Shown: piece by piece, positions 1 through 64,000 of the stretch
How positions within the stretch are numbered: the first letter of the stretch is position 1
Layout: each line of letters starts with the position of its first letter
DNA from: an uncultured bacterium
Lineage (GTDB): Bacteria > Patescibacteriota > Minisyncoccia > Phycocordibacterales > UBA9973
Length of the DNA: 64,000 nucleotides
Assembly (NCBI GenBank): GCA_903825255.1
Contig: CAIJZZ010000030.1
Location: 25,290 to 89,289 of the forward strand
Direction: 5' to 3'
Made by a program: the position numbers and the translations under genes
The notes under the pieces: generated by a model
The model's database searches: none
The model's input: the letters and a program-made list of their open reading frames with translations, nothing else
What the model was told of the DNA's origin: nothing

Positions 1-912
1 GGTGATGTACAAAATGTGGAAAGTAAAGCAGTGGGTACGGTTATTATTTACAATTCTTATAGCTCTTCACCTCAAACTCTTTCAATAAATACAAAATTAG
101 AAGGTTCAAATGGAAAAATTTATAAAACCAAAACAAAAGTAATAGTCCCAGGGATGAAAAGTAAAGATTTACCTGGGTCAGTCGAAGTAGATATTTATGC
201 GTCGGAAGCAGGGGAAGAATATAATAACACTCCACAAGACTTTAAGATTCTTATATTTAAAGGAACAGCAAAATATACTAAATTTTATGTCAGATCTAAA
301 GGAGAAATTACTGGTGGACTAAAAGGTCAATTTAGCCAGATTTCTGATACTGATAAATCAAATGCAATTGAGCAACTTAAAAATAATCTTCAAAATAAGT
401 TATTAAAGAAAGCAACAGATCAAATTCCTAGTGGCTATATTCTCTTTAAAGACGGAGCATTTTTAGAGACAGATGGAGGTAATATCGGAGTAGCTACTCC
501 TGATAACTTAATACCTGTAAGTGTTTCAGGTACTCTTTATGGATTCATTTTTAATGAGAAAGAATTAACCAAAAAAATAATAGCTGACAAAATACAAAAT
601 TATAATAATGATGATGTTTATATAGATAACCTTCAAAATTTAATTTTTTCACTTTCGAATCAAGAAAGTATTTCTTTTAAGGATATTGAAAATATTAATT
701 TCAATTTAAATGGCAATGTTAAAATTATTTGGAATATAGATAAAATTAAATTAATTGCTGACCTTCTCGGTAAAAATAAAAGTGATTTTAGTCAAATCAT
801 GACTAACTATCCTAATATTAGCTCTGCAAGTTTATCGATTAAACCGATTTGGAAAAGTTCCTTACCAGACAAAAGTGATAAAATTGATATTATTATAAAT
901 ACTCCAAAATAA
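1..912 (+). CDS. Partial extracellular/baseplate-J-like hypothetical protein; reading frame is open to the window start
   Basis: ORF 16..912 continues in frame to base 1 without a stop; GTVIIYNSYSSSPQTL..PGSVEVDIYASEAGEEYN style domain. Confidence 0.6.
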   Translation, partial: GDVQNVESKAVGTVIIYNSYSSSPQTLSINTKLEGSNGKIYKTKTKVIVPGMKSKDLPGSVEVDIYASEAGEEYNNTPQDFKILIFKGTAKYTKFYVRSKGEITGGLKGQFSQISDTDKSNAIEQLKNNLQNKLLKKATDQIPSGYILFKDGAFLETDGGNIGVATPDNLIPVSVSGTLYGFIFNEKELTKKIIADKIQNYNNDDVYIDNLQNLIFSLSNQESISFKDIENINFNLNGNVKIIWNIDKIKLIADLLGKNKSDFSQIMTNYPNISSASLSIKPIWKSSLPDKSDKIDIIINTPK

Positions 913-928
913 TTTTCCACTTTAATGT

Positions 929-957
929 TTGACGATAATGTTTAATTTTGTTAGAAT
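929..957 (+). promoter_or_regulatory. Sigma70-like promoter for infA
   Basis: TTGACG - 17 bp - TAGAAT just upstream of infA. Confidence 0.5.
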
Positions 958-969
958 TAATAAACTTAA

Positions 970-1191
970 ATGAGTGATTCGAAAAATGATAAAATTTTGA
1001 CGACTGTAGGTCTTGTGACCGAGGCACTACCCAACACTTTGTTTAGAGTTAAAACAAGAGATGAGAGTGAAATTTTAGCTTATCTTTCGGGAAAAATGAG
1101 AATGCATAGAATAAAAGTTTTGATCGGTGATTCAGTCGAAGTCGTGCTTGATCCCTACGGAGGAAAAGGGAGAATTGTAAAAAGGTTGTAA
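970..1191 (+). CDS. infA: Translation initiation factor IF-1
   Basis: 73 aa; LPNTLFRVKTRDESEILAYLSGKMRMHRIKVLIGDSVEVVLDPY matches IF-1. Confidence 0.95.
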   Translation: MSDSKNDKILTTVGLVTEALPNTLFRVKTRDESEILAYLSGKMRMHRIKVLIGDSVEVVLDPYGGKGRIVKRL

Positions 1192-1303
1192 TTTTTTTAA
1201 GAATAGTGTATTATATTAATTGTAGTTTTTAAGAAGTTATAAACATTGAAAAATAAGGGTTTTCCCTTGTTTTTGTCTTATTTTGAATAAAAGATATATT
1301 TAT

Positions 1304-1414
1304 ATGAAAATTAAATCAGCTGTAAAAAAAATTTGTGATAATTGTAAAATAGTAAGACGCCAGAGGCATTTACGAGTAATTTGTTCGAATCCGAAACATA
1401 AACAAAAACAATAA
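1304..1414 (+). CDS. rpmJ: 50S ribosomal protein L36
   Basis: Manual translation [36 protein letters not shown]; absent from the ORF track because it is short. Confidence 0.93.
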
Positions 1415-1418
1415 TTAT

Positions 1419-1799
1419 ATGAGAATTCTTGGAATCACAGTACCAAATGAAAAGAGACTTGAAATTGGTTTGACTTGCCTATATGGCATCGGTATTTCTT
1501 CTGCTCGTAAAATTTTAGATCAAGTAGAAATAGATTACGGAGTTAAAGCAAAAGATTTAACCCCCGATCAAGAAAATAAAATCCGTGCGATTGTGGAAGG
1601 GATGAAAATAGAAGGAAATTTAAAAAGAGAAGTTTCTGCAAATATAAAAAGATTGAAAGATATTAAAGCTTATAGAGGAGTCAGACATATGAAAAGATTA
1701 CCAGTCAGAGGACAGCGTACCAAGACTAACTCTCGAACAGTCCGGGGGAATGTACGAAAGACAATGGCCTCAGGTAGAAGAAAAGAAAGTAAGACATAA
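1419..1799 (+). CDS. rpsM: 30S ribosomal protein S13
   Basis: MRILGITVPNEKRLEIGLTCLYGIG..RGVRHMKRLPVRGQRTKTNSRTVRG. Confidence 0.97.
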   Translation: MRILGITVPNEKRLEIGLTCLYGIGISSARKILDQVEIDYGVKAKDLTPDQENKIRAIVEGMKIEGNLKREVSANIKRLKDIKAYRGVRHMKRLPVRGQRTKTNSRTVRGNVRKTMASGRRKESKT

Positions 1800-1810
1800 A
1801 ATTAATTAAA

Positions 1811-2242
1811 ATGGGAAAAACAAAAATTACAACTGAAAATAATACTGAAGCTACTCCTGAGACAAAAGTAGCCACAGCTAAAACTCCAAAGAAAAAAATT
1901 ACCTCTGGGATTTTATTTGTCGAAGCCACTTTTAACAATACGAAAGTCATTTTTGGAGACAAATCAGGAAATGTTTTATTTTGGTCTAGCGCCGGTAGTT
2001 TAGGTTTTCGTGGGGCTAAAAAGGGTACACCTTTTGCTGCATCCAAAGTCGGAGATTTGATCGGAGATAAAGCTTTAACCCTAGGAATAAAAGATGCTGA
2101 TGTTGTAGTTTGTGGAGTTGGGTCTGGACGTGAGCCAGCGATTAGAGCTTTTATGGCTCATAACATAGAAATAACATCTATCAAAGATGCTACCCCAGTG
2201 CCACACAATGGTCCGAAACCTAAAAAGCCAAGACGAGTATAA
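1811..2242 (+). CDS. rpsK: 30S ribosomal protein S11
   Basis: ILFVEATFNNTKVIFGDKSGNVLFWSSAGSLGFRGAKKGTPFAA..PHNGPKPKKPRRV. Confidence 0.96.
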   Translation: MGKTKITTENNTEATPETKVATAKTPKKKITSGILFVEATFNNTKVIFGDKSGNVLFWSSAGSLGFRGAKKGTPFAASKVGDLIGDKALTLGIKDADVVVCGVGSGREPAIRAFMAHNIEITSIKDATPVPHNGPKPKKPRRV

Positions 2243-2263
2243 TGAGAATTTAATTTAAATAAT

Positions 2264-2872
2264 ATGATATCAAAACCAAAATTTAAAATTTGTAAAAGAT
2301 TAGGTCCAGGAGTTTATGACAAATGTCAGACTTCAAAGTTTTCATCTTCCTCTGGCGCAAGTGGTAAAGCATTTGGAGGACGTCGTCCAAAAGCTCTTTC
2401 TGAATATGGAACTCAACTTATTGAAAAACAAAAAATACGTTTTTCTTACGGTATCACTGAGCGTCAGCTTTCAAACTATGTTAAGAAAGCTTCACATATA
2501 AAAGGTGCTGGTACTGCTGAGAAATTTTATGAAGGACTCGAGGCTAGATTAGATAACGTAGTTTATCGAATGGGTTTAGCTAACAGTAGACGCGGTTCCA
2601 GACAGATGGTTTCCCATGGACATTTCATTGTTAATGATAAAAAAGTGACTATTCCTTCATTTGAAGTAAAACCTGGAGATATAATAAAAATTCGTGAAGG
2701 TTCAAAGACCAAGAAAATTTTTGATGATTTAGTTAACAGAATTAAAGATTATAACCCTCCAGTATGGCTCACTTTTGATGCAGTAAAGATGGAAGGTAAA
2801 ATGCTAGACAAACCTAAAAATATTGAGACCTTTCTTGATCTTAATGCAGTGTTAGAGTTTTATAGTCGTTAA
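2264..2872 (+). CDS. rpsD: 30S ribosomal protein S4
   Basis: S4 domain; QKIRFSYGITERQLSNYVKKA..RLDNVVYRMGLANSRRGSRQMVSHGH. Confidence 0.97.
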   Translation: MISKPKFKICKRLGPGVYDKCQTSKFSSSSGASGKAFGGRRPKALSEYGTQLIEKQKIRFSYGITERQLSNYVKKASHIKGAGTAEKFYEGLEARLDNVVYRMGLANSRRGSRQMVSHGHFIVNDKKVTIPSFEVKPGDIIKIREGSKTKKIFDDLVNRIKDYNPPVWLTFDAVKMEGKMLDKPKNIETFLDLNAVLEFYSR

Positions 2873-2922
2873 TTTGTTTTTTGTTTATTATTAAAATTTA
2901 TAAGTAACTTTTTTTAAAAAAA

Positions 2923-3897
2923 ATGCCTGAATATAAAATAATTATGCCTTCTAAGCCCCGTGTTGTTTTAGAAGAGGGGGACAAAGGAGTTTTTGAAATA
3001 GACGGTTTATATCCCGGTTATGGCCACACTCTTGGTAATAGTTTAAGAAGAATTATTCTTTCTTCACTACCTGGTGCAAGTATTACATCTATAAAGATAG
3101 ATGGAGTTTCTCATGAATTTCAGACAATGGATGGAATCAAGGAAGATGTTATAGTTATTATTTTGAATCTTAAAAAGATTCGTTTTAAGATGGCATCAGA
3201 CGAGCCTCAGACTGTGACTCTTTCCATTAAAGGACCAAAAGATGTGACGGCTGCAGATATAAAAACTAGTGGACAAGTAGAAGTTTTAAACAAAGATGTT
3301 CATATTGCTGAAGTTACTGGGAAGGTTGATTTAAATATTGAAATGAAAATTGAGAAAGGTTTAGGCTTTATCTCAAAAGAAATGTTACAAAAAGAAAAGG
3401 TAGATATTGGTATGATTGCCGTTGATGCTATTTTTACTCCGATCCGTCGTGTTTTTTACGAAGTAGAAAATATGCGTGTAGGTGATAAGACGAACCACAA
3501 TCGTTTAAGAATTTCGATTGAAACAGATGGCACCCTCACTCCACGTGAAGCTCTTTCAAAATCAATTGAAATTATGATCAATCAATTAAAAGCGATTATT
3601 GATTTCAAAGAACCAGAAGTAGAAGTCATTAAGGAAAAGAAATCTGTCAGCAAAGAGGATGAATCAAAAGAAGAAAAAAAAGATGATGATTTTACAGATG
3701 TTTTAAAAACTAGAATTGACAGTTTAGATCTTTCGACTAGAACCTTAAATGCTTTAACGACTGCTAATATCAGAACATTAGGAGGACTAGCAAGGAAAAA
3801 AAGAGAAGATTTATTAGAAGTTGAAGGAATTGGTGAAAAAGGAATAACTGAAATTAAAAAAGTATTAGGTAAATTTGGTCTTAATTTGAAAGAATAA
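2923..3897 (+). CDS. rpoA: DNA-directed RNA polymerase subunit alpha
   Basis: YGHTLGNSLRRIILSSLPGASITSIKIDGV; C-terminal HhH domain. Confidence 0.97.
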   Translation: MPEYKIIMPSKPRVVLEEGDKGVFEIDGLYPGYGHTLGNSLRRIILSSLPGASITSIKIDGVSHEFQTMDGIKEDVIVIILNLKKIRFKMASDEPQTVTLSIKGPKDVTAADIKTSGQVEVLNKDVHIAEVTGKVDLNIEMKIEKGLGFISKEMLQKEKVDIGMIAVDAIFTPIRRVFYEVENMRVGDKTNHNRLRISIETDGTLTPREALSKSIEIMINQLKAIIDFKEPEVEVIKEKKSVSKEDESKEEKKDDDFTDVLKTRIDSLDLSTRTLNALTTANIRTLGGLARKKREDLLEVEGIGEKGITEIKKVLGKFGLNLKE

Positions 3898-3906
3898 TTT
3901 AAATAT

Positions 3907-4260
3907 ATGCGACACCATAATAATAAAAGAAAATTCGGCAGAACCAAAAACGTGCGAAATGCATTAGTTAATTCTTTAGCCTTGAATTTGATTGTTCGTG
4001 AGAAAATAAAAACTACCGAGCCGAAAGCTAAAGAATTACGACCTTTTATTGAAAAGCTTGTAACTCGTGCTAAGAGAAAAGATTTAGCTTCACGTAAATT
4101 AGTTATTTCCAAACTTTCAAACAGAAGTAAAGAAGTGAAAAAGCTTTTTGAGGTGATCGCCCCAAGATATACAGATAAGAAAGGTGGTTACACTCGAGTT
4201 TTGAAATTAGGAGCCCGTAAGTCCGACGGTGCTAAGATGGCCATTATTGAGTTTGTATAA
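3907..4260 (+). CDS. rplQ: 50S ribosomal protein L17
   Basis: MRHHNNKRKFGRTKNVRNALVNSLALNLI. Confidence 0.96.
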   Translation: MRHHNNKRKFGRTKNVRNALVNSLALNLIVREKIKTTEPKAKELRPFIEKLVTRAKRKDLASRKLVISKLSNRSKEVKKLFEVIAPRYTDKKGGYTRVLKLGARKSDGAKMAIIEFV

Positions 4261-4279
4261 TTTATAAAAATGATTTAAT

Positions 4280-4633
4280 ATGGAAAAGCAAATGAAAACA
4301 ATTGATGCAAGTGGAAGAACATTAGGTAGAGTTGCCTCAGAGGTAGCCATGTCTTTAATGGGTAAAACAAAACCTTCTTTTGAAAGAAACATTTATTCAG
4401 GATTTCCAGTAAAAGTAATAAATAGTTCCAAGATTAAAATAACCGCTAAGAAATTAGATACAATTGTGCATAAAAGATATTCTGGAATGCGTGGCGGTTT
4501 ACGTATTATGAAAGGGACTGAAACATCAGAAAAAAAAGGAATGAAGGAGCTTGTGAAGCTTGCTGTTTACCAAATGTTACCAGACAATAAAATAAGACGT
4601 GAGATGATGAAAAATTTAAAGATTGAAGATTAA
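4280..4633 (+). CDS. rplM: 50S ribosomal protein L13
   Basis: IDASGRTLGRVASEVAMSLMGKTKPSFERN; L13 position upstream of S9. Confidence 0.93.
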   Translation: MEKQMKTIDASGRTLGRVASEVAMSLMGKTKPSFERNIYSGFPVKVINSSKIKITAKKLDTIVHKRYSGMRGGLRIMKGTETSEKKGMKELVKLAVYQMLPDNKIRREMMKNLKIED

Positions 4634-4638
4634 TTATT

Positions 4639-5067
4639 ATGGATAAAGAAAAAAAGACAACTAAAAAAGGATATATTGAAGCAATAGGCCGACGTAAGAC
4701 TTCTACTGCACGAGTTCGTATTAGTGAAGCTGCTAAGTTTAGTTTTATTGTAAACGGCGAAGACGCCAAAGAATATTTTAAGACTGAAGATCAAAAGCGT
4801 TTGATTTTAGATCCGATAGTCAAAGGTGCAGTTTCCAATAAACAAGATTCTAAATGGGCAATTGAGGCGAAAGTTATGGGTGGTGGTATTCATTCCCAAG
4901 CAGAAGCTATTAGACATGGTTTAGCTAGAGCACTAGTAGATCATGATATAGAACTTCGAGGAAAGTTGAAAACACTAGGTTTCTTAAAGCGAGATCAGAG
5001 GTCTAAAGAGCGTAGAAAATTCGGTTTGAAGAAAGCTCGCAAAGCCCCACAATGGTCTAAGCGTTAA
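4639..5067 (+). CDS. rpsI: 30S ribosomal protein S9
   Basis: YIEAIGRRKTSTARVRI..KFGLKKARKAPQWSKR. Confidence 0.97.
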   Translation: MDKEKKTTKKGYIEAIGRRKTSTARVRISEAAKFSFIVNGEDAKEYFKTEDQKRLILDPIVKGAVSNKQDSKWAIEAKVMGGGIHSQAEAIRHGLARALVDHDIELRGKLKTLGFLKRDQRSKERRKFGLKKARKAPQWSKR

Positions 5068-5088
5068 AATTTTAAATAAAATAATTAT

Positions 5089-5122
5089 AAAAAGAGAGTT
5101 GAAAAACTCTCTTTTTATGTTA
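5089..5122 (+). terminator. Intrinsic terminator after rpsI
   Basis: Perfect stem AAAAAGAGAGTT-GAAA-AACTCTCTTTTT. Confidence 0.85.
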
Positions 5123-5132
5123 ATATAAAGTT

Positions 5133-5747
5133 ATGAAAGATGAAGATTTAAAAAATAAAGAAGAAAGTGAAATTGAAGTTAAACCAATAGATATTCCAGA
5201 GGAGGATGATGTTGTTGAATTTGAGTTTAACGATGATGGGGAGGAAGATTTAAAGAAAACTCTTAAGAAATTAAGAGCTGATTTAAAAATATATAAGAAA
5301 GAAAAGGAAGAATATTTGACTGGTTGGCAGAAAGAGCGAGCGGATTTTATTAATTATAAAAAAGGAGAAGATGATCGCAAGGCTAATTTTTCAGAAGCGA
5401 TGCGTGAAAGAATACTTATGCGTTTTTTGACCGTTTCTGATAGCTTTAATATGGCTTTTGCTAATAAAGAAGCTTGGGAAAAAGTAGATGAAAATTGGCG
5501 CAAAGGAGTGGAATATATTTATTCTCAAATGAATGTTATTTTTGAAGAATTTGGATTGAAGCCAGTAGGAGAAATCGGAGAAGCTTTTGATCCATCTCTT
5601 CATCAATCAATTGAAATGGTTGTCACCGATAAAAAAGAAGATGATCATAAGATTGCAGAAGTAGTCTTACGAGGTTACAAATTAACTGACCGGGTCATTC
5701 GAGCTGCGCGGGTAAACGTGTATGAATATAAAGAATCCGGAAAATAG
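5133..5747 (+). CDS. grpE: Nucleotide exchange factor GrpE
   Basis: coiled-coil N-term; FDPSLHQSIEMVVTDKKEDDHKIAEVVLRGYKLTDRVIRAARVNV. Confidence 0.95.
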   Translation: MKDEDLKNKEESEIEVKPIDIPEEDDVVEFEFNDDGEEDLKKTLKKLRADLKIYKKEKEEYLTGWQKERADFINYKKGEDDRKANFSEAMRERILMRFLTVSDSFNMAFANKEAWEKVDENWRKGVEYIYSQMNVIFEEFGLKPVGEIGEAFDPSLHQSIEMVVTDKKEDDHKIAEVVLRGYKLTDRVIRAARVNVYEYKESGK

Positions 5748-7401
5748 AAATTGTCAGAATTGTCGCAAAAATTTCACTATTGAAATAGAGGATTTTAACT
5801 TTTATGAAAAGATAAAAGTACCGGCACCGACGTGGTGTCCGGAATGTCGTCAGCAAAGACGTTATGCTTGGCGCAATGAGCGCACTTTGTACAGGCGTGA
5901 TTGTGATCTATGTGGTAAAAGTACCGTTACAATTTATTCACCAAATAAAGATTTAATAGTATATTGTTTGAAGTGTTGGTGGGGTGACGGATGGGATGCA
6001 AGTTTTTATGGACGAGATTTCGATTTCTCTCGAACATTTTTTGAACAATATAAAGAATTACAATCAAAAGTTCCGAGAATGGCTTTACTTTCAAAAAACA
6101 GTATAAATTCAGATTATACAAATCACTCAGGAGATAATAAAAATACTTATTTATCTTTTTGTTGTTTTGATACAGAAGACGTTTTTTATTCAACCTGGGT
6201 AATGAAATCCAGAAACTCAATGGAATGCAGTTATATTTATGATAGTGGTGAAAGACTTTATCAGTGCATTGATTCACGAAAAGTTTATCATTGTCAGTAT
6301 AGTTTTTTATTAGAAAATTGTGTTGACAGTCTATATTGTTATGATTGTCACAATTGTAATAATTGTTTTATGTCTTCAAATTTGCGTAATAAAAGTTATG
6401 TTTTTAAAAATGAACAATATTCACGCGAAGGTTATTTAGAAAAAATTAAAGAATACGATCTTGGATCCTATGAGACTCGTGAAAAATTGAGATTAGAATT
6501 TTTAGATTTAATGCTTCAGAATTCTATTCATCGTTATGCCATAATGGAACGCAATATAAATTCTATTGGTAATCAACTATACAATAGTAAAAATTCAAAA
6601 TATTGTTTTGATGCTGAGGTGCTTGAAGATACAAAATACCTTTACGCTTCACTGCAATTGAAGAATTCAATGGATCTTTATCATATCGGCTGGAATACTG
6701 AGCTCGCTTATGAAATTCATGGCAGTCGAGGGCTTTATAATTCTCAATTTTGTCATCTTTGCTATGACAATCAAGAATTACAATATTGCGATTCGTGTCA
6801 AAATTGTAAGAGTCTTTTTGGCTGTATTTCCGTGAAGAAAGGTAATTATATGATTTTAAATAAAAAATATGAGAAAGTTGAATATGAAGCATTAAAAGGT
6901 AAAATTATCGAACATATGAAAAGCACCGGAGAATATGGAGAATTTTTTCCTCCTTCCATTGCACCGGTGTGTTATAACGAAACACAGGGTAATTATTATA
7001 TGCCTGAAACTAGAGAAACAATTTTGGCTCGTGGCTGGACTTGGGAAGATCAAGTTTTGGGAACATATGGTAAAGAGACGATTAAAACAGAAGATATTCC
7101 AGATGATATAAAAAATATCACAGATGATTTTATTTTTAATATTTTAAAATGCGAAGATTGTAATAAAAATTTTAATATTATTCCTAATGAATTAAATTTT
7201 TATCGTCGCGAAGAAGTTCCGATACCACATAAATGCCCTGAATGTCGTTATAAGATGCGTTTCGCTATTCGTTTACCTCGTCGTCTTTGGCATCGAAAAT
7301 GCATGAATGAAGGCTGTCAAAATGAATTTGAAACTCCATATGCACCAGAAAGAAAAGAAATGGTTTTTTGTGAGTCGTGTTATAACAAAAAGATTTATTA
7401 A
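5722..7401 (+). CDS. Cys-rich double zinc-ribbon / solenoid family protein, paralog 1
   Basis: CQNCRKNFTIEIEDFNFYEKIKVPAPTWCPECR at the N-term; two NKxYxxxNxxY repeats; C-term CESCYNKKIY; start overlaps the grpE 3' end by 26 nt. Confidence 0.9.
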   Translation: MNIKNPENRNCQNCRKNFTIEIEDFNFYEKIKVPAPTWCPECRQQRRYAWRNERTLYRRDCDLCGKSTVTIYSPNKDLIVYCLKCWWGDGWDASFYGRDFDFSRTFFEQYKELQSKVPRMALLSKNSINSDYTNHSGDNKNTYLSFCCFDTEDVFYSTWVMKSRNSMECSYIYDSGERLYQCIDSRKVYHCQYSFLLENCVDSLYCYDCHNCNNCFMSSNLRNKSYVFKNEQYSREGYLEKIKEYDLGSYETREKLRLEFLDLMLQNSIHRYAIMERNINSIGNQLYNSKNSKYCFDAEVLEDTKYLYASLQLKNSMDLYHIGWNTELAYEIHGSRGLYNSQFCHLCYDNQELQYCDSCQNCKSLFGCISVKKGNYMILNKKYEKVEYEALKGKIIEHMKSTGEYGEFFPPSIAPVCYNETQGNYYMPETRETILARGWTWEDQVLGTYGKETIKTEDIPDDIKNITDDFIFNILKCEDCNKNFNIIPNELNFYRREEVPIPHKCPECRYKMRFAIRLPRRLWHRKCMNEGCQNEFETPYAPERKEMVFCESCYNKKIY

Positions 7402-7408
7402 AATTGAA

Positions 7409-9076
7409 ATGGAAAATAAAAGTGAAAACAAAATATGTCAAAACTGTCACACGGAATTCATAATTGAACCAGACGATTTCAATTTTTATGAAAAAATGCA
7501 GGTGCCAGCACCCGAAAAATGTCCAGATTGTAGACAGCAATTGCGAATGCTTTATCGGAATTTTAAAACTCTTTACAGAAGACCTTCTAGCCTATCTGGG
7601 AAAATGATTATTTCTATGTATGATTCTGATGTGTTATTTCCTGTTTATGATGTTGCCGAATGGTGGAGTGATGATTGGGAAGGGTTGTCCTATGGACAGG
7701 AAATTGATTGGGATAAGACGATTTTTGAGCAATTAGATTCCTTATTTAATATAGTTCCTCATATATGTGTAATGAACACTAAGAGTGAAAATTGTGAGTA
7801 TTCAAATATGGTAATTTCTAGTAGAAATTGTTATTTAAATTTTGGCTGTGTGGAAAATGAAAATTGTGATTATGGACATATTGTTTGGAATTCCAGAGAT
7901 TCTATAGACAATCTTTATATATATAAATCTGAAGCTTGTTATGAATGTATTGATTGTATAAATTGTAATAACCTTCTCTTTTCTCAAGAATGCGAAAGTT
8001 GTGCTGAGAGTATTGGCCTTTTTGACTGCAAGGGTTGTGTGAATTGTATTGGTTGTGTTGGTCTTATAAATAAGTCTTACTATATTTTTAATAAGCCAGC
8101 GAATAAACAAGAATATGATTCATATTTGAAATACAATCCGATCAGTGATAATAAAAATATTATTAAGATTTTAGAAGAAAGAGAAAAACTACGCAAAGAA
8201 ATTCCCCAAAGATCCTTTTTTGGTTTTAGAAATAATAATGTTTCAGGTAATCATATATATAATGCTAGAAATGTTCACTATTCTTTTGATGTTAAAGGAG
8301 GAGAAAATTCTAAATTTTGTTTTACTACAAGAAAAGCCTTGGATAGTTATGATGCTTCTTTCAATCCTGATATTTCTGAATGCTATCAAATATTAAATTG
8401 TACTGGAAGCAATAAAGTGTTATTTTCGCAAGGGGTGATTGATTCCCACGATGCACATTATTCTGACTTTTGTTACAATTGTGACAATATTTTTGGTTGT
8501 TGTGGGCTTCGCAAAAAATCTCATTGCATATTTAATAAGCAGTATTCAAAAGAAGAATATAAAGATATTTTATCTAAGATAATAAAAAAAATGAAAGAAG
8601 ATAATGAATGGGGTCTTTTTCTTTCTGAAAAATTAAAAGTCTTTACTTATAATGAATCAATTGCAAATGAATATATGCCACTTAGTAAAGAAGAGGCATT
8701 AAATAAGGGTTTTGGCTGGAAAGATACTATACCAAGTACTAGTGGTCAAGAAACTATTAATTTTGAGAAATTACCAAAAGATCCTAAAGAGTATGATGAA
8801 AATTTATTAAAAGAAGTTTTTGCTTGTGATGAATGTCATAAAAATTATCGCTTGATAAGCAGGGAAATAGCTTTTTACAAAAGACAACATTTATCATTAC
8901 CCCAAAAGTGTTTTAATTGTCGGCATGAAAATAGAATGAAATTACGAAACCCTAGGACTTTATTTGATGCAATATGTACAAAGTGTGGCAAAGATATAAA
9001 AACTTCTTATGATCAAAATAAACAAAAAATTTATAAAATTTATTGCGAGGAATGTTATAACAAAGAAGTATATTAA
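7409..9076 (+). CDS. Cys-rich double zinc-ribbon / solenoid family protein, paralog 2
   Basis: Start reassigned to ATG 7409 (MENKSENKICQNCHTEF); ORF track extends to 7307 into the previous gene; C-term CEECYNKEVY. Confidence 0.88.
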   Translation: MENKSENKICQNCHTEFIIEPDDFNFYEKMQVPAPEKCPDCRQQLRMLYRNFKTLYRRPSSLSGKMIISMYDSDVLFPVYDVAEWWSDDWEGLSYGQEIDWDKTIFEQLDSLFNIVPHICVMNTKSENCEYSNMVISSRNCYLNFGCVENENCDYGHIVWNSRDSIDNLYIYKSEACYECIDCINCNNLLFSQECESCAESIGLFDCKGCVNCIGCVGLINKSYYIFNKPANKQEYDSYLKYNPISDNKNIIKILEEREKLRKEIPQRSFFGFRNNNVSGNHIYNARNVHYSFDVKGGENSKFCFTTRKALDSYDASFNPDISECYQILNCTGSNKVLFSQGVIDSHDAHYSDFCYNCDNIFGCCGLRKKSHCIFNKQYSKEEYKDILSKIIKKMKEDNEWGLFLSEKLKVFTYNESIANEYMPLSKEEALNKGFGWKDTIPSTSGQETINFEKLPKDPKEYDENLLKEVFACDECHKNYRLISREIAFYKRQHLSLPQKCFNCRHENRMKLRNPRTLFDAICTKCGKDIKTSYDQNKQKIYKIYCEECYNKEVY

Positions 9077-9079
9077 TTT

Positions 9080-10780
9080 ATGAAATCAGAAGTTAAACAA
9101 TGCCAAAACTGCAAAAACGACTTTATTATTGAGCCAGATGATTTTTCTTTTTATGAAAAAATGAGAGTGTCAACACCGACGTTTTGCCCAGAATGCAGAT
9201 TTATCCGACGACTTTGTTGGCGTAATGAAAGATCATTATATAAACGCATATGTGATTTATGTAAAAAAAATATTATTTCAATGTATGACAAAGATGTCAC
9301 TTTTCCGGTTTATTGTCCGGATTGTTGGCGTAGTGATGCTTGGAATCCCATGGAATATGGAAAAGAATATGATTTTTTAAAATCATTTTTTGATCAATTT
9401 AAAGAATTATTTTATAAAGTTCCACGTATTTCTGTTTGGTCACTTAGAAATAATATAAATGTTGAATATGCCAATTTTGTTTATAATTCGAAAAATATTT
9501 ACCTATCTTATTCAATAATTGATGATTCAGAAGATATCTTTTTTTCAAGTAACCTTGATGATTCAAAATCAATGATTGATGTATATAATGCATCAAAAAG
9601 TGAATTTGTTTACGAATCTATAGGATCTGTAAAAAACTATAATTGCAAATATACATATTGGTCATCAAGTTGTGTTGATTGTAGTTTTATCCTTGATTGC
9701 ATAAATTGCTCGGATTGTTTTGCTTGTGTAAATTTAAGAAATCAAAAATATTGTATTTGGAATGTGGAATATTCGAAAGAAGAATATTTAAATAAAATTA
9801 AAAAAATTAATATAGGAAGCTATGAATCACTTCAAAAAAACATACGTGAGTTTTGGGATTTTTCTTTAAAATTTCCTAGAAAATATACTCGAATATTAAA
9901 TAGTCATAATTCTAGTGGTGATGAACTTCGTGATTGTAAAAATGTTAATTATTCATTTAATTGTTTTAATTCAGAAAATGCAAAATATGGATATAGATCT
10001 CCTAGTATAAAAGATGCTATGGATATAAACCATTTTCATAATGCTGAATTAGCTTATGAACATTCGACTGGAGGCTCATTCAATAGTTCTAATATTAAAT
10101 TTATTATTAATGGTGGAGATGCAACAAATGGATTAGAATATAGTGATTTTTGTCATTCTTCAAATAATCTCTTTGCGTGTATTGGTATAAAGTCAAAAAA
10201 TTATTGTATTTTTAATAAGCAATATGGAAAAGCAGAATATTTTGAAATAGTAGAAAAAATTAAGAAGCAGATGAATAAAATGCCTTACATAGATAAAAAA
10301 GGTAATGAATATAAATATGGAGAATTTTTTCCTTCTGAGCTTTCACCCTTTGGTTATAATGAAACGGTTGCTAATGATCATTTTCCATTAGAAAAGGAAA
10401 AAATTTTAGAAGGAGGTTATAATTGGAAAAATAAAGAAGAAAACAAATATAAAATTACGAAAAAAGCAAAAGAATTACCAGACGATATAAAAGATGTTGA
10501 CGATTCAATTTTAAATGAAGTGATAGAATGTGCTCAATCAAAAAAGGCTTTTAAAATAACACCCTTTGAACTTCAGTTTTATCGTAGAATGAATATTCCG
10601 ATTCCTAGACTTCATCAAGACGAAAGATACAAAAAAAGGCTTACCTTGAGAAATCCAATGAAACTCTGGCATCGAAAGTGTATGCATAAAGATTGTGTGA
10701 ATGAATTTGAAACTCCTTATGCGCCAGAACGGCAGGAGATAATTTATTGCGAACGTTGTTATCAGCAAGAAGTTTATTAA
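9080..10780 (+). CDS. Cys-rich double zinc-ribbon / solenoid family protein, paralog 3
   Basis: CQNCKNDFIIEPDDFSFYEKMRVSTPTFCPECR; C-term CERCYQQEVY; C-terminal A module has lost its CPxC. Confidence 0.9.
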   Translation: MKSEVKQCQNCKNDFIIEPDDFSFYEKMRVSTPTFCPECRFIRRLCWRNERSLYKRICDLCKKNIISMYDKDVTFPVYCPDCWRSDAWNPMEYGKEYDFLKSFFDQFKELFYKVPRISVWSLRNNINVEYANFVYNSKNIYLSYSIIDDSEDIFFSSNLDDSKSMIDVYNASKSEFVYESIGSVKNYNCKYTYWSSSCVDCSFILDCINCSDCFACVNLRNQKYCIWNVEYSKEEYLNKIKKINIGSYESLQKNIREFWDFSLKFPRKYTRILNSHNSSGDELRDCKNVNYSFNCFNSENAKYGYRSPSIKDAMDINHFHNAELAYEHSTGGSFNSSNIKFIINGGDATNGLEYSDFCHSSNNLFACIGIKSKNYCIFNKQYGKAEYFEIVEKIKKQMNKMPYIDKKGNEYKYGEFFPSELSPFGYNETVANDHFPLEKEKILEGGYNWKNKEENKYKITKKAKELPDDIKDVDDSILNEVIECAQSKKAFKITPFELQFYRRMNIPIPRLHQDERYKKRLTLRNPMKLWHRKCMHKDCVNEFETPYAPERQEIIYCERCYQQEVY

Positions 10781-10843
10781 TTATTATTTTTTGAATTTGT
10801 GTGGTATAATATAGACGAGACATAGAAGTCTCGCTTTGTTTTT

Positions 10844-12619
10844 ATGGAAAAAGATTATTCAAATTTACATCGAGGCTTAGTCCTCAAATATTTCTGGCAA
10901 GTTATTAAACAATATAAATTGTCCTTTTTTATTGTAATTATTTTTACTACCATTGCTTCAATTTTAGATGTATATATTCCACTCAAATATCTAAAACTCT
11001 GGAATGTTTTGAATGCGAATAATTTTGATCTAGTCAATACTGCTCGATCAATTGTTCTTTTGATTTTATTACTTAATTTCGTTAGATTTTTTGTTCGTAG
11101 AGTTTCAGGATTTTATCTTTCATACTTTGAAGCTTCGACTATGGCCGGTCTTCGTAAACAAGCCTTTGCTTATATGATTGGTCATTCACATTCCTTTTTT
11201 GCAAACAATTTTAGTGGTTCGCTAGTAAGAAAAATAAATAAATATGCCAATGCTTTTGAAAAATTGGCGGATCGGATGATAATTGATGGATTACCATTAC
11301 TCATTCAAGGTGTAGGTACTGTCGTAGCCATATATTTTTTGCTTCCAAAATACTCTTATATAATGATGGCATTTTTAGCAGTTACGTTATTCACGATTCT
11401 GATTGCTACAAAATATAAATTAAAATATGATGTTTTGTCAGCTGAGGCAGATACGAGGACCACTGGTGCTCTAGCGGATTCTATTGGTAACCATTCTTCT
11501 ATTCAACTTTTTACTGGTGGTGAATATGAAAATAAAATAGTTGGTGAAACGATTGAAAAACAAAAGCGTGCTACATTTATTAATTGGTCCTTATGGGAAG
11601 GATTGAATACTGTTGTGAGTTTTTACATGCTCATTGTTGAATTTGTCATTTTTTGGATAGCAGTGGGGGATTGGAGACTAGGCCTTATAGGTTTGCCAGT
11701 AATGGTATTATTACAAAGTTATCTAATACGCCTAGTAGGTAATTTATTCAATTTTGGCGGAATTATTCGCGCTTACTATGAAAGTTTTGCTGATGCTCAA
11801 GAAATGGCTGTGGTTATGGACACTCCGTATGAAATTTTAGATAAGCCAACTACAGAAATAAATAAAGTAAAAGGTGAAGTAATCTTTGAGGATGTTACTT
11901 ATATTTATAAAAATAATAATATTAAAGTATTAGATAATTTTTTTGTCACAGTGCCAGCTGGACAAAAGATTGCTATCGTCGGTTCTTCTGGTGCAGGGAA
12001 GACCACTTTTGTTCGCTTACTTATGAGGATATTTAATTTAAATTCTGGAAGAATTTTGATTGATGGAATAAATATTAATGATATTACTCAAAAAAATCTT
12101 CGTGAACAAATAGCTTTTGTTCCACAGGATCCAATACTTTTCCATCGTACTTTAATGGAAAATATTCGTTACGGTAGGCGAGATGCTACTGATGAAGAAG
12201 TTCTAAAAGCTGCGCATCTAGCACATTGTGATGCCTTCATAGATAGTTTACCACAAGGTTATGATACATATGTCGGTGAGCGTGGAGTGAAACTCTCTGG
12301 TGGAGAACGTCAGCGTGTCGCTATTGCTCGAGCTATTTTAAAAGATGCTCCGATTTTAGTCTTAGACGAAGCGACTTCTTCACTTGACTCTCATTCTGAA
12401 TTTTTAATTCAAGATGCCTTACATAATCTTATTCAAGGTAAAACTACGATTGTTATTGCACATAGACTTTCTACTATTAGAGAAATGGATAGAATTATTG
12501 TTTTGGAAAAAGGAAAAATAATTGAAGACGGAACGCATGAAAAATTATCTAAAAAGAGAAATGGTTTATATAAAAAACTATGGGATTTACAAGCGGGAGG
12601 ATTTAAAAATGAAATTTAG
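10844..12619 (+). CDS. ABC transporter, fused permease/ATP-binding protein
   Basis: Walker A GSSGAGKTT, signature LSGGERQRVAIARAIL, Walker B ILVLDEATSSLD; N-terminal TM domain. Confidence 0.95.
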   Translation: MEKDYSNLHRGLVLKYFWQVIKQYKLSFFIVIIFTTIASILDVYIPLKYLKLWNVLNANNFDLVNTARSIVLLILLLNFVRFFVRRVSGFYLSYFEASTMAGLRKQAFAYMIGHSHSFFANNFSGSLVRKINKYANAFEKLADRMIIDGLPLLIQGVGTVVAIYFLLPKYSYIMMAFLAVTLFTILIATKYKLKYDVLSAEADTRTTGALADSIGNHSSIQLFTGGEYENKIVGETIEKQKRATFINWSLWEGLNTVVSFYMLIVEFVIFWIAVGDWRLGLIGLPVMVLLQSYLIRLVGNLFNFGGIIRAYYESFADAQEMAVVMDTPYEILDKPTTEINKVKGEVIFEDVTYIYKNNNIKVLDNFFVTVPAGQKIAIVGSSGAGKTTFVRLLMRIFNLNSGRILIDGININDITQKNLREQIAFVPQDPILFHRTLMENIRYGRRDATDEEVLKAAHLAHCDAFIDSLPQGYDTYVGERGVKLSGGERQRVAIARAILKDAPILVLDEATSSLDSHSEFLIQDALHNLIQGKTTIVIAHRLSTIREMDRIIVLEKGKIIEDGTHEKLSKKRNGLYKKLWDLQAGGFKNEI

Positions 12620-12622
12620 AAA

Positions 12623-13177
12623 TTATTTTTTGAGACTTTCTAAAAATGCGAGATTAGTTTCTGGATCGAGTTTGTCAGTGACGATGATCATGAGCTCTGT
12701 TCCAAGACCTAAATCTTTTTTAATATTTGTGAAAAGGTGTTCATATGGAAGTGGGGAGATCCAAACAGTATTTTTTACGCAGACGAAGTTCGCTTTTTTT
12801 AATAAATAACGGATCGCTTCACGTTCACTTTTGCGTTCCTCTGGAATATCAATAATAATAATTCGCCAAAAGCCGTCCCAAGTATTCGGCACGAGGGCTT
12901 CACCACCCTCAAGCTGTATTGTATTTAATTTCTTTTTTCCTTCTTTAGTGAGGCGCGCATAATCGTTTTGGCCAGATGAAAGCTGTTCAATGAGCCCTGC
13001 TTCTCGAAGTCCTTTTAAAGAGCGGGTAAGGGCGTAGGAAGCGTTTTTAGAGCAATCTTGGGTGTTCACCTTATTATTCAGTTCTGATAGGGAAATGGCT
13101 GGTTTTTCGGCTAAAAGCTTCAAAATAGCCTTTTGAATATTGGGGTTTTTTTTGTTTGGGATATCCTTCTTATTCAT
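12623..13177 (-). CDS. PaaX-like transcriptional regulator (wHTH plus Cas2-like domain)
   Basis: wHTH N-term; WDGFWRIIIIDIPEERKSEREAIRYLLKKANFVCVKNTVWISPLPYE. Confidence 0.75.
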   Translation of the reverse strand: MNKKDIPNKKNPNIQKAILKLLAEKPAISLSELNNKVNTQDCSKNASYALTRSLKGLREAGLIEQLSSGQNDYARLTKEGKKKLNTIQLEGGEALVPNTWDGFWRIIIIDIPEERKSEREAIRYLLKKANFVCVKNTVWISPLPYEHLFTNIKKDLGLGTELMIIVTDKLDPETNLAFLESLKK

Positions 13178-13181
13178 ATAC

Positions 13182-13209
13182 TTGACATTGTATCATATAT
13201 AAATATAAT
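13182..13209 (+). promoter_or_regulatory. Consensus sigma70 promoter TTGACA-N16-TATAAT
   Basis: Exact consensus hexamers in the divergent region between the PaaX-like gene and 13252. Confidence 0.75.
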
Positions 13210-13213
13210 ATCA

Positions 13214-13243
13214 ACAAGTATTTTGCGGTCACGAAATACTTGT
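13214..13243. promoter_or_regulatory. Palindrome (operator or 5' UTR hairpin candidate)
   Basis: ACAAGTATTT-tgcggtcacg-AAATACTTGT, 10 bp perfect arms, just downstream of the promoter. Confidence 0.6.
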
Positions 13244-13251
13244 CAAAAATA

Positions 13252-13650
13252 ATGAAGAGGTATATAATAGAAAACATTATGCAAGAAGGTGTCCCTAAAA
13301 ATGAAGATAAGAAAATAAATTCAGTTAAAAGCATTGATCATCTCTTAAATGATTTTTCAAATGAAATTCCAGAAAAAATGGCCCGTGAACTTATTGAAGG
13401 CGGGTCTAATTTTGGCAGTGAATATTATAAGTTAAAAGTAAGGATAAATTGGTTTCATGGAGTTTTAAGTACATTGGAAAGTGCATATTATAAAGGATTT
13501 TTACCTGAAGATTTTTGGAAAGAAATTACTGATTTTATAAAGAAATTTAAAGAAAGTCATATAAAAACTTCTGATAGAACAACAAAAGAAGAAATTGAGA
13601 AAGCAGATGATTTATTAAGAAGGGCTAAAGAGTTTATTGAAAAAAAATAA
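13252..13650 (+). CDS. Hypothetical helical protein
   Basis: ORF with ATG at 13252; ORF track start at 13240 is TTG inside the palindrome. Confidence 0.65.
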   Translation: MKRYIIENIMQEGVPKNEDKKINSVKSIDHLLNDFSNEIPEKMARELIEGGSNFGSEYYKLKVRINWFHGVLSTLESAYYKGFLPEDFWKEITDFIKKFKESHIKTSDRTTKEEIEKADDLLRRAKEFIEKK

Positions 13651-13723
13651 TTACAAACCCCGAAAGTCGAAGTCGGGAAATAAATAAAAAACAAAACATT
13701 ATAAGTTTAATAAATAAAAAAAT

Positions 13724-15640
13724 ATGTCAAAAATAATAGGTATAGACTTAGGAACAACAAATTCGGCCGTGGCTATCATTGAAGGTGGCGCCCCGAAAAT
13801 AGTCGAAAATGTGGAAGGCAATCGCACGACGCCTTCTGTGGTAGCGACAGCCAAGAATGGTGATCGTATTGCCGGTCTTTTAGCGAAGCGTCAAGCAGTG
13901 ACAAATCCAGAAAATACAATTTCTGAGATTAAACGTTATATGGGTCATAGATTTGATGATCCAGGTGTACAAAAAGATAAAACTTCAGCTCCATTTAAAA
14001 TTGAAGCTAGTGAAGATGGTGGTGTGAAGGTAAAAATGTCTGATAAATTTTATCGTCCAGAAGAAATTTCTGCGATGATTTTACAGAAAATAAAAACAGA
14101 TGTGGAAACTAAATTAGGTGAGAAAATTACTGAAGCTGTTATTACTGTGCCAGCTTATTTTAATGATGCGCAAAGAAAAGCTACCAAAGATGCAGGTCTT
14201 ATCGCTGGGCTTGATGTAAAACGCATTATTAACGAACCGACAGCCGCAGCTCTTGCTTACGGATTCGATAAAAAGAAAAATGAAAAAATAGTAGTATATG
14301 ATTTCGGTGGCGGAACCTTTGATGTATCTGTACTTGAAATCGGAGATGATGTCATAGAAGTGAAGTCTACTGATGGTGATAGTCATATGGGTGGAGGTGA
14401 TATTGATCGTAAGATGATTGCTTGGATTGCGGAAGAATATAAAAAGGAATCTGGTATGGACGTACGTAAAGATCCACTCGCTCATCAAAGATTAAAAGAA
14501 GCAGCCGAAAAAGCTAAACACGAACTTTCTACCACTATGGAAACAGAAATTAATATTCCATTTATTACTTCTGATGCTTCAGGTCCAAAACATTTGTTAA
14601 TGAAAATGTCTCGAGCTACTTTGGAATCTCTTGCAAAAGAATATATTGATCACTCTATTGAAATTACTAAGAGGGCACTCGAAGCCTCACCATTTAAGAT
14701 GAATGAAATTAATGAAATCATTATGGTGGGCGGACAGACTCGAATGCCGGCAATCGTAGAAGCTGTGAAAAATCTTTTTGGTAAAGCTCCAAATATGACG
14801 ATTAATCCTGATGAAGTGGTTGCCTTAGGCGCAGCTGTGCAAGCTGGAGTCTTAGCTGGAGATGTACGAGATGTTTTGCTTTTAGATGTTATACCGCTTT
14901 CGCTTGGTATTGAAACCTTGGGAGGAGTAGCCACAAAATTAATTGAACGCAATACCACTATTCCATCTTCTAAATCTCAAATCTTTTCTACGGCTGCGGA
15001 CAATCAAACTTCTGTAGAAATTCACATTGTGCAAGGAGAACGCCCAATGGCTACTGACAATAAGAGTCTCGGTAGATTTATTTTAGATGGCGTACCGCCA
15101 GCTCCAAGAGGCATTCCTCAAGTGGAAGTGACTTTTGATGTAGATGCGAATGGAATTTTAAATGTAAAGGCGCTAGAAAAAGCATCTGGTAAAGTGCAAT
15201 CAATAAAGATTGAGGCAAGTTCTGGACTCAAAGATGAAGACATTAAGAAAATGCAACAAGATGCAGAAGTGCATGCAGAAGAAGATAAAAAGAAAAGGGA
15301 AGTTGCGGATGTTAAAAATACTGCTGAAATGATTATTTACACTGCAGAAAAAGCTTTGAAAGATAATGAAGCAAAAATCGGAGCGGAATTAAAAGATGAA
15401 GTGAATAAAAAAATCACTACGCTTCGTACTGTAAAAGATGGTACTGATGCGGAGGCGATTAAAAAAGCAACTGAAGAGCTTTCAGCTGAAATGTCTAAGA
15501 TAGGCGAAGCGATGAATAAAGCTAATGCCGAAGCCGGACAAACTCCACCAAACCCAGGAACTGGAACGGAAGAGCAAGGTCCAGAAATTCATAATGCTGA
15601 ATTCAAAGAAGGTGATAAACCTGAAGATGAAAAGAAATAA
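13724..15640 (+). CDS. dnaK: Chaperone protein DnaK (Hsp70)
   Basis: [37 protein letters not shown]. Confidence 0.98.
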
Positions 15641-15661
15641 TAATTACTAATCTTTAAAATT

Positions 15662-15690
15662 AAAAAGCCCTAAAAGGGCTTTTTAATTTT
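15662..15690 (+). terminator. Intrinsic terminator after dnaK
   Basis: AAAAAGCCCT-AAA-AGGGCTTTTT. Confidence 0.85.
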
Positions 15691-15717
15691 ATTATCCAAT
15701 GTTATAATTTAAACTAT

Positions 15718-17967
15718 ATGGATTTACCCCAAATACCTTTAAACAAAGATTTGACTTACATCGGACTCACGACTTTTCGTGATAAAAATACTCTTTTCGG
15801 TATCAAGCGCAAAGATAGGCGTCAGCACGTATATTTACTTGGAAAGTCAGGTACTGGTAAATCAGTGTTGATGTTTAATATGGTTATTCAAAATATTATC
15901 AACGGTGAAGGTGTTTGCGTAGTTGATCCTCATGGAGAATTAGTCGAGGGAATTTTATCGGCTATACCACCAAATCGTTTGAAGGATGTAGTATATTTTA
16001 ATCCAGCTGATATTGATTATCATATTGGTTTTAATGTTTTGGAATTAATTGATCCACAATATAAACATTTGGTCGCCTCAGGACTCATGGGTATTTTTAC
16101 GAAAATTTGGGCGAATGCTTGGAGTGCTCGTATGGAATACATTTTAAACAATGCGATTTTGGCATTACTAGATACTCCTGGAACAACCTTGCTTGGAATT
16201 CCTCGAATGCTCGTGGACAAAGATTATCGTCAGAAAATAATTTCAAATTTAAAAGATCCAGTGATCAAGGCTTTTTGGGTGCATGAATATGAAGCTTGGC
16301 AAGATAAGTTTCGTAATGAAGCCATCGCCCCGATTCAAAATAAAGTCGGACAATTTCTTTCAACTTCCATTATTCGAAATGTTGTTGGTCAGTCAAAAAG
16401 TACGATAGATATTTTTGAAATTATGAACAGTGGAAAAATTTTTCTTGTAAACGTTTCAAAAGGGCGTATTGGTGAAGACAACTCTGCATTACTCGGAGGG
16501 ATGATCATCACCAAAATTCAATTAGCAGCGATGGAACGTGTACGTATTCCTGAAGATGACCGTAAAGATTTTTATTTATATGTCGACGAATTCCAAAATT
16601 TCGTAACAGAATCTTTTGCTGGTATTTTATCTGAAGCTCGAAAATATCGTTTGAATCTTACAGTGGCGCACCAGTACACAGCCCAACTCGTTTCAGACAA
16701 AAGTTCAGCTGTGCGAGATGCAGTTTTTGGCAACGTCGGGACGATGATTGTTTTTCGAGTCGGCTCAGATGACGCAGAATTTTTAGAAAAAGAATTTGAT
16801 CCAGAATTCACTCCATCGGACATTGTGAATTTACCAAACTATAAAATTTATCTAAAACTAATGATTGATGGGGTTACTTCAAGACCATTTTCTGCAAAGA
16901 CGTTACCGCAGATGGTAAAATCAGGTAATATAGAAATCGAGCAAGAAGTTATTAAATCATCCCGTGCCCTTTATTGTAGATCCAGAGAAGATGTTGAACG
17001 TGAAATCAATAATTGGAGCGGAATGTCGCTTGGAGATGATATTACTAGTGCTGGTGATGTCGAAATGTTTGCGGCAATTTGTTCTATTTGTCATAAAGAG
17101 ACAAAGGTGCCATTTAAACCACAACCAGATAGACCAGTGTATTGTAAAGATTGTATTGCTAAAATGAAGACAGGAGAGTTGAAACCTCTTCGAGGCTCAA
17201 TGAATCAAATTAAAGAAGATGAAATTAAATTTTTTAAACCATTAGCAGATTTGGGTATTGAATTTGAACCAAAAGAGAAACACACTGAGTCTGAAAGATA
17301 TCCAGAAAGAACAAATGAAAATAAGCCGATTATGAGTAGTAATAAACCAAAAATTTTTGGAGCTCTTAAAAAAGTTTTTACCCCGTCACTCGCGAGCAAC
17401 AGGGTTACACCATCATCTGCAAACAATACAGCTAATAAAAATATTCCACCTATAAATCCACAGCCGATAAATAGGCCGAATCCTGTTTATGTAAAAAATG
17501 ATTTTAAAAATCAAAATCAAAAATCAACTTTTGTAAATAAGGAAAAAACTAGAGACAACTCAGCCTTGCGAGATATTTTAAATAAGACTCTTTCTGAAAA
17601 TAAAGTTTTTGAAGTCAAAAAGGAAGAACCAAAAATGGAAGAAATTAAAAAAGAGACTCCTCCACCGATCTCCTTGAGCGATTTAAAAGTTCAAAAACCA
17701 GCTAATATTTCAAATTTAAAGGATCGAGGAGCAAGTGTTGAAGATATGAGTAAATTAAAGAATTTAATTTCAGAAACAAAAATTCCTATACCTGAACCTA
17801 CTAAAGAAACTCCTGTTTTTGTTCCTGAGCCCATAAAAGAAATTCCAAAAGAAGAACCTAAAGAAGAAATAAAAAAAGAAGAAAAATCTGTTCCCATTCC
17901 TTCAGTTTCACCGTCTGGAAAGGTACGCGAAGTACCAGAAGATGTTTTAAGAAAAATTTTAGAATAA
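15718..17967 (+). CDS. TraD/TraG/HerA-like type IV coupling ATPase with embedded zinc ribbon
   Basis: LLGKSGTGKSVLM; VVDPHGELVEGIL; DFYLYVDEFQNFVTESFAGILSEARKYRLNLTVAHQY; CSICHK..RPVYCKDC. Confidence 0.85.
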   Translation: MDLPQIPLNKDLTYIGLTTFRDKNTLFGIKRKDRRQHVYLLGKSGTGKSVLMFNMVIQNIINGEGVCVVDPHGELVEGILSAIPPNRLKDVVYFNPADIDYHIGFNVLELIDPQYKHLVASGLMGIFTKIWANAWSARMEYILNNAILALLDTPGTTLLGIPRMLVDKDYRQKIISNLKDPVIKAFWVHEYEAWQDKFRNEAIAPIQNKVGQFLSTSIIRNVVGQSKSTIDIFEIMNSGKIFLVNVSKGRIGEDNSALLGGMIITKIQLAAMERVRIPEDDRKDFYLYVDEFQNFVTESFAGILSEARKYRLNLTVAHQYTAQLVSDKSSAVRDAVFGNVGTMIVFRVGSDDAEFLEKEFDPEFTPSDIVNLPNYKIYLKLMIDGVTSRPFSAKTLPQMVKSGNIEIEQEVIKSSRALYCRSREDVEREINNWSGMSLGDDITSAGDVEMFAAICSICHKETKVPFKPQPDRPVYCKDCIAKMKTGELKPLRGSMNQIKEDEIKFFKPLADLGIEFEPKEKHTESERYPERTNENKPIMSSNKPKIFGALKKVFTPSLASNRVTPSSANNTANKNIPPINPQPINRPNPVYVKNDFKNQNQKSTFVNKEKTRDNSALRDILNKTLSENKVFEVKKEEPKMEEIKKETPPPISLSDLKVQKPANISNLKDRGASVEDMSKLKNLISETKIPIPEPTKETPVFVPEPIKEIPKEEPKEEIKKEEKSVPIPSVSPSGKVREVPEDVLRKILE
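17381..17404. repeat. Palindromic element copy inside ATPase CDS
   Basis: CCCCGTCACTCGCGAGCAACAGGG; 19/24 identical to the metK copy. Confidence 0.55.
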
Positions 17968-17983
17968 CTCTATTTAAAGATTT

Positions 17984-19741
17984 ATGACAGAAAAAACAGA
18001 AACTCGGGTTTGCCAAAACTGTAAACAAAACTTCACTATAGAGTCTGAGGATTTTAGTTTTTATAATAAAATCGGAGTACCAGCACCACTTTGGTGCCCT
18101 CGTTGTAGATTTTTACGAAAACTCACTTATTTAAATGACCGTTGTCTTTATAAAAGCAATTGTTCAAATTGTAAAGAAAATATTATTTCCAGATATCATC
18201 CAGATTCCAATGTACCAGCTTGGTGTATGAAATGTCATATTAGTGACACTTGGGATGGTAGAGATTATGGTAGAGAATATGATTTTTCTAAAAATTTTTT
18301 TGAACAATTCAATGAGTTAAGAAGTGTTGTGCCTCAACGGGCACTTGATAAAAATGAAAGAAACGGCCCAGGTTGTGAATATTCGAATTACTGTTTTACT
18401 AGTAAAAATATTTATTTATCATATTGTGTGCATAAATCAGAAAATATTAAATACTGCAAACATACTTATTTGGATACTAAAAATTGTCTTGATTGTTTAA
18501 GGGTTAAAAAAAGTGATCGTTGTTATGAAATAGTCCAATCTAGTGATAGTTTCAGTTCTACTTTTTTAATTGAGAGCGAACAATGTATTTCATCACATTT
18601 TTTATTTGATTGTGTAAATTGTATTGATTGTTGTATGTCATCGGGACTTCGAAATAAAAGTAACGTTTTTCGAAATAAACAATATTCTAAAGAAGAATAT
18701 CAAAAAGCGATTTCTGAGTTACGACTCGATACTTATTCAGGTCAAAAAATAGCCAAAGAAGAATTCGAAGAGCTGGCTCGAAATTCTATTCACCGATTTG
18801 CTCATATAAAAAATTCTATAAATTGTGCAGGTGATTTTATTGCGAATTCAAAGAATTGTGTTCATTGTTATGGTATAGAAACTGCAGAAAATTTGAAAAA
18901 TTGCTTTCTTTCTATGGCACCCAATGTTCAAGATTCTCAAGATCTTATAATGACAGGAAGAGGAGAGGAGTGTTATGAAAGTACAAATGCAGGCCGAGGT
19001 ATGAGCCGAGTACTTTTATCATTTAGCTGTGGTAGTGGTTGTAGAAATATACTCTATAGTGATGGTTGTCGAGGTTGTATAGATTGTTTTGGCTGCATTA
19101 GTTTAATAAATCAAAAGTATTGTATTTTAAATAAACAATATTCTAAAGAGGAATATTTTAAAACAGTTGAGGAAATAAAAAAACAAATGAACGAAGTACC
19201 CTATGTTGATAAAATCGGCAGGGTATATGGTTTTGGTGAATGTTTTCCACCAGAACTTTCTCCTTTTACATATAATGAGAGTTTTGCTTTTGAAGAACAT
19301 CCTTTATCTCGCGAAGAAGCCTTGGCTAATGGCTATAAATGGAGAGAAAGGGAATCTAAGGCTTATACGTCTTCTATCCAAGTAAACGATATTCCTGAAA
19401 GTATACACGATGTTTCTGATTTAATTTGTGATGGAACTATTGAGTGTTTAAATAAAGGAAAAGTGGAGACTCTCTGTACTTCGGCTTTTAAAATATTACC
19501 TGATGAACTAGTTTTTTATAAACAAATGAATTTACCTATACCTAGATATTGTCCAAATTGTAGGTATTATGATCGTATAAAATGGAGAAATCCTTTTAAT
19601 TTTTATACCAGAGAATGTATGTGTGGTCTTTTAAATCATAATCATAAAGGGAAATGTTCAAATAAATTTGAGACTATGTATGCGCCGGAAAAGCCAGAAA
19701 TTATTTATTGCAAGGAGTGCTATCAGAGAGAAGTGTATTAG
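17984..19741 (+). CDS. Cys-rich double zinc-ribbon / solenoid family protein, paralog 4
   Basis: CQNCKQNFTIESEDFSFYNKIGVPAPLWCPRCR; GLRNKSNVFRNKQYSKEEY; C-term CKECYQREVY. Confidence 0.9.
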   Translation: MTEKTETRVCQNCKQNFTIESEDFSFYNKIGVPAPLWCPRCRFLRKLTYLNDRCLYKSNCSNCKENIISRYHPDSNVPAWCMKCHISDTWDGRDYGREYDFSKNFFEQFNELRSVVPQRALDKNERNGPGCEYSNYCFTSKNIYLSYCVHKSENIKYCKHTYLDTKNCLDCLRVKKSDRCYEIVQSSDSFSSTFLIESEQCISSHFLFDCVNCIDCCMSSGLRNKSNVFRNKQYSKEEYQKAISELRLDTYSGQKIAKEEFEELARNSIHRFAHIKNSINCAGDFIANSKNCVHCYGIETAENLKNCFLSMAPNVQDSQDLIMTGRGEECYESTNAGRGMSRVLLSFSCGSGCRNILYSDGCRGCIDCFGCISLINQKYCILNKQYSKEEYFKTVEEIKKQMNEVPYVDKIGRVYGFGECFPPELSPFTYNESFAFEEHPLSREEALANGYKWRERESKAYTSSIQVNDIPESIHDVSDLICDGTIECLNKGKVETLCTSAFKILPDELVFYKQMNLPIPRYCPNCRYYDRIKWRNPFNFYTRECMCGLLNHNHKGKCSNKFETMYAPEKPEIIYCKECYQREVY

Positions 19742-19782
19742 GTTGGAAATTATTGAAAAAAGTAGTAAAATAAGCATATATT

Positions 19783-21273
19783 ATGCCCAAACCAAATCGA
19801 GTTCAAATAATAAAATATGGTCCACCACCACCAGAGCTGCCTGTTTTCGGCAAAGTAAATCCAGAAGAAGCTTCTTTTATTGGACGTACAAATTATGTTG
19901 CAGCCCTAGAGGAAAAAAAATTTGTTTTCGGAATTAAGCGTGTAGACCGTCGAAGACATTTATATATTATTGGAAAGTCAGGCGTCGGAAAGTCTAAATT
20001 ACTTGAGCTTCTTATTCGTCAGGATATTCAATATGGGCATGGCCTATGTTTGATAGATCCTCACGGTGACGAATTTAAAAATATTTTAGATTTTGTTCCA
20101 AAAGAGCGCATTGAAGATGTTTGTATTATTGATCCTACGGATGTAGATTTTCCTGCATCTTTCAATCCGTTGGCCAATGTTGACCCTGCTTTTAAATTTA
20201 TTTTAACTCAAGGTTTGATTGAAGTTTTTCAAAAACAATTCGGAGCCAACTGGACTCCACGTCTCGAACACGTTTTTCGTTTTACCTGTTTAGCCTTACT
20301 CGATTATCCGCATGCCACGATGCGCGGAATGATTTCAATGTTGACGGACAGAAATTATCGACAGAAAGTCGTTGAATATATTACGGACGATATGGTGAAA
20401 AGATTCTTCGCTATTGAATTCGCGGATTGGTCTGAAAAATTTGATACTGACGCTATCATTCCACTCGTAAACAAACTAGGGCAATTTCTTTCAGATCCAT
20501 TACTTCGAAATATTTTCGGACAAAAAGAAAACAAAATTGATGTTGGTAAGCTTATGAATGAGAAGAAAATAATTTTGATTAACATTTCTAAAGGCCGTCT
20601 AGGTGAAGAGAATTCTTCTTTCTTGGGTTCAATGTTTTTGACTAAAATCAAACAGGCTGGAATGGAGAGAGCAAGTCTTCCGGAGAGTGCTCGAACCGAT
20701 TTTTATTTATATGTCGATGAGTTTCAAAATGTCGTGACTCAGACATTTGAAAATATTTTATCAGAAGCTCGTAAATACGGTTTAAATCTTACAGTAGCGC
20801 ATCAATATGTGGGTCAAATCATCACAAAAGTGCACCAAGCTGTGCTTGGTAATTGTGGAAGTATTATTACTTTTCGTATTGGTGGTGAAGATGCCGTAAA
20901 AATGAAACCAGAATTTGCTCCACTTTTCGATGTGAAAGATATGATTAACCTTGCGGTAGCTGAGTTTTATATCAAAATGACTATCGATGGTGAATCATAT
21001 GATCCTTTTTCCGCGGAGACTTTAAGAGTTTTACCTCCGACTCATATTTCTTATCAAAAAGAAATTATTGCAGCTTCTCATCGAAAATATACAATTTCCA
21101 AAGACGCAGCAGCTGAACTTATTGCAAAAGAAGAAGCGACAATTATCCGAAGTGCTGAAGAAAAAGCGATAATTGAAGGTAAGGGTAAAAAAAATAAAAA
21201 AGAAAATAATGAAGACGAAGAAGAGGCTACCACATCTAAAAAAGCTTCACAAGAAGCAGAGCCTATGATATAG
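19783..21273 (+). CDS. TraD/TraG/HerA-like type IV coupling ATPase, paralog of 15718..17967
   Basis: FGIKRVDRRRHLYIIGKSGVGKSKLLELLIRQD; DPHGDEF; FYLYVDEFQNVVTQTFENILSEARKYGLNLTVAHQY. Confidence 0.85.
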   Translation: MPKPNRVQIIKYGPPPPELPVFGKVNPEEASFIGRTNYVAALEEKKFVFGIKRVDRRRHLYIIGKSGVGKSKLLELLIRQDIQYGHGLCLIDPHGDEFKNILDFVPKERIEDVCIIDPTDVDFPASFNPLANVDPAFKFILTQGLIEVFQKQFGANWTPRLEHVFRFTCLALLDYPHATMRGMISMLTDRNYRQKVVEYITDDMVKRFFAIEFADWSEKFDTDAIIPLVNKLGQFLSDPLLRNIFGQKENKIDVGKLMNEKKIILINISKGRLGEENSSFLGSMFLTKIKQAGMERASLPESARTDFYLYVDEFQNVVTQTFENILSEARKYGLNLTVAHQYVGQIITKVHQAVLGNCGSIITFRIGGEDAVKMKPEFAPLFDVKDMINLAVAEFYIKMTIDGESYDPFSAETLRVLPPTHISYQKEIIAASHRKYTISKDAAAELIAKEEATIIRSAEEKAIIEGKGKKNKKENNEDEEEATTSKKASQEAEPMI

Positions 21274-21288
21274 TCTTCAAATAAATTT

Positions 21289-21945
21289 ATGCAAAAAGAC
21301 TACTACAAAACATTAGGGGTTGAGAAAGGCGCTTCAAAGGATGAAATCAAGAAGGCTTTTTATAAGTTGGCTCATAAACATCATCCAGATAAAAAAGGCG
21401 GTGATGAAAAGAAATTTAAAGAAGTAAACGAGGCTTATCAAGTTCTTTCAGATGACGCTAAACGTTCAAAATATGACCAATTTGGCTCTGGTTATGAGAA
21501 TATGGCTGGTGGAGGCGGAAATTATGGAGCTTATCAACAAGGTGGTTTTGGAGGTTTTGATTTTTCTGGCTTTCAACAAGGTGGCGGGCAAGAGTTTGAT
21601 TTTGGGAATTTAAATGATATTTTTAGTGATTTTTTTGGTGGTGGAGGAGGTTTTTATGCACGTACTCCTCATGGACGGGATATGCAGACTGAAATACAAA
21701 TTTCTTTAACTGATTCTATTTTAGGTGTAGAAAAAAAGTTAGTGATCGGTGGGAATAAAGAATTAAAAATAAAAATTCCAGCAGGAATTCAAAATGGTCA
21801 AACTTTAAAAATGACCGGAGAGGGTGAACAAATAAAAAATGGTAAAGCGGGGGATTTGTATATAAAGATTAATATAAAAATATCAAGTAAGCTTTCTAAG
21901 CGCGCCCGCGAGCTCCTAGAAGAACTTAAAAAAGAAGGAATTTAA
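21289..21945 (+). CDS. dnaJ: Short DnaJ-like co-chaperone (J domain, G/F region, truncated C-term, no Cys repeats)
   Basis: [35 protein letters not shown]; no CxxCxGxG repeats. Confidence 0.88.
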
Positions 21946-21950
21946 TTTTT

Positions 21951-22550
21951 ATGATATCTTCACAATTTATATATCTTGTAATACTTTCAACTATAGTTGG
22001 ATATTATTTTTATTTTAAAGATTTTCTTTTTGGTAAAACTAGACCCAATTTAGTCTCTTGGTTTATTTGGATGTTAGCACCTTTTATCGGAGTTTATTTT
22101 CAATTAAAAGCGGGAGCAGGACTTTCTGTATTACCTGTATTTATTGCAGGCTTTGGTCCACTTTTAGTATTAATTTTTTCTTTGTTTAGAAAAAATGGAT
22201 ATTGGAAACTTACGATGTTTGATTTAATCTGTGGATTATTATCATTAATGGCACTTACTGTTTATATTCTAACTAGAAATTTAGGGGCCTCAATAATTTT
22301 TGCTATTTTGAGTGATGGCTTAGCTGCTTTTCCAACTATTATAAAATCATGGAAATTTCCAGAAACAGAGACAGGAATTTTATATTTTTCAGGAATTATA
22401 AATAATATTATAGGATTACTGATTATAAAAGAATGGATTTTTTCAATCTATTCTTTCGGTATTTATTTTATAATAGTAAATACAGTATTAGTATTTTGTA
22501 TTTATCGAAAAAGAATTTCTGGATTTTTTGGTAAAAAATGCTATATTTAG
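21951..22550 (+). CDS. Multi-TM hypothetical membrane protein
   Basis: Hydrophobic TM segments; no family recognised. Confidence 0.7.
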   Translation: MISSQFIYLVILSTIVGYYFYFKDFLFGKTRPNLVSWFIWMLAPFIGVYFQLKAGAGLSVLPVFIAGFGPLLVLIFSLFRKNGYWKLTMFDLICGLLSLMALTVYILTRNLGASIIFAILSDGLAAFPTIIKSWKFPETETGILYFSGIINNIIGLLIIKEWIFSIYSFGIYFIIVNTVLVFCIYRKRISGFFGKKCYI

Positions 22551-22553
22551 GCT

Positions 22554-23414
22554 ATGTTAAAAAATAAATTTGTGACAGTTGGAGCTGTGCAAAATGCAGT
22601 CTCTACTAATCAAGAAAACAATTTAAAAAAAACGGCTAAACTTGTTGAGCAGGCAGCTAAAAAAGGTTCCCAAATTATTTGTTTACAGGAGCTTTATAAG
22701 ACTCGTTATTTTCCACAATATCCAAAATTAGAAAAAAAACAATTTTCTGAAACTATTCCTGGTGAATCAACTAAGGTTTTTGCAGAAATTGCGAAGAAAT
22801 ATAAAGTGGTGATAATCGTACCGATATTTGAACGAGATGCAGAAGGTAAATATCATAATTCTGCTGTAGTTATTGATGCAAACGGAAAATTATTGTCGAC
22901 GTATCGAAAGATTCATATTCCACAAGACCCACTTTTTTATGAAAAAAATTATTTTGAAGAAGGGGACACTGGTTATAAAATATATAAAACAAAATATGGC
23001 ACTTTTGCCGTGTTAATTTGCTATGACCAGTGGTTTCCAGAAGCAGCTAGGGCTGTGAAGCTTGCTGGGGCAGATATTGTTTTTTATCCTACAGCCATTG
23101 GCACCATTTCTGGAGAGAAGCAATCTGAGGGTGATTGGCATGATGCTTGGGAGACAATTATGCGCGCGCACTCTATAGCGAATAGTTTATACGTGGTAGC
23201 GGTGAATCGTGTAGGTATTGAAGAAAAATTGAATTTTTGGGGGCAGTCCTTTATTTGCGATGCATTCGGGAAAGTAATCAAAAGAGCTTCTAAAAATAAA
23301 GATGAAATTATAATGTCCAAAATTGATTTAGCTAAGAATAAAATAATAACCGACGAATGGGGTTTTATGCGCAATCGTCGTACGGATACTTATGGATCTC
23401 TTGGTGTAAAATAA
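22554..23414 (+). CDS. aguB: N-carbamoylputrescine amidohydrolase / carbon-nitrogen hydrolase
   Basis: FAVLICYDQWFPEAARAVKLAGADIVFYPTAIG nitrilase motif; adjacent to aguA. Confidence 0.88.
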   Translation: MLKNKFVTVGAVQNAVSTNQENNLKKTAKLVEQAAKKGSQIICLQELYKTRYFPQYPKLEKKQFSETIPGESTKVFAEIAKKYKVVIIVPIFERDAEGKYHNSAVVIDANGKLLSTYRKIHIPQDPLFYEKNYFEEGDTGYKIYKTKYGTFAVLICYDQWFPEAARAVKLAGADIVFYPTAIGTISGEKQSEGDWHDAWETIMRAHSIANSLYVVAVNRVGIEEKLNFWGQSFICDAFGKVIKRASKNKDEIIMSKIDLAKNKIITDEWGFMRNRRTDTYGSLGVK

Positions 23415-23415
23415 T

Positions 23416-24465
23416 ATGTCAGAAGAAGATTTAAAAGAAAATAATTTTCGAATGCCGGCTGAATGGGAAGAACATGAGGCTACTTGGCTTGCTTGGCCGA
23501 ATGACCCTGATTATTTCGGGGAGAGAATAAAAAATATCGAAAAAATATATTTACAAATGATTTTTGCTTTACATAAGGACGAAAGAGTAAAGCTTTTGGT
23601 TTTAAATGAAGAGATGGAGATTAGGGTAAAAAAAATGATCAGTGATTTTGGTGTTGATTTATCCAGGGTTATTTTTTACCAAACAGAGTACGTGGACGTT
23701 TGGGTCCGAGATTATGGACCGACTTATGTTAAAAATATGAATAAAAAGGCCTGGGTTAAGTGGCATTATGACGCTTATGGAAAAAAATTTCCAGAATTAT
23801 TTAAAGACAATGAAATATTTTTGAATTTAAAAGAAATGGTTGGTTTTGAAATGTTTTCAGTTGATTTAGCAATGGAAGGTGGAGCAATTGATTCAAACGG
23901 ACTAGGAATTATTTTAACCACTGAAGAATGTTTAATAAAAAATCGTAATTTAAAAAAAGGTAAAGAATATACGGAAAATATTTTTAAAAAATATCTTGGA
24001 GCTCAAAAAATTATTTGGTTAAAGAATGGATTATTGAATGATCATACGGATGGGCATATTGATGAAGTCGCACGATTTATTGGTCCATCAAAAATAGTTT
24101 GTGCTTATGAGGATGATAAGAATGATGAAAATTATACTAGATTATCTGAAGATTATGAGATTTTAAAAAATGCTATTGATCAGGATGGTAATACTTTTGA
24201 AGTTATTAAGTTACCAATGCCCCATATGTATTTTGATGAAGGTGATAAAGAGTTTAATGGTAAAAAGGCACCTGTTTCCTATGCAAATTTTTATATTGGA
24301 AATGAAACTGTTTTAATGTCTTTATATGGTGACGAGAATGATGCTAGGGCTTTATCTATAATTCAATCTTGTTTTCCTGATAAAAAAGTCATAGGCATAG
24401 ATTGTCGAGATCTTGTCTATGGTGGTGGGGCGATTCATTGTATTACTCAACAAGAACAAAAATAA
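23416..24465 (+). CDS. aguA: Agmatine deiminase
   Basis: MPAEWEEHEATWLAWPNDPDYFG; VWVRDYGPTYV; DGHIDEVARF; YGGGAIHCITQQ. Confidence 0.95.
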   Translation: MSEEDLKENNFRMPAEWEEHEATWLAWPNDPDYFGERIKNIEKIYLQMIFALHKDERVKLLVLNEEMEIRVKKMISDFGVDLSRVIFYQTEYVDVWVRDYGPTYVKNMNKKAWVKWHYDAYGKKFPELFKDNEIFLNLKEMVGFEMFSVDLAMEGGAIDSNGLGIILTTEECLIKNRNLKKGKEYTENIFKKYLGAQKIIWLKNGLLNDHTDGHIDEVARFIGPSKIVCAYEDDKNDENYTRLSEDYEILKNAIDQDGNTFEVIKLPMPHMYFDEGDKEFNGKKAPVSYANFYIGNETVLMSLYGDENDARALSIIQSCFPDKKVIGIDCRDLVYGGGAIHCITQQEQK

Positions 24466-24477
24466 TTTTTTATATAT

Positions 24478-25455
24478 ATGCAAACCAAAACAGCTGAATT
24501 TGTGAGTCCAGGTCATCCAGACAAAATCTGTGATTTTATTGCAGATTCTATTTTAGATGCTTATTTGGCGGAAGATAAAGAAAGTCGAGTCGCTATTGAA
24601 GTGATGGGTGGACATAAGTTGATTACGATCAACGGAGAAGTGACGAGTACAAGTAAACCGAGCCTAGAATTTATAGTAAAAAAGATAGTTGGAGAAGATT
24701 ATAAAATAGTTGTGAATATTGCTGAGCAAAGTCAGAGTATCGCGCAAGGAGTAGATACTGGAGGTGCTGGTGATCAAGGCATAATGAAAGGCTATGCAAT
24801 AGCAGAGACAGAGACGATGATGCCCCGTGAATACGAATTAGCACGAGATTTATGTCAGAAAATTTATGCGAAATATCCATATGATGGAAAAACACAAGTA
24901 ACTATAGAAGGAAATAAAATAAAAACAGTGGTCGCTAGTTTTCAAAATACTAAAAATATAGAATTATTGGAATTAGTAAAAAGTATAATTACGCAGTCTG
25001 AGATCGCCCTGTCGCTCTCGAGCGACGGGGTTCAATATTTAATTAATCCGGCAGGTGAGTGGACGCAAGGAGGTTTTGAAGCAGACGCAGGCTTGTCTGG
25101 TCGCAAATTAATTGTGGACAATTATGGACCAGAAATTCCGATCGGTGGTGGTTCTTTTTCTGGAAAAGATTATACAAAAGTTGATCGTAGCGGAGCGTAT
25201 GTCGCTCGTAAAATTGCAGTTGATTATATAAAAAGTGGTAAAGCCAAAGAAGTATTTGTGAAGTTGGCCTATGCGATAGGAAAATCAGAACCTGTAATGG
25301 CCGTGGCTATTCTAGATGGTAAAGAAAAAAAAATTGAAGGTTATGATTTGAGTCCAACTGGTATCAGAAAATTACTAAATCTAGACCAAGTTCAATTTGC
25401 CAAAACTTGTCAGTGGGGCCACTTCGGCCATTCTGAATTTCCTTGGGAAAAATAA
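24478..25455 (+). CDS. metK: S-adenosylmethionine synthetase (compact, 325 aa)
   Basis: EFVSPGHPDKICD; GAGDQGIMKGYA; GGGSFSGKDYTKVDRSGAY; GHFGHSEFPWEK. Confidence 0.93.
   Translation: MQTKTAEFVSPGHPDKICDFIADSILDAYLAEDKESRVAIEVMGGHKLITINGEVTSTSKPSLEFIVKKIVGEDYKIVVNIAEQSQSIAQGVDTGGAGDQGIMKGYAIAETETMMPREYELARDLCQKIYAKYPYDGKTQVTIEGNKIKTVVASFQNTKNIELLELVKSIITQSEIALSLSSDGVQYLINPAGEWTQGGFEADAGLSGRKLIVDNYGPEIPIGGGSFSGKDYTKVDRSGAYVARKIAVDYIKSGKAKEVFVKLAYAIGKSEPVMAVAILDGKEKKIEGYDLSPTGIRKLLNLDQVQFAKTCQWGHFGHSEFPWEK
25007..25030. repeat. Palindromic element copy inside metK
   Basis: CCC-T-GTCGCTC-TC-GAGCGAC-GGGG. Confidence 0.6.
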
Positions 25456-25457
25456 AT

Positions 25458-26831
25458 TTAGATTTTAGAAATTACTACTCCTAGAGGCGTATCTTTGATT
25501 TCATAACCGAGTGAATTTATTTGTACGCGAAGTTCGTCAGATTTTTTGAAATCTTTATTTTTGCGAGCGAGAGCTCTAGCTTCAACCAATTTATTTATTT
25601 CTTTTGGAATTTTATCTTCTTTCAGATCTTTAAAACCCAAACCTAAAACTTTATCAAAATCTAAAATAGTCGCTTTTTTATCAGCATTGGAAATTTTTTC
25701 ATCTTTTATTAAATCCCATAGTAGGGTCAGAGCTAGAGGGGTATCTAAGTCGTCTCCAATATATTCTTTAAATTTAACTTGGTAATCATTATTAATTTTT
25801 CCTATAGGCTTCCCGAGCCCTTTATATAACCCATAAAGACGTTTTAAGGCGATTTCCGAGCCCTCAAGAGCTTCCCAGTTGAAGTTTACTTTTGTTCTGT
25901 AATTAGCCATTAAAAGCCAAAAACGATAGGCGAGTGGGCTGATATTTTTTGATTTCAAACTTTCAAGTCTTAAAAATTCACCAGAAGATTTAGCCATTTT
26001 TTCTCCACCAATGTCGACGAATTCATTATGCATCCAAAATCTGACAAAAGGTTTTTTGCCAGTTGCACATTCTGATTGAGCGATTTCATTAGTATGATGC
26101 ACGGGTATATGATCGATGCCTCCAGTATGAATATCAAATTGTTCACCCAAAAATTTTATTCCCATTGCGGAACATTCGATATGCCAACCTGGGAAGCCAA
26201 TACCCCAAGGAGATTTGAAACCAATTTTTTGATCAAATTTCCAAAGTGCAAAATCTTCAGGATTTTTCTTTTCAGAATTTTCGGCAATTCTTGCGCCAGA
26301 TTCTCCCCAGACTCTTTTTCCACCCCAAAGTATTCCATAGTCTGGCATTTTTGAAACATTAAAATATATTCCATCATTGGTTTTATATGTATAGCCTTTT
26401 TGTTGTAATTTCTTTATTAAAGCGATATCTTCTTTGACATAATCACTGGCAAAAAGCATTTTTTGTGGCATTTCAATATTCAGATTTTTTAGATCCATTT
26501 TGAAATTTTTAGCATAAAATTCTGCGAGCACACGCATATTTTTAAGTGTTAATTTTTTTCCTTCACGCAAGAGTCCTTTGGTCATTTTATCTTCACCCAG
26601 ATCTGCATCACTCGTTAGGTGTCCGATGTCAGTAATATTCATTATTTGTTTTACTTTGAAACCATTATATTTTAAGGTTCGGCATAAAATATCCGCAAAA
26701 ATATAAGCGCGTAAATTACCGATATGAGCATAATAATAAACAGTCGGACCGCATGTATACATCCGTACCTTTTTAGGTTCAATTGAGGAAAATTCTTCTT
26801 TTTGTTTAGTTAAAGTATTATAAAACTTCAT
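25458..26831 (-). CDS. cysS: Cysteinyl-tRNA synthetase
   Basis: KVRMYTCGPTVYYYAHIGNLR; WHIECSAM; GEKMAKSSGEF; start reassigned to MKFYNTL at 26831. Confidence 0.96.
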   Translation of the reverse strand: MKFYNTLTKQKEEFSSIEPKKVRMYTCGPTVYYYAHIGNLRAYIFADILCRTLKYNGFKVKQIMNITDIGHLTSDADLGEDKMTKGLLREGKKLTLKNMRVLAEFYAKNFKMDLKNLNIEMPQKMLFASDYVKEDIALIKKLQQKGYTYKTNDGIYFNVSKMPDYGILWGGKRVWGESGARIAENSEKKNPEDFALWKFDQKIGFKSPWGIGFPGWHIECSAMGIKFLGEQFDIHTGGIDHIPVHHTNEIAQSECATGKKPFVRFWMHNEFVDIGGEKMAKSSGEFLRLESLKSKNISPLAYRFWLLMANYRTKVNFNWEALEGSEIALKRLYGLYKGLGKPIGKINNDYQVKFKEYIGDDLDTPLALTLLWDLIKDEKISNADKKATILDFDKVLGLGFKDLKEDKIPKEINKLVEARALARKNKDFKKSDELRVQINSLGYEIKDTPLGVVISKI

Positions 26832-27840
26832 TTTGTTTAAACTCATTTCGATAAATTGAGATAAGAGCATAGAGTAAGCTGACTGCTAGTGGACCGATCA
26901 ATATTCCGACAGGTCCTAATAAGGCAATGGCTCCAATGATTGCAAAGAGAATTAAAAAAGATGAAACATCTACTTTTTTTCCAATTAAAACAGGAGCTAA
27001 AAAATTATTTACTAATATGGAGGTTATAACTGACCAAAGTAATAAACAAATTGCGCCCAATACATTTCCTGTGAAATAAAGGAAAATCATACCTGGAACA
27101 GAAATAAATGCTGTGCCAAAAACAGGGATAATTGATACCACGACGGCTACCAACCCCCAAAGTGCTCCATTCGGTACTCCAAAAAGAGCAAAACCAATTC
27201 CGGTGATGATACCTTGAATCAAAGCAATCAAAGCAACACCCTTTAACATACCGTCTATTGTTTTTGAAAGTCTTGAAAGAATTTTTTGATCATCAGTTTC
27301 TGATAAAGGAATCAATAAAGATAATTTCCTTTTCCATTCATCTCCATCTTTCAAAAAATAAAAAATAGCGATAAGTAAAAGAATAAATGAAAAGAAAGTA
27401 GAAACCGCACTACTAAAGATATCAGTAATATTATTTGAAATAAATGAAATAAAAGCAGAAGCTTTTTCTTCTATATTAAAATTAATACCAGCTGGTAAAA
27501 GATGATTTATTTTAGCTCCAATAATGCTTATAAAAGAATTTGTATTTCCATTTATTACCACAGAATGATAAACAATTTGAGACTGATTGAGAATAATGAC
27601 TCCAATTGCTAAAAGAGGACCGCAAACTATTATGGCAAAGATTATAACGGTTAAAATAGAGGATAACCAATTAGGAAACTTTATTTTTTTAAACCATTTA
27701 AAGATAGGATAAAGCACTACGGCTAGACAAGCACCAAGTATTATCACAATCCAAAAAGGACGAAAAATCAAAAAAGTAAAAATGAACGTAGCTAATAAAA
27801 GTCCAAAGAAAAAGTACCTTTCCATTATTTTTGTTTGCAT
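26818..27840 (-). CDS. AI-2E family transporter/permease
   Basis: Multi-TM; PNGALWGLVAVVVSIIPVFGTAFISVP; overlaps the cysS start. Confidence 0.88.
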   Translation of the reverse strand: MQTKIMERYFFFGLLLATFIFTFLIFRPFWIVIILGACLAVVLYPIFKWFKKIKFPNWLSSILTVIIFAIIVCGPLLAIGVIILNQSQIVYHSVVINGNTNSFISIIGAKINHLLPAGINFNIEEKASAFISFISNNITDIFSSAVSTFFSFILLLIAIFYFLKDGDEWKRKLSLLIPLSETDDQKILSRLSKTIDGMLKGVALIALIQGIITGIGFALFGVPNGALWGLVAVVVSIIPVFGTAFISVPGMIFLYFTGNVLGAICLLLWSVITSILVNNFLAPVLIGKKVDVSSFLILFAIIGAIALLGPVGILIGPLAVSLLYALISIYRNEFKQNEVL

Positions 27841-27940
27841 ATATGTCTAAAGTATAGCAAATATTTGCCTCGCTTCAAAATACTTATGTTTATAAGAAGT
27901 GGGGTTGCAATTTTCTCAAATTTAATATAAGATAAAAACT

Positions 27941-28258
27941 ATGGAATTTGCCGTTATAAAAACAGGTGGAAAGCAGTATAAGGTCTCCGAAGGGGGTCTT
28001 GTTTCCATTGAGAAAATAAAAGGAGAATATAAAAAAGGGGATAAAGTTTCCTTTGACAAGGTTCTCTTAGTTGATGATGGAAAAGATACCACTATTGGCA
28101 CTCCTTATATTACTGGCGCTAAAGTTGAAGCTGAAATTGTATTAATCGGTAGAGCTCGTAAGATTTTGGTGGTCAAATATAAGCAAAAGTCTCGATATTT
28201 ACGACGTAATGGCCACCGTCAGCCTTTCTTTAAAGTAAAAATCCTTTCAATCGCATAA
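27941..28258 (+). CDS. rplU: 50S ribosomal protein L21
   Basis: MEFAVIKTGGKQYKVSEGG..RKILVVKYKQKSRYLRRNGHRQPFF. Confidence 0.96.
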   Translation: MEFAVIKTGGKQYKVSEGGLVSIEKIKGEYKKGDKVSFDKVLLVDDGKDTTIGTPYITGAKVEAEIVLIGRARKILVVKYKQKSRYLRRNGHRQPFFKVKILSIA

Positions 28259-28287
28259 AAAAACTTAATCAATGATTAGGTTTTTTT
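28257..28287. terminator. Shared terminator between convergent rplU and recR
   Basis: AAAAAACTTAATC-AAT-GATTAGGTTTTTT with one wobble. Confidence 0.75.
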
Positions 28288-28900
28288 ATTGCCTATTTTT
28301 GAGGGCATTTTTGAGGGTTTCGTTGTCAGAATACTCAAGTTCAGTGCCAGTGGAGAGTCCGCGGCCGAGAGAGGAGACTTTTATATTGAGTGATTCAGTA
28401 ATTTCTTTTATTTGTCCACGTATATAGAAATCAGTATGATCACCTTGAGGGGAGAGAGAAAAAGCGAGAATTATTTCTTTAATTTCATTTTTATTTTTTT
28501 TAATTTTTTCTTTCAATTCTTCTACTCTGATCCTATTTTTAGTATTTTTCTCGACGATAGGTACGAGTCCACCCAAGACAAAATATTTTCCATGATAGGT
28601 GCGACTTTTTTTAATACTTTCTAAATCAGAATCTTTCTCGACTACCATGAGCATCGTTGTGTCGGTGTGAGGGTTGGCACAAATATCGCAAAGAGTTTTT
28701 TGTTCTCTATCGAAGATAAAAAACCGAAAGCATTCTTTACATTGAGCTACCTCTTTTTTTAAATCTAAAATCAAACTAGCTAAATTTTGAGAGTATGCTC
28801 CACTTCGAGACATAAGAAAATATACAAAACGTCTTGCTTGACGTTCACCAATACCAGGAAATTCTTTAAAAACCTCAGTTAATTTTTCAATAATATCCAT
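28286..28900 (-). CDS. recR: Recombination protein RecR
   Basis: FKEFPGIGERQARRFVYFL; C4 zinc site; LSTGTELEYSDNETLKNAL. Confidence 0.96.
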   Translation of the reverse strand: MDIIEKLTEVFKEFPGIGERQARRFVYFLMSRSGAYSQNLASLILDLKKEVAQCKECFRFFIFDREQKTLCDICANPHTDTTMLMVVEKDSDLESIKKSRTYHGKYFVLGGLVPIVEKNTKNRIRVEELKEKIKKNKNEIKEIILAFSLSPQGDHTDFYIRGQIKEITESLNIKVSSLGRGLSTGTELEYSDNETLKNALKNRQ

Positions 28901-28917
28901 TTATAAAAATTAATTTA

Positions 28918-30309
28918 TTAAAATTCATCTAACTCATCTTTAAGTTTAGAAGGGGAAAATTCACTCAAACTACTTTTTTCTAAGTTTAAGAAAGTAGTAG
29001 TTTTTTCATCAAAGTAAAGATCCACTTTGCCGGTCGGTCCGTTACGGTGTTTTTCTATTAATATTTCAGCAATATTAGTTTTTTCTGATTCATCTTTTCC
29101 TTTATCTTCTCTATGTATAAACATCACGACATCCGCATCTTGTTCAATAGAGCCTGAATCACGGAGGTCAGATAGTCTTGGCTTACCTCCGCGAGCCTCT
29201 ACTGCACGAGAAAGCTGTGAAAGAGCTAAAACTGGTACATCTAGTTCTTTTGCTAAACTCTTTAAGGACCTAGAAATTTCTGTCACTTGATTGACCATAG
29301 AATCATAATTTTTAGAAGTAGTCATGAGTTGTAAGTAATCGACTACAATTAAGTCCAATCCTTTTTCTGCTTTGAGTCGGCGAGAAACGGCTTTCATTCG
29401 GACGATTGAATTACCTGGTTGATCATCAATATAAATTCTTGCTTTAGATAGTTTATCTAACGAGTCTCGAAGCTGAGAGAATTCTTTATCAGCGGAAAGA
29501 CGACCAGTTCGTAGATTCCAAGCATTCACTCGTGATTCAGCGGAAAGCATACGGTCCACTAATTGTTGTGAAGACATTTCAAGTGAAAATATACCAACTG
29601 ATTTATTATGTAAAATTGCGGACATACGAGCGATATCTAGTGCGAGAGTGGTTTTACCCATTGAAGGTCTAGCAGCTAGAATAATTAAATCTGATTTTTG
29701 TAAGCCAGAGAGAATATTATCTAGATCTCTAAAACCAGTCGGTAGTCCGCGTAAAGCATCTTTATGTTCATGTAATTTTTCTAGTCGTTCCCAAGCTTCT
29801 GGTAGGGCGTCTTTCAAGCTTGTAAATTTTTGATTCTTTGGAGAAGAAACGACACTGAAAATCCTTTTTTCTGCTAAATCTAAAATATCATCCATGTGAT
29901 CATCTCCTTCTTCGAAAGCGAGTTCAGAGACATAGTCAGCGGCTTCAATCAAGCTTCTTAAAATATATTTTTTTTGTACTATTTCAGCATAATGTTTTAC
30001 GTTAGTAGAAGAGGGGACGATTGAGACGATCTCAGCTAGATATTTATTACCACCAATATTTTCTAGTAATTTTTGTTCACCTAGTTTAGTAGAAAGAGAA
30101 AGCATATCGATCGGTTCATTCTTCAAAAATAAATCAAGCATCGCTTGGAAAATTATTTTATGTTTTTCCGCATAAAAAGAATCTGGGTTAACCACATCTT
30201 CTATTTCATGGAGAGCGTCCTTGCGAAGCATAATAGAGCCCAGTACTGCTTTTTCTGAATCGATACTTTGAGGTGGCACGCGTAATTCATTTTTTCTTTT
30301 ATTTACCAT
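28918..30309 (-). CDS. dnaB: Replicative DNA helicase DnaB
   Basis: LIILAARPSMGKTTLALDIAR; VVDYLQLM; LKSLAKELDVPVLALSQLSRAVEARG. Confidence 0.97.
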   Translation of the reverse strand: MVNKRKNELRVPPQSIDSEKAVLGSIMLRKDALHEIEDVVNPDSFYAEKHKIIFQAMLDLFLKNEPIDMLSLSTKLGEQKLLENIGGNKYLAEIVSIVPSSTNVKHYAEIVQKKYILRSLIEAADYVSELAFEEGDDHMDDILDLAEKRIFSVVSSPKNQKFTSLKDALPEAWERLEKLHEHKDALRGLPTGFRDLDNILSGLQKSDLIILAARPSMGKTTLALDIARMSAILHNKSVGIFSLEMSSQQLVDRMLSAESRVNAWNLRTGRLSADKEFSQLRDSLDKLSKARIYIDDQPGNSIVRMKAVSRRLKAEKGLDLIVVDYLQLMTTSKNYDSMVNQVTEISRSLKSLAKELDVPVLALSQLSRAVEARGGKPRLSDLRDSGSIEQDADVVMFIHREDKGKDESEKTNIAEILIEKHRNGPTGKVDLYFDEKTTTFLNLEKSSLSEFSPSKLKDELDEF

Positions 30310-30401
30310 TACAGCTATTCTAGCACGATAGAAAAATTGTCAAAATTGAAAAGTTAGCAAAGATGTTATTAAAATGGGGAAAAATATGATAAAATATTTA
30401 T

Positions 30402-31478
30402 ATGTCTAAAAAGATATTATTATCAGGGGTGCAGCCGTCAGGCCGGCCACATATTGGGAACTATTTTGGGGCAATGAAGCAATTCGTTGACCTACAAGAT
30501 GATTATAAAGCCTATATTTTTATTGCTGACTATCATGCACTCCATTCATTACAGAATCCGAAAGAAATGAAGGAAAATATTATCAATATTTTACTTGATT
30601 ATTTAGCGATTGGTTTAGATCCTAAAAAAGTTACAATTTTTAAACAATCTGATATTTCTGAACATACTGAACTTGCTTGGATTTTTGATACGATTACCAC
30701 AATGCCGAAATTAATGGAAGCTCATGCTTTCAAGGCTCGTGTATCTAAGATTGGTGCAGATGATTTTTTAAAAAAAATGAACGAAAGTAATGTTGAAGAA
30801 GAAAAAGGATGGGAGACATATAAAGATTTTATTAATAGAGTCTTTAAAGATATTGACGTCGGAACTTTTAATTATCCTGTTTTAATGGCAGCTGATATTT
30901 TAATGTATGATGCTGATGTTGTTCCTGTGGGTGCTGATCAAAAACAACACGTAGAAATTGCACGTGACATAGCTAAAAAGTTTAATCATATTTTTGGCCA
31001 AACTTTTAAACTTCCGAAGGAAAAGATTGTTGAGGATGTTTTTACTGAAAAAGGTTCAATGATAGGAATAGATGGAAGAAAAATGAGTAAGAGTTATAAA
31101 AATACTATTCCGCTTTTTGCCTCTGACGAAGAAATTAAAAAAATTACTATGAGTATAGTAACTGATTCAGGTGAGGACGGTGCTATTAATGTTCGCCATA
31201 TTCATTATCCAATTCGTAAATTATTATATCCTAATGAATTAACAGGCGATTATTTTGATAAGCTTTATAGTGAAAATAAACGAAACTATAAAGCCCTTAA
31301 GGAAGCCTTGATTACAGATTTAATATCCTTTATTGCACCACTACGTGAACGTCGAAAGGAATTGGAAAAAGATATTCCGAAAGTATTGAAAATTCTAAAA
31401 GCCGGGGGTGAAGAAGCAAAAAAAATCGCTACCAAAAAAATGACTGAAGTACGGGAGAAAATCGGAGTGAATTTATAG
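30402..31478 (+). CDS. trpS: Tryptophanyl-tRNA synthetase
   Basis: SGVQPSGRPHIGNYFGAMKQ; GRKMSKSYKNTI. Confidence 0.96.
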   Translation: MSKKILLSGVQPSGRPHIGNYFGAMKQFVDLQDDYKAYIFIADYHALHSLQNPKEMKENIINILLDYLAIGLDPKKVTIFKQSDISEHTELAWIFDTITTMPKLMEAHAFKARVSKIGADDFLKKMNESNVEEEKGWETYKDFINRVFKDIDVGTFNYPVLMAADILMYDADVVPVGADQKQHVEIARDIAKKFNHIFGQTFKLPKEKIVEDVFTEKGSMIGIDGRKMSKSYKNTIPLFASDEEIKKITMSIVTDSGEDGAINVRHIHYPIRKLLYPNELTGDYFDKLYSENKRNYKALKEALITDLISFIAPLRERRKELEKDIPKVLKILKAGGEEAKKIATKKMTEVREKIGVNL

Positions 31479-31493
31479 TACCAAAATGCTTTT

Positions 31494-31523
31494 TGACACT
31501 AATTTGACAAAGTGTCATTTTTT
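31494..31523 (+). terminator. Intrinsic terminator after trpS
   Basis: TGACACT-aatttgacaa-AGTGTCA-TTTTTT. Confidence 0.75.
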
Positions 31524-31601
31524 ATATATTATGTGGGTGGAAAATAATTTTTTTGTTTTACTTGAAATTTTAATAGTTTAAACTTTATACTAAATAAATC
31601 T

Positions 31602-32540
31602 ATGAAAAACTTTGCTATCTTATCGGGTTCAGATCCAAACTCAAAAAAATTTGCAAAAAAAATTGCAAAAATTCTTAAGACCAGTGTTACTTATGTTAAA
31701 ATGACTGATTTCTCTGATGGAGAATTTAAGCCAAAAATAACAAAAAGTGTACGTGGAAAAATTGTATTTATAGTACAATCCACAAACATTCCATTAAGAA
31801 ATTTATTTGAAATACTTTTATTGGGAGATGCATGCATGAGGGCATCTGCTTTATCTATTATTGCCGTAATACCATATTATGGTTTTGCTAGGCAGGACAG
31901 AAAAGATGAAGCAAGAGTCCCTATTACTGCAAAAGTAATAGCAAATTTGCTTCAAGCTACATTTTTTAACAGAGTAATCTGTATGGATTTACACTCAGAT
32001 CAAATTCAAGGATTTTTTAATATTCCAGTGGATCACTTATACGCATCAAGCGTTTTTGTGAAATATATTAAAAAACTTAAATTAAAGAATCTAATTATGG
32101 CTTCTGCTGACGCTGGTGGTGCAAAGCGAGCTGGGAGTTATGCAAAATTTCTTAACACAGATTTTGTTATCTGTCATAAGCAAAGAAGTGGACCCAATAA
32201 AGTTGAGAAAATAATTATTATTGGAGACGTAAAAGGGAAGGACGTTGTTTTTATTGACGATCTTGCTGATACAACAAATACTATAATAAAAGCTACAGAA
32301 GAAGCCTATGCACAGGGAGCAAATAGTGTGAGGGCATTATGTTCACATCCTGTTTTGTCTGGAGGAGCTTATTCTAAAATTGAAAAAAGTCAGTTAGTAG
32401 AATTTATTGTAACTACAACACTTCCTTTAAAAGAAAATATTAAAAAAATCAATGTACTTTCGGTTGAGGAAGAATTTGCTCATGCAATTAGTTGTGTAGT
32501 GAATAATAGATCAATAAGTTCAAGGTATAAAGTTTCCTAA
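31602..32540 (+). CDS. prs: Ribose-phosphate pyrophosphokinase (Bacteroidota-like)
   Basis: FSDGEFKPKI; VIPYYGFARQDRKDEARVPI; MDLHSDQIQGFFNIPVDHL. Confidence 0.9.
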   Translation: MKNFAILSGSDPNSKKFAKKIAKILKTSVTYVKMTDFSDGEFKPKITKSVRGKIVFIVQSTNIPLRNLFEILLLGDACMRASALSIIAVIPYYGFARQDRKDEARVPITAKVIANLLQATFFNRVICMDLHSDQIQGFFNIPVDHLYASSVFVKYIKKLKLKNLIMASADAGGAKRAGSYAKFLNTDFVICHKQRSGPNKVEKIIIIGDVKGKDVVFIDDLADTTNTIIKATEEAYAQGANSVRALCSHPVLSGGAYSKIEKSQLVEFIVTTTLPLKENIKKINVLSVEEEFAHAISCVVNNRSISSRYKVS

Positions 32541-32560
32541 AAGATTGTTTTTAAAATAAT

Positions 32561-32598
32561 AAGAGCATCAATAGTTAATGTTGACGCTCTTTTTTTAT
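32561..32598 (+). terminator. Intrinsic terminator after prs
   Basis: AAGAGCaTCAA..TTGAcGCTCTTTTTTT. Confidence 0.8.
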
Positions 32599-32624
32599 TG
32601 CCAATTTTATGATATATTTTAAGA

Positions 32625-33965
32625 ATGCAAAACAGAATTTATATTAAAGACTTAAAAGATAATATTGGCAAAGAAATTATTATTGCCGGCTGGGTGGATG
32701 TGCGTCGTGATCAAGGTAAGATGGTCTTCTTTGATATGCGGGATGTGACAGGAAAGGTTCAATGCGTGGCTTTGCCGATGCATGAACAAGCGACCGATCA
32801 AGCAAAATTAATTCGTCCAGAATGGGTTTTAAAAATTAGTGGAATGGTAAATAAAAGACCAGAAAAAAATATTAAGGCTGGTGTTTTAAATGGTGAGGTT
32901 GAGCTCGAAGTAAAATATATTGAAGTCTTAAATGAAGCCAGAGAATTACCATTTGCAAATGATGCAGAATTAAATATTGATACACTTTTGGATTATCGAC
33001 CGCTCACTTTACGCCGCGCCCGAGAAGAAGCAATTTTTAAAGTGCAAAGTGTCATTTTAAGTTCTTTCAAGGATTTTTTAAATAGTGAAGGTTTTACAGA
33101 ATTTCGTGCTCCTTCGCTCGTGGGTGGAGATGCGGAGGGTGGTACAGAAGTTTTTAAAGTTCCATATTTTTATGATCAGACTGCTTACCTTGCCACGAGT
33201 CCGCAACTTTATAAACAAATGATGGTAGGAGTCTTTGAAAGAGTTTTCACCGTGGTCAATGTCTTTCGGGCTGAGAAACATTCTACGACAAGACATTTAA
33301 ATGAATATACATCACTCGATTTAGAAATGGGCTTTATTGAAGGTCCGGAAGATGTGATGAAATTAGAAAGTCGTTTATTAAAATATGTTACCGAAAAATT
33401 AAAAGAAAAATGTACGCATGAATTTAAATTATTAAATGTAGAATTTCCATTAATACCAGATGGGGAAATGTTCCCAAGTATGAAGCTGACCGATGCACAG
33501 AAATTAATTTCTGATTCAACCGGGGTAGATTGTACACAAGAGCCTGATCTAGAACCCGAACACGAACGCTGGCTTTCGGAATATGCTAAAAAAGAATTTA
33601 ATTCTGATTTTATTTTTATTACCAACTATCCTAGGACTAAAAGGCCATTTTACGCGATGGATGATGAAAAATTAGAAGGTAGAACTAAATGTTACGATTT
33701 ATTGTTTAAAGGCCTTGAATTGCTTTCTGGTAGCCAACGAGAGCATCGTTATGATGTTTTAATAGATAAAATGAAATGGAAAGGTTTGAATCCAGAAAAA
33801 TTTAGTTTTTATTTACAGGCCTTTAAATATGGTATGCCTCCACATGGTGGACTCGCTATGGGCCTCGAACGTTTGACGGCTCGATTCTTGAATATCCCAA
33901 ACATTAAAGAAGCGACACTTTTCCCTCGTGATATCAATCGTATTGATAAAAGGCTTTCGGAATAA
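32625..33965 (+). CDS. aspS: Aspartyl-tRNA synthetase (short, archaeal/eukaryal-like type)
   Basis: 446 aa; LVGGDAEGGTEVFKVPYFYDQTAYLATSPQLYKQMMVGVFERVFTVVNVFRAEKHSTTRHLNEYTSLDLEMGF. Confidence 0.9.
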   Translation: MQNRIYIKDLKDNIGKEIIIAGWVDVRRDQGKMVFFDMRDVTGKVQCVALPMHEQATDQAKLIRPEWVLKISGMVNKRPEKNIKAGVLNGEVELEVKYIEVLNEARELPFANDAELNIDTLLDYRPLTLRRAREEAIFKVQSVILSSFKDFLNSEGFTEFRAPSLVGGDAEGGTEVFKVPYFYDQTAYLATSPQLYKQMMVGVFERVFTVVNVFRAEKHSTTRHLNEYTSLDLEMGFIEGPEDVMKLESRLLKYVTEKLKEKCTHEFKLLNVEFPLIPDGEMFPSMKLTDAQKLISDSTGVDCTQEPDLEPEHERWLSEYAKKEFNSDFIFITNYPRTKRPFYAMDDEKLEGRTKCYDLLFKGLELLSGSQREHRYDVLIDKMKWKGLNPEKFSFYLQAFKYGMPPHGGLAMGLERLTARFLNIPNIKEATLFPRDINRIDKRLSE

Positions 33966-33968
33966 ATT

Positions 33969-34664
33969 ATGGAATTAAAAAATAAAATTGTTGTTATAAC
34001 AGGAGGAAGTAAAGGCCTTGGAAAGTTCTTAGCAATTTTGTTTTTAAAAGAAGGTTCTACTGTGATTATTTCTTCACATGATAAAAATGAGTTAGAAAAA
34101 ACAGCTCAAGAGATAAACGCTATAGCTATAGTCGCAGATGTTACTAAAGAAAATGAAGTTCAAAATCTAGCAAAAAAAGTTATGATTGATTTTGGCAAAA
34201 TAGATATTTGGGTAAATAATGCTGGAATTTTATTTAAATTTCCAAAAGGAGAATTAATTGATATAGAAAAAGTTCATAAAATATTTGATGTAAATTTTTT
34301 AGGTACAGTTTTTGGTTGTAGGGCTGCGTTGGAAAATATGAAAAATAATGATAGCGGACTTATTTTAAATATAGTTTCAAAAGCAGCTATCGATGCAACT
34401 CGAGCTGTAAATTTTAAAATTTATGTTGCAAGTAAGTGGGCAGTAAGAGGATTTATGCAAGCATTTAAATTTGAAAATATTGGTTCTAAATTAAAAATTG
34501 TTTCAGTTTATCCAGGTGGAATTATGACAGATCTTTGGAAAGGTTTGGATATTAAAGATTTTGATAGATATTTAAAACCTGAAAATGTAGCAGAAGAAAT
34601 TATTGAAAATCTAAAAAAAGAAAATCCCGAAGAAGAACAGGTGATAAAAAGAACCATAATCTAA
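33969..34664 (+). CDS. Short-chain dehydrogenase/reductase
   Basis: VVITGGSKGLGK; NNAGIL; YVASKWAVRGF. Confidence 0.92.
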   Translation: MELKNKIVVITGGSKGLGKFLAILFLKEGSTVIISSHDKNELEKTAQEINAIAIVADVTKENEVQNLAKKVMIDFGKIDIWVNNAGILFKFPKGELIDIEKVHKIFDVNFLGTVFGCRAALENMKNNDSGLILNIVSKAAIDATRAVNFKIYVASKWAVRGFMQAFKFENIGSKLKIVSVYPGGIMTDLWKGLDIKDFDRYLKPENVAEEIIENLKKENPEEEQVIKRTII

Positions 34665-34668
34665 ATCA

Positions 34669-35022
34669 ATGTATACGATTAAAGGTAAAGTAATCAAGGG
34701 TGATGGATATGGTAGAAAGATTGGTTATCCTACAATAAATCTAGATAGAAAATATTTTTTAAGAATGAAAGATAAAACACCTTTTGGTGTGTATAGTGGT
34801 GTTGTATTTTTAAAAAATAAAAAATATAAAGCTGGAATAATCATTGGTCCACTTGATAAAAAAAGCTTGCCGAAAATAGAAGCACATTTAATTAACTTTA
34901 ATAAAAATATTTATGGTGAAAAAGTTACGCTTGAAATTCATAAATTTATTAGAAAGTTTAAAGAATTTAAAACAGAAAAAGAATTAATTTTACAAATAAA
35001 AAAAGATTTAAAAAAATGTTAG
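34669..35022 (+). CDS. Standalone riboflavin kinase domain protein
   Basis: GKVIKGDGYGRKIGYPTINLD..TPFGVYSGVV; lacks the FAD synthetase half. Confidence 0.8.
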   Translation: MYTIKGKVIKGDGYGRKIGYPTINLDRKYFLRMKDKTPFGVYSGVVFLKNKKYKAGIIIGPLDKKSLPKIEAHLINFNKNIYGEKVTLEIHKFIRKFKEFKTEKELILQIKKDLKKC

Positions 35023-35936
35023 AAAAAATAAAAGAAAAAAAATCATATTGGGGGCCTATTTTAATAATTATTGCCGCATTACTCTGGGCATTTGATGGAG
35101 TCATCCGTCGGAATTTATATTCACTTCCACCGATTACGATAATTTTCTTTGAGCATTTAATCGGACTTGTAATATTATTTCCATTTGTAGCTAAATATGT
35201 TTTTAAAACACATTTTACGAAACATGAATGGTTTTTAATAATTTTAATTTCTGTTTTGAGTGGACTTTTAGGAACACTCTGGTTTACCACGGCTCTTTTA
35301 AAAGTACACTTTATTTCTTTTTCTGTAGTATTTCTTTTACAAAAACTTCAACCAATATTTGCGATAGGTACAGCCTCTATATTCTTAAAAGAAAAATTTG
35401 ATAAAAGATATATTGTTTGGGCTGTTGTAGCGCTTCTATCAGCTTATTTTGTTACATTTAAAGATGGCTTAGTTGATTTTAAAACCGGTGAGGGGACTAT
35501 TATAGCAGCACTTTATGCATTTGGAGCGGCTGTGGCCTGGGGATCTTCCACGACATTTTCGAAAATGCTTTTGAATAAAGTTCGAGCGGAAGTCAGTACC
35601 TTTTACCGTTTTTTGTTTACCGTTTTAATTGCTTTGCCAATATTATTGATATTTGGTTACGGTTCAAGTTTAAATACGATTACATTAGTTCAAGCAGGGT
35701 ATTTTATACTTATTGCTGTTTCGACAGGCATGGTAGCATTATTGATTTATTATAAAGGATTAGCTAAAACACCTGTACATATTTCTACGATTTTAGAATT
35801 GACTTTCCCTTTTATTGCAATTTTTGTAGATATGAAGTTATATCATACAAGATTATCTGTGATGCAGTGGATAGCTTCCCTTGTACTTGTCTTTAGTATT
35901 TACAAAATTGCTCAATTGCGTGGAGCTAATGTATAA
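35016..35936 (+). CDS. EamA/DMT family transporter
   Basis: Ten-TM hydrophobic profile; IIAALLWAFDGVIRRNLY. Confidence 0.88.
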   Translation: MLEKIKEKKSYWGPILIIIAALLWAFDGVIRRNLYSLPPITIIFFEHLIGLVILFPFVAKYVFKTHFTKHEWFLIILISVLSGLLGTLWFTTALLKVHFISFSVVFLLQKLQPIFAIGTASIFLKEKFDKRYIVWAVVALLSAYFVTFKDGLVDFKTGEGTIIAALYAFGAAVAWGSSTTFSKMLLNKVRAEVSTFYRFLFTVLIALPILLIFGYGSSLNTITLVQAGYFILIAVSTGMVALLIYYKGLAKTPVHISTILELTFPFIAIFVDMKLYHTRLSVMQWIASLVLVFSIYKIAQLRGANV

Positions 35937-35978
35937 GATATATTGGTCAGTGTTAATTAATAGTAAAATATACAAATT

Positions 35979-36269
35979 ATGAAAGACATTAAACGATTTG
36001 ATAAAGTTACAGCTTTAAAATACAACAAACAAATTTCTGGTTGGAATCTTGATGAAAAATATAAAACCATTTCCCACGAATTTAACTTTAAAGATTTTAA
36101 AGGTTCAATAAATTTTGTAAAAAAAGTAGCCAAAATAGCTGAGAGGGAAGATCATCATCCTGACATTCATATTTTTTACAATAAAGTTTTAATTGAGCTT
36201 TCTACTCATTCTCTAGGTGGGCTATCTGCTAAAGATTTCTTAGTTGCTTCACAAATAGATACAGTTTAA
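35979..36269 (+). CDS. 4a-hydroxytetrahydrobiopterin dehydratase (PCD/DCoH)
   Basis: FVKKVAKIAEREDHHPDIHIFYNKVLIELSTHSLGGLSAKDFLVA. Confidence 0.88.
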   Translation: MKDIKRFDKVTALKYNKQISGWNLDEKYKTISHEFNFKDFKGSINFVKKVAKIAEREDHHPDIHIFYNKVLIELSTHSLGGLSAKDFLVASQIDTV

Positions 36270-36848
36270 TTAGCCTACAAATTTTCCTTTAAAAATTATT
36301 TCAGAAAGAGGTTTGCGATCGTTCGGTGTTTCTCCAGCTCGCATATTTTCTGGAAGGTCTTCAATTTTACCGTGTTTACCTACGGCTATTGCCATTTCAA
36401 CTTTATATTCATCAGGAATATTGAGCTCTGTTTTTGCTCTTTCATAATCAAAGCCTGACATACCATGGGCAATAATATCCATATCTGTTGCCTGTAAGGC
36501 TAGATTTTCCCAAGCTGCACCTGTGTCTGAAGAATGAGTATTATATTCATGACCGTCGCCACGAATTTTGGAAATGACTATTATTAAGACACTAGCTTTT
36601 GCACACCAGACTTGATTCCAATCTGATAATAAAGAAATAAATTTTTTAAAATCCTCGGTACCATTTTCAGCATAGATAAATCTCCAAGGTTGGATATTAA
36701 AAGCAGAAGGCGCCCAGCGAGCAGCATCAAAAAGGGTCATGAGTTCTTCCTCGGATATAGTCTCCCCAGACATGGCCCGAGGAGAATAACGTTTTAAAAA
36801 TACATCATCAATTGGATAATTAGTATTTCTATTATTTAATATTTTCAT
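36270..36848 (-). CDS. Nitroreductase family protein
   Basis: RYSPRAMSGETISEEELMTLFDAARWAPSAFNIQPWRFIYA; start reassigned to 36848. Confidence 0.92.
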   Translation of the reverse strand: MKILNNRNTNYPIDDVFLKRYSPRAMSGETISEEELMTLFDAARWAPSAFNIQPWRFIYAENGTEDFKKFISLLSDWNQVWCAKASVLIIVISKIRGDGHEYNTHSSDTGAAWENLALQATDMDIIAHGMSGFDYERAKTELNIPDEYKVEMAIAVGKHGKIEDLPENMRAGETPNDRKPLSEIIFKGKFVG

Positions 36849-36885
36849 GTTTTGATTATAACATTTTTTAGTGTAAAATAATAAT

Positions 36886-38295
36886 ATGAAAATAACATTT
36901 AAAAACAACATAAAAGATATAAAGGAGGAGATACTTTTTGTTTCAGTTGATCCTAAAAATAAGGATGAAATTATTAAAGAAAATGGTGTGAAAACTCTTT
37001 ATTTGAAATGCGATGAAACAATGAATTTAAGAAAACTTTATTTACTTATTCGTAAAATGGTAGTAATGGTAAAAGGTGTAAAAGCTGAAAAATTTGCTTT
37101 TGATTTTAACGATTTTAAATTTAAAGCTTTGAAAGTTTCAGACATTGAATTAGGTGAATTAATTGGAACTCAGCTCGATTTCGCCAATTATGAATTCAAT
37201 ATTTACAAAACAAAACCCAAAGAGGGTTTTCCGAATATTTCTGAAATTTTTATTTTAGGAACAGAAAAGCCTGCCCGAACTGCGAAGCAGGGCGCGGAAA
37301 TTCAAAATGCAATATTTAAAGGAAATATTATTACAGGAGAAGTGAACAAGACACGTACGCTTTCAAATATTCCGGGAGGAGATATGACACCAAAGATTTT
37401 AGCTGACAAAGCAAAAGTAGCAGTCAAAGGAATGCCAGTGAAAGTAACTGTGCTAGGAGAAAAAGAAATGGAAAAGCAAAAAATGCAAGCAATACTTTCT
37501 GTTGGTCGCGGATCGATTGAAGAGTCAAAATTTATTATTATGGAATACAGCGGAGGAAATAAAGGAGAGAAACCAATTGTACTTGTCGGCAAAGGTGTGA
37601 CTTTTGATACAGGTGGAATAAATTTAAAACCTTCATCGGCTTTACTTGGAATGAATATGGATATGTCCGGTGGTGCATCTGTAATCCATACTTTAGCACT
37701 TGTGGCAAAAATGAAATTAAAAAAGAATGTTGTAGGGCTTATTCCATCAGTTGAAAATATGGCTTCTGGTAATGCTTATCGTCCTGGGGATGTGATTCGT
37801 TCAATGTCTGGTCAAACTATTGAAGTTTTAAATACAGATGCTGAAGGGCGAGTGATTTTAGCTGATGCACTGACTTATGCTCAAAAATATAATCCTGAAG
37901 TTGTGATCGACGTGGCGACGTTGACTGGAGCGGCATGTGTGGCTTTGGGCGAACGGGCATCAGCTATTTTTACAGACAATGATCAGCTGGCAAAAAAATT
38001 AGAAGAAGTTGGTGAAAAAACAGGAGATTATGTCTGGCGATTACCTATGTGGGAGGAATATGAAAATGAAATAAAAGGGAGCTTAGGGGACTGGACCAAT
38101 GTACATAATAAAGATTCGCGTTACGGCGGGGCGACTTATGGTGCAATTTTTTTACATCAATTTATCAAAGGCTATAAATGGGCTCATATTGATATGGCTC
38201 CACGAATGACCGCTATGGCTGGAGAAAACCTCGCTTCAGGTGCATTAGGGACACCAGTAAGGCTATTATATAAGTTTATTGAAGAATATAAATAA
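36886..38295 (+). CDS. M17 leucyl aminopeptidase
   Basis: VGKGVTFDTGGINLKPS; NTDAEGRVILADALTYA. Confidence 0.94.
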   Translation: MKITFKNNIKDIKEEILFVSVDPKNKDEIIKENGVKTLYLKCDETMNLRKLYLLIRKMVVMVKGVKAEKFAFDFNDFKFKALKVSDIELGELIGTQLDFANYEFNIYKTKPKEGFPNISEIFILGTEKPARTAKQGAEIQNAIFKGNIITGEVNKTRTLSNIPGGDMTPKILADKAKVAVKGMPVKVTVLGEKEMEKQKMQAILSVGRGSIEESKFIIMEYSGGNKGEKPIVLVGKGVTFDTGGINLKPSSALLGMNMDMSGGASVIHTLALVAKMKLKKNVVGLIPSVENMASGNAYRPGDVIRSMSGQTIEVLNTDAEGRVILADALTYAQKYNPEVVIDVATLTGAACVALGERASAIFTDNDQLAKKLEEVGEKTGDYVWRLPMWEEYENEIKGSLGDWTNVHNKDSRYGGATYGAIFLHQFIKGYKWAHIDMAPRMTAMAGENLASGALGTPVRLLYKFIEEYK

Positions 38296-38301
38296 AAAAT
38301 T

Positions 38302-38580
38302 ATGAACAATGAAGTAGATTTATTAAGAAAAGTTGAAGAATTGACTGCCAAACTCAATCAAGTATTTGGTGAGAAAGGAAGACATTTTTTTGTTCGATAT
38401 CCTTTGACTTTTGCTATTTTGATTGTGTTTGGGGTAGTAATGGTGACTGAAGGGATAAAGCTTTGGCTTTTAGAAATCCCATTTTTTAAGGATAAACCAT
38501 ATATGATGCTTTTGGGTGGTTTATTGGTTCTAATAATTACTGGTAGTTTGTATAAAAAACTTAGAAAGATAAAAGAATAG
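38302..38580 (+). CDS. Small hypothetical membrane protein
   Basis: 92 aa, two TM segments, follows the M17 peptidase closely. Confidence 0.65.
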   Translation: MNNEVDLLRKVEELTAKLNQVFGEKGRHFFVRYPLTFAILIVFGVVMVTEGIKLWLLEIPFFKDKPYMMLLGGLLVLIITGSLYKKLRKIKE

Positions 38581-38586
38581 AATTGA

Positions 38587-38615
38587 TTGACATTTGGTTT
38601 AAATACTTCTAAAAT
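38587..38615 (+). promoter_or_regulatory. Sigma70-like promoter TTGACA-N17-TAAAAT
   Basis: Consensus -35, optimal spacing, upstream of 38662. Confidence 0.65.
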
Positions 38616-38661
38616 CAATTTTAGATATTTTTGATTTTTAACTTAAATAAATATATAAGCC

Positions 38662-39177
38662 ATGAATAGAATACCTATAACCCAGAAAATGTTCTTCGAA
38701 AGAATAGAAGAAGAAGAGTGGAATAAATTGATAAATGGTGAAATCAATGAAATTAGAATGACCGCCTTCATTCTAATAAATGAATTTGAAAGAAAAAAAG
38801 TCAATTTAGTAATTGAAAAAATTACCCCTCCAATTATTATAGATAATGAAGAAGAAAATATTGAAGATTTTATTGATGAAGAAGGTTCAGATATAACTGA
38901 TTTATTAATAAGTGATCAACAAAAAGAAGATTTCTTCACATTCATGAGAATACAAGATTGTAAGGAGAAAGATGAAAAAAAAACGTTATGGACTTTTACT
39001 GGATATATTTCTGAAGAAGATAATGAAAAAATACCTATTCATATTAATTTTTATCAAGAAATTAATATGATTTATTATGGTGTTATATTACCTTTACCAG
39101 AAAAAAATAATATAGTGCAGGTTCTAAATCAAGGAAAAACTAATTTTGATGTCAGTAATCTTTTGACTGAAAATTAA
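38662..39177 (+). CDS. Acidic hypothetical protein
   Basis: 171 aa ORF with its own promoter and terminator. Confidence 0.65.
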   Translation: MNRIPITQKMFFERIEEEEWNKLINGEINEIRMTAFILINEFERKKVNLVIEKITPPIIIDNEEENIEDFIDEEGSDITDLLISDQQKEDFFTFMRIQDCKEKDEKKTLWTFTGYISEEDNEKIPIHINFYQEINMIYYGVILPLPEKNNIVQVLNQGKTNFDVSNLLTEN

Positions 39178-39190
39178 TTTGTTAAAATAT

Positions 39191-39218
39191 AAAACGGGAA
39201 TTTAAACCCGTTTTTTTA
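39191..39218 (+). terminator. Intrinsic terminator
   Basis: AAAACGGG-aatttaaa-CCCGTTTTTTT. Confidence 0.85.
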
Positions 39219-39238
39219 TTTTATGTTATAGTTTTGGG

Positions 39239-39667
39239 ATGTATAATAGATTGTTTATTTTCAGAAAGGTTAAAATTAAATATAAAAAAGTTAGAATAAA
39301 AAGAAAGCGGAAAGCAGGAAATAAAACAGAATATTTAAAATATAAAAAACGAGCGAGAGCTTTAGTCTTAGAAAGGCTTGAGCACTATAATAAATTTTAT
39401 GGTTTTGTTTATCATAAAATAGCTATCCGAAATCAAAGGTCACGTTGGGGAAGCTGTTCAAAAAAGGGAAACCTGAATTTTAATTATAAAATAGTTTTGC
39501 TTCCACAAAATATGTCGGACTACGTGATCGTACATGAGCTTTGTCATTTAGGAGAATTTAATCATTCACACAATTTTTGGGCATTAGTGGTGAAAACGGT
39601 TCCGGATTATAAACAAATCCGTAAAGCGATGAAATCAATAAATAGCCCAAAATATGATGCATCTTAG
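39239..39667 (+). CDS. YgjP/SprT-like metallopeptidase (short)
   Basis: RNQRSRWGSCSKKGNLNFNYKIVLLP..VIVHELCHLGEFNHSHNFW. Confidence 0.88.
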   Translation: MYNRLFIFRKVKIKYKKVRIKRKRKAGNKTEYLKYKKRARALVLERLEHYNKFYGFVYHKIAIRNQRSRWGSCSKKGNLNFNYKIVLLPQNMSDYVIVHELCHLGEFNHSHNFWALVVKTVPDYKQIRKAMKSINSPKYDAS

Positions 39668-39704
39668 GAATGAAAAAAAATATTAAATATGCTATATTAT
39701 ATAA

Positions 39705-40442
39705 GTGGAAAATGAAGTTTATAAGATAAAAACGTTGAATTTCGAAGGGCCATTCGGGCTACTTTTGAATTTAGTTGAGGAGCGGAAGCTTTTTATAAAT
39801 GAGATTTCACTTGCCGAGGTAACAGAAGACTATTTAAAATATGTAAATGAATTAGGTAATTTAAATTCACTTGAAATTTCTAGTTTTGTAGTGGTAGCTG
39901 CTACCTTAATTTTAATCAAATCTAAATCATTATTACCTAATTTAAATTTAACTACTGAAGAAGAAGGGGATATTCGAAATTTAGAAGATCGTTTAAAATT
40001 ATATGAACTCTATACTCGTCTTGGGGAAGGTGTAAAAAATAATTTTGGAAAAAAAATTATCTTTGGAACCGGAGAGAGAAAAAGTGAAATTTTAGTATTT
40101 TTGCCTGATGATCAAATAACTAAAGAATCTATGATGACTTTTGCTCGGGATGCGCTCGGTAGAATTCCAAAGAAGATTTTCTTACCAGAAGTAGAAGTAA
40201 AAAAAGTTATTAGTATTGAAGAGATGATCGATAAATTGACTGAAAGAATTCAAAATTCTTTAAAAATGAATTTTAAAGAATTTGCTGGAAATTCTAGGAC
40301 GAAAGAAGAGCGTGTAGTTGTAATTGTCGGATTTCTTGCTATGCTAGAATTAGTACGTAATGGGATTTTAAATGCAGTACAAGAAGAGAATTTTAAAGAT
40401 ATTATAATTGAAAAACAAGAAATAATTTTAGAAATTGAATAA
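39705..40442 (+). CDS. scpA: Segregation and condensation protein A (GTG start)
   Basis: FEGPFGLLLNLVEERKLFINEISLAEVTEDYLKYV. Confidence 0.92.
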   Translation: MENEVYKIKTLNFEGPFGLLLNLVEERKLFINEISLAEVTEDYLKYVNELGNLNSLEISSFVVVAATLILIKSKSLLPNLNLTTEEEGDIRNLEDRLKLYELYTRLGEGVKNNFGKKIIFGTGERKSEILVFLPDDQITKESMMTFARDALGRIPKKIFLPEVEVKKVISIEEMIDKLTERIQNSLKMNFKEFAGNSRTKEERVVVIVGFLAMLELVRNGILNAVQEENFKDIIIEKQEIILEIE

Positions 40443-40443
40443 T

Positions 40444-40998
40444 ATGAATTTAGAACAAAAAATTGAAGCGATATTATTTTGGAAAGGAGAACCATTTTCT
40501 CGCAAAAAGCTTGCGGAAATTTTAAACGTGGGGCAAATAGAAGTGAATGAAAGTATTGAAAAACTCAAGGAGAATCTTAAAGACCGAGGAATCGTTTTAC
40601 AAGAGAAGGAAAATGATATTTTACTTGGAACTAATAGAGAGGTAGGTGAATTGATTGAAGCTTTACAAAGAGAAGAATTAAATAAAGATTTATCGAAAGC
40701 AAGCTTAGAAACTCTTTCAATTATTTTATATAAAAATGGGGCTAGTCGAGCAGAGATTGATTATATCCGAGGAGTAAATTCTAGCTTTATATTGAGAGCT
40801 TTAGCTATCCGAGGACTTGTGGAAAAAGAAATAGACAAAGAAGATAATCGTCGTTTTATCTATAAACCTACTTTTCAATTATTATCTTTTATGGGTGTAA
40901 AAAATGTGGAGGAACTGCCTGATTATAATGAAGTGAATCGTTCTATAGAAACAGCTGCAGAAGAGCTGGAAAAAGAGTTAAATGAAAATATTCAGTAA
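40444..40998 (+). CDS. scpB: Segregation and condensation protein B
   Basis: wHTH; KIEAILFWKGEPFSRKKLAEIL; SLETLSIILYKNGASRAEIDYIRGVNSSFILRALAIRGLVEK. Confidence 0.92.
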   Translation: MNLEQKIEAILFWKGEPFSRKKLAEILNVGQIEVNESIEKLKENLKDRGIVLQEKENDILLGTNREVGELIEALQREELNKDLSKASLETLSIILYKNGASRAEIDYIRGVNSSFILRALAIRGLVEKEIDKEDNRRFIYKPTFQLLSFMGVKNVEELPDYNEVNRSIETAAEELEKELNENIQ

Positions 40999-41866
40999 AA
41001 ATAAAAACAAATTTTTATTTTTAGTCTTAATTATCCTTATCATAGTGACAATTTTATTTTCTGCAGCCAATCATAAACGAAATGTTATTTTACAAGAGGC
41101 AGAGAATAAAAAAATTGAGTTGCAAAATATTATTACGAGTGTCCCCGTCGAGGCGAAAGCTGTTTCTATTTACGACCTTACTGATAACAGAAAAATTTAT
41201 GGAAAAAATGATACTTTGGCTATGCCACTCGCCTCTCTGACAAAAACAATGACAATAATTGTTGTTTTAAATAACCATAATTCAGATGATATAGTTTCTC
41301 TTTCAAGTGAGGCAATTAAACAAAACGGAGATGCTGGGTTTAAGTCAGATGAAAAATGGAAAGTAGGGGACCTAGCCAAGGCAACTCTCGTTGGTTCCTT
41401 AAACGATGGTGCATATAGTTTAGCAGAAAATGTCCCTAATTTTTTGTATAAAATGAGGGAAGAGGCCTCGCTGATTGGGATGAAAAATGCTATTTTTATG
41501 AATCCAGCTGGTCTAGACCTTGACGTCGGAAACAATAAAGCTGGTGCGTATGCTACAGCAGAGGGTGCGAACCAAATGGCTATTTTTGCTTTTAAAACAT
41601 ATCCAGAAATTTTTGGAGCTACCATCCTACCTGAATTAAATTTGAAGTCTGAGTCCGGTTTTACTCACGACATAAAAAATACAAATATTATTATAGGCCA
41701 AATTCCGAATTTATTATTTTCTAAAACCGGGTTTACTGATCTGGCTGGAGGCAATTTGACGATTGTTTTTAAAAACAAAAACGACCATAAAATAGCAATT
41801 ACAGTGCTGGGTTCAACTCTCGCGGGACGTTTTTCAGATATGCAAAAGCTCATAAATGTGTTATAG
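40982..41866 (+). CDS. D-alanyl-D-alanine carboxypeptidase / PBP-like
   Basis: SxxK (ASLTKT), SLND, KTG (FSKTGFTDLAGG) motifs, N-terminal TM. Confidence 0.9.
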   Translation: MKIFSKNKNKFLFLVLIILIIVTILFSAANHKRNVILQEAENKKIELQNIITSVPVEAKAVSIYDLTDNRKIYGKNDTLAMPLASLTKTMTIIVVLNNHNSDDIVSLSSEAIKQNGDAGFKSDEKWKVGDLAKATLVGSLNDGAYSLAENVPNFLYKMREEASLIGMKNAIFMNPAGLDLDVGNNKAGAYATAEGANQMAIFAFKTYPEIFGATILPELNLKSESGFTHDIKNTNIIIGQIPNLLFSKTGFTDLAGGNLTIVFKNKNDHKIAITVLGSTLAGRFSDMQKLINVL

Positions 41867-41874
41867 TTTTAAAT

Positions 41875-43623
41875 ATGAATTCTGAGAAAAAAGTTTGCCA
41901 AAACTGTCAGAAAAATTTTATTATTGAGTCAAACGATTTTTCTTTTTACGAAAAAATCAAAGTACCTCCACCGACTTGGTGTCCGGATTGTCGTTGTGCC
42001 AGGCGCATGGTTCACAGAAATGAAAAGAATTTACATAAAAGAACTTGTGACATAACTGGTAAAAATATTATTTCAATTTATCGTCCAGATTGTCCATATA
42101 CTATTTGTGATAAAGATTATTATTTTTCGGATGATTTTGATCCATTAAAATATGGTCAAGAATATAATACGAATATTAAATTCTTTGAACAATTTTATGA
42201 GTTTGCTAAAAAAGTTCCTTTTCCGTCTCTCTTCGTTAGAAATTCTCTAAACTGTGAATATAATCAAGATATGGGTGGAGCTTCTAACTGCTATCTTTGT
42301 TTTCGAACACATGACTCACAAAATATGCTCTACACCTATCGAGGAAATCATTCAGCTTACTGTACTGACTGTTTTCAAGCAGTTGTGCAATCAGAGTTTT
42401 TATACGAATGTGTAAATGTCATTACCTGTAGTAATAGTAAATTTTTACATAATTGTGAAAAATGTTCTGATTCAGCTTTCTTATACAATTGTTCTGGTTG
42501 TGTAGATTGCTTTATGTGTATAAATATACGAAACAAGCAGTGCTGTTTTAAGAATGAACAATATTCTCGCGAAGATTATAAAAAAATATTAGATTCATAT
42601 AATCTTTCTACATACGAAGGACAACAAAAAGCACTAACTGAATTTGAAGAATATATTAAAGAAAATCCTAAAAGAAATTTATCAATTTTTAGGTCAAACA
42701 ATGTTGTCGGTGATAATATTTTTGACTCTAAAGATAGTAAGAATGTTTGGAATGTGCGAGATTTAGAAAACTGTTCATATATCTGGGATTCTTTTAATTT
42801 TAAAGATTGCATGGATACATATTCTGGAGCTAAAGCAGAACTTATTTATGAGTCTACAGCCACTACCAAGGGCAGTAGTAATTGTCATTTTTGTGTGAGG
42901 GTGCATAGTGGGTCACGAGATTGTGAATATAGTTGGTTTTTACAAAATTGTTCAAACTGTTTCGGTTGTGTTGGACTTCGAAATAAAGAATACTGTATTT
43001 TTAATATTCAGTATGAAAAAAATGAATATGAAAAACTTTTGTCAGAAATAAAATCAAAAATGCTCGAAGATAAAGAATATGGAGAATTTTTCCCGTTTTA
43101 CACTTCACCTTTTCCATACAATGATACTGTTGCGAATGAATATTTTCCTGAAAGTGAGGAATGGGCTAAAGAGAGGGGGATGAAGTGGGGGAGTTTCGAG
43201 GAAAAAAATTATAAATCTACAATCTCTTCAGAAAATTTACCGAATGATATAAAAGATGTACAGGACTCAATTTTAAATGAAATAATTACTTGTGCACACA
43301 ATGGTGAATGTGCTCATAACTGCACAAAGGCTTATAGAATAGTTGCCGATGAATTAGCTTTTTATCGAAGAAGAAATTTACCATTACCCCGAGAATGTCC
43401 TAATTGTCGATATTATCGTAGGTTGGATTATCGTAATCCGACTGTCTTGCGGGAAACCGTCTGCATGTGTGAAGGTGAAGGCATAAGTAATGGTGTATAT
43501 AAAAATACAGTACTACATCAGCATGGAGCAGGGTTTTGTGGAAAAAATATTAATACTACTATAAGAGATGATTCAGGTTTTTTGATTTATTGTGAGGAAT
43601 GTTATAAAAAAGAAGTTTTTTAA
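41875..43623 (+). CDS. Cys-rich double zinc-ribbon / solenoid family protein, paralog 5
   Basis: CQNCQKNFIIESNDFSFYEKIKVPPPTWCPDCR; C-term CEECYKKEVF. Confidence 0.9.
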   Translation: MNSEKKVCQNCQKNFIIESNDFSFYEKIKVPPPTWCPDCRCARRMVHRNEKNLHKRTCDITGKNIISIYRPDCPYTICDKDYYFSDDFDPLKYGQEYNTNIKFFEQFYEFAKKVPFPSLFVRNSLNCEYNQDMGGASNCYLCFRTHDSQNMLYTYRGNHSAYCTDCFQAVVQSEFLYECVNVITCSNSKFLHNCEKCSDSAFLYNCSGCVDCFMCINIRNKQCCFKNEQYSREDYKKILDSYNLSTYEGQQKALTEFEEYIKENPKRNLSIFRSNNVVGDNIFDSKDSKNVWNVRDLENCSYIWDSFNFKDCMDTYSGAKAELIYESTATTKGSSNCHFCVRVHSGSRDCEYSWFLQNCSNCFGCVGLRNKEYCIFNIQYEKNEYEKLLSEIKSKMLEDKEYGEFFPFYTSPFPYNDTVANEYFPESEEWAKERGMKWGSFEEKNYKSTISSENLPNDIKDVQDSILNEIITCAHNGECAHNCTKAYRIVADELAFYRRRNLPLPRECPNCRYYRRLDYRNPTVLRETVCMCEGEGISNGVYKNTVLHQHGAGFCGKNINTTIRDDSGFLIYCEECYKKEVF

Positions 43624-43629
43624 TTCTTT

Positions 43630-43702
43630 ATGGAGACAGAAACAAAAATATGCCAAAACCCGCCCGTACCGAATGTACGTTCGGGCGGGCTATAAACAAG
43701 AT
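43630..43702 (+). pseudogene. Fossil 5' end of a further family member, split by a GC-rich palindromic element
   Basis: ATG..TGCCAAAAC (METETKICQN) then palindrome then TATAAACAAGAT; the frame reads METETKICQNPPVPNVRSGGL*. Confidence 0.65.
43659..43690. repeat. GC-rich palindromic insertion element
   Basis: CCCGCCCG-TACCGAATGTACGTT-CGGGCGGG in an AT-rich context. Confidence 0.75.
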
Positions 43703-45451
43703 ATGAATATTAATAGTGAAAATCAAATATGTCAGAACTGTCATGGTGAATTTATAATCGAGCCGGAAGATTTTAATTTTTATGAAAAGATAAAAGTACC
43801 TCTTCCAACTTTTTGTCCGGAGTGTAGAATTAAAGTGCGTTTAGCAGCTTTAAATCACGGTGTTTTATTTATGAGTAATTGCTCTAAATGTAAAAAAGAA
43901 ATGCCTTCTATGTATCAAAAAAATACAGATTTTATCGTTTATTGCACAGAATGTTATTTTAAAGATGATTGGGATGCTTCAAGTTATCAACAAGATTATG
44001 ATTCTTCAAAGAATTTTTTTATTCAAATTTATGAACTTATAAAAAAAATTCCACAATTACACATTGAACATACTAATAATAATACCGAGGATATTATTTT
44101 TTCAAACTATGTTTATAGAAGTAAATCAGTTTATTTGTCTTATGGCGTAGTGCGTAGCGAAAATATATTTTATTCATGGGGATCACACAATCTAAATAAA
44201 AATTGTTTTGATTGTATGGAATTTTCAGAGAATGAATCTTGTTATGAAATATTAGATTCTAATCATAATTATGGATGTTTATATTTAAATCGTTCAATTA
44301 ACTGCCTAGATAGTCAATATCTTTTTGATTGTTCAAATTGCACAAATTGTTTTATGTCTTCTAATTTAAGGAATAAGTCTTGTGTATTTAAAAACATTCA
44401 ATATTCTAGAGAAAAATATTTTGAATTAATTGAAAAGGAGAATTTAAAAAATTTTGAAAATCGAAAAAAACTTGAAGAAGAATATGTTGAATTATCAAAA
44501 AATGCCATACATAAATATACTATAGTACACAGTACAATTAATTGTACTGGAGATGAAATAATTAATTCAAAAAATATTAAGTCAGGTTTTTCTGTTCAAG
44601 ATTCAGAAGATAGTGCTTATATTCAAATTACAACTAATAAAATAATGAATTGTATGGATATGTCTTTATCTGGTAGGGCTGAGTTTTGTTATAATTTGGC
44701 TGTGTGTGGTAGAGGAAATTATAATGCTCTATGTTCTAATAATGTTGGTGATACAAGAGATATTTTTTACTGTGATAGTAGTAATCATATTAAAGATTGC
44801 TTTGGTTGTGTAGGTGTAAAACACAAAGAATTTTGTATTTTAAATAAACAGTATTCAAAAGAAGAATATTTTAAGTTAGTTGAAGTTATTAAAAAAGATA
44901 TGTCACAAAATCCATATATTGATTCTATGGGACGAAAGTTTTCTTTCGGAGATTTTTTTCCATTTGATTTTTCTAGATTTGCCTATAATCAAAGTATGGC
45001 TTATGAAATGTTTACAGAAACAGAATCTGAGATTAAAAAACAAGGGTTATCTTGGATTTCTTTAAATAAAGGCAATCATGAACACACTTGTGAATTTAAG
45101 GAAATCCAAGAAGATTTAAAAAAAGATTATCAAAAAATTATTGAAAGTAAATTTCCCTGTGATAATCGAGGCGAAACGCATCTTTGTACAAAGTCTTTTA
45201 AAATAACAAAATCAGAATTGGATTTTTATATTAAATATAATTTACCCCTACCTCGAAAGTGTCCAAATTGTCGTTACTTTAAAAGAAAAAATAAAAAATT
45301 ACCTTGGAGACTCTGGCATAGAACTTGTATGTGTGATAAAGCTAATCATGAGCATTCTGGGAAGTGTAAAGTAGAATTTGAAACAAGTTATTCACCTGAA
45401 AGGACGGAGAAAGTTTATTGTGATAAATGTTATAAACTAGAAGTTTATTAA
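43703..45451 (+). CDS. Cys-rich double zinc-ribbon / solenoid family protein, paralog 6
   Basis: Start reassigned to MNINSENQICQNCHGEF; C-term CDKCYKLEVY; ORF track start at 43592 runs through the palindrome. Confidence 0.9.
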   Translation: MNINSENQICQNCHGEFIIEPEDFNFYEKIKVPLPTFCPECRIKVRLAALNHGVLFMSNCSKCKKEMPSMYQKNTDFIVYCTECYFKDDWDASSYQQDYDSSKNFFIQIYELIKKIPQLHIEHTNNNTEDIIFSNYVYRSKSVYLSYGVVRSENIFYSWGSHNLNKNCFDCMEFSENESCYEILDSNHNYGCLYLNRSINCLDSQYLFDCSNCTNCFMSSNLRNKSCVFKNIQYSREKYFELIEKENLKNFENRKKLEEEYVELSKNAIHKYTIVHSTINCTGDEIINSKNIKSGFSVQDSEDSAYIQITTNKIMNCMDMSLSGRAEFCYNLAVCGRGNYNALCSNNVGDTRDIFYCDSSNHIKDCFGCVGVKHKEFCILNKQYSKEEYFKLVEVIKKDMSQNPYIDSMGRKFSFGDFFPFDFSRFAYNQSMAYEMFTETESEIKKQGLSWISLNKGNHEHTCEFKEIQEDLKKDYQKIIESKFPCDNRGETHLCTKSFKITKSELDFYIKYNLPLPRKCPNCRYFKRKNKKLPWRLWHRTCMCDKANHEHSGKCKVEFETSYSPERTEKVYCDKCYKLEVY

Positions 45452-45453
45452 TT

Positions 45454-47187
45454 ATGCAAAGCGAAATCAAACAATGCCAGAATTGTAAACAAGACTTTAC
45501 TATCGAGCCAGAAGATTTTAATTTTTATGAAAAGATAAATGTCCCGGCACCGACCTGGTGTCCGGAGTGCCGAATGGTAAGGCGAATGCTCTTTAGAAAT
45601 GAAAGATCTTTATATAAACAGAATTGTGGTCTCTGCGGTAAATCTGCGATTTCAATGTATGATCCAGAAAAAAATTATATGGTATATTGTCTCGATTGTT
45701 ACAATTCTGATAAATGGGATCCGAAAGATTGTGGCGTAGATTATGATTTTTCAAAATCATTTTTTAGTCAACTTGAAGATCTATATAAAAAAATTCCTAG
45801 AAAAGTACTTTATCAAGATTTTGCAATTAATAGTGAATATACAAATCAAATTGTTTACATAAAAAATAGTTATCTTTGTTTTGGTGGACATCATTACGAA
45901 GATTGTGCTTATTGTGCCCAGAATTTCTTTTTAAAAAATTGCTTAGATGTTGATTTTTCTAGTAAAAGTGAATTTTGTTTTGATTCTTTTCATTTGAGAA
46001 ATTGTTTTCGAATACGATTCGGATATTATTCAGAAGATTGTATGGATTCTTGGTTTATCTATGATTGTCGTAATTGTTCTAATTGTGTTGGATGCACTAA
46101 TTTACGTAATAAAAGTTATTGTATTTTTAATGAGCAATATGAGAAGGGAGAATATGAAAATAAACTAAAAGAATTAAATTTATCCAATCCTGATAATTTA
46201 GAACAAGTGAATAAGACTTTTTGGCAACACTCATTAAATTATCCTCGAAAATATGCCAATATAAAAAATATTACTAATTCGACGGGGGATGATATGGAAC
46301 AAGTGAGAAATTGTCGACATTCATTTTCGGTCACTGAAGATGAAAATGTGAATTATTCTTTTTTTGTGCCGACTGGAGGAAAAGATTGTTTTGATATTGA
46401 TCATGTGGGATTGGGTACGACAGAAACATATGAATTGCATAGTGGTTTTGGGGATAACAGAGTTTTCTTTTCCAATCGAGTATATTTTTCACATAGTGTA
46501 GAATATTCTGACGATTGCTATAATTGTGAAAATCTTTTTGCTTGCGCAGGATTACGTAAAAAGCAATATTGTATCTTTAATAAAGAATATTCTAAAGAAG
46601 AATATATTGAATTAGTTTCTAAAATTAAAAAGCAGATGGATGAAATGCCTTATGTAGATTCTAAAGGTAGAATTTATAAATATGGTGAATTTTTCCCGAT
46701 AGATATAATGCCTTTTGCTTATAATGATTCAGTTATACATGAATACTTTCCATTAACTAAAGAAGAAATTTTAAACAAGGGATATAAATATAAAGAACCT
46801 GAAATAAAAAATTATAAACCTACAATGTTAGCGCATCAATTACCTGGAATTGAAAAAGCAGATGAGAACGTCTTAAAAGAAATTATTCAATGTGAGCATA
46901 TGGGGCATTGTAATGATAAATGCACGATTGCATTTCGAATCATTCAAAATGAATTAAATATCTGTAAAATGTTGGGAGTTCCATTACCTAGACTTTGTCC
47001 AAACTGCCGGCATATGGAAAGAATGAAATTATTAAATCCACCGAAGCTTTATCATAGGGAGTGCATGTGTGATAAGACTGGACATATGCATAATGGTAAA
47101 TGTACTATTGAATTTGAGACACCGTATTCTACAAAAAGACCAGAAATTATTTATTGTGAAAAATGTTATCAACAAGAGGTGTATTAA
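45454..47187 (+). CDS. Cys-rich double zinc-ribbon / solenoid family protein, paralog 7
   Basis: CQNCKQDFTIEPEDFNFYEKINVPAPTWCPECR; 38 Cys counted in 577 aa; C-term CEKCYQQEVY. Confidence 0.92.
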   Translation: MQSEIKQCQNCKQDFTIEPEDFNFYEKINVPAPTWCPECRMVRRMLFRNERSLYKQNCGLCGKSAISMYDPEKNYMVYCLDCYNSDKWDPKDCGVDYDFSKSFFSQLEDLYKKIPRKVLYQDFAINSEYTNQIVYIKNSYLCFGGHHYEDCAYCAQNFFLKNCLDVDFSSKSEFCFDSFHLRNCFRIRFGYYSEDCMDSWFIYDCRNCSNCVGCTNLRNKSYCIFNEQYEKGEYENKLKELNLSNPDNLEQVNKTFWQHSLNYPRKYANIKNITNSTGDDMEQVRNCRHSFSVTEDENVNYSFFVPTGGKDCFDIDHVGLGTTETYELHSGFGDNRVFFSNRVYFSHSVEYSDDCYNCENLFACAGLRKKQYCIFNKEYSKEEYIELVSKIKKQMDEMPYVDSKGRIYKYGEFFPIDIMPFAYNDSVIHEYFPLTKEEILNKGYKYKEPEIKNYKPTMLAHQLPGIEKADENVLKEIIQCEHMGHCNDKCTIAFRIIQNELNICKMLGVPLPRLCPNCRHMERMKLLNPPKLYHRECMCDKTGHMHNGKCTIEFETPYSTKRPEIIYCEKCYQQEVY

Positions 47188-47243
47188 AAATTTAACTAAA
47201 ACATCGATTTTGAAAAAATAACATTACAGGGTATAATCTTTTT

Positions 47244-48299
47244 ATGCTAGCGAATTTATTAAAAATCTTTATACCGACTGTACTTTCTTTTATTATCGGG
47301 CTCGCGATTACACCTATTGCCACACATTTTTTCTATAAATACAAGATGTGGAAGAAAGTTTCTAGAAATATAACTACTGGTTCAGAATTTCAAAAAATTC
47401 ACAATGAAGCTGAGGAGCTCAAGACTCCAAGAGTGGGGGGAATTATTATTTGGGTTTCAGTTTTATTTACAACAGTTATTTTTTATTTAATTTCAATCAT
47501 TTTACCGAATTCGCCACTCGCTTTAAAAATGAATTTTTTAAGTCGTAATCAAACCCTAATTCCATTTTTTACTTTATTAGCTGGTTCGCTTATTGGTCTT
47601 TGGGATGATCTAATTCAAATTTTCGGTCATGGAAAATTTGCCCACGATGACAAAAAATGGCGCATATGGAAATCTTTACTTATCGTTATACTTTCTTTTT
47701 TGATAGCCATATGGTTTTTTTACAAGCTAGGTATGAATTCTATTCATATTCCTTTTGGAGGATATTTAAATTTAGGTATTCTTTTTATTCCTTTTTTTAT
47801 AATGGTAGCACTTGCGACTTTTTCTGGGGGAGTGATCGATGGGATAGATGGGCTTTCAGGTGGAGTGCTCGGGGCTATTTTTACTGCTTATGCTGTTATC
47901 GCTTTTACAAGTAATCAAATAGACATAGCGACTTTCTCTGGTGTTATTGCTGGAGCCACTCTTGCATTTTTATGGTTCAATATTCCGCCTGCGAGATTTT
48001 ATATGGGAGAGACAGGGATGATGGGTCTTACTTTAACACTAGCAACGATAGCCTTTCTTACTGATTCAGTTCTCATTTTACCTATTGTGGCATTTCCTTT
48101 AGTCATCAGTTCAGCTTCAGTTATTTTACAACTTTTATCTAAAAAATGGAGAGGTGGTAAAAAAATATTTAAACTTTCTCCAATTCATCATCATTTTGAA
48201 GCACTTGGTTGGCCTTCTTATAAAGTCACAATGCGTTTTTGGGTTTTATCGATTATGTTCGCTATTATTGGAATAATTTTGGCAGTTATTAGTCATTAG
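47244..48299 (+). CDS. mraY: Phospho-N-acetylmuramoyl-pentapeptide transferase
   Basis: KTPRVGG; DGIDGLSGG; MGETGMMGLT; SPIHHHFEALGW. Confidence 0.95.
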   Translation: MLANLLKIFIPTVLSFIIGLAITPIATHFFYKYKMWKKVSRNITTGSEFQKIHNEAEELKTPRVGGIIIWVSVLFTTVIFYLISIILPNSPLALKMNFLSRNQTLIPFFTLLAGSLIGLWDDLIQIFGHGKFAHDDKKWRIWKSLLIVILSFLIAIWFFYKLGMNSIHIPFGGYLNLGILFIPFFIMVALATFSGGVIDGIDGLSGGVLGAIFTAYAVIAFTSNQIDIATFSGVIAGATLAFLWFNIPPARFYMGETGMMGLTLTLATIAFLTDSVLILPIVAFPLVISSASVILQLLSKKWRGGKKIFKLSPIHHHFEALGWPSYKVTMRFWVLSIMFAIIGIILAVISH

Positions 48300-48310
48300 T
48301 AAAAAATAAA

Positions 48311-49417
48311 TTGAAAGAAAAAAAAGTAGATAAATTTTTTTTAATTACAGTATTCTTACTTATTATTATAGGGATAGGGATGTTTGTATCTGCCTCTCTT
48401 GGAATTTTAAATAAAAATGAAAAAACTTTTTATTCTGTACTTTTTAGTCAATTAATTCTTGGCTTTGGTTTTGGTTTAGTTGGTATGTATTTTTGTTTTA
48501 GAATTAATTATAAATTTTGGCGTAAAACTTCTTTTTATATATTTTTAGCTAGTATTATTTTAACAGCTGCCGTTTTCATTCCACAATTAGGATGGAGTCA
48601 CGGGGGAGCAGAAAGATGGATTAAATTAGGTCCACTCGGTACATTTCAACCAGTAGAATTTTTAAAATTTGGTTTTATTATATATTTTGCAGCTTGGCTT
48701 TCTTGGGCGAAAAAAAGAGTTCAAGGTTTTAAATTTGGTATTTTACCGTTTTGTATAATGCTTACGGTTATTGCTTTTATTTTATTAAAACAACCAGACA
48801 CAAAAAGTTTTATATTAATTACAATTACTGGTATTTCTATGCTTTTTATTTCCGGAGTTCCATTAAAATACCTAATAGGTATTATTTTAGGTGCCGTAAT
48901 AATTTTTAGCTCATTAGTAGCTTTTACACCATATTTGCAAAAAAGGGTAGAAACCTTTATTGATCCATCTGCAAATGCTCAGGGCTCATCATATCAAATA
49001 CAGCAATCTCTTATTGCTATCGGCTCAGGTGGAGTGTTTGGTAGAGGTTATGGACAAAGTATTCAGAAATTTAGCTATTTACCAGAACCACAAGGAGATT
49101 CTATTTTTGCTGTTATTGGTGAAGAGTTAGGATTTGCTGGTTCTGTTTCAATTATTATTCTTTATGTGCTTTTTGCATTGAGAGGATTACGAATTGCCAA
49201 TCATTCACCAGATTTATTTAGTAGACTTTTGGTTTCTGGAATTGTTATAATGATTACAGCTCAATCGTTTATGAATATTGCTTCGATTACCGGAGTTTTT
49301 CCTTTGACCGGAGTTCCACTGGTCTTTATGAGCCACGGTGGCACATCGCTCATGATTTATTTAATGGCGATGGGTGTTGTGCTTCAGATATCTAAATTTC
49401 AACAAAAAAATAATTAA
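48311..49417 (+). CDS. ftsW: SEDS family protein FtsW/RodA (TTG start)
   Basis: KQPDTKSFILI; SLIAIGSGGVFGRGYGQSIQKFSYLPEPQGDSIFAVIGEELGF; LTGVPLVFMSHGGTS. Confidence 0.93.
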   Translation: MKEKKVDKFFLITVFLLIIIGIGMFVSASLGILNKNEKTFYSVLFSQLILGFGFGLVGMYFCFRINYKFWRKTSFYIFLASIILTAAVFIPQLGWSHGGAERWIKLGPLGTFQPVEFLKFGFIIYFAAWLSWAKKRVQGFKFGILPFCIMLTVIAFILLKQPDTKSFILITITGISMLFISGVPLKYLIGIILGAVIIFSSLVAFTPYLQKRVETFIDPSANAQGSSYQIQQSLIAIGSGGVFGRGYGQSIQKFSYLPEPQGDSIFAVIGEELGFAGSVSIIILYVLFALRGLRIANHSPDLFSRLLVSGIVIMITAQSFMNIASITGVFPLTGVPLVFMSHGGTSLMIYLMAMGVVLQISKFQQKNN

Positions 49418-49426
49418 TTTAAATTT

Positions 49427-50557
49427 ATGAAAATAGTATTTACAGGTGGAGGAACAGGCGGACATTTTTATCCTATAATCGCTGTTGCCCAAAAAGTTAA
49501 TAAAATTATCATTGAGGAAAAAATAGTTGGAGTAAAACTATATTATATTTCTGATAACCCTTATGATAAACAGGCTCTTTTTGAAAATAATCTTTCATTT
49601 GAGCAAGTAAATGCTGGAAAAATGCGTACATATTTTTCTATTAAGAATTTTTTTGATATTTTTAAAATGTTTTTTGGAGTAATTGGTGCTATCATAAAAC
49701 TTTTTTCAATATATCCAGATGTAGTTTTTGGTAAAGGTGGATACGCCAGCTTTCCGACTCTTTTTGCTGCTAGAATTTTAAATATTCCTGTTTTTATTCA
49801 CGAATCAGATTCAGCTCCAGGTAGAGTAAATAAATGGGCAGGACATTTTGCTAAAAGAATCGCAGTTTCTTTTGAAGAAGCCGGTGAATTTTTTCCATCT
49901 AAAAATATTGCTTGGACTGGCCAACCTATTAGAAGTGAGATTGAACATCCCGCTCCGCACGATAAAGCACTAGAATATTTTAAATTAGAATCAAGTTTGC
50001 CAACTATTTTTGTAATAGGTGGGTCACAAGGAGCAGAACTGATTAATAATACAGTGCTTGATGCTTTACCTAGACTTTTAGAAAAATATCAAGTTATTCA
50101 CCAAACAGGAGTAAGAAATTTTAAAATAGTTAATGGAAGAGCTGAAGTAATTTTAGTTGATAATAAAAATAAATCAAGATATATACCTATTGATTTTCTA
50201 AATCCCTTACAAGTAAAAATGGCTGCAGGAGCAGCTACGATGGTTATTTCTAGAGCCGGTTCAACTTTGTTTGAAATAGCTTCCTGGGGACTACCTTCAA
50301 TTTTAGTGCCTTTTAAAGAGTCGAATGCAGATCATTCACAAAAAAATGCTTTCAATTATGCTCGAGCCGGTGCTTGTAGTGTTATCGAGGAAGAGAATAT
50401 GAAAGCTAATATTTTAATTTCTGAAATCGAAAAAATTATCGAAAATAAAAAAAATCTAGAACATATGTCAAAATGTGCAGAAATTTTTAGTAAGCCTGAT
50501 GCGGCTACAAAAATAGCTCGAGAATTGATAAATATGGCTCTAAGCCATGAAAAATAA
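49427..50557 (+). CDS. murG: UDP-GlcNAc transferase MurG
   Basis: FTGGGTGGHFYPIIAVAQ; FGKGGYASFPTL; IGGSQGAELIN; SRAGSTLFEIASWGLPSILVPF. Confidence 0.95.
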   Translation: MKIVFTGGGTGGHFYPIIAVAQKVNKIIIEEKIVGVKLYYISDNPYDKQALFENNLSFEQVNAGKMRTYFSIKNFFDIFKMFFGVIGAIIKLFSIYPDVVFGKGGYASFPTLFAARILNIPVFIHESDSAPGRVNKWAGHFAKRIAVSFEEAGEFFPSKNIAWTGQPIRSEIEHPAPHDKALEYFKLESSLPTIFVIGGSQGAELINNTVLDALPRLLEKYQVIHQTGVRNFKIVNGRAEVILVDNKNKSRYIPIDFLNPLQVKMAAGAATMVISRAGSTLFEIASWGLPSILVPFKESNADHSQKNAFNYARAGACSVIEEENMKANILISEIEKIIENKKNLEHMSKCAEIFSKPDAATKIARELINMALSHEK

Positions 50558-50747
50558 AAAACAAGAATAATTTTATTTTATGGGTTTGTAATAATATTTG
50601 ACTTATTTTTATATATATGCTATTCTAAAACTAGAAAATATAGTGTAAGTAAAATTTTTGGAGTCTTCTGATTTCTAAAATTTTTTTATTTTATAAAAAT
50701 ATGTTATACTGTATTTAATTAGTACTTTGAAAAATATTATATTTATT

Positions 50748-50846
50748 TTTTGCCCTTTATTGCCGAGTCTGTTAAAAATTAATTTTTAATTGGTTTAGCA
50801 ATAAAGGGAAAACGCGGATGCCGAAAAGCGAACAGAGTAGGCAAAA
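50748..50846 (+). ncRNA. Candidate structured 5' leader / small RNA
   Basis: 11 bp perfect stem CCCTTTATTGC/GCAATAAAGGG nested in TTTTGCC/GGCAAAA; inner palindrome TTAAAAATTAATTTTTAA. Confidence 0.45.
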
Positions 50847-50863
50847 TCTTAAATTAATTAAAC

Positions 50864-51196
50864 ATGAGTAAAAAAATGATTGCCGGAATTGCGCTTTGGG
50901 CATTTTCTGTTTTGGTTTCTTGTAGTAGTAATGTTAAACAACATGAGTTTGATGTTGTTAAATTTAGGAGAATTGATACCGGCACTATGGATAGTGCTAA
51001 GATTAATCCTCCCGAAGCGAGAATTAAAATTGATTCAGGAAGGCCCATTCAACCAATTCAAACAAGTATTTTTGGTTTAGTTGCTAGTGTTGTTTTTGAC
51101 GGTAAGGATCATAGAAATGATCCTGAAATTTCTTCTACATTAGGTGGAATTATTGAAAAACAAAAAATTGACGCAATAGCTGTTGAAAAACGGTAA
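50864..51196 (+). CDS. Predicted small lipoprotein
   Basis: MSKKMIAGIALWAFSVLVSCSSN signal peptide with lipobox LVSC. Confidence 0.65.
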   Translation: MSKKMIAGIALWAFSVLVSCSSNVKQHEFDVVKFRRIDTGTMDSAKINPPEARIKIDSGRPIQPIQTSIFGLVASVVFDGKDHRNDPEISSTLGGIIEKQKIDAIAVEKR

Positions 51197-51222
51197 GTTT
51201 TTTTAATTTAATTGGTAACCTT

Positions 51223-51259
51223 ATCCCGGACACAAATTGTGTTCCGGGATTTTTTTTAT
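51223..51259 (+). terminator. Intrinsic terminator after lipoprotein ORF
   Basis: ATCCCGGACACAA..TTGTGTTCCGGGATTTTTTTT. Confidence 0.85.
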
Positions 51260-51285
51260 TTATAAAAAAATGTTAGAATTAAAAG

Positions 51286-52701
51286 ATGCAACAAAAAGTA
51301 GTCACAAGATTTGCCCCTTCACCAACTGGTTTTATGCACGTTGGTGGTGTTCGTACTGCTTTATATGCATATTTATGGGCTAAAAAGAACCTAGGTTCTT
51401 TTATTTTAAGAATTGAGGATACAGATAAAGAAAGAGAAGTTGAAGGTTCAATAGAGCATATTCTTGAATCATTAAAATGGCTAAATATTAATTGGGATGA
51501 GGGCCCAGGAATCGGAGGCCTAAATGCGCCTTATCTTCAATCAGAAAGATTAAATTTATATAAAAAATATGCCCAAATTTTAATAGATAAAGGATTGGCC
51601 TATCCAGATCCATATACTGAAAAAGAATTAGAAGAATTTCGTAATAAAGCAGAAGTAGATAAAAAACCATTTTTATTTAGAGAACACCGCCCGGAAAAAT
51701 TTGATATATGGGATGGAACGAAACCACTTCGTTTTAAAACGCCTGAAATAAAAAGTTATCATTGGCATGACTTAGTGTATGGAGATTTATCTGCAGGACC
51801 AGAAGCACTAGATGACTTTATTTTAATTAAGAGTGATGGATATCCGACATATAATTTTGCTCATATTGTCGATGACATAGAAATGGGAGTGACCTATATC
51901 ATGCGTGGACAAGAGTTCATTTCTTCAACTCCAAAATTCTTATCTGTTTATGAAGCATTAGATATTAAACCGCCATTATTTGTGACCTTACCACCAATCA
52001 TGGGAGACGATGGAAAGAAAAAACTAGGAAAAAGAGATGGGGCAAAAGATGTTTTAGAATATAAAAAAGAAGGATATTTACCTGAAGCTATGATAAATTT
52101 CTTAGCTCTTTTGGGTTGGAACCCTGGAAATGATCAGGAAATTTTCACTATCGATGAATTAATGAGTGCTTTTGATCTTTCTCGTATTGGGCATTCTGGG
52201 GCTCAAATGAATCTGGAAAAATTAGATTGGATTAATAAAGAACATATAAAAAAATTAGGAATAAAAGAATTAGAAAAAAATATTTTTGAATGGTTACCGG
52301 AAAATTTAAAAATTTCTAAAATTATACCTATTCTTACTGAAAGAATTTCAAAATTTGGAGACATAAAAGAAATGGTTGAAAAAGGAGAATTAGATTTCTT
52401 TTACAAACAACCGGAATATAAAAAAGAAAAATTAATTTTTAAAAATGTTTCAGCTGAAAAAATTTCAGAAAATATTACTAAAGCAATAAATACTTTAAAA
52501 GAAATACCAGAAAATAATTTTAATCAAGAAAATATTAAAAATACTTTAATGCAAATAGCTGATACGCTAGAAAGTAGGGGAGAAATCCTACATCCAATAC
52601 GATATGCTCTTTCAGGTCTTGACAAATCACCAGACCCTTTCATAATAGCAGAAATTTTAGGTAAAAATGAAACCTTATTACGTTTACAGAAAGCAATTTA
52701 A
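51286..52701 (+). CDS. gltX: Glutamyl-tRNA synthetase
   Basis: TRFAPSPTGFMHVGGVRTALYAYL; KKLGKRDGA. Confidence 0.96.
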   Translation: MQQKVVTRFAPSPTGFMHVGGVRTALYAYLWAKKNLGSFILRIEDTDKEREVEGSIEHILESLKWLNINWDEGPGIGGLNAPYLQSERLNLYKKYAQILIDKGLAYPDPYTEKELEEFRNKAEVDKKPFLFREHRPEKFDIWDGTKPLRFKTPEIKSYHWHDLVYGDLSAGPEALDDFILIKSDGYPTYNFAHIVDDIEMGVTYIMRGQEFISSTPKFLSVYEALDIKPPLFVTLPPIMGDDGKKKLGKRDGAKDVLEYKKEGYLPEAMINFLALLGWNPGNDQEIFTIDELMSAFDLSRIGHSGAQMNLEKLDWINKEHIKKLGIKELEKNIFEWLPENLKISKIIPILTERISKFGDIKEMVEKGELDFFYKQPEYKKEKLIFKNVSAEKISENITKAINTLKEIPENNFNQENIKNTLMQIADTLESRGEILHPIRYALSGLDKSPDPFIIAEILGKNETLLRLQKAI

Positions 52702-53956
52702 TATATTTTTTTTAGGAATTTTATTATTTATTCCTTTTGCTTTTTCTTATGCACAAACAGCGACAGATTTACAAAGTAAAATTAGCCAAAGAAATATTGA
52801 TATAAATAAACTCGAACAAGAAATTGCTCAATATCAAAATCAATTAAATAATTTAGGTAAGCAAAAAAGTTCTTTAAATGTATCACTTAGTCAACTTGAT
52901 TTGACTAGAAAAAAATTAGTGGCTGATATTGCTGTAACTCAAAATAAAATTGAAAAAACTAATTTAACTATCCAAGGTTTGAGTTCTCAAATAAATACTA
53001 AACAAAAATCAATTTATAATAATGCAGAAGTTATACAATTAGGTATTAGAGAAATAAATGAACTAGAACTCGGTTCTCTAACTGAAACTCTCTTATCAGA
53101 AAATAAATTTTCAGACATTTGGAATGACATTGATAATATTAGTACCCTTAGGAATAAAATAAATATACAGATAGGGGAATTAAAACAAGCTAAAAGTAGC
53201 CTAGAAAGTACTAAGAAACAAACGACTATAGCTCGAAGTGAATTAATAGCGCTTCAATCAGAATTAGCTGATCAGAAAAAAATTGTTGACCAAAATACAG
53301 CAGAAAAGAAAAAACTTTTAGCTCAAACAAAAAATAACGAATCAAATTATCAAAAATTATTAAAAGATCGACAAGCGAAAAAGGATGCTTTTGAAAACGA
53401 ATTACGTAATTATGAATCTCAATTAAAATTTATTATAGATCCTTCTAAACTCCCAGGCGGTGGAGTATTGAGTTGGCCACTTGATAATATTTACATTACT
53501 CAATTATTTGGCAAAACTGAGGCTGGGAAGCGTTTATATGCTAATGGAACGCACAATGGTGTCGATTTTAGAGCTTCGATTGGCACACCGGTTATGGCTA
53601 TGGCTGATGGTATTGTGTTAGGTACTGGTGATACGGATTTAACATGTTCTGGTGCTTCATTTGGAAAATTTGTATTTATACAATACAATAATGGTCTTTC
53701 GAGTACCTATGGTCATTTTTCACTGATAAAAGTATTTAAAGGACAAAAAGTATCAAGGGGTGAAATTGTAGGCTATTCTGGTAATACAGGCTATTCTACT
53801 GGTCCACATCTTCATGTCTCAGTATATGTATCTCAGGCTGTAAAAATGGAATCTAGACCAAGCCAGGCTTGCGGTGGACATACTTATACTATGCCTATAG
53901 CTCCGATAAATGCATATTTAGACCCAATGTACTATTTACCACCTTACCAAAAATAA
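52667..53956 (+). CDS. M23 peptidase with coiled-coil (murein hydrolase activator-like)
   Basis: HNGVDFRASIGTPVMAMADG; STYGHFSLIKVFKGQKVSRGEIVGYSGNTGYSTGPHLHVSVY. Confidence 0.92.
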   Translation: MKPYYVYRKQFNIFFLGILLFIPFAFSYAQTATDLQSKISQRNIDINKLEQEIAQYQNQLNNLGKQKSSLNVSLSQLDLTRKKLVADIAVTQNKIEKTNLTIQGLSSQINTKQKSIYNNAEVIQLGIREINELELGSLTETLLSENKFSDIWNDIDNISTLRNKINIQIGELKQAKSSLESTKKQTTIARSELIALQSELADQKKIVDQNTAEKKKLLAQTKNNESNYQKLLKDRQAKKDAFENELRNYESQLKFIIDPSKLPGGGVLSWPLDNIYITQLFGKTEAGKRLYANGTHNGVDFRASIGTPVMAMADGIVLGTGDTDLTCSGASFGKFVFIQYNNGLSSTYGHFSLIKVFKGQKVSRGEIVGYSGNTGYSTGPHLHVSVYVSQAVKMESRPSQACGGHTYTMPIAPINAYLDPMYYLPPYQK

Positions 53957-53980
53957 TATTTATGCTAAAATATAAGATAT

Positions 53981-54184
53981 ATGAATAACTATACAAAAAG
54001 TAAAAAGAGCGGTTTTTTGCAAATAATAATTTTAATTATTATTGCTTTAGTAATAATGAGATATTTAGGAATTACTTTTAGCGGGGTAGTTGATTGGCTC
54101 GCAAATTTATTAAAATATTTTGGTTTAACTTTTAGTGGAATATTTAATTGGTTTATAGATCTATTTAAAAGTGTGGCTAAATAG
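53981..54184 (+). CDS. Small hydrophobic protein with internal tandem repeat
   Basis: YLGITFSGVVDWLANLLK / YFGLTFSGIFNWFIDLFK. Confidence 0.6.
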   Translation: MNNYTKSKKSGFLQIIILIIIALVIMRYLGITFSGVVDWLANLLKYFGLTFSGIFNWFIDLFKSVAK

Positions 54185-54223
54185 GCTTTATTAGGTTTTA
54201 CTATTAGTAATATACTAAGTTAC

Positions 54224-54324
54224 TATGTCGGAGAAGCGATTATGCGACATTATTACTAATGTGCGCATAATCGCGCCATGTTTCCGGTAGCATACCCTAC
54301 CGGAAACATATATTGTGCGACGTA
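54224..54324. other. Three-stem palindromic intergenic element
   Basis: TATGTCG/CGACGTA closing stem; GCGATTATGCGACAT/ATGTgCGCATAATCGC; ATGTTTCCGGTAG/CTACCGGAAACAT. Confidence 0.7.
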
Positions 54325-54379
54325 CTATCAAATCATATATACTTTGTTTTTAGCCACTTCCCTTTAAAAATATGGTTGA

Positions 54380-54781
54380 TTATTTACAACCGCTAGATAA
54401 TGAGTATCCAGCAGTTTCTGCTTGAGCAGCTGAAGAAAAATAAACTCTATTTTCTTGTTTGATTGTTTTTCCAGCAGAACAACTTATTGAATAATATTTA
54501 TGACCCATTTTTGAGGCAAAATAGCTTCCCTCGGTATTTACTTGGTTTTTACCTAAAAAAGGCTGTTTTAGGCTATTTTGAGAGTTTAATTGGCTTATAG
54601 CGTTTAGAGCGTTGGCTTCTTGATTAGTTTGATCAGGATATTCTATCTTTATACCAGATTTTAAGTCACTCTTTGAGAGTCTGCCTAATTCAAAAGAAAT
54701 CAATCCGACCAAGATGACAATGATTATGATTAAAATATCTTTTCCCTGTTCGCTCCCTATAAATGACTTGATTTTTTCCAT
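54380..54781 (-). CDS. Hypothetical, N-terminal TM plus Ada-like metal-binding-type domain
   Basis: YFASKMGHKYYSISCSAGKTIKQENRVYFSSAAQAETAGYSLSSGC. Confidence 0.7.
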   Translation of the reverse strand: MEKIKSFIGSEQGKDILIIIIVILVGLISFELGRLSKSDLKSGIKIEYPDQTNQEANALNAISQLNSQNSLKQPFLGKNQVNTEGSYFASKMGHKYYSISCSAGKTIKQENRVYFSSAAQAETAGYSLSSGCK

Positions 54782-54851
54782 ATAATTGTTTATACTCTCT
54801 TTATCTAAATTTATATATAGATTTTAACATTTAATATAATATAAAAACAAT

Positions 54852-55124
54852 ATGGCACATAGAAAGGCTGGCGGAACCGCGAAAAATTTAAGAGACTCTA
54901 ATCCAAAGTATTTAGGTACGAAATTAGCTGATGGTCAAAAAGCTCAAGCTGGTTCAATCATTATTCGTCAAAGAGGTACACCGATCATGGCTGGTAAGAA
55001 TGTTTCTGTCGGTAAAGATCATACCCTTTTTGCTCTTAAGGATGGTACTGTAAAATTTTCATCAAAACGTAAAGTTTCCTTTAATGGAAAAACTCTTGTA
55101 AAAAAAGTTGTAAATGTAATTTAA
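54852..55124 (+). CDS. rpmA: 50S ribosomal protein L27
   Basis: [29 protein letters not shown]. Confidence 0.96.
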
Positions 55125-55138
55125 ATAAACTTTAAAAT

Positions 55139-55167
55139 AAAAAATCCCCGTTATGGGGATTTTTTAT
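55139..55167. terminator. Shared terminator between convergent rpmA and rplI
   Basis: AAAAATCCCC-gtta-TGGGGATTTTTT. Confidence 0.85.
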
Positions 55168-55170
55168 TTA

Positions 55171-55614
55171 TTAAAGCTTTTCAATCTTAAGTTTAAAGGA
55201 AGATTTTTTGTTTTTAATTTCGATTGGGATTTCGAATTCCCCTGTTTCTTTGATGGGTTTATCAAGCTTAATGACTTCCTCACTGAGTTCAACTTTATTT
55301 TCTTTTTGCATTAATTCTATAATTTCTTTTTTATGAATGGCAGAAAAAAGATGCCCCTTGTCATTGGCTTTAGCTTTTACAGTAATGATTTTATTTTTTA
55401 TTTCTTCTAAATTTTTAATCAAAAGTCCTTCTTGTACTTCCCTTTTGACGACGATTTCCTTTTGACTTCTTTCGAGCTCTGCTAGGTTTTGAGTATTCGC
55501 TAATTTAGCCAAACCTCGTGGAAATAAAAAATTCCGCGCGTAACCATCATTGATTTCTTTCACATCATGTCTTTTACCTACTCGGGGCACATCTTTTAAG
55601 AAAATTACTTGCAT
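55171..55614 (-). CDS. rplI: 50S ribosomal protein L9
   Basis: MQVIFLKDVPRVGKRHDVKEINDGYARNFLFPRGLA. Confidence 0.96.
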   Translation of the reverse strand: MQVIFLKDVPRVGKRHDVKEINDGYARNFLFPRGLAKLANTQNLAELERSQKEIVVKREVQEGLLIKNLEEIKNKIITVKAKANDKGHLFSAIHKKEIIELMQKENKVELSEEVIKLDKPIKETGEFEIPIEIKNKKSSFKLKIEKL

Positions 55615-55619
55615 AGATT

Positions 55620-56831
55620 TTATTTTAGTAATAATTCAATAGCCTTGTCTAATTGAGGATCTTTTTTTGCATCAAAATCTTTTTGGGAAATTTCAACTTT
55701 ATAATCAGGAGTTAAACCTTTGAGGGAGATAGAAGTACCTTTAGGAGTTAACCATTTTGCAATAGTTATTTTCAATACGGTATCAGGAGTGACATTTACT
55801 ACTTCTTGAACTGAACCTTTTCCATAACTTTGATCACCTACTAATTTTGCTTTTCCATAATCTTGCATCGCTCCAGCTAGAATTTCGGAAGCAGAGGCTG
55901 AACCACTATCTATCAAAATAACAAACTTTAATTTGTCGTTAAAAACGTTATAACCTTGACTACGGTATATTTTTTGCGCAGTATTTGTACCATAGTCTTC
56001 TAAAACAATAGGTTTACCTTCAGGTAAGAACCAACTAGCCATACTTACAGCTGAATCTAAATATCCACCAGGGTTACCACGTAAATCAAGAAGAAGTTTA
56101 TCACTACCAGATTGGGAGAATTTCAAGACAGCTTGATGAAAAAGTTCAGCTGAATTAGCAGAAAAACTATAAAGTTTTATAACAAAAACACCATCTTTCC
56201 GAAGTTCAGTATCTAAAGTGGGAGTATTGATTATATCTCTTGTAATTTTAATTTCTCTTGGCTCTTTTTCCCCATCTCTAAAAATAGTAAGTGTGACGAC
56301 TGTTCCCTTCTCTCCCCTAATTAATTTTATTGCTTGATCAATGGTTAAATTAGAAGTAAGAGTTTTATCAATTTTTAAAATTATATCACCTGATTTTATA
56401 CCTGCCTTATAACCAGGTGTATCTTTGAGTGGAGCGATAACTGTTAGAATTTTATCTTTAATCCCGACTTCTACTCCAATTCCACTAAAAGATCCAGCTA
56501 TATCATCTTCAAACATCTTGGTCTCATCTGGATTAAAGAATACGCTATATGGATCATTTAATGAACCAACGAGTCCAGAAATAGCTCCATTTACTCTATC
56601 TTGGTCAGTTATTTTTTTTGCTTCAGGGTATTTTTCATTTATTAAATTCCAAACCTTCCAAAAAGATTCAAAGTCAGCTGATATTTCAGTCGGAGTATTT
56701 TTATTAGTAATATTTGTGATTTTATCTATGGCTGGTCTATTGTGAATTCCTAAATATATACCAAAAATAAAAAAAGCAGCCACAATAAATATGACTAAAG
56801 CAATTAATTTTATTTTTTTAAATTTTTGCAT
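55620..56831 (-). CDS. ctpA: S41 family C-terminal processing peptidase
   Basis: PDZ domain; LLDLRGNPGGYLDSAV; LIDSGSASASEILAGAMQD. Confidence 0.93.
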   Translation of the reverse strand: MQKFKKIKLIALVIFIVAAFFIFGIYLGIHNRPAIDKITNITNKNTPTEISADFESFWKVWNLINEKYPEAKKITDQDRVNGAISGLVGSLNDPYSVFFNPDETKMFEDDIAGSFSGIGVEVGIKDKILTVIAPLKDTPGYKAGIKSGDIILKIDKTLTSNLTIDQAIKLIRGEKGTVVTLTIFRDGEKEPREIKITRDIINTPTLDTELRKDGVFVIKLYSFSANSAELFHQAVLKFSQSGSDKLLLDLRGNPGGYLDSAVSMASWFLPEGKPIVLEDYGTNTAQKIYRSQGYNVFNDKLKFVILIDSGSASASEILAGAMQDYGKAKLVGDQSYGKGSVQEVVNVTPDTVLKITIAKWLTPKGTSISLKGLTPDYKVEISQKDFDAKKDPQLDKAIELLLK

Positions 56832-56847
56832 TATTATATGGTAATAA

Positions 56848-57069
56848 TTATTTATTATTCAAATCATTTCCAAAATCACTGTTTTCAGAAAAATTTTCAA
56901 ATCTCTTTTTTTTATTTGCTTTGATTGCTCTATAAATATCATAACTTAAGTAAATAAAGATTAGACCGGAAAGAGTAAAAAAAACACTTTTCCAATTACC
57001 TGGAAAACCTAAATATGGTAATATTGCTACCCAAATACCAAGTATTAAAATCACTCTGGCTCTACGCAT
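56848..57069 (-). CDS. Small hypothetical membrane protein
   Basis: 73 aa, two TM segments, between mrdA and ctpA. Confidence 0.6.
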   Translation of the reverse strand: MRRARVILILGIWVAILPYLGFPGNWKSVFFTLSGLIFIYLSYDIYRAIKANKKKRFENFSENSDFGNDLNNK

Positions 57070-57112
57070 ATTTTTCTATTATAAACCTCAAATAGATAAA
57101 AGTAAATAAAAA

Positions 57113-58813
57113 TTATTGTTTAAAATATTCTGGCGTATTTGTCGACATCCAATCTATCAATTGTCGCATAACAAAAGGTGCACCTACTCCGTTTGTGGAT
57201 GGGCCAGCCTCCATCATTATAATGAAAGAATATTTAGGATTTTGATAGGGAAAAAATCCCATAATCCAAGAGTTAACTTTATTTTTTGACACACCGAGCT
57301 GAGCCGTACCAGTTTTTGAGGCCATTTGCACATAAGGAACATTAATAGCAATAGAAGTACCACTTGTGACACTACCTCGCATTCCTTGATGAATTATATC
57401 AAAATAATTTTTACTTAAATTAACATTCGAAACTTTAGCTTCAGCCACTTTATCATTTAAAATAAAATGTGGAGTTACTAATTTACCATAGTTGGCAAGT
57501 GCTCCAGCTGCTCGGACCATTTGAAGTGGCGTCACTTGAAAACCATATTGGCCAATGGCAGTGTGGTAAGTATCTCCAATACGCCATGGATCTCCTGGAA
57601 AATTTTTCTCTTTCCATTCTGGACTTGGTATAGTACCAGCTACTTCATCTGGTAGATCGACACCTGTTTTTGTACCAATATCAAAAAGTTTTGCATATTT
57701 TTCAAGATTTGCTATACCCAAACCTTTTTGATCTTGATAGCCTCCTCCGATTTCATAAAAATAAACGTCACAAGAGACAGTGATTGCTTGAATCATATCT
57801 ACCCAGCCATTGACTCGCCAGTCTTTGAAAACAGTTTTTTTAGTAGGATCATATGGATTAGGAATAGAAATTGAGCCAGTGGATAGAATTTTTTTTGTGG
57901 GATCAATCACGCCTTCGTTTAGTGCACCGAGGGCAAAGAAAGGTTTGACGATTGAACCCGGAGTATAAAGCCCAGATAGAGTTCTGTCCATAAATATTTT
58001 TCGACTATCATTAAAATAATTTTTAATAGTTGTAGCATCTTTACCGTCAGATAAAATATTTGAATCATATTCAGGATAACTTACGGAAGTTATTATTTCT
58101 CCAGTATTTACGTCCATTATTATTCCAGCACCACCTTTAAAAGAATAAGTGTTGGAAATTTTTTTAATCTGATTAAATAATTGTGTTTGAATACGGGAAT
58201 CAAGTGTGGTAACTAAGTCAGTACCTCTTTTTGGAATATTAGTTGTATTTTCAGATTGGATTTTTTTATGGGCATCAATCTCAACAATCTTCATTCCATT
58301 TATACCTTTTAATTGATCATTGTATTGTTTTTCTAGGCCATCTTTGCCTATAAATTCACTTTGCCAATAATTTCCAGATTTATCTTGTTTAGGATAACTT
58401 ATATACCCTAGTACATGTGAAAAACCATTTAATAAATAAGTACGAATTGGAAAACCGTCTACTATATCACCTTTTTTATTCCAAACAAGTTCTTTTTTGT
58501 TTCGATCATAGATTATTCCCCTATCAGCAAAAATTATTTGTTTTTGAAGAGTATTATTCTGACTTTTTGTAAAATAGGCTTCTCCTTTTTGTATTTGCAA
58601 GTATCCAAGTCTGGCTGAAAAAGTTAATATAAAGAATAAAAAAGAAATACCTAAAAATAAAATTGTTCTTTTGGAAATAGGTTTTTCGATTCTGCCTTCG
58701 AATTGTTGAGTATCAAAATTTTCTAAATTTTTTGAATCCAAAAAAATCTCGTCTGCTTCTACAAAAAAGTTGGCATTTTTTATTTTATTTTTTCTTAATA
58801 TTTTTTTAAACAT
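57113..58813 (-). CDS. mrdA: Penicillin-binding protein 2
   Basis: SGLYTPGSIVKPFFALGAL; ITVSCDVYFYEIGG; ASKTGTAQLGV. Confidence 0.93.
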   Translation of the reverse strand: MFKKILRKNKIKNANFFVEADEIFLDSKNLENFDTQQFEGRIEKPISKRTILFLGISFLFFILTFSARLGYLQIQKGEAYFTKSQNNTLQKQIIFADRGIIYDRNKKELVWNKKGDIVDGFPIRTYLLNGFSHVLGYISYPKQDKSGNYWQSEFIGKDGLEKQYNDQLKGINGMKIVEIDAHKKIQSENTTNIPKRGTDLVTTLDSRIQTQLFNQIKKISNTYSFKGGAGIIMDVNTGEIITSVSYPEYDSNILSDGKDATTIKNYFNDSRKIFMDRTLSGLYTPGSIVKPFFALGALNEGVIDPTKKILSTGSISIPNPYDPTKKTVFKDWRVNGWVDMIQAITVSCDVYFYEIGGGYQDQKGLGIANLEKYAKLFDIGTKTGVDLPDEVAGTIPSPEWKEKNFPGDPWRIGDTYHTAIGQYGFQVTPLQMVRAAGALANYGKLVTPHFILNDKVAEAKVSNVNLSKNYFDIIHQGMRGSVTSGTSIAINVPYVQMASKTGTAQLGVSKNKVNSWIMGFFPYQNPKYSFIIMMEAGPSTNGVGAPFVMRQLIDWMSTNTPEYFKQ

Positions 58814-58826
58814 TTAATACTTGAAT

Positions 58827-59099
58827 TTATTTATTATTTGCATAAAATTTTAATTTCTTCTTAATCAATTCTAGCGCAATTAACACTAAAATAGAAGCAA
58901 GAAAGTAAATAAAAAATATATTGAAAAATCTAGCCTCTTTTACTCCATAAAGCAGATCTGTTAAAAGGAATATGATGACTGCTTCCCAAAAAATAGAAAA
59001 AATTACCATACCGATTAAAGCTAAAATTATTGATATCCAAAAAGGCATAAACAGTATAGAAAATAACAATATTATTGTGAATAAAATTCTTTTTACCAT
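58827..59099 (-). CDS. mreD: MreD-like membrane protein
   Basis: Small multi-TM protein directly upstream of the PBP2 gene. Confidence 0.6.
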   Translation of the reverse strand: MVKRILFTIILLFSILFMPFWISIILALIGMVIFSIFWEAVIIFLLTDLLYGVKEARFFNIFFIYFLASILVLIALELIKKKLKFYANNK

Positions 59100-59237
59100 A
59101 AATTTATCTTACACCTTTTATTTTAAATTTGTTCTTTACAAAATAACATTCTTATGTTAGTATATTAAACAGAAATAGTGCGTATTTTGTTATTTAAAAA
59201 ATAATTTTAGTTAATAATAACTTTAAATTTATATACA

Positions 59238-60104
59238 ATGAGACAATTAAAAATTACAAAAAAAATTACTAGTAGAGAAATCGCTAGTTTGGACAATTAC
59301 CTTCAGGATATTGGTAAAATCGATTTAATCACTGCAGAAGAAGAGGTTGTTTTGGCTCAGAGAATTAAACAAGGCGACAAGGAGGCTTTGGATAAACTAA
59401 CTAAAGCCAATCTAAGATTCGTGGTATCTGTTGCAAAACAGTATCAAAATCAAGGTTTAACACTACCAGACCTAATCAATGAAGGAAATCTTGGGCTTAT
59501 CAAGGCGGCACAACGTTTTGATGAAACCAGAGGTTTCAAATTCATATCCTATGCAGTTTGGTGGATACGTCAATCAATTCTACAAGGTATTGCAGAAAGT
59601 TCAAGGATTGTGAGATTACCCTTAAATAAAGTAGGCTCCTTGAATAAAATAACAAAAGAAACCAATAAATTAGAGCAATCTTTGTCTAGAAAACCAAGTG
59701 CTTATGAAATTTCGGAAGCGCTTGAGGTAAAAGTAGGTGAGATAAATGATATACAAAGAATTTCTAAAAAAAGCGTATCTTTGTCTTCACTATTAAGTAG
59801 CGATAGCCCTGATACAGTGGAGGATACAATCCCCGCTGAACAAAGTTTCAATACTGATTCTAATCTCATTTATCAATCTCTTCAAAAAGAGATTAAAAGA
59901 GTTCTAACTACTCTTTCAGAAAGAGAAGCAAAAGTTTTAGTAATGTATTATGGTTTAAATAATAACACTGCTATTACTTTGGAGGAAATTGGGGAAAAAT
60001 TTAATATGACTCGAGAGAGAGTCAGACAAATAAGAGAAAAAGCGATCAGACGATTAAAATATCCGTCAAGAAGCGCGATGCTTAAAACCTTTTTAGGTCA
60101 GTAA
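59238..60104 (+). CDS. rpoD: RNA polymerase primary-type sigma factor, Bacteroidota-like
   Basis: MRQLKITKKITSREIASLDNYLQDIGKIDLITAEEEVVLAQRIKQGD..NLRFVVSVAKQYQNQGLTLPDLINEGNLGLIKAAQRFDETRGFKFISYAVWWIRQSILQ. Confidence 0.93.
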   Translation: MRQLKITKKITSREIASLDNYLQDIGKIDLITAEEEVVLAQRIKQGDKEALDKLTKANLRFVVSVAKQYQNQGLTLPDLINEGNLGLIKAAQRFDETRGFKFISYAVWWIRQSILQGIAESSRIVRLPLNKVGSLNKITKETNKLEQSLSRKPSAYEISEALEVKVGEINDIQRISKKSVSLSSLLSSDSPDTVEDTIPAEQSFNTDSNLIYQSLQKEIKRVLTTLSEREAKVLVMYYGLNNNTAITLEEIGEKFNMTRERVRQIREKAIRRLKYPSRSAMLKTFLGQ

Positions 60105-60111
60105 AATATCT

Positions 60112-60141
60112 ATCCTGTTATTAAATTAACAGGATTTTTTT
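60112..60141 (+). terminator. Intrinsic terminator after rpoD
   Basis: ATCCTGTTA-ttaaat-TAACAGGAT-TTTTT. Confidence 0.85.
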
Positions 60142-60148
60142 ATGCAAA

Positions 60149-60949
60149 TTAAAAAATTTTACGCCAAATATATCTTAAAATTAAGAAAATAATTAAAGCT
60201 AAAATACCATAGAAAACGATTTTATTATTGAAAATAAAAGAAACGAGAGTAAAAAAGAAAAATTCTACATATTTAAAAGGTTTTAAAAAAGCATTATTAT
60301 TTGTTTTTGTATTTTTTGCAGCATCGATTTTTTTTATTTCATTATTTACCGCAGTTTTATTAGTTTCCGCTATTTTACCGGTATTCTCTCTTAATTTATC
60401 TAAGACACCGACAGTATTATTTACTGGGGTAGAAATATAATTTGGTGTTAAATTTTGAGCAGTATCAGTTATTTTTTGAATTAAATTAGGACTATTATCG
60501 ATAACTGTCTTTGAATCAGTTTTAGGTATAATGATTTTTTTTGATACAGTTCTGGTGCTTTTTTCCGTTTCATTTTGAGCTAAATATACGTCTTCATATG
60601 TATCTTTTGAAATAAGAAATCGAGCATTTTCAATTTTAGCAAAAATAACATGGTCTCCAGCAGTCACAGTCCAGCTGATGAATATATCTTTTACACCTTT
60701 AGTTGTAATAGAAAAATCTTTTTTGCCTAAGAAAGTAGTATTATCAAAAAATGTAACTGTACCTAAAAGTTCTTTTTGATCTGGATTAAAGACTAAAGTA
60801 TAAATATTTATTTTATCTCCTTCTTCGAATGGGTCTTTAGAATACCAAATATTGCCTGGCACAAAACCGGCATTAGAAGATTGAGCTTGTGTTTTTAATA
60901 TAGGTAAAAGAAATAATATTACAAACAAAATAACTGAAAATTTCTTCAT
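60149..60949 (-). CDS. Hypothetical secreted/membrane protein with signal peptide and C-terminal TM
   Basis: Start reassigned to MKKFSVILFVILFLLPILKTQAQ. Confidence 0.7.
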   Translation of the reverse strand: MKKFSVILFVILFLLPILKTQAQSSNAGFVPGNIWYSKDPFEEGDKINIYTLVFNPDQKELLGTVTFFDNTTFLGKKDFSITTKGVKDIFISWTVTAGDHVIFAKIENARFLISKDTYEDVYLAQNETEKSTRTVSKKIIIPKTDSKTVIDNSPNLIQKITDTAQNLTPNYISTPVNNTVGVLDKLRENTGKIAETNKTAVNNEIKKIDAAKNTKTNNNAFLKPFKYVEFFFFTLVSFIFNNKIVFYGILALIIFLILRYIWRKIF

Positions 60950-60987
60950 AAAAATAATTATAACAATAATGTAGTATAATAGTAAAT

Positions 60988-61995
60988 ATGTCACATAGAG
61001 TAGAAGGTAGCAGATCAGTAGTCGTGGCACTCTTTGGTAATATTTTTGTTACGATTATAAAGACAATAGTCGCTGTTTTTTCTAGTTCAGCCAGTATGTT
61101 TGCTGAAAGTGTGCATAGTTTTGCAGATACCTTAAATCAATCTTTATTATTAATTGGTTTAAAAAGATCAAGAAAACCAGCGGATAAATCTCGCGGCTAT
61201 GGCTATGGTATTGAAAGATTTTTTTGGTCTTTAATATCAGCCTGTGGAATTCTTTTTATTGGTGCGGGGGTTACAGTGTACCATTCAGTAGATTCTTTAA
61301 TACACCATTCAGCTGACAATATTCATGATTTTAATTATTATATTATTTTGATTTTATGTATTGCTTTTGTCGTTGAAGGTATTACTTTATCAATAGCTTT
61401 AAAAGAATTAAGAGGTAAAAGAAAACTTTCTTTAAAAACTTTTGATGATGTAGACCCCGTGACTCTAGCTGTAGTTTATGAAGATGGAGCGGCTGTCCTC
61501 GGTGTTATCGTCGCACTAGGAGCTCAATTTTTAATGCATTTTACAGGTAATAATATTTATGACTCAATTGGTGGAATAATTGTCGGACTTATCTTAGCTT
61601 TTTTAGCAATTTTGCTTATTGTAAAAAATCATCAATATATCATAGGTAAATCATTAAATAAAAAAATCACAGAAGAAATAATCGAATTTTTATTAGAAGA
61701 TCCTTGCATAGAAAATATTTTAGATTTTAAATCTGTGGCTGTAGATATAAATAAATATAGAATATATACCACCGTAGAATGGAATGGTTCCCCTCTTTAT
61801 GAAGAAATCTATGATGCGGGAGATCTCAAAGAAGAATTTGATATCATCAAAAATGATTTTAGAAAATTTGCAAAATTAATGTTTAAGACTACCGACCGAA
61901 TTCCTCGATTGGTCGGCAGTCATATTGATAAAATTGAGAAAAAAATAAAAGAAAGATTTCCTCAAATCTCATATGTAGATATAGAAATCAATTAA
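60988..61995 (+). CDS. Cation diffusion facilitator family transporter
   Basis: FAESVHSFADTLNQSLLLIGLKRSRKPADKSRGYGYGIERFFWSLISA. Confidence 0.92.
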   Translation: MSHRVEGSRSVVVALFGNIFVTIIKTIVAVFSSSASMFAESVHSFADTLNQSLLLIGLKRSRKPADKSRGYGYGIERFFWSLISACGILFIGAGVTVYHSVDSLIHHSADNIHDFNYYIILILCIAFVVEGITLSIALKELRGKRKLSLKTFDDVDPVTLAVVYEDGAAVLGVIVALGAQFLMHFTGNNIYDSIGGIIVGLILAFLAILLIVKNHQYIIGKSLNKKITEEIIEFLLEDPCIENILDFKSVAVDINKYRIYTTVEWNGSPLYEEIYDAGDLKEEFDIIKNDFRKFAKLMFKTTDRIPRLVGSHIDKIEKKIKERFPQISYVDIEIN

Positions 61996-62003
61996 ATTAG
62001 TTT

Positions 62004-63092
62004 TTATAATTTTGTTTCAGTTGTAAGATTTGGTTCTGTATTAACCAATATTATATTAAATCTTAAACGTCCGATAATTTGTCCTGATTGTGTTTTGACA
62101 TTTACTCGCCATTTACCAGGATTTAAATTTGAACGCAAAGAATATGTTCGAAAACCTTGATCACGTCCACCTACGACTGGCAAATTTATTTCGGAATCAC
62201 TTATCCATTTTTTTTGTTTTTGATCATAATATTGCCATTCATGAATAATGGTTAAATTTAAATCAGTCGGAGAAAAAATAGCACTATATGCATAAATTAA
62301 AGAATTAGGTGCTTCTTTAAAGTCTGGATAAAGTTTAAAATAATTTTTCCAACCAGATTCTTCATAAGTAACATTATAATTACCGGCTGGATTTCTTTTT
62401 ACTGTATAGAAAATACCGGCATCTTTAAGAGAAAGTGGAATAGGGGGAATTAAATTTGTAAAATATAGAAAATTAATAATAAATGAAATTCCTATAATAG
62501 CAGAAACAATCATTTTTTTAGTACCAATAAACTCACTTTTTTTAAAATAAAATAAAATAAAAATAAAAAGAGTTATGAAGATTATACTTATAATTCCAGA
62601 GAATAAAAATACTAAAGGACCAATTTTATGCAAGGTTACAGGTACTAAAAAAATAGCAAAGGAATAGATAGAAAGGAAAAACAAGCTTATTTGAAAGCTA
62701 AATCTTACATAATGACGTTTAAATTTTTCATTAGCTATAAAAGCTAGAATCAAAAGAAGAATAAATGGCCAATTAACAAAAATATCAGTACTGCGGAAAT
62801 AAAAAACCAGATATGTAGACAAAATACCTCCAAAGAAAAATTGTAATATGTTTACATACCAAAAATGTGCCTTGCTTGGGTTATTCTCATCCCCTTCGCC
62901 TTTCTCTTGAATGTGAATTAACATGATAAATAAGCCAACTATTAAAAGATGTCCTAATATCCAAGCATTTTCCCAAAGAGTATCAACACGTTTCAAGGTG
63001 AATGCATCAAAAACGAATCCTAAAATTAAGGAAAAAGAAGAAATTGGTCTCTCAAAACGTTTATAAAAATTGCGAGTTCTCTCTAAAAGCAT
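62004..63092 (-). CDS. Membrane protein with DUF2914-type C-terminus
   Basis: Multi-TM then HEWQYYDQKQKKWISDSEINLPVVGGRDQGFRTYSLRSNLNPGKWRVNVKTQSGQIIGRLRFNI. Confidence 0.8.
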   Translation of the reverse strand: MLLERTRNFYKRFERPISSFSLILGFVFDAFTLKRVDTLWENAWILGHLLIVGLFIMLIHIQEKGEGDENNPSKAHFWYVNILQFFFGGILSTYLVFYFRSTDIFVNWPFILLLILAFIANEKFKRHYVRFSFQISLFFLSIYSFAIFLVPVTLHKIGPLVFLFSGIISIIFITLFIFILFYFKKSEFIGTKKMIVSAIIGISFIINFLYFTNLIPPIPLSLKDAGIFYTVKRNPAGNYNVTYEESGWKNYFKLYPDFKEAPNSLIYAYSAIFSPTDLNLTIIHEWQYYDQKQKKWISDSEINLPVVGGRDQGFRTYSLRSNLNPGKWRVNVKTQSGQIIGRLRFNIILVNTEPNLTTETKL

Positions 63093-63199
63093 TTTTGAAT
63101 TATAACACAATTTATCAAAAAATCCTTTAGAAACTTGATTTTTCGATGATTGTATGTATAATTAAATAAAAATTATTAACCAAATAATTGTTCTTACAT

Positions 63200-63388
63200 A
63201 TGGAAAAAAACCATCACGACAAACATTATCCAGGAAGTTTTAGTAGAATTTTAAAAACTGGGATTGGAGAAAAAATAAATGAAAATAACGATCCAGGATA
63301 TTTCGATGAACCATGGACAACAGTATATTCCTTTGGGGATAATACGGTAGAAAATCGTGGTATATATGGACAGATTATCCACGAATAA
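63200..63388 (+). CDS. Small hypothetical protein
   Basis: ATG at 63200 (MEKNHHDKHYPGSF..), followed by a strong terminator. Confidence 0.5.
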   Translation: MEKNHHDKHYPGSFSRILKTGIGEKINENNDPGYFDEPWTTVYSFGDNTVENRGIYGQIIHE

Positions 63389-63410
63389 AGCTTAGTTTAA
63401 GAAATTAAAT

Positions 63411-63454
63411 TTAAAATCGTGGCTTTTGTAAATACAAAGGCCACGATTTTTTTA
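63411..63454 (+). terminator. Intrinsic terminator
   Basis: AAAATCGTGGC..GGCCACGATTTTTTT. Confidence 0.85.
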
Positions 63455-63469
63455 TTTAAATAAATTTTA

Positions 63470-64000
63470 TTAATTAGACGCTTCACAGCCGACTCGAGCA
63501 TATTCTAAAATATTAAAATCTTTTGATGTATCTGGGATAAGAATTCCCTTTTCTTCGATTAAAGGATAACGTAATTTTTCTATACCAGTTTTTCCTGTTT
63601 TATAAATTTCTTTTTCTTGGCCACGTGAGCCCTCAACTGTGTAAGAAAAAATATCTGCAATAGTATTTTTTTCTAAGGTCCCAGAAATAGTGCCAGTATA
63701 GCCATTGGTCATATCCGGTCCTTTTTGAGTACCTTGTTTAGTGCCAGTTACTTTTGTACCAGCAATCGTTATATCAATAAATTCTGTTATATCATATGGT
63801 TCACTAAGTGTGGCTTCATGACTATAGGTGTAGCATTGTCGACCATCGGTTAAAGTAATGTTTGGTTGAATTTCTGGTAGTATTACGGTCTTTGTGTTTT
63901 CTGTAGATAATATTTTATCAACTAATTTTGGAACCCAAAACTTTTGAGTTATTAAGGCAAAAATACCTATAATTATTAAAATTAAAAGAAAAATTCTTAA
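63470..64000 (-). CDS. Partial hypothetical protein with N-terminal TM; runs off the window
   Basis: ORF track stops at Met 63712, but the frame stays open upstream to 64000 (LRIFLLILIIIGIFALITQKFWVPKL..). Confidence 0.65.
   Translation of the reverse strand, partial: LRIFLLILIIIGIFALITQKFWVPKLVDKILSTENTKTVILPEIQPNITLTDGRQCYTYSHEATLSEPYDITEFIDITIAGTKVTGTKQGTQKGPDMTNGYTGTISGTLEKNTIADIFSYTVEGSRGQEKEIYKTGKTGIEKLRYPLIEEKGILIPDTSKDFNILEYARVGCEASN

What the first reader, a model, noticed from the sequence alone, without database searches (positions are those of the whole stretch)
45454..47187. Mirror architecture: the same pair of zinc modules caps both ends of the protein
N-term module A (CQNC..F.IE..DFNFYEK..VPAPTWCPECR..RR) reappears near the C-term as A' (C..F.I...EL.FY+...PLPR.CPNCR..+R). 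Module B (LYK.NCGLCGKSAISMYDPE..YMVYCLDCY) reappears as B' (LYHRECMC...CTIEFETPYSTKRPEIIYCEKCY). So the order is A-B-[repeat 1]-[repeat 2]-A'-B'. Module A resembles zf-trcl-type zinc ribbons in its C-x2-C...CPxCR spacing. The symmetry suggests an ancestral A-B ribbon was duplicated around a solenoid, or that the protein bridges two identical ligands.
Basis: partly seen in the sequence, partly recalled or inferred. Interest (0 to 1): 0.7.

Follow-up and report, generated by a model that had tools for sequence, protein, structure and literature searches.

The report
Zinc-capped solenoid proteins of ultrasmall bacteria
Tiny bacteria of the Patescibacteria group carry up to 26 copies of an undescribed protein with the same pair of zinc-binding modules at each end of a twice-repeated coil, and it nearly always comes with one particular secretion-type motor protein, which suggests the two work together.

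Summary
The 577-aa protein at 45454-47187 reads A-B-R1-R2-A'-B'. Profile comparison gives A-B against A'-B' 99.66% probability (E 2.5e-25) and R1 against R2 99.95% (E 2e-37); cross-module controls stay below 45%. A structure model (pLDDT 86.6) places the same elements in register at both ends.

The larger finding is outside the coordinates. The protein belongs to a multigene family: 7 copies in the window, 17 in this 0.98-Mb genome, up to 26 in relatives. No Pfam or NCBIfam model covers the whole protein or the solenoid. It is tied to one VirD4/TrwB-like coupling ATPase: family genes lie beside it in all 19 genomes examined, and presence/absence matches (45 of 53 family-bearing versus 13 of 334 family-free genomes in the class; outside it, the 24 best ATPase scorers all carry the family). 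Split and partial forms exist.

Most likely these are interchangeable cytosolic partners, perhaps adaptors or cargo, of an orphan VirD4-like ATPase. The partnership is well supported; the role is inferred.

The parts
45454..47187 (+). The protein of the finding, 577 aa, A-B-R1-R2-A'-B'
45463..45594 (+). Module A (res 4-47), zf_Tbcl-like treble clef, C8 C11 C36 C39
   Evidence: 199/200 homologues keep all four Cys; homologous free proteins hit PF13451
45595..45729 (+). Module B (res 48-92), zf_Tbcl_2 / CxxC-x17-CxxC, C58 C61 C79 C82
   Evidence: PF23477 E 3e-4, below cut-off; concerted Cys loss in 93/200
45796..46188 (+). Solenoid repeat R1 (res 115-245), ends in the cap motif NLRNKsYCIFN.QYSKEEY
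   Evidence: hhalign R1-R2 99.95%; 12-residue periodicity
46246..46659 (+). Solenoid repeat R2 (res 265-402), same cap motif
   Evidence: strands every 6 residues; pLDDT above 90 over most of it
46879..47031 (+). Module A' (res 476-526)
   Evidence: A vs A' 99.24%
47032..47184 (+). Module B' (res 527-577)
   Evidence: B vs B' 98.31%
5722..7401 (+). Family paralogue, 559 aa
7307..9076 (+). Family paralogue (likely start 7409); B module has lost all its Cys
9080..10780 (+). Family paralogue, 566 aa; A' module has lost three of its four Cys
15718..17967 (+). VirD4/TrwB-like ATPase ('ATP1') with a zf_Tbcl_2 module at res 449-484
   Evidence: PF10412 1.9e-9, PF02534 4.6e-8, PF23477 1.7e-14
17984..19741 (+). 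Family paralogue between the two ATPase genes (16-bp and 41-bp gaps)
19783..21273 (+). VirD4/TrwB-like ATPase ('ATP2'), the co-occurring partner
41875..43623 (+). Family paralogue in tandem with the finding, 582 aa
43592..45451 (+). Family paralogue in tandem with the finding (start probably 43673 or 43703)

Best explanation
The protein is one member of a diversified multigene family of soluble, cytosolic, zinc-capped beta-solenoid proteins that serve as partner proteins of a dedicated VirD4/TrwB-like coupling ATPase (ATP2). Proposed working: the solenoid (R), which in other Patescibacteria is encoded next to or fused to a VirD4-like ATPase, docks on or near the motor; the zf_Tbcl/zf_Tbcl_2 pairs at the two ends are constant gripping modules; and the solenoid faces, the least conserved part, give each paralogue its own specificity. 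Each paralogue would be a different adaptor or substrate receptor for the same motor, or a different cargo of it. Shown here: the architecture, its internal homology, the family size, the gene linkage and the co-occurrence with ATP2. Inferred: cytosolic location (no signal sequence is apparent), physical contact with the ATPase, which part does what, and that the ends bind protein or nucleic acid.
For: Co-occurrence: own class, ATP2 in 45/53 family-bearing vs 13/334 family-free genomes; outside the class, the 24 best ATP2 scorers all carry the family, 24 of 27 carriers. Linkage: family genes at or between ATP1 and ATP2 in this genome and in all 9 same-genus genomes; in 9 further genera the best ATPase lies 158-3055 bp from a family gene while none of the other 25 coupling-type ATPases in those genomes is nearer than 5.9 kb. 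The ATPase is the commonest neighbour in loci fetched without regard to it (26 of 80 loci, 25 of its 36 genes adjacent). Single-R genes: 6 of 6 lie directly downstream of a VirD4-like ATPase gene and a seventh is fused to one. ATPase, free A-B and free R-R are neighbours on one strand in L129. ATP1 itself bears a B-type module. The solenoid is the variable part (identity 0.29-0.35 vs 0.59-0.60 for A and the R2 cap). The nearest relatives of 14 of 15 own paralogues are in other genomes and dN/dS is ~0.11, so these are old, separately kept proteins.
Against: The genomes are related, so the p-values overstate independence. 13 family-free genomes in the class keep an intact ATP2-like gene, so the ATPase can do without the family; 8 family-bearing genomes show none. 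Many family genes are not near any ATPase, including the trio that holds the finding (next to mraY-ftsW-murG). The E cut for 'ATP2' was chosen at a visible gap. No interaction or expression data. In one species a T4CP homologue was not essential for epibiotic growth (PMC12102498).
Confidence: 0.6

Rival explanations
1. The family members are cargo: proteins delivered through a type IV-like channel to a host or neighbour cell, with the ATPase as coupling protein and the zinc ends as recognition signals.
For: Many cargo-like paralogues (up to 26) per single ATP2; constant ends and variable middle; patchy presence.
Against: No catalytic or toxin-like domain matched. The solenoid alone can be fused to an ATPase, odd for a cargo. 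Strong purifying selection rather than an arms-race pattern.
Confidence: 0.25
2. They are nucleic-acid-binding proteins, two zinc pairs clamping DNA or RNA, working with a DNA-pumping ATPase in DNA uptake or exchange.
For: Treble-clef modules with conserved Arg (R40, R43, R44, R519, R523) are common in nucleic-acid binders (general knowledge); the ATPases match conjugative DNA-transfer families and, weakly, the DNA-translocating CedD.
Against: Almost half of the members lost the zinc ligands of B; no basic solenoid face was tested; no phage or plasmid copies in three collections apart from one partial viral-contig hit.
Confidence: 0.15
3. A cytosolic metal or redox store: Cys-rich solenoids hold metal, zinc ends give stability, and the ATPase link is only inherited gene order.
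For: R1 has a CxxCxxCxxC ladder at C205/208/211/214 (81-97% conserved).
Against: Does not explain why R2 has few conserved Cys, the need for many distinct paralogues, or co-occurrence with one ATPase subtype across separate classes.
Confidence: 0.07
4. The A-A' and B-B' likeness is convergent: unrelated zinc knuckles that look alike because of CxxC motifs.
For: Short Cys motifs do match by chance.
Against: The matched region spans 76 columns including non-Cys positions; cross-module controls fail; same secondary-structure register.
Confidence: 0.02

Closest known systems
PF13451 zf_Tbcl + PF23477 zf_Tbcl_2 / TIGR04272 (free small zinc proteins)
   Same: A and B, and A' and B', correspond to these two families in the same order; free A-B proteins of the phylum score far above cut-off for both
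   Different: Here the pair is used twice, at both ends of a solenoid of ~300 aa; the window protein's own scores are below the Pfam cut-offs
VirD4/TrwB/TraG-type coupling ATPases of type IV secretion (PF10412, PF02534, PF12696)
   Same: The linked ATPases hit these families
   Different: Published survey: most Patescibacteria VirD4 homologues are not near virB4 (148 of 5,713 are; PMC12102498); a text search of that paper found no mention of zinc proteins
Beta-solenoid proteins (left-handed helices LpxD, LpxA, gamma-carbonic anhydrase)
   Same: Weak fold resemblance of the middle region
   Different: No match at E<=0.001; suggested 12-residue coils
LIM domains (two zinc fingers in tandem)
   Same: Two adjacent treble-clef-like fingers; weak hits
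   Different: Below cut-off; ligands all Cys

Membership tests
zf_Tbcl (PF13451) for A and A' | Profile score above gathering cut-off (24 bits) | tested here: not met
   Window proteins score below (best 20.8 bits, paralogue 7307-9076)
zf_Tbcl (PF13451) for A and A' | Homology to accepted members | tested here: met
   Free A-B proteins found with the family profile score 81-85 bits
zf_Tbcl_2 (PF23477) for B and B' | CxxC-x17-CxxC pattern | tested here: met
   B: C58 C61 x17 C79 C82; B' has a longer first knuckle
zf_Tbcl_2 (PF23477) for B and B' | Score above cut-off (27 bits) | tested here: not met
   20.8 bits here, 26.9 in paralogue 5722-7401
Type IV secretion component | Linked to a VirD4-like coupling ATPase | tested here: met
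Type IV secretion component | Encoded near virB4 and channel genes | not tested
   No virB4 search was run
Type IV secretion component | Required for, or passes through, the channel | not testable with these tools
   Needs experiment
LIM domain (PF00412) | Score above cut-off | tested here: not met
   16.8 vs 22.9 bits, one paralogue only

The most novel reading that the evidence does not exclude
Patescibacteria run a repurposed VirD4-type motor with a large, interchangeable set of zinc-capped solenoid adaptors or cargoes, a secretion or uptake system organised unlike known type IV systems, in which one motor serves up to about 26 paralogous partners.
Probability: 0.35. Interest if true: 0.88.

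Novelty: new variant of a known kind. Interest (0 to 1): 0.66.

Why it matters
These genomes are about 1 Mb or smaller and much reduced, yet many spend a few per cent of their length on this one unnamed family. Patescibacteria also hold thousands of VirD4-like coupling ATPases that are mostly not near virB4 and have no assigned job (PMC12102498). Finding a protein family that travels with one subtype of that ATPase across separate classes gives a concrete, testable partner, and the zinc-solenoid-zinc design with its split and fused intermediates shows how it may have been put together.

Tried and rejected
PDB sequence search: no significant match. Foldseek against PDB and viral models: nothing at E<=0.001, only weak left-handed helices and zinc ribbons. 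Phages, plasmids, viral contigs: nothing but one partial hit, so no support for a viral or plasmid origin. Idea that ATP2 decays where the family is absent (stop codons reported in 6 of 13 family-free genomes): checked in the DNA and wrong, the genes are intact. Chaperone link (grpE, dnaK, dnaJ nearby): mostly shared gene order of one group, absent in other groups' ATPase-family loci. Recent amplification inside this genome: rejected, the nearest relatives are in other genomes. Intragenic duplication versus re-recruitment of A-B: tree too poorly resolved. Literature: no paper found on the family; one bears on the ATPase.

Full report
OBSERVATION. Profile-profile comparison: A-B vs A'-B' 99.66%, E 2.5e-25, 76 columns; A-A' 99.24%; B-B' 98.31%; R1-R2 99.95%, E 2e-37; all cross-module controls under 45%. 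The mirrored order A-B-R-R-A'-B' is therefore homology and not just cysteine likeness.

FOLD. AlphaFold2 with 110 homologues gives pLDDT 86.6 and pTM 0.89 (R1 is the weak part, 60-65). The ends share strand-strand-helix-helix then hairpin-helix, at constant offsets. R2 has strands every six residues and R1 a 12-residue period, which suggests a beta-solenoid with 12 residues per coil; no library structure matches it well.

WHAT THE MODULES ARE. A and B are relatives of Pfam zf_Tbcl and zf_Tbcl_2. The window proteins score just below the cut-offs, but free ~100-aa A-B proteins found with the family profile score 81-85 and 53-70 bits. Zinc ligands: A 199/200 complete, B' 196/200, A' 172/200, B 102/200; in B the last three Cys vanish together (195/200 all present or all absent, 50 expected from shuffling), as expected for a whole zinc site being given up. 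A' and B' carry extra inserts with CxH..C..C (116 of 132 long forms) and CxC..HxH..C (118 of 129), perhaps an additional metal site (inference).

FAMILY. Seven copies lie in the window, 17 in the genome, up to 26 in congeners. In the class 53 of 387 sampled genomes carry strong matches; other classes of the phylum carry it too (27 genomes). It is patchy: absent from the 16 other families of the order sampled. 151 of 212 copies have a same-strand family neighbour. Own paralogues have their nearest relatives in other genomes (14 of 15), and dN/dS to the closest relative in another genome is ~0.11: old paralogues under purifying selection. The solenoids are the most variable structured parts.

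PARTIAL FORMS. Free A-B genes (L110-L115, L123, L124), free single-R genes of 233-263 aa (L116-L118, L120-L122), an ATPase-R fusion of 638 aa (L119), free R-R of 342-344 aa (L128, L129), and R-R-A'B' (L127, L132) all exist. In L129 ATPase, A-B and R-R are consecutive on one strand. Such split and fused forms usually mean that the pieces work together (inference).

ATPASE LINK. The commonest neighbour of family genes is a VirD4/TrwB-like ATPase (26 of 80 loci). In this window a family gene sits between ATP1 and ATP2. All nine same-genus genomes tested have family genes at or between the two. In nine genera of other classes the best-matching ATPase lies 158-3055 bp from a family gene, while none of the other 25 coupling-type ATPases is within 5.9 kb. 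Co-occurrence with ATP2: 45/53 vs 13/334 in the class (Fisher 1e-38), and the 24 best-scoring genomes outside the class all carry the family. These genomes share ancestry, so the p-values are descriptive. All seven single-R proteins are next to or fused to a VirD4-like ATPase.

MECHANISM. Shown: architecture, homology, copy number, linkage, co-occurrence. Inferred: that family members are partners of the ATPase. The single-R/ATPase fusion favours docking by the solenoid; conserved zinc ends and variable solenoid favour a constant-grip, variable-face design. I prefer an adaptor/receptor role over cargo because of the fusion and the purifying selection, but the many-to-one ratio fits cargo as well. 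[quoted passage not shown] this family is a candidate for what some of them work with.

LIMITS. ATP2 was defined by a score gap seen in the data; the partner claim is statistical; no expression or binding data exist here; absence of a described family means absence from Pfam, NCBIfam and the open-access papers searched.

Noticed in passing
L116, L117, L118, L120, L121, L122; L119: Proteins of 233-263 aa with a single R solenoid, each directly downstream of a VirD4-like ATPase gene; in L119 the two are one 638-aa protein. The free ones tested have no Pfam (two) or NCBIfam (one) match.
   Followed up: partly
window 15718-17967: VirD4-like ATPase with a C-terminal zf_Tbcl_2 module (res 449-484), the same type as module B of the family.
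   Followed up: partly
L078:2257-4164, L067:2642-4510, L136:883-2815: Two genes with hydrophobic N-termini (425-473 aa and 157-219 aa), without Pfam match where tested, precede ATP2 in several genomes; in other classes the ATPase is a 741-791-aa protein with a long N-terminal extension, possibly the same parts fused.
   Followed up: no
window 7409-9076, 9080-10780, 41875-43623: Paralogues in which a zinc site has lost three or all of its Cys together while the rest of the module is kept.
   Followed up: yes
L062: Contig filed under a Burkholderiales MAG carries family genes, the ATPase and dnaJ in Patescibacteria order; probably mis-binned.
   Followed up: no
L134, L136-L138, L142, L144-L146: ATP2 of family-free genomes is often ~440-455 aa rather than ~470-500 aa, as if the C-terminal tail were missing; not tested statistically.
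   Followed up: no
window 46066-46095 (res 205-214): CxxCxxCxxC ladder in R1, 81-97% conserved, possible extra metal site.
   Followed up: no
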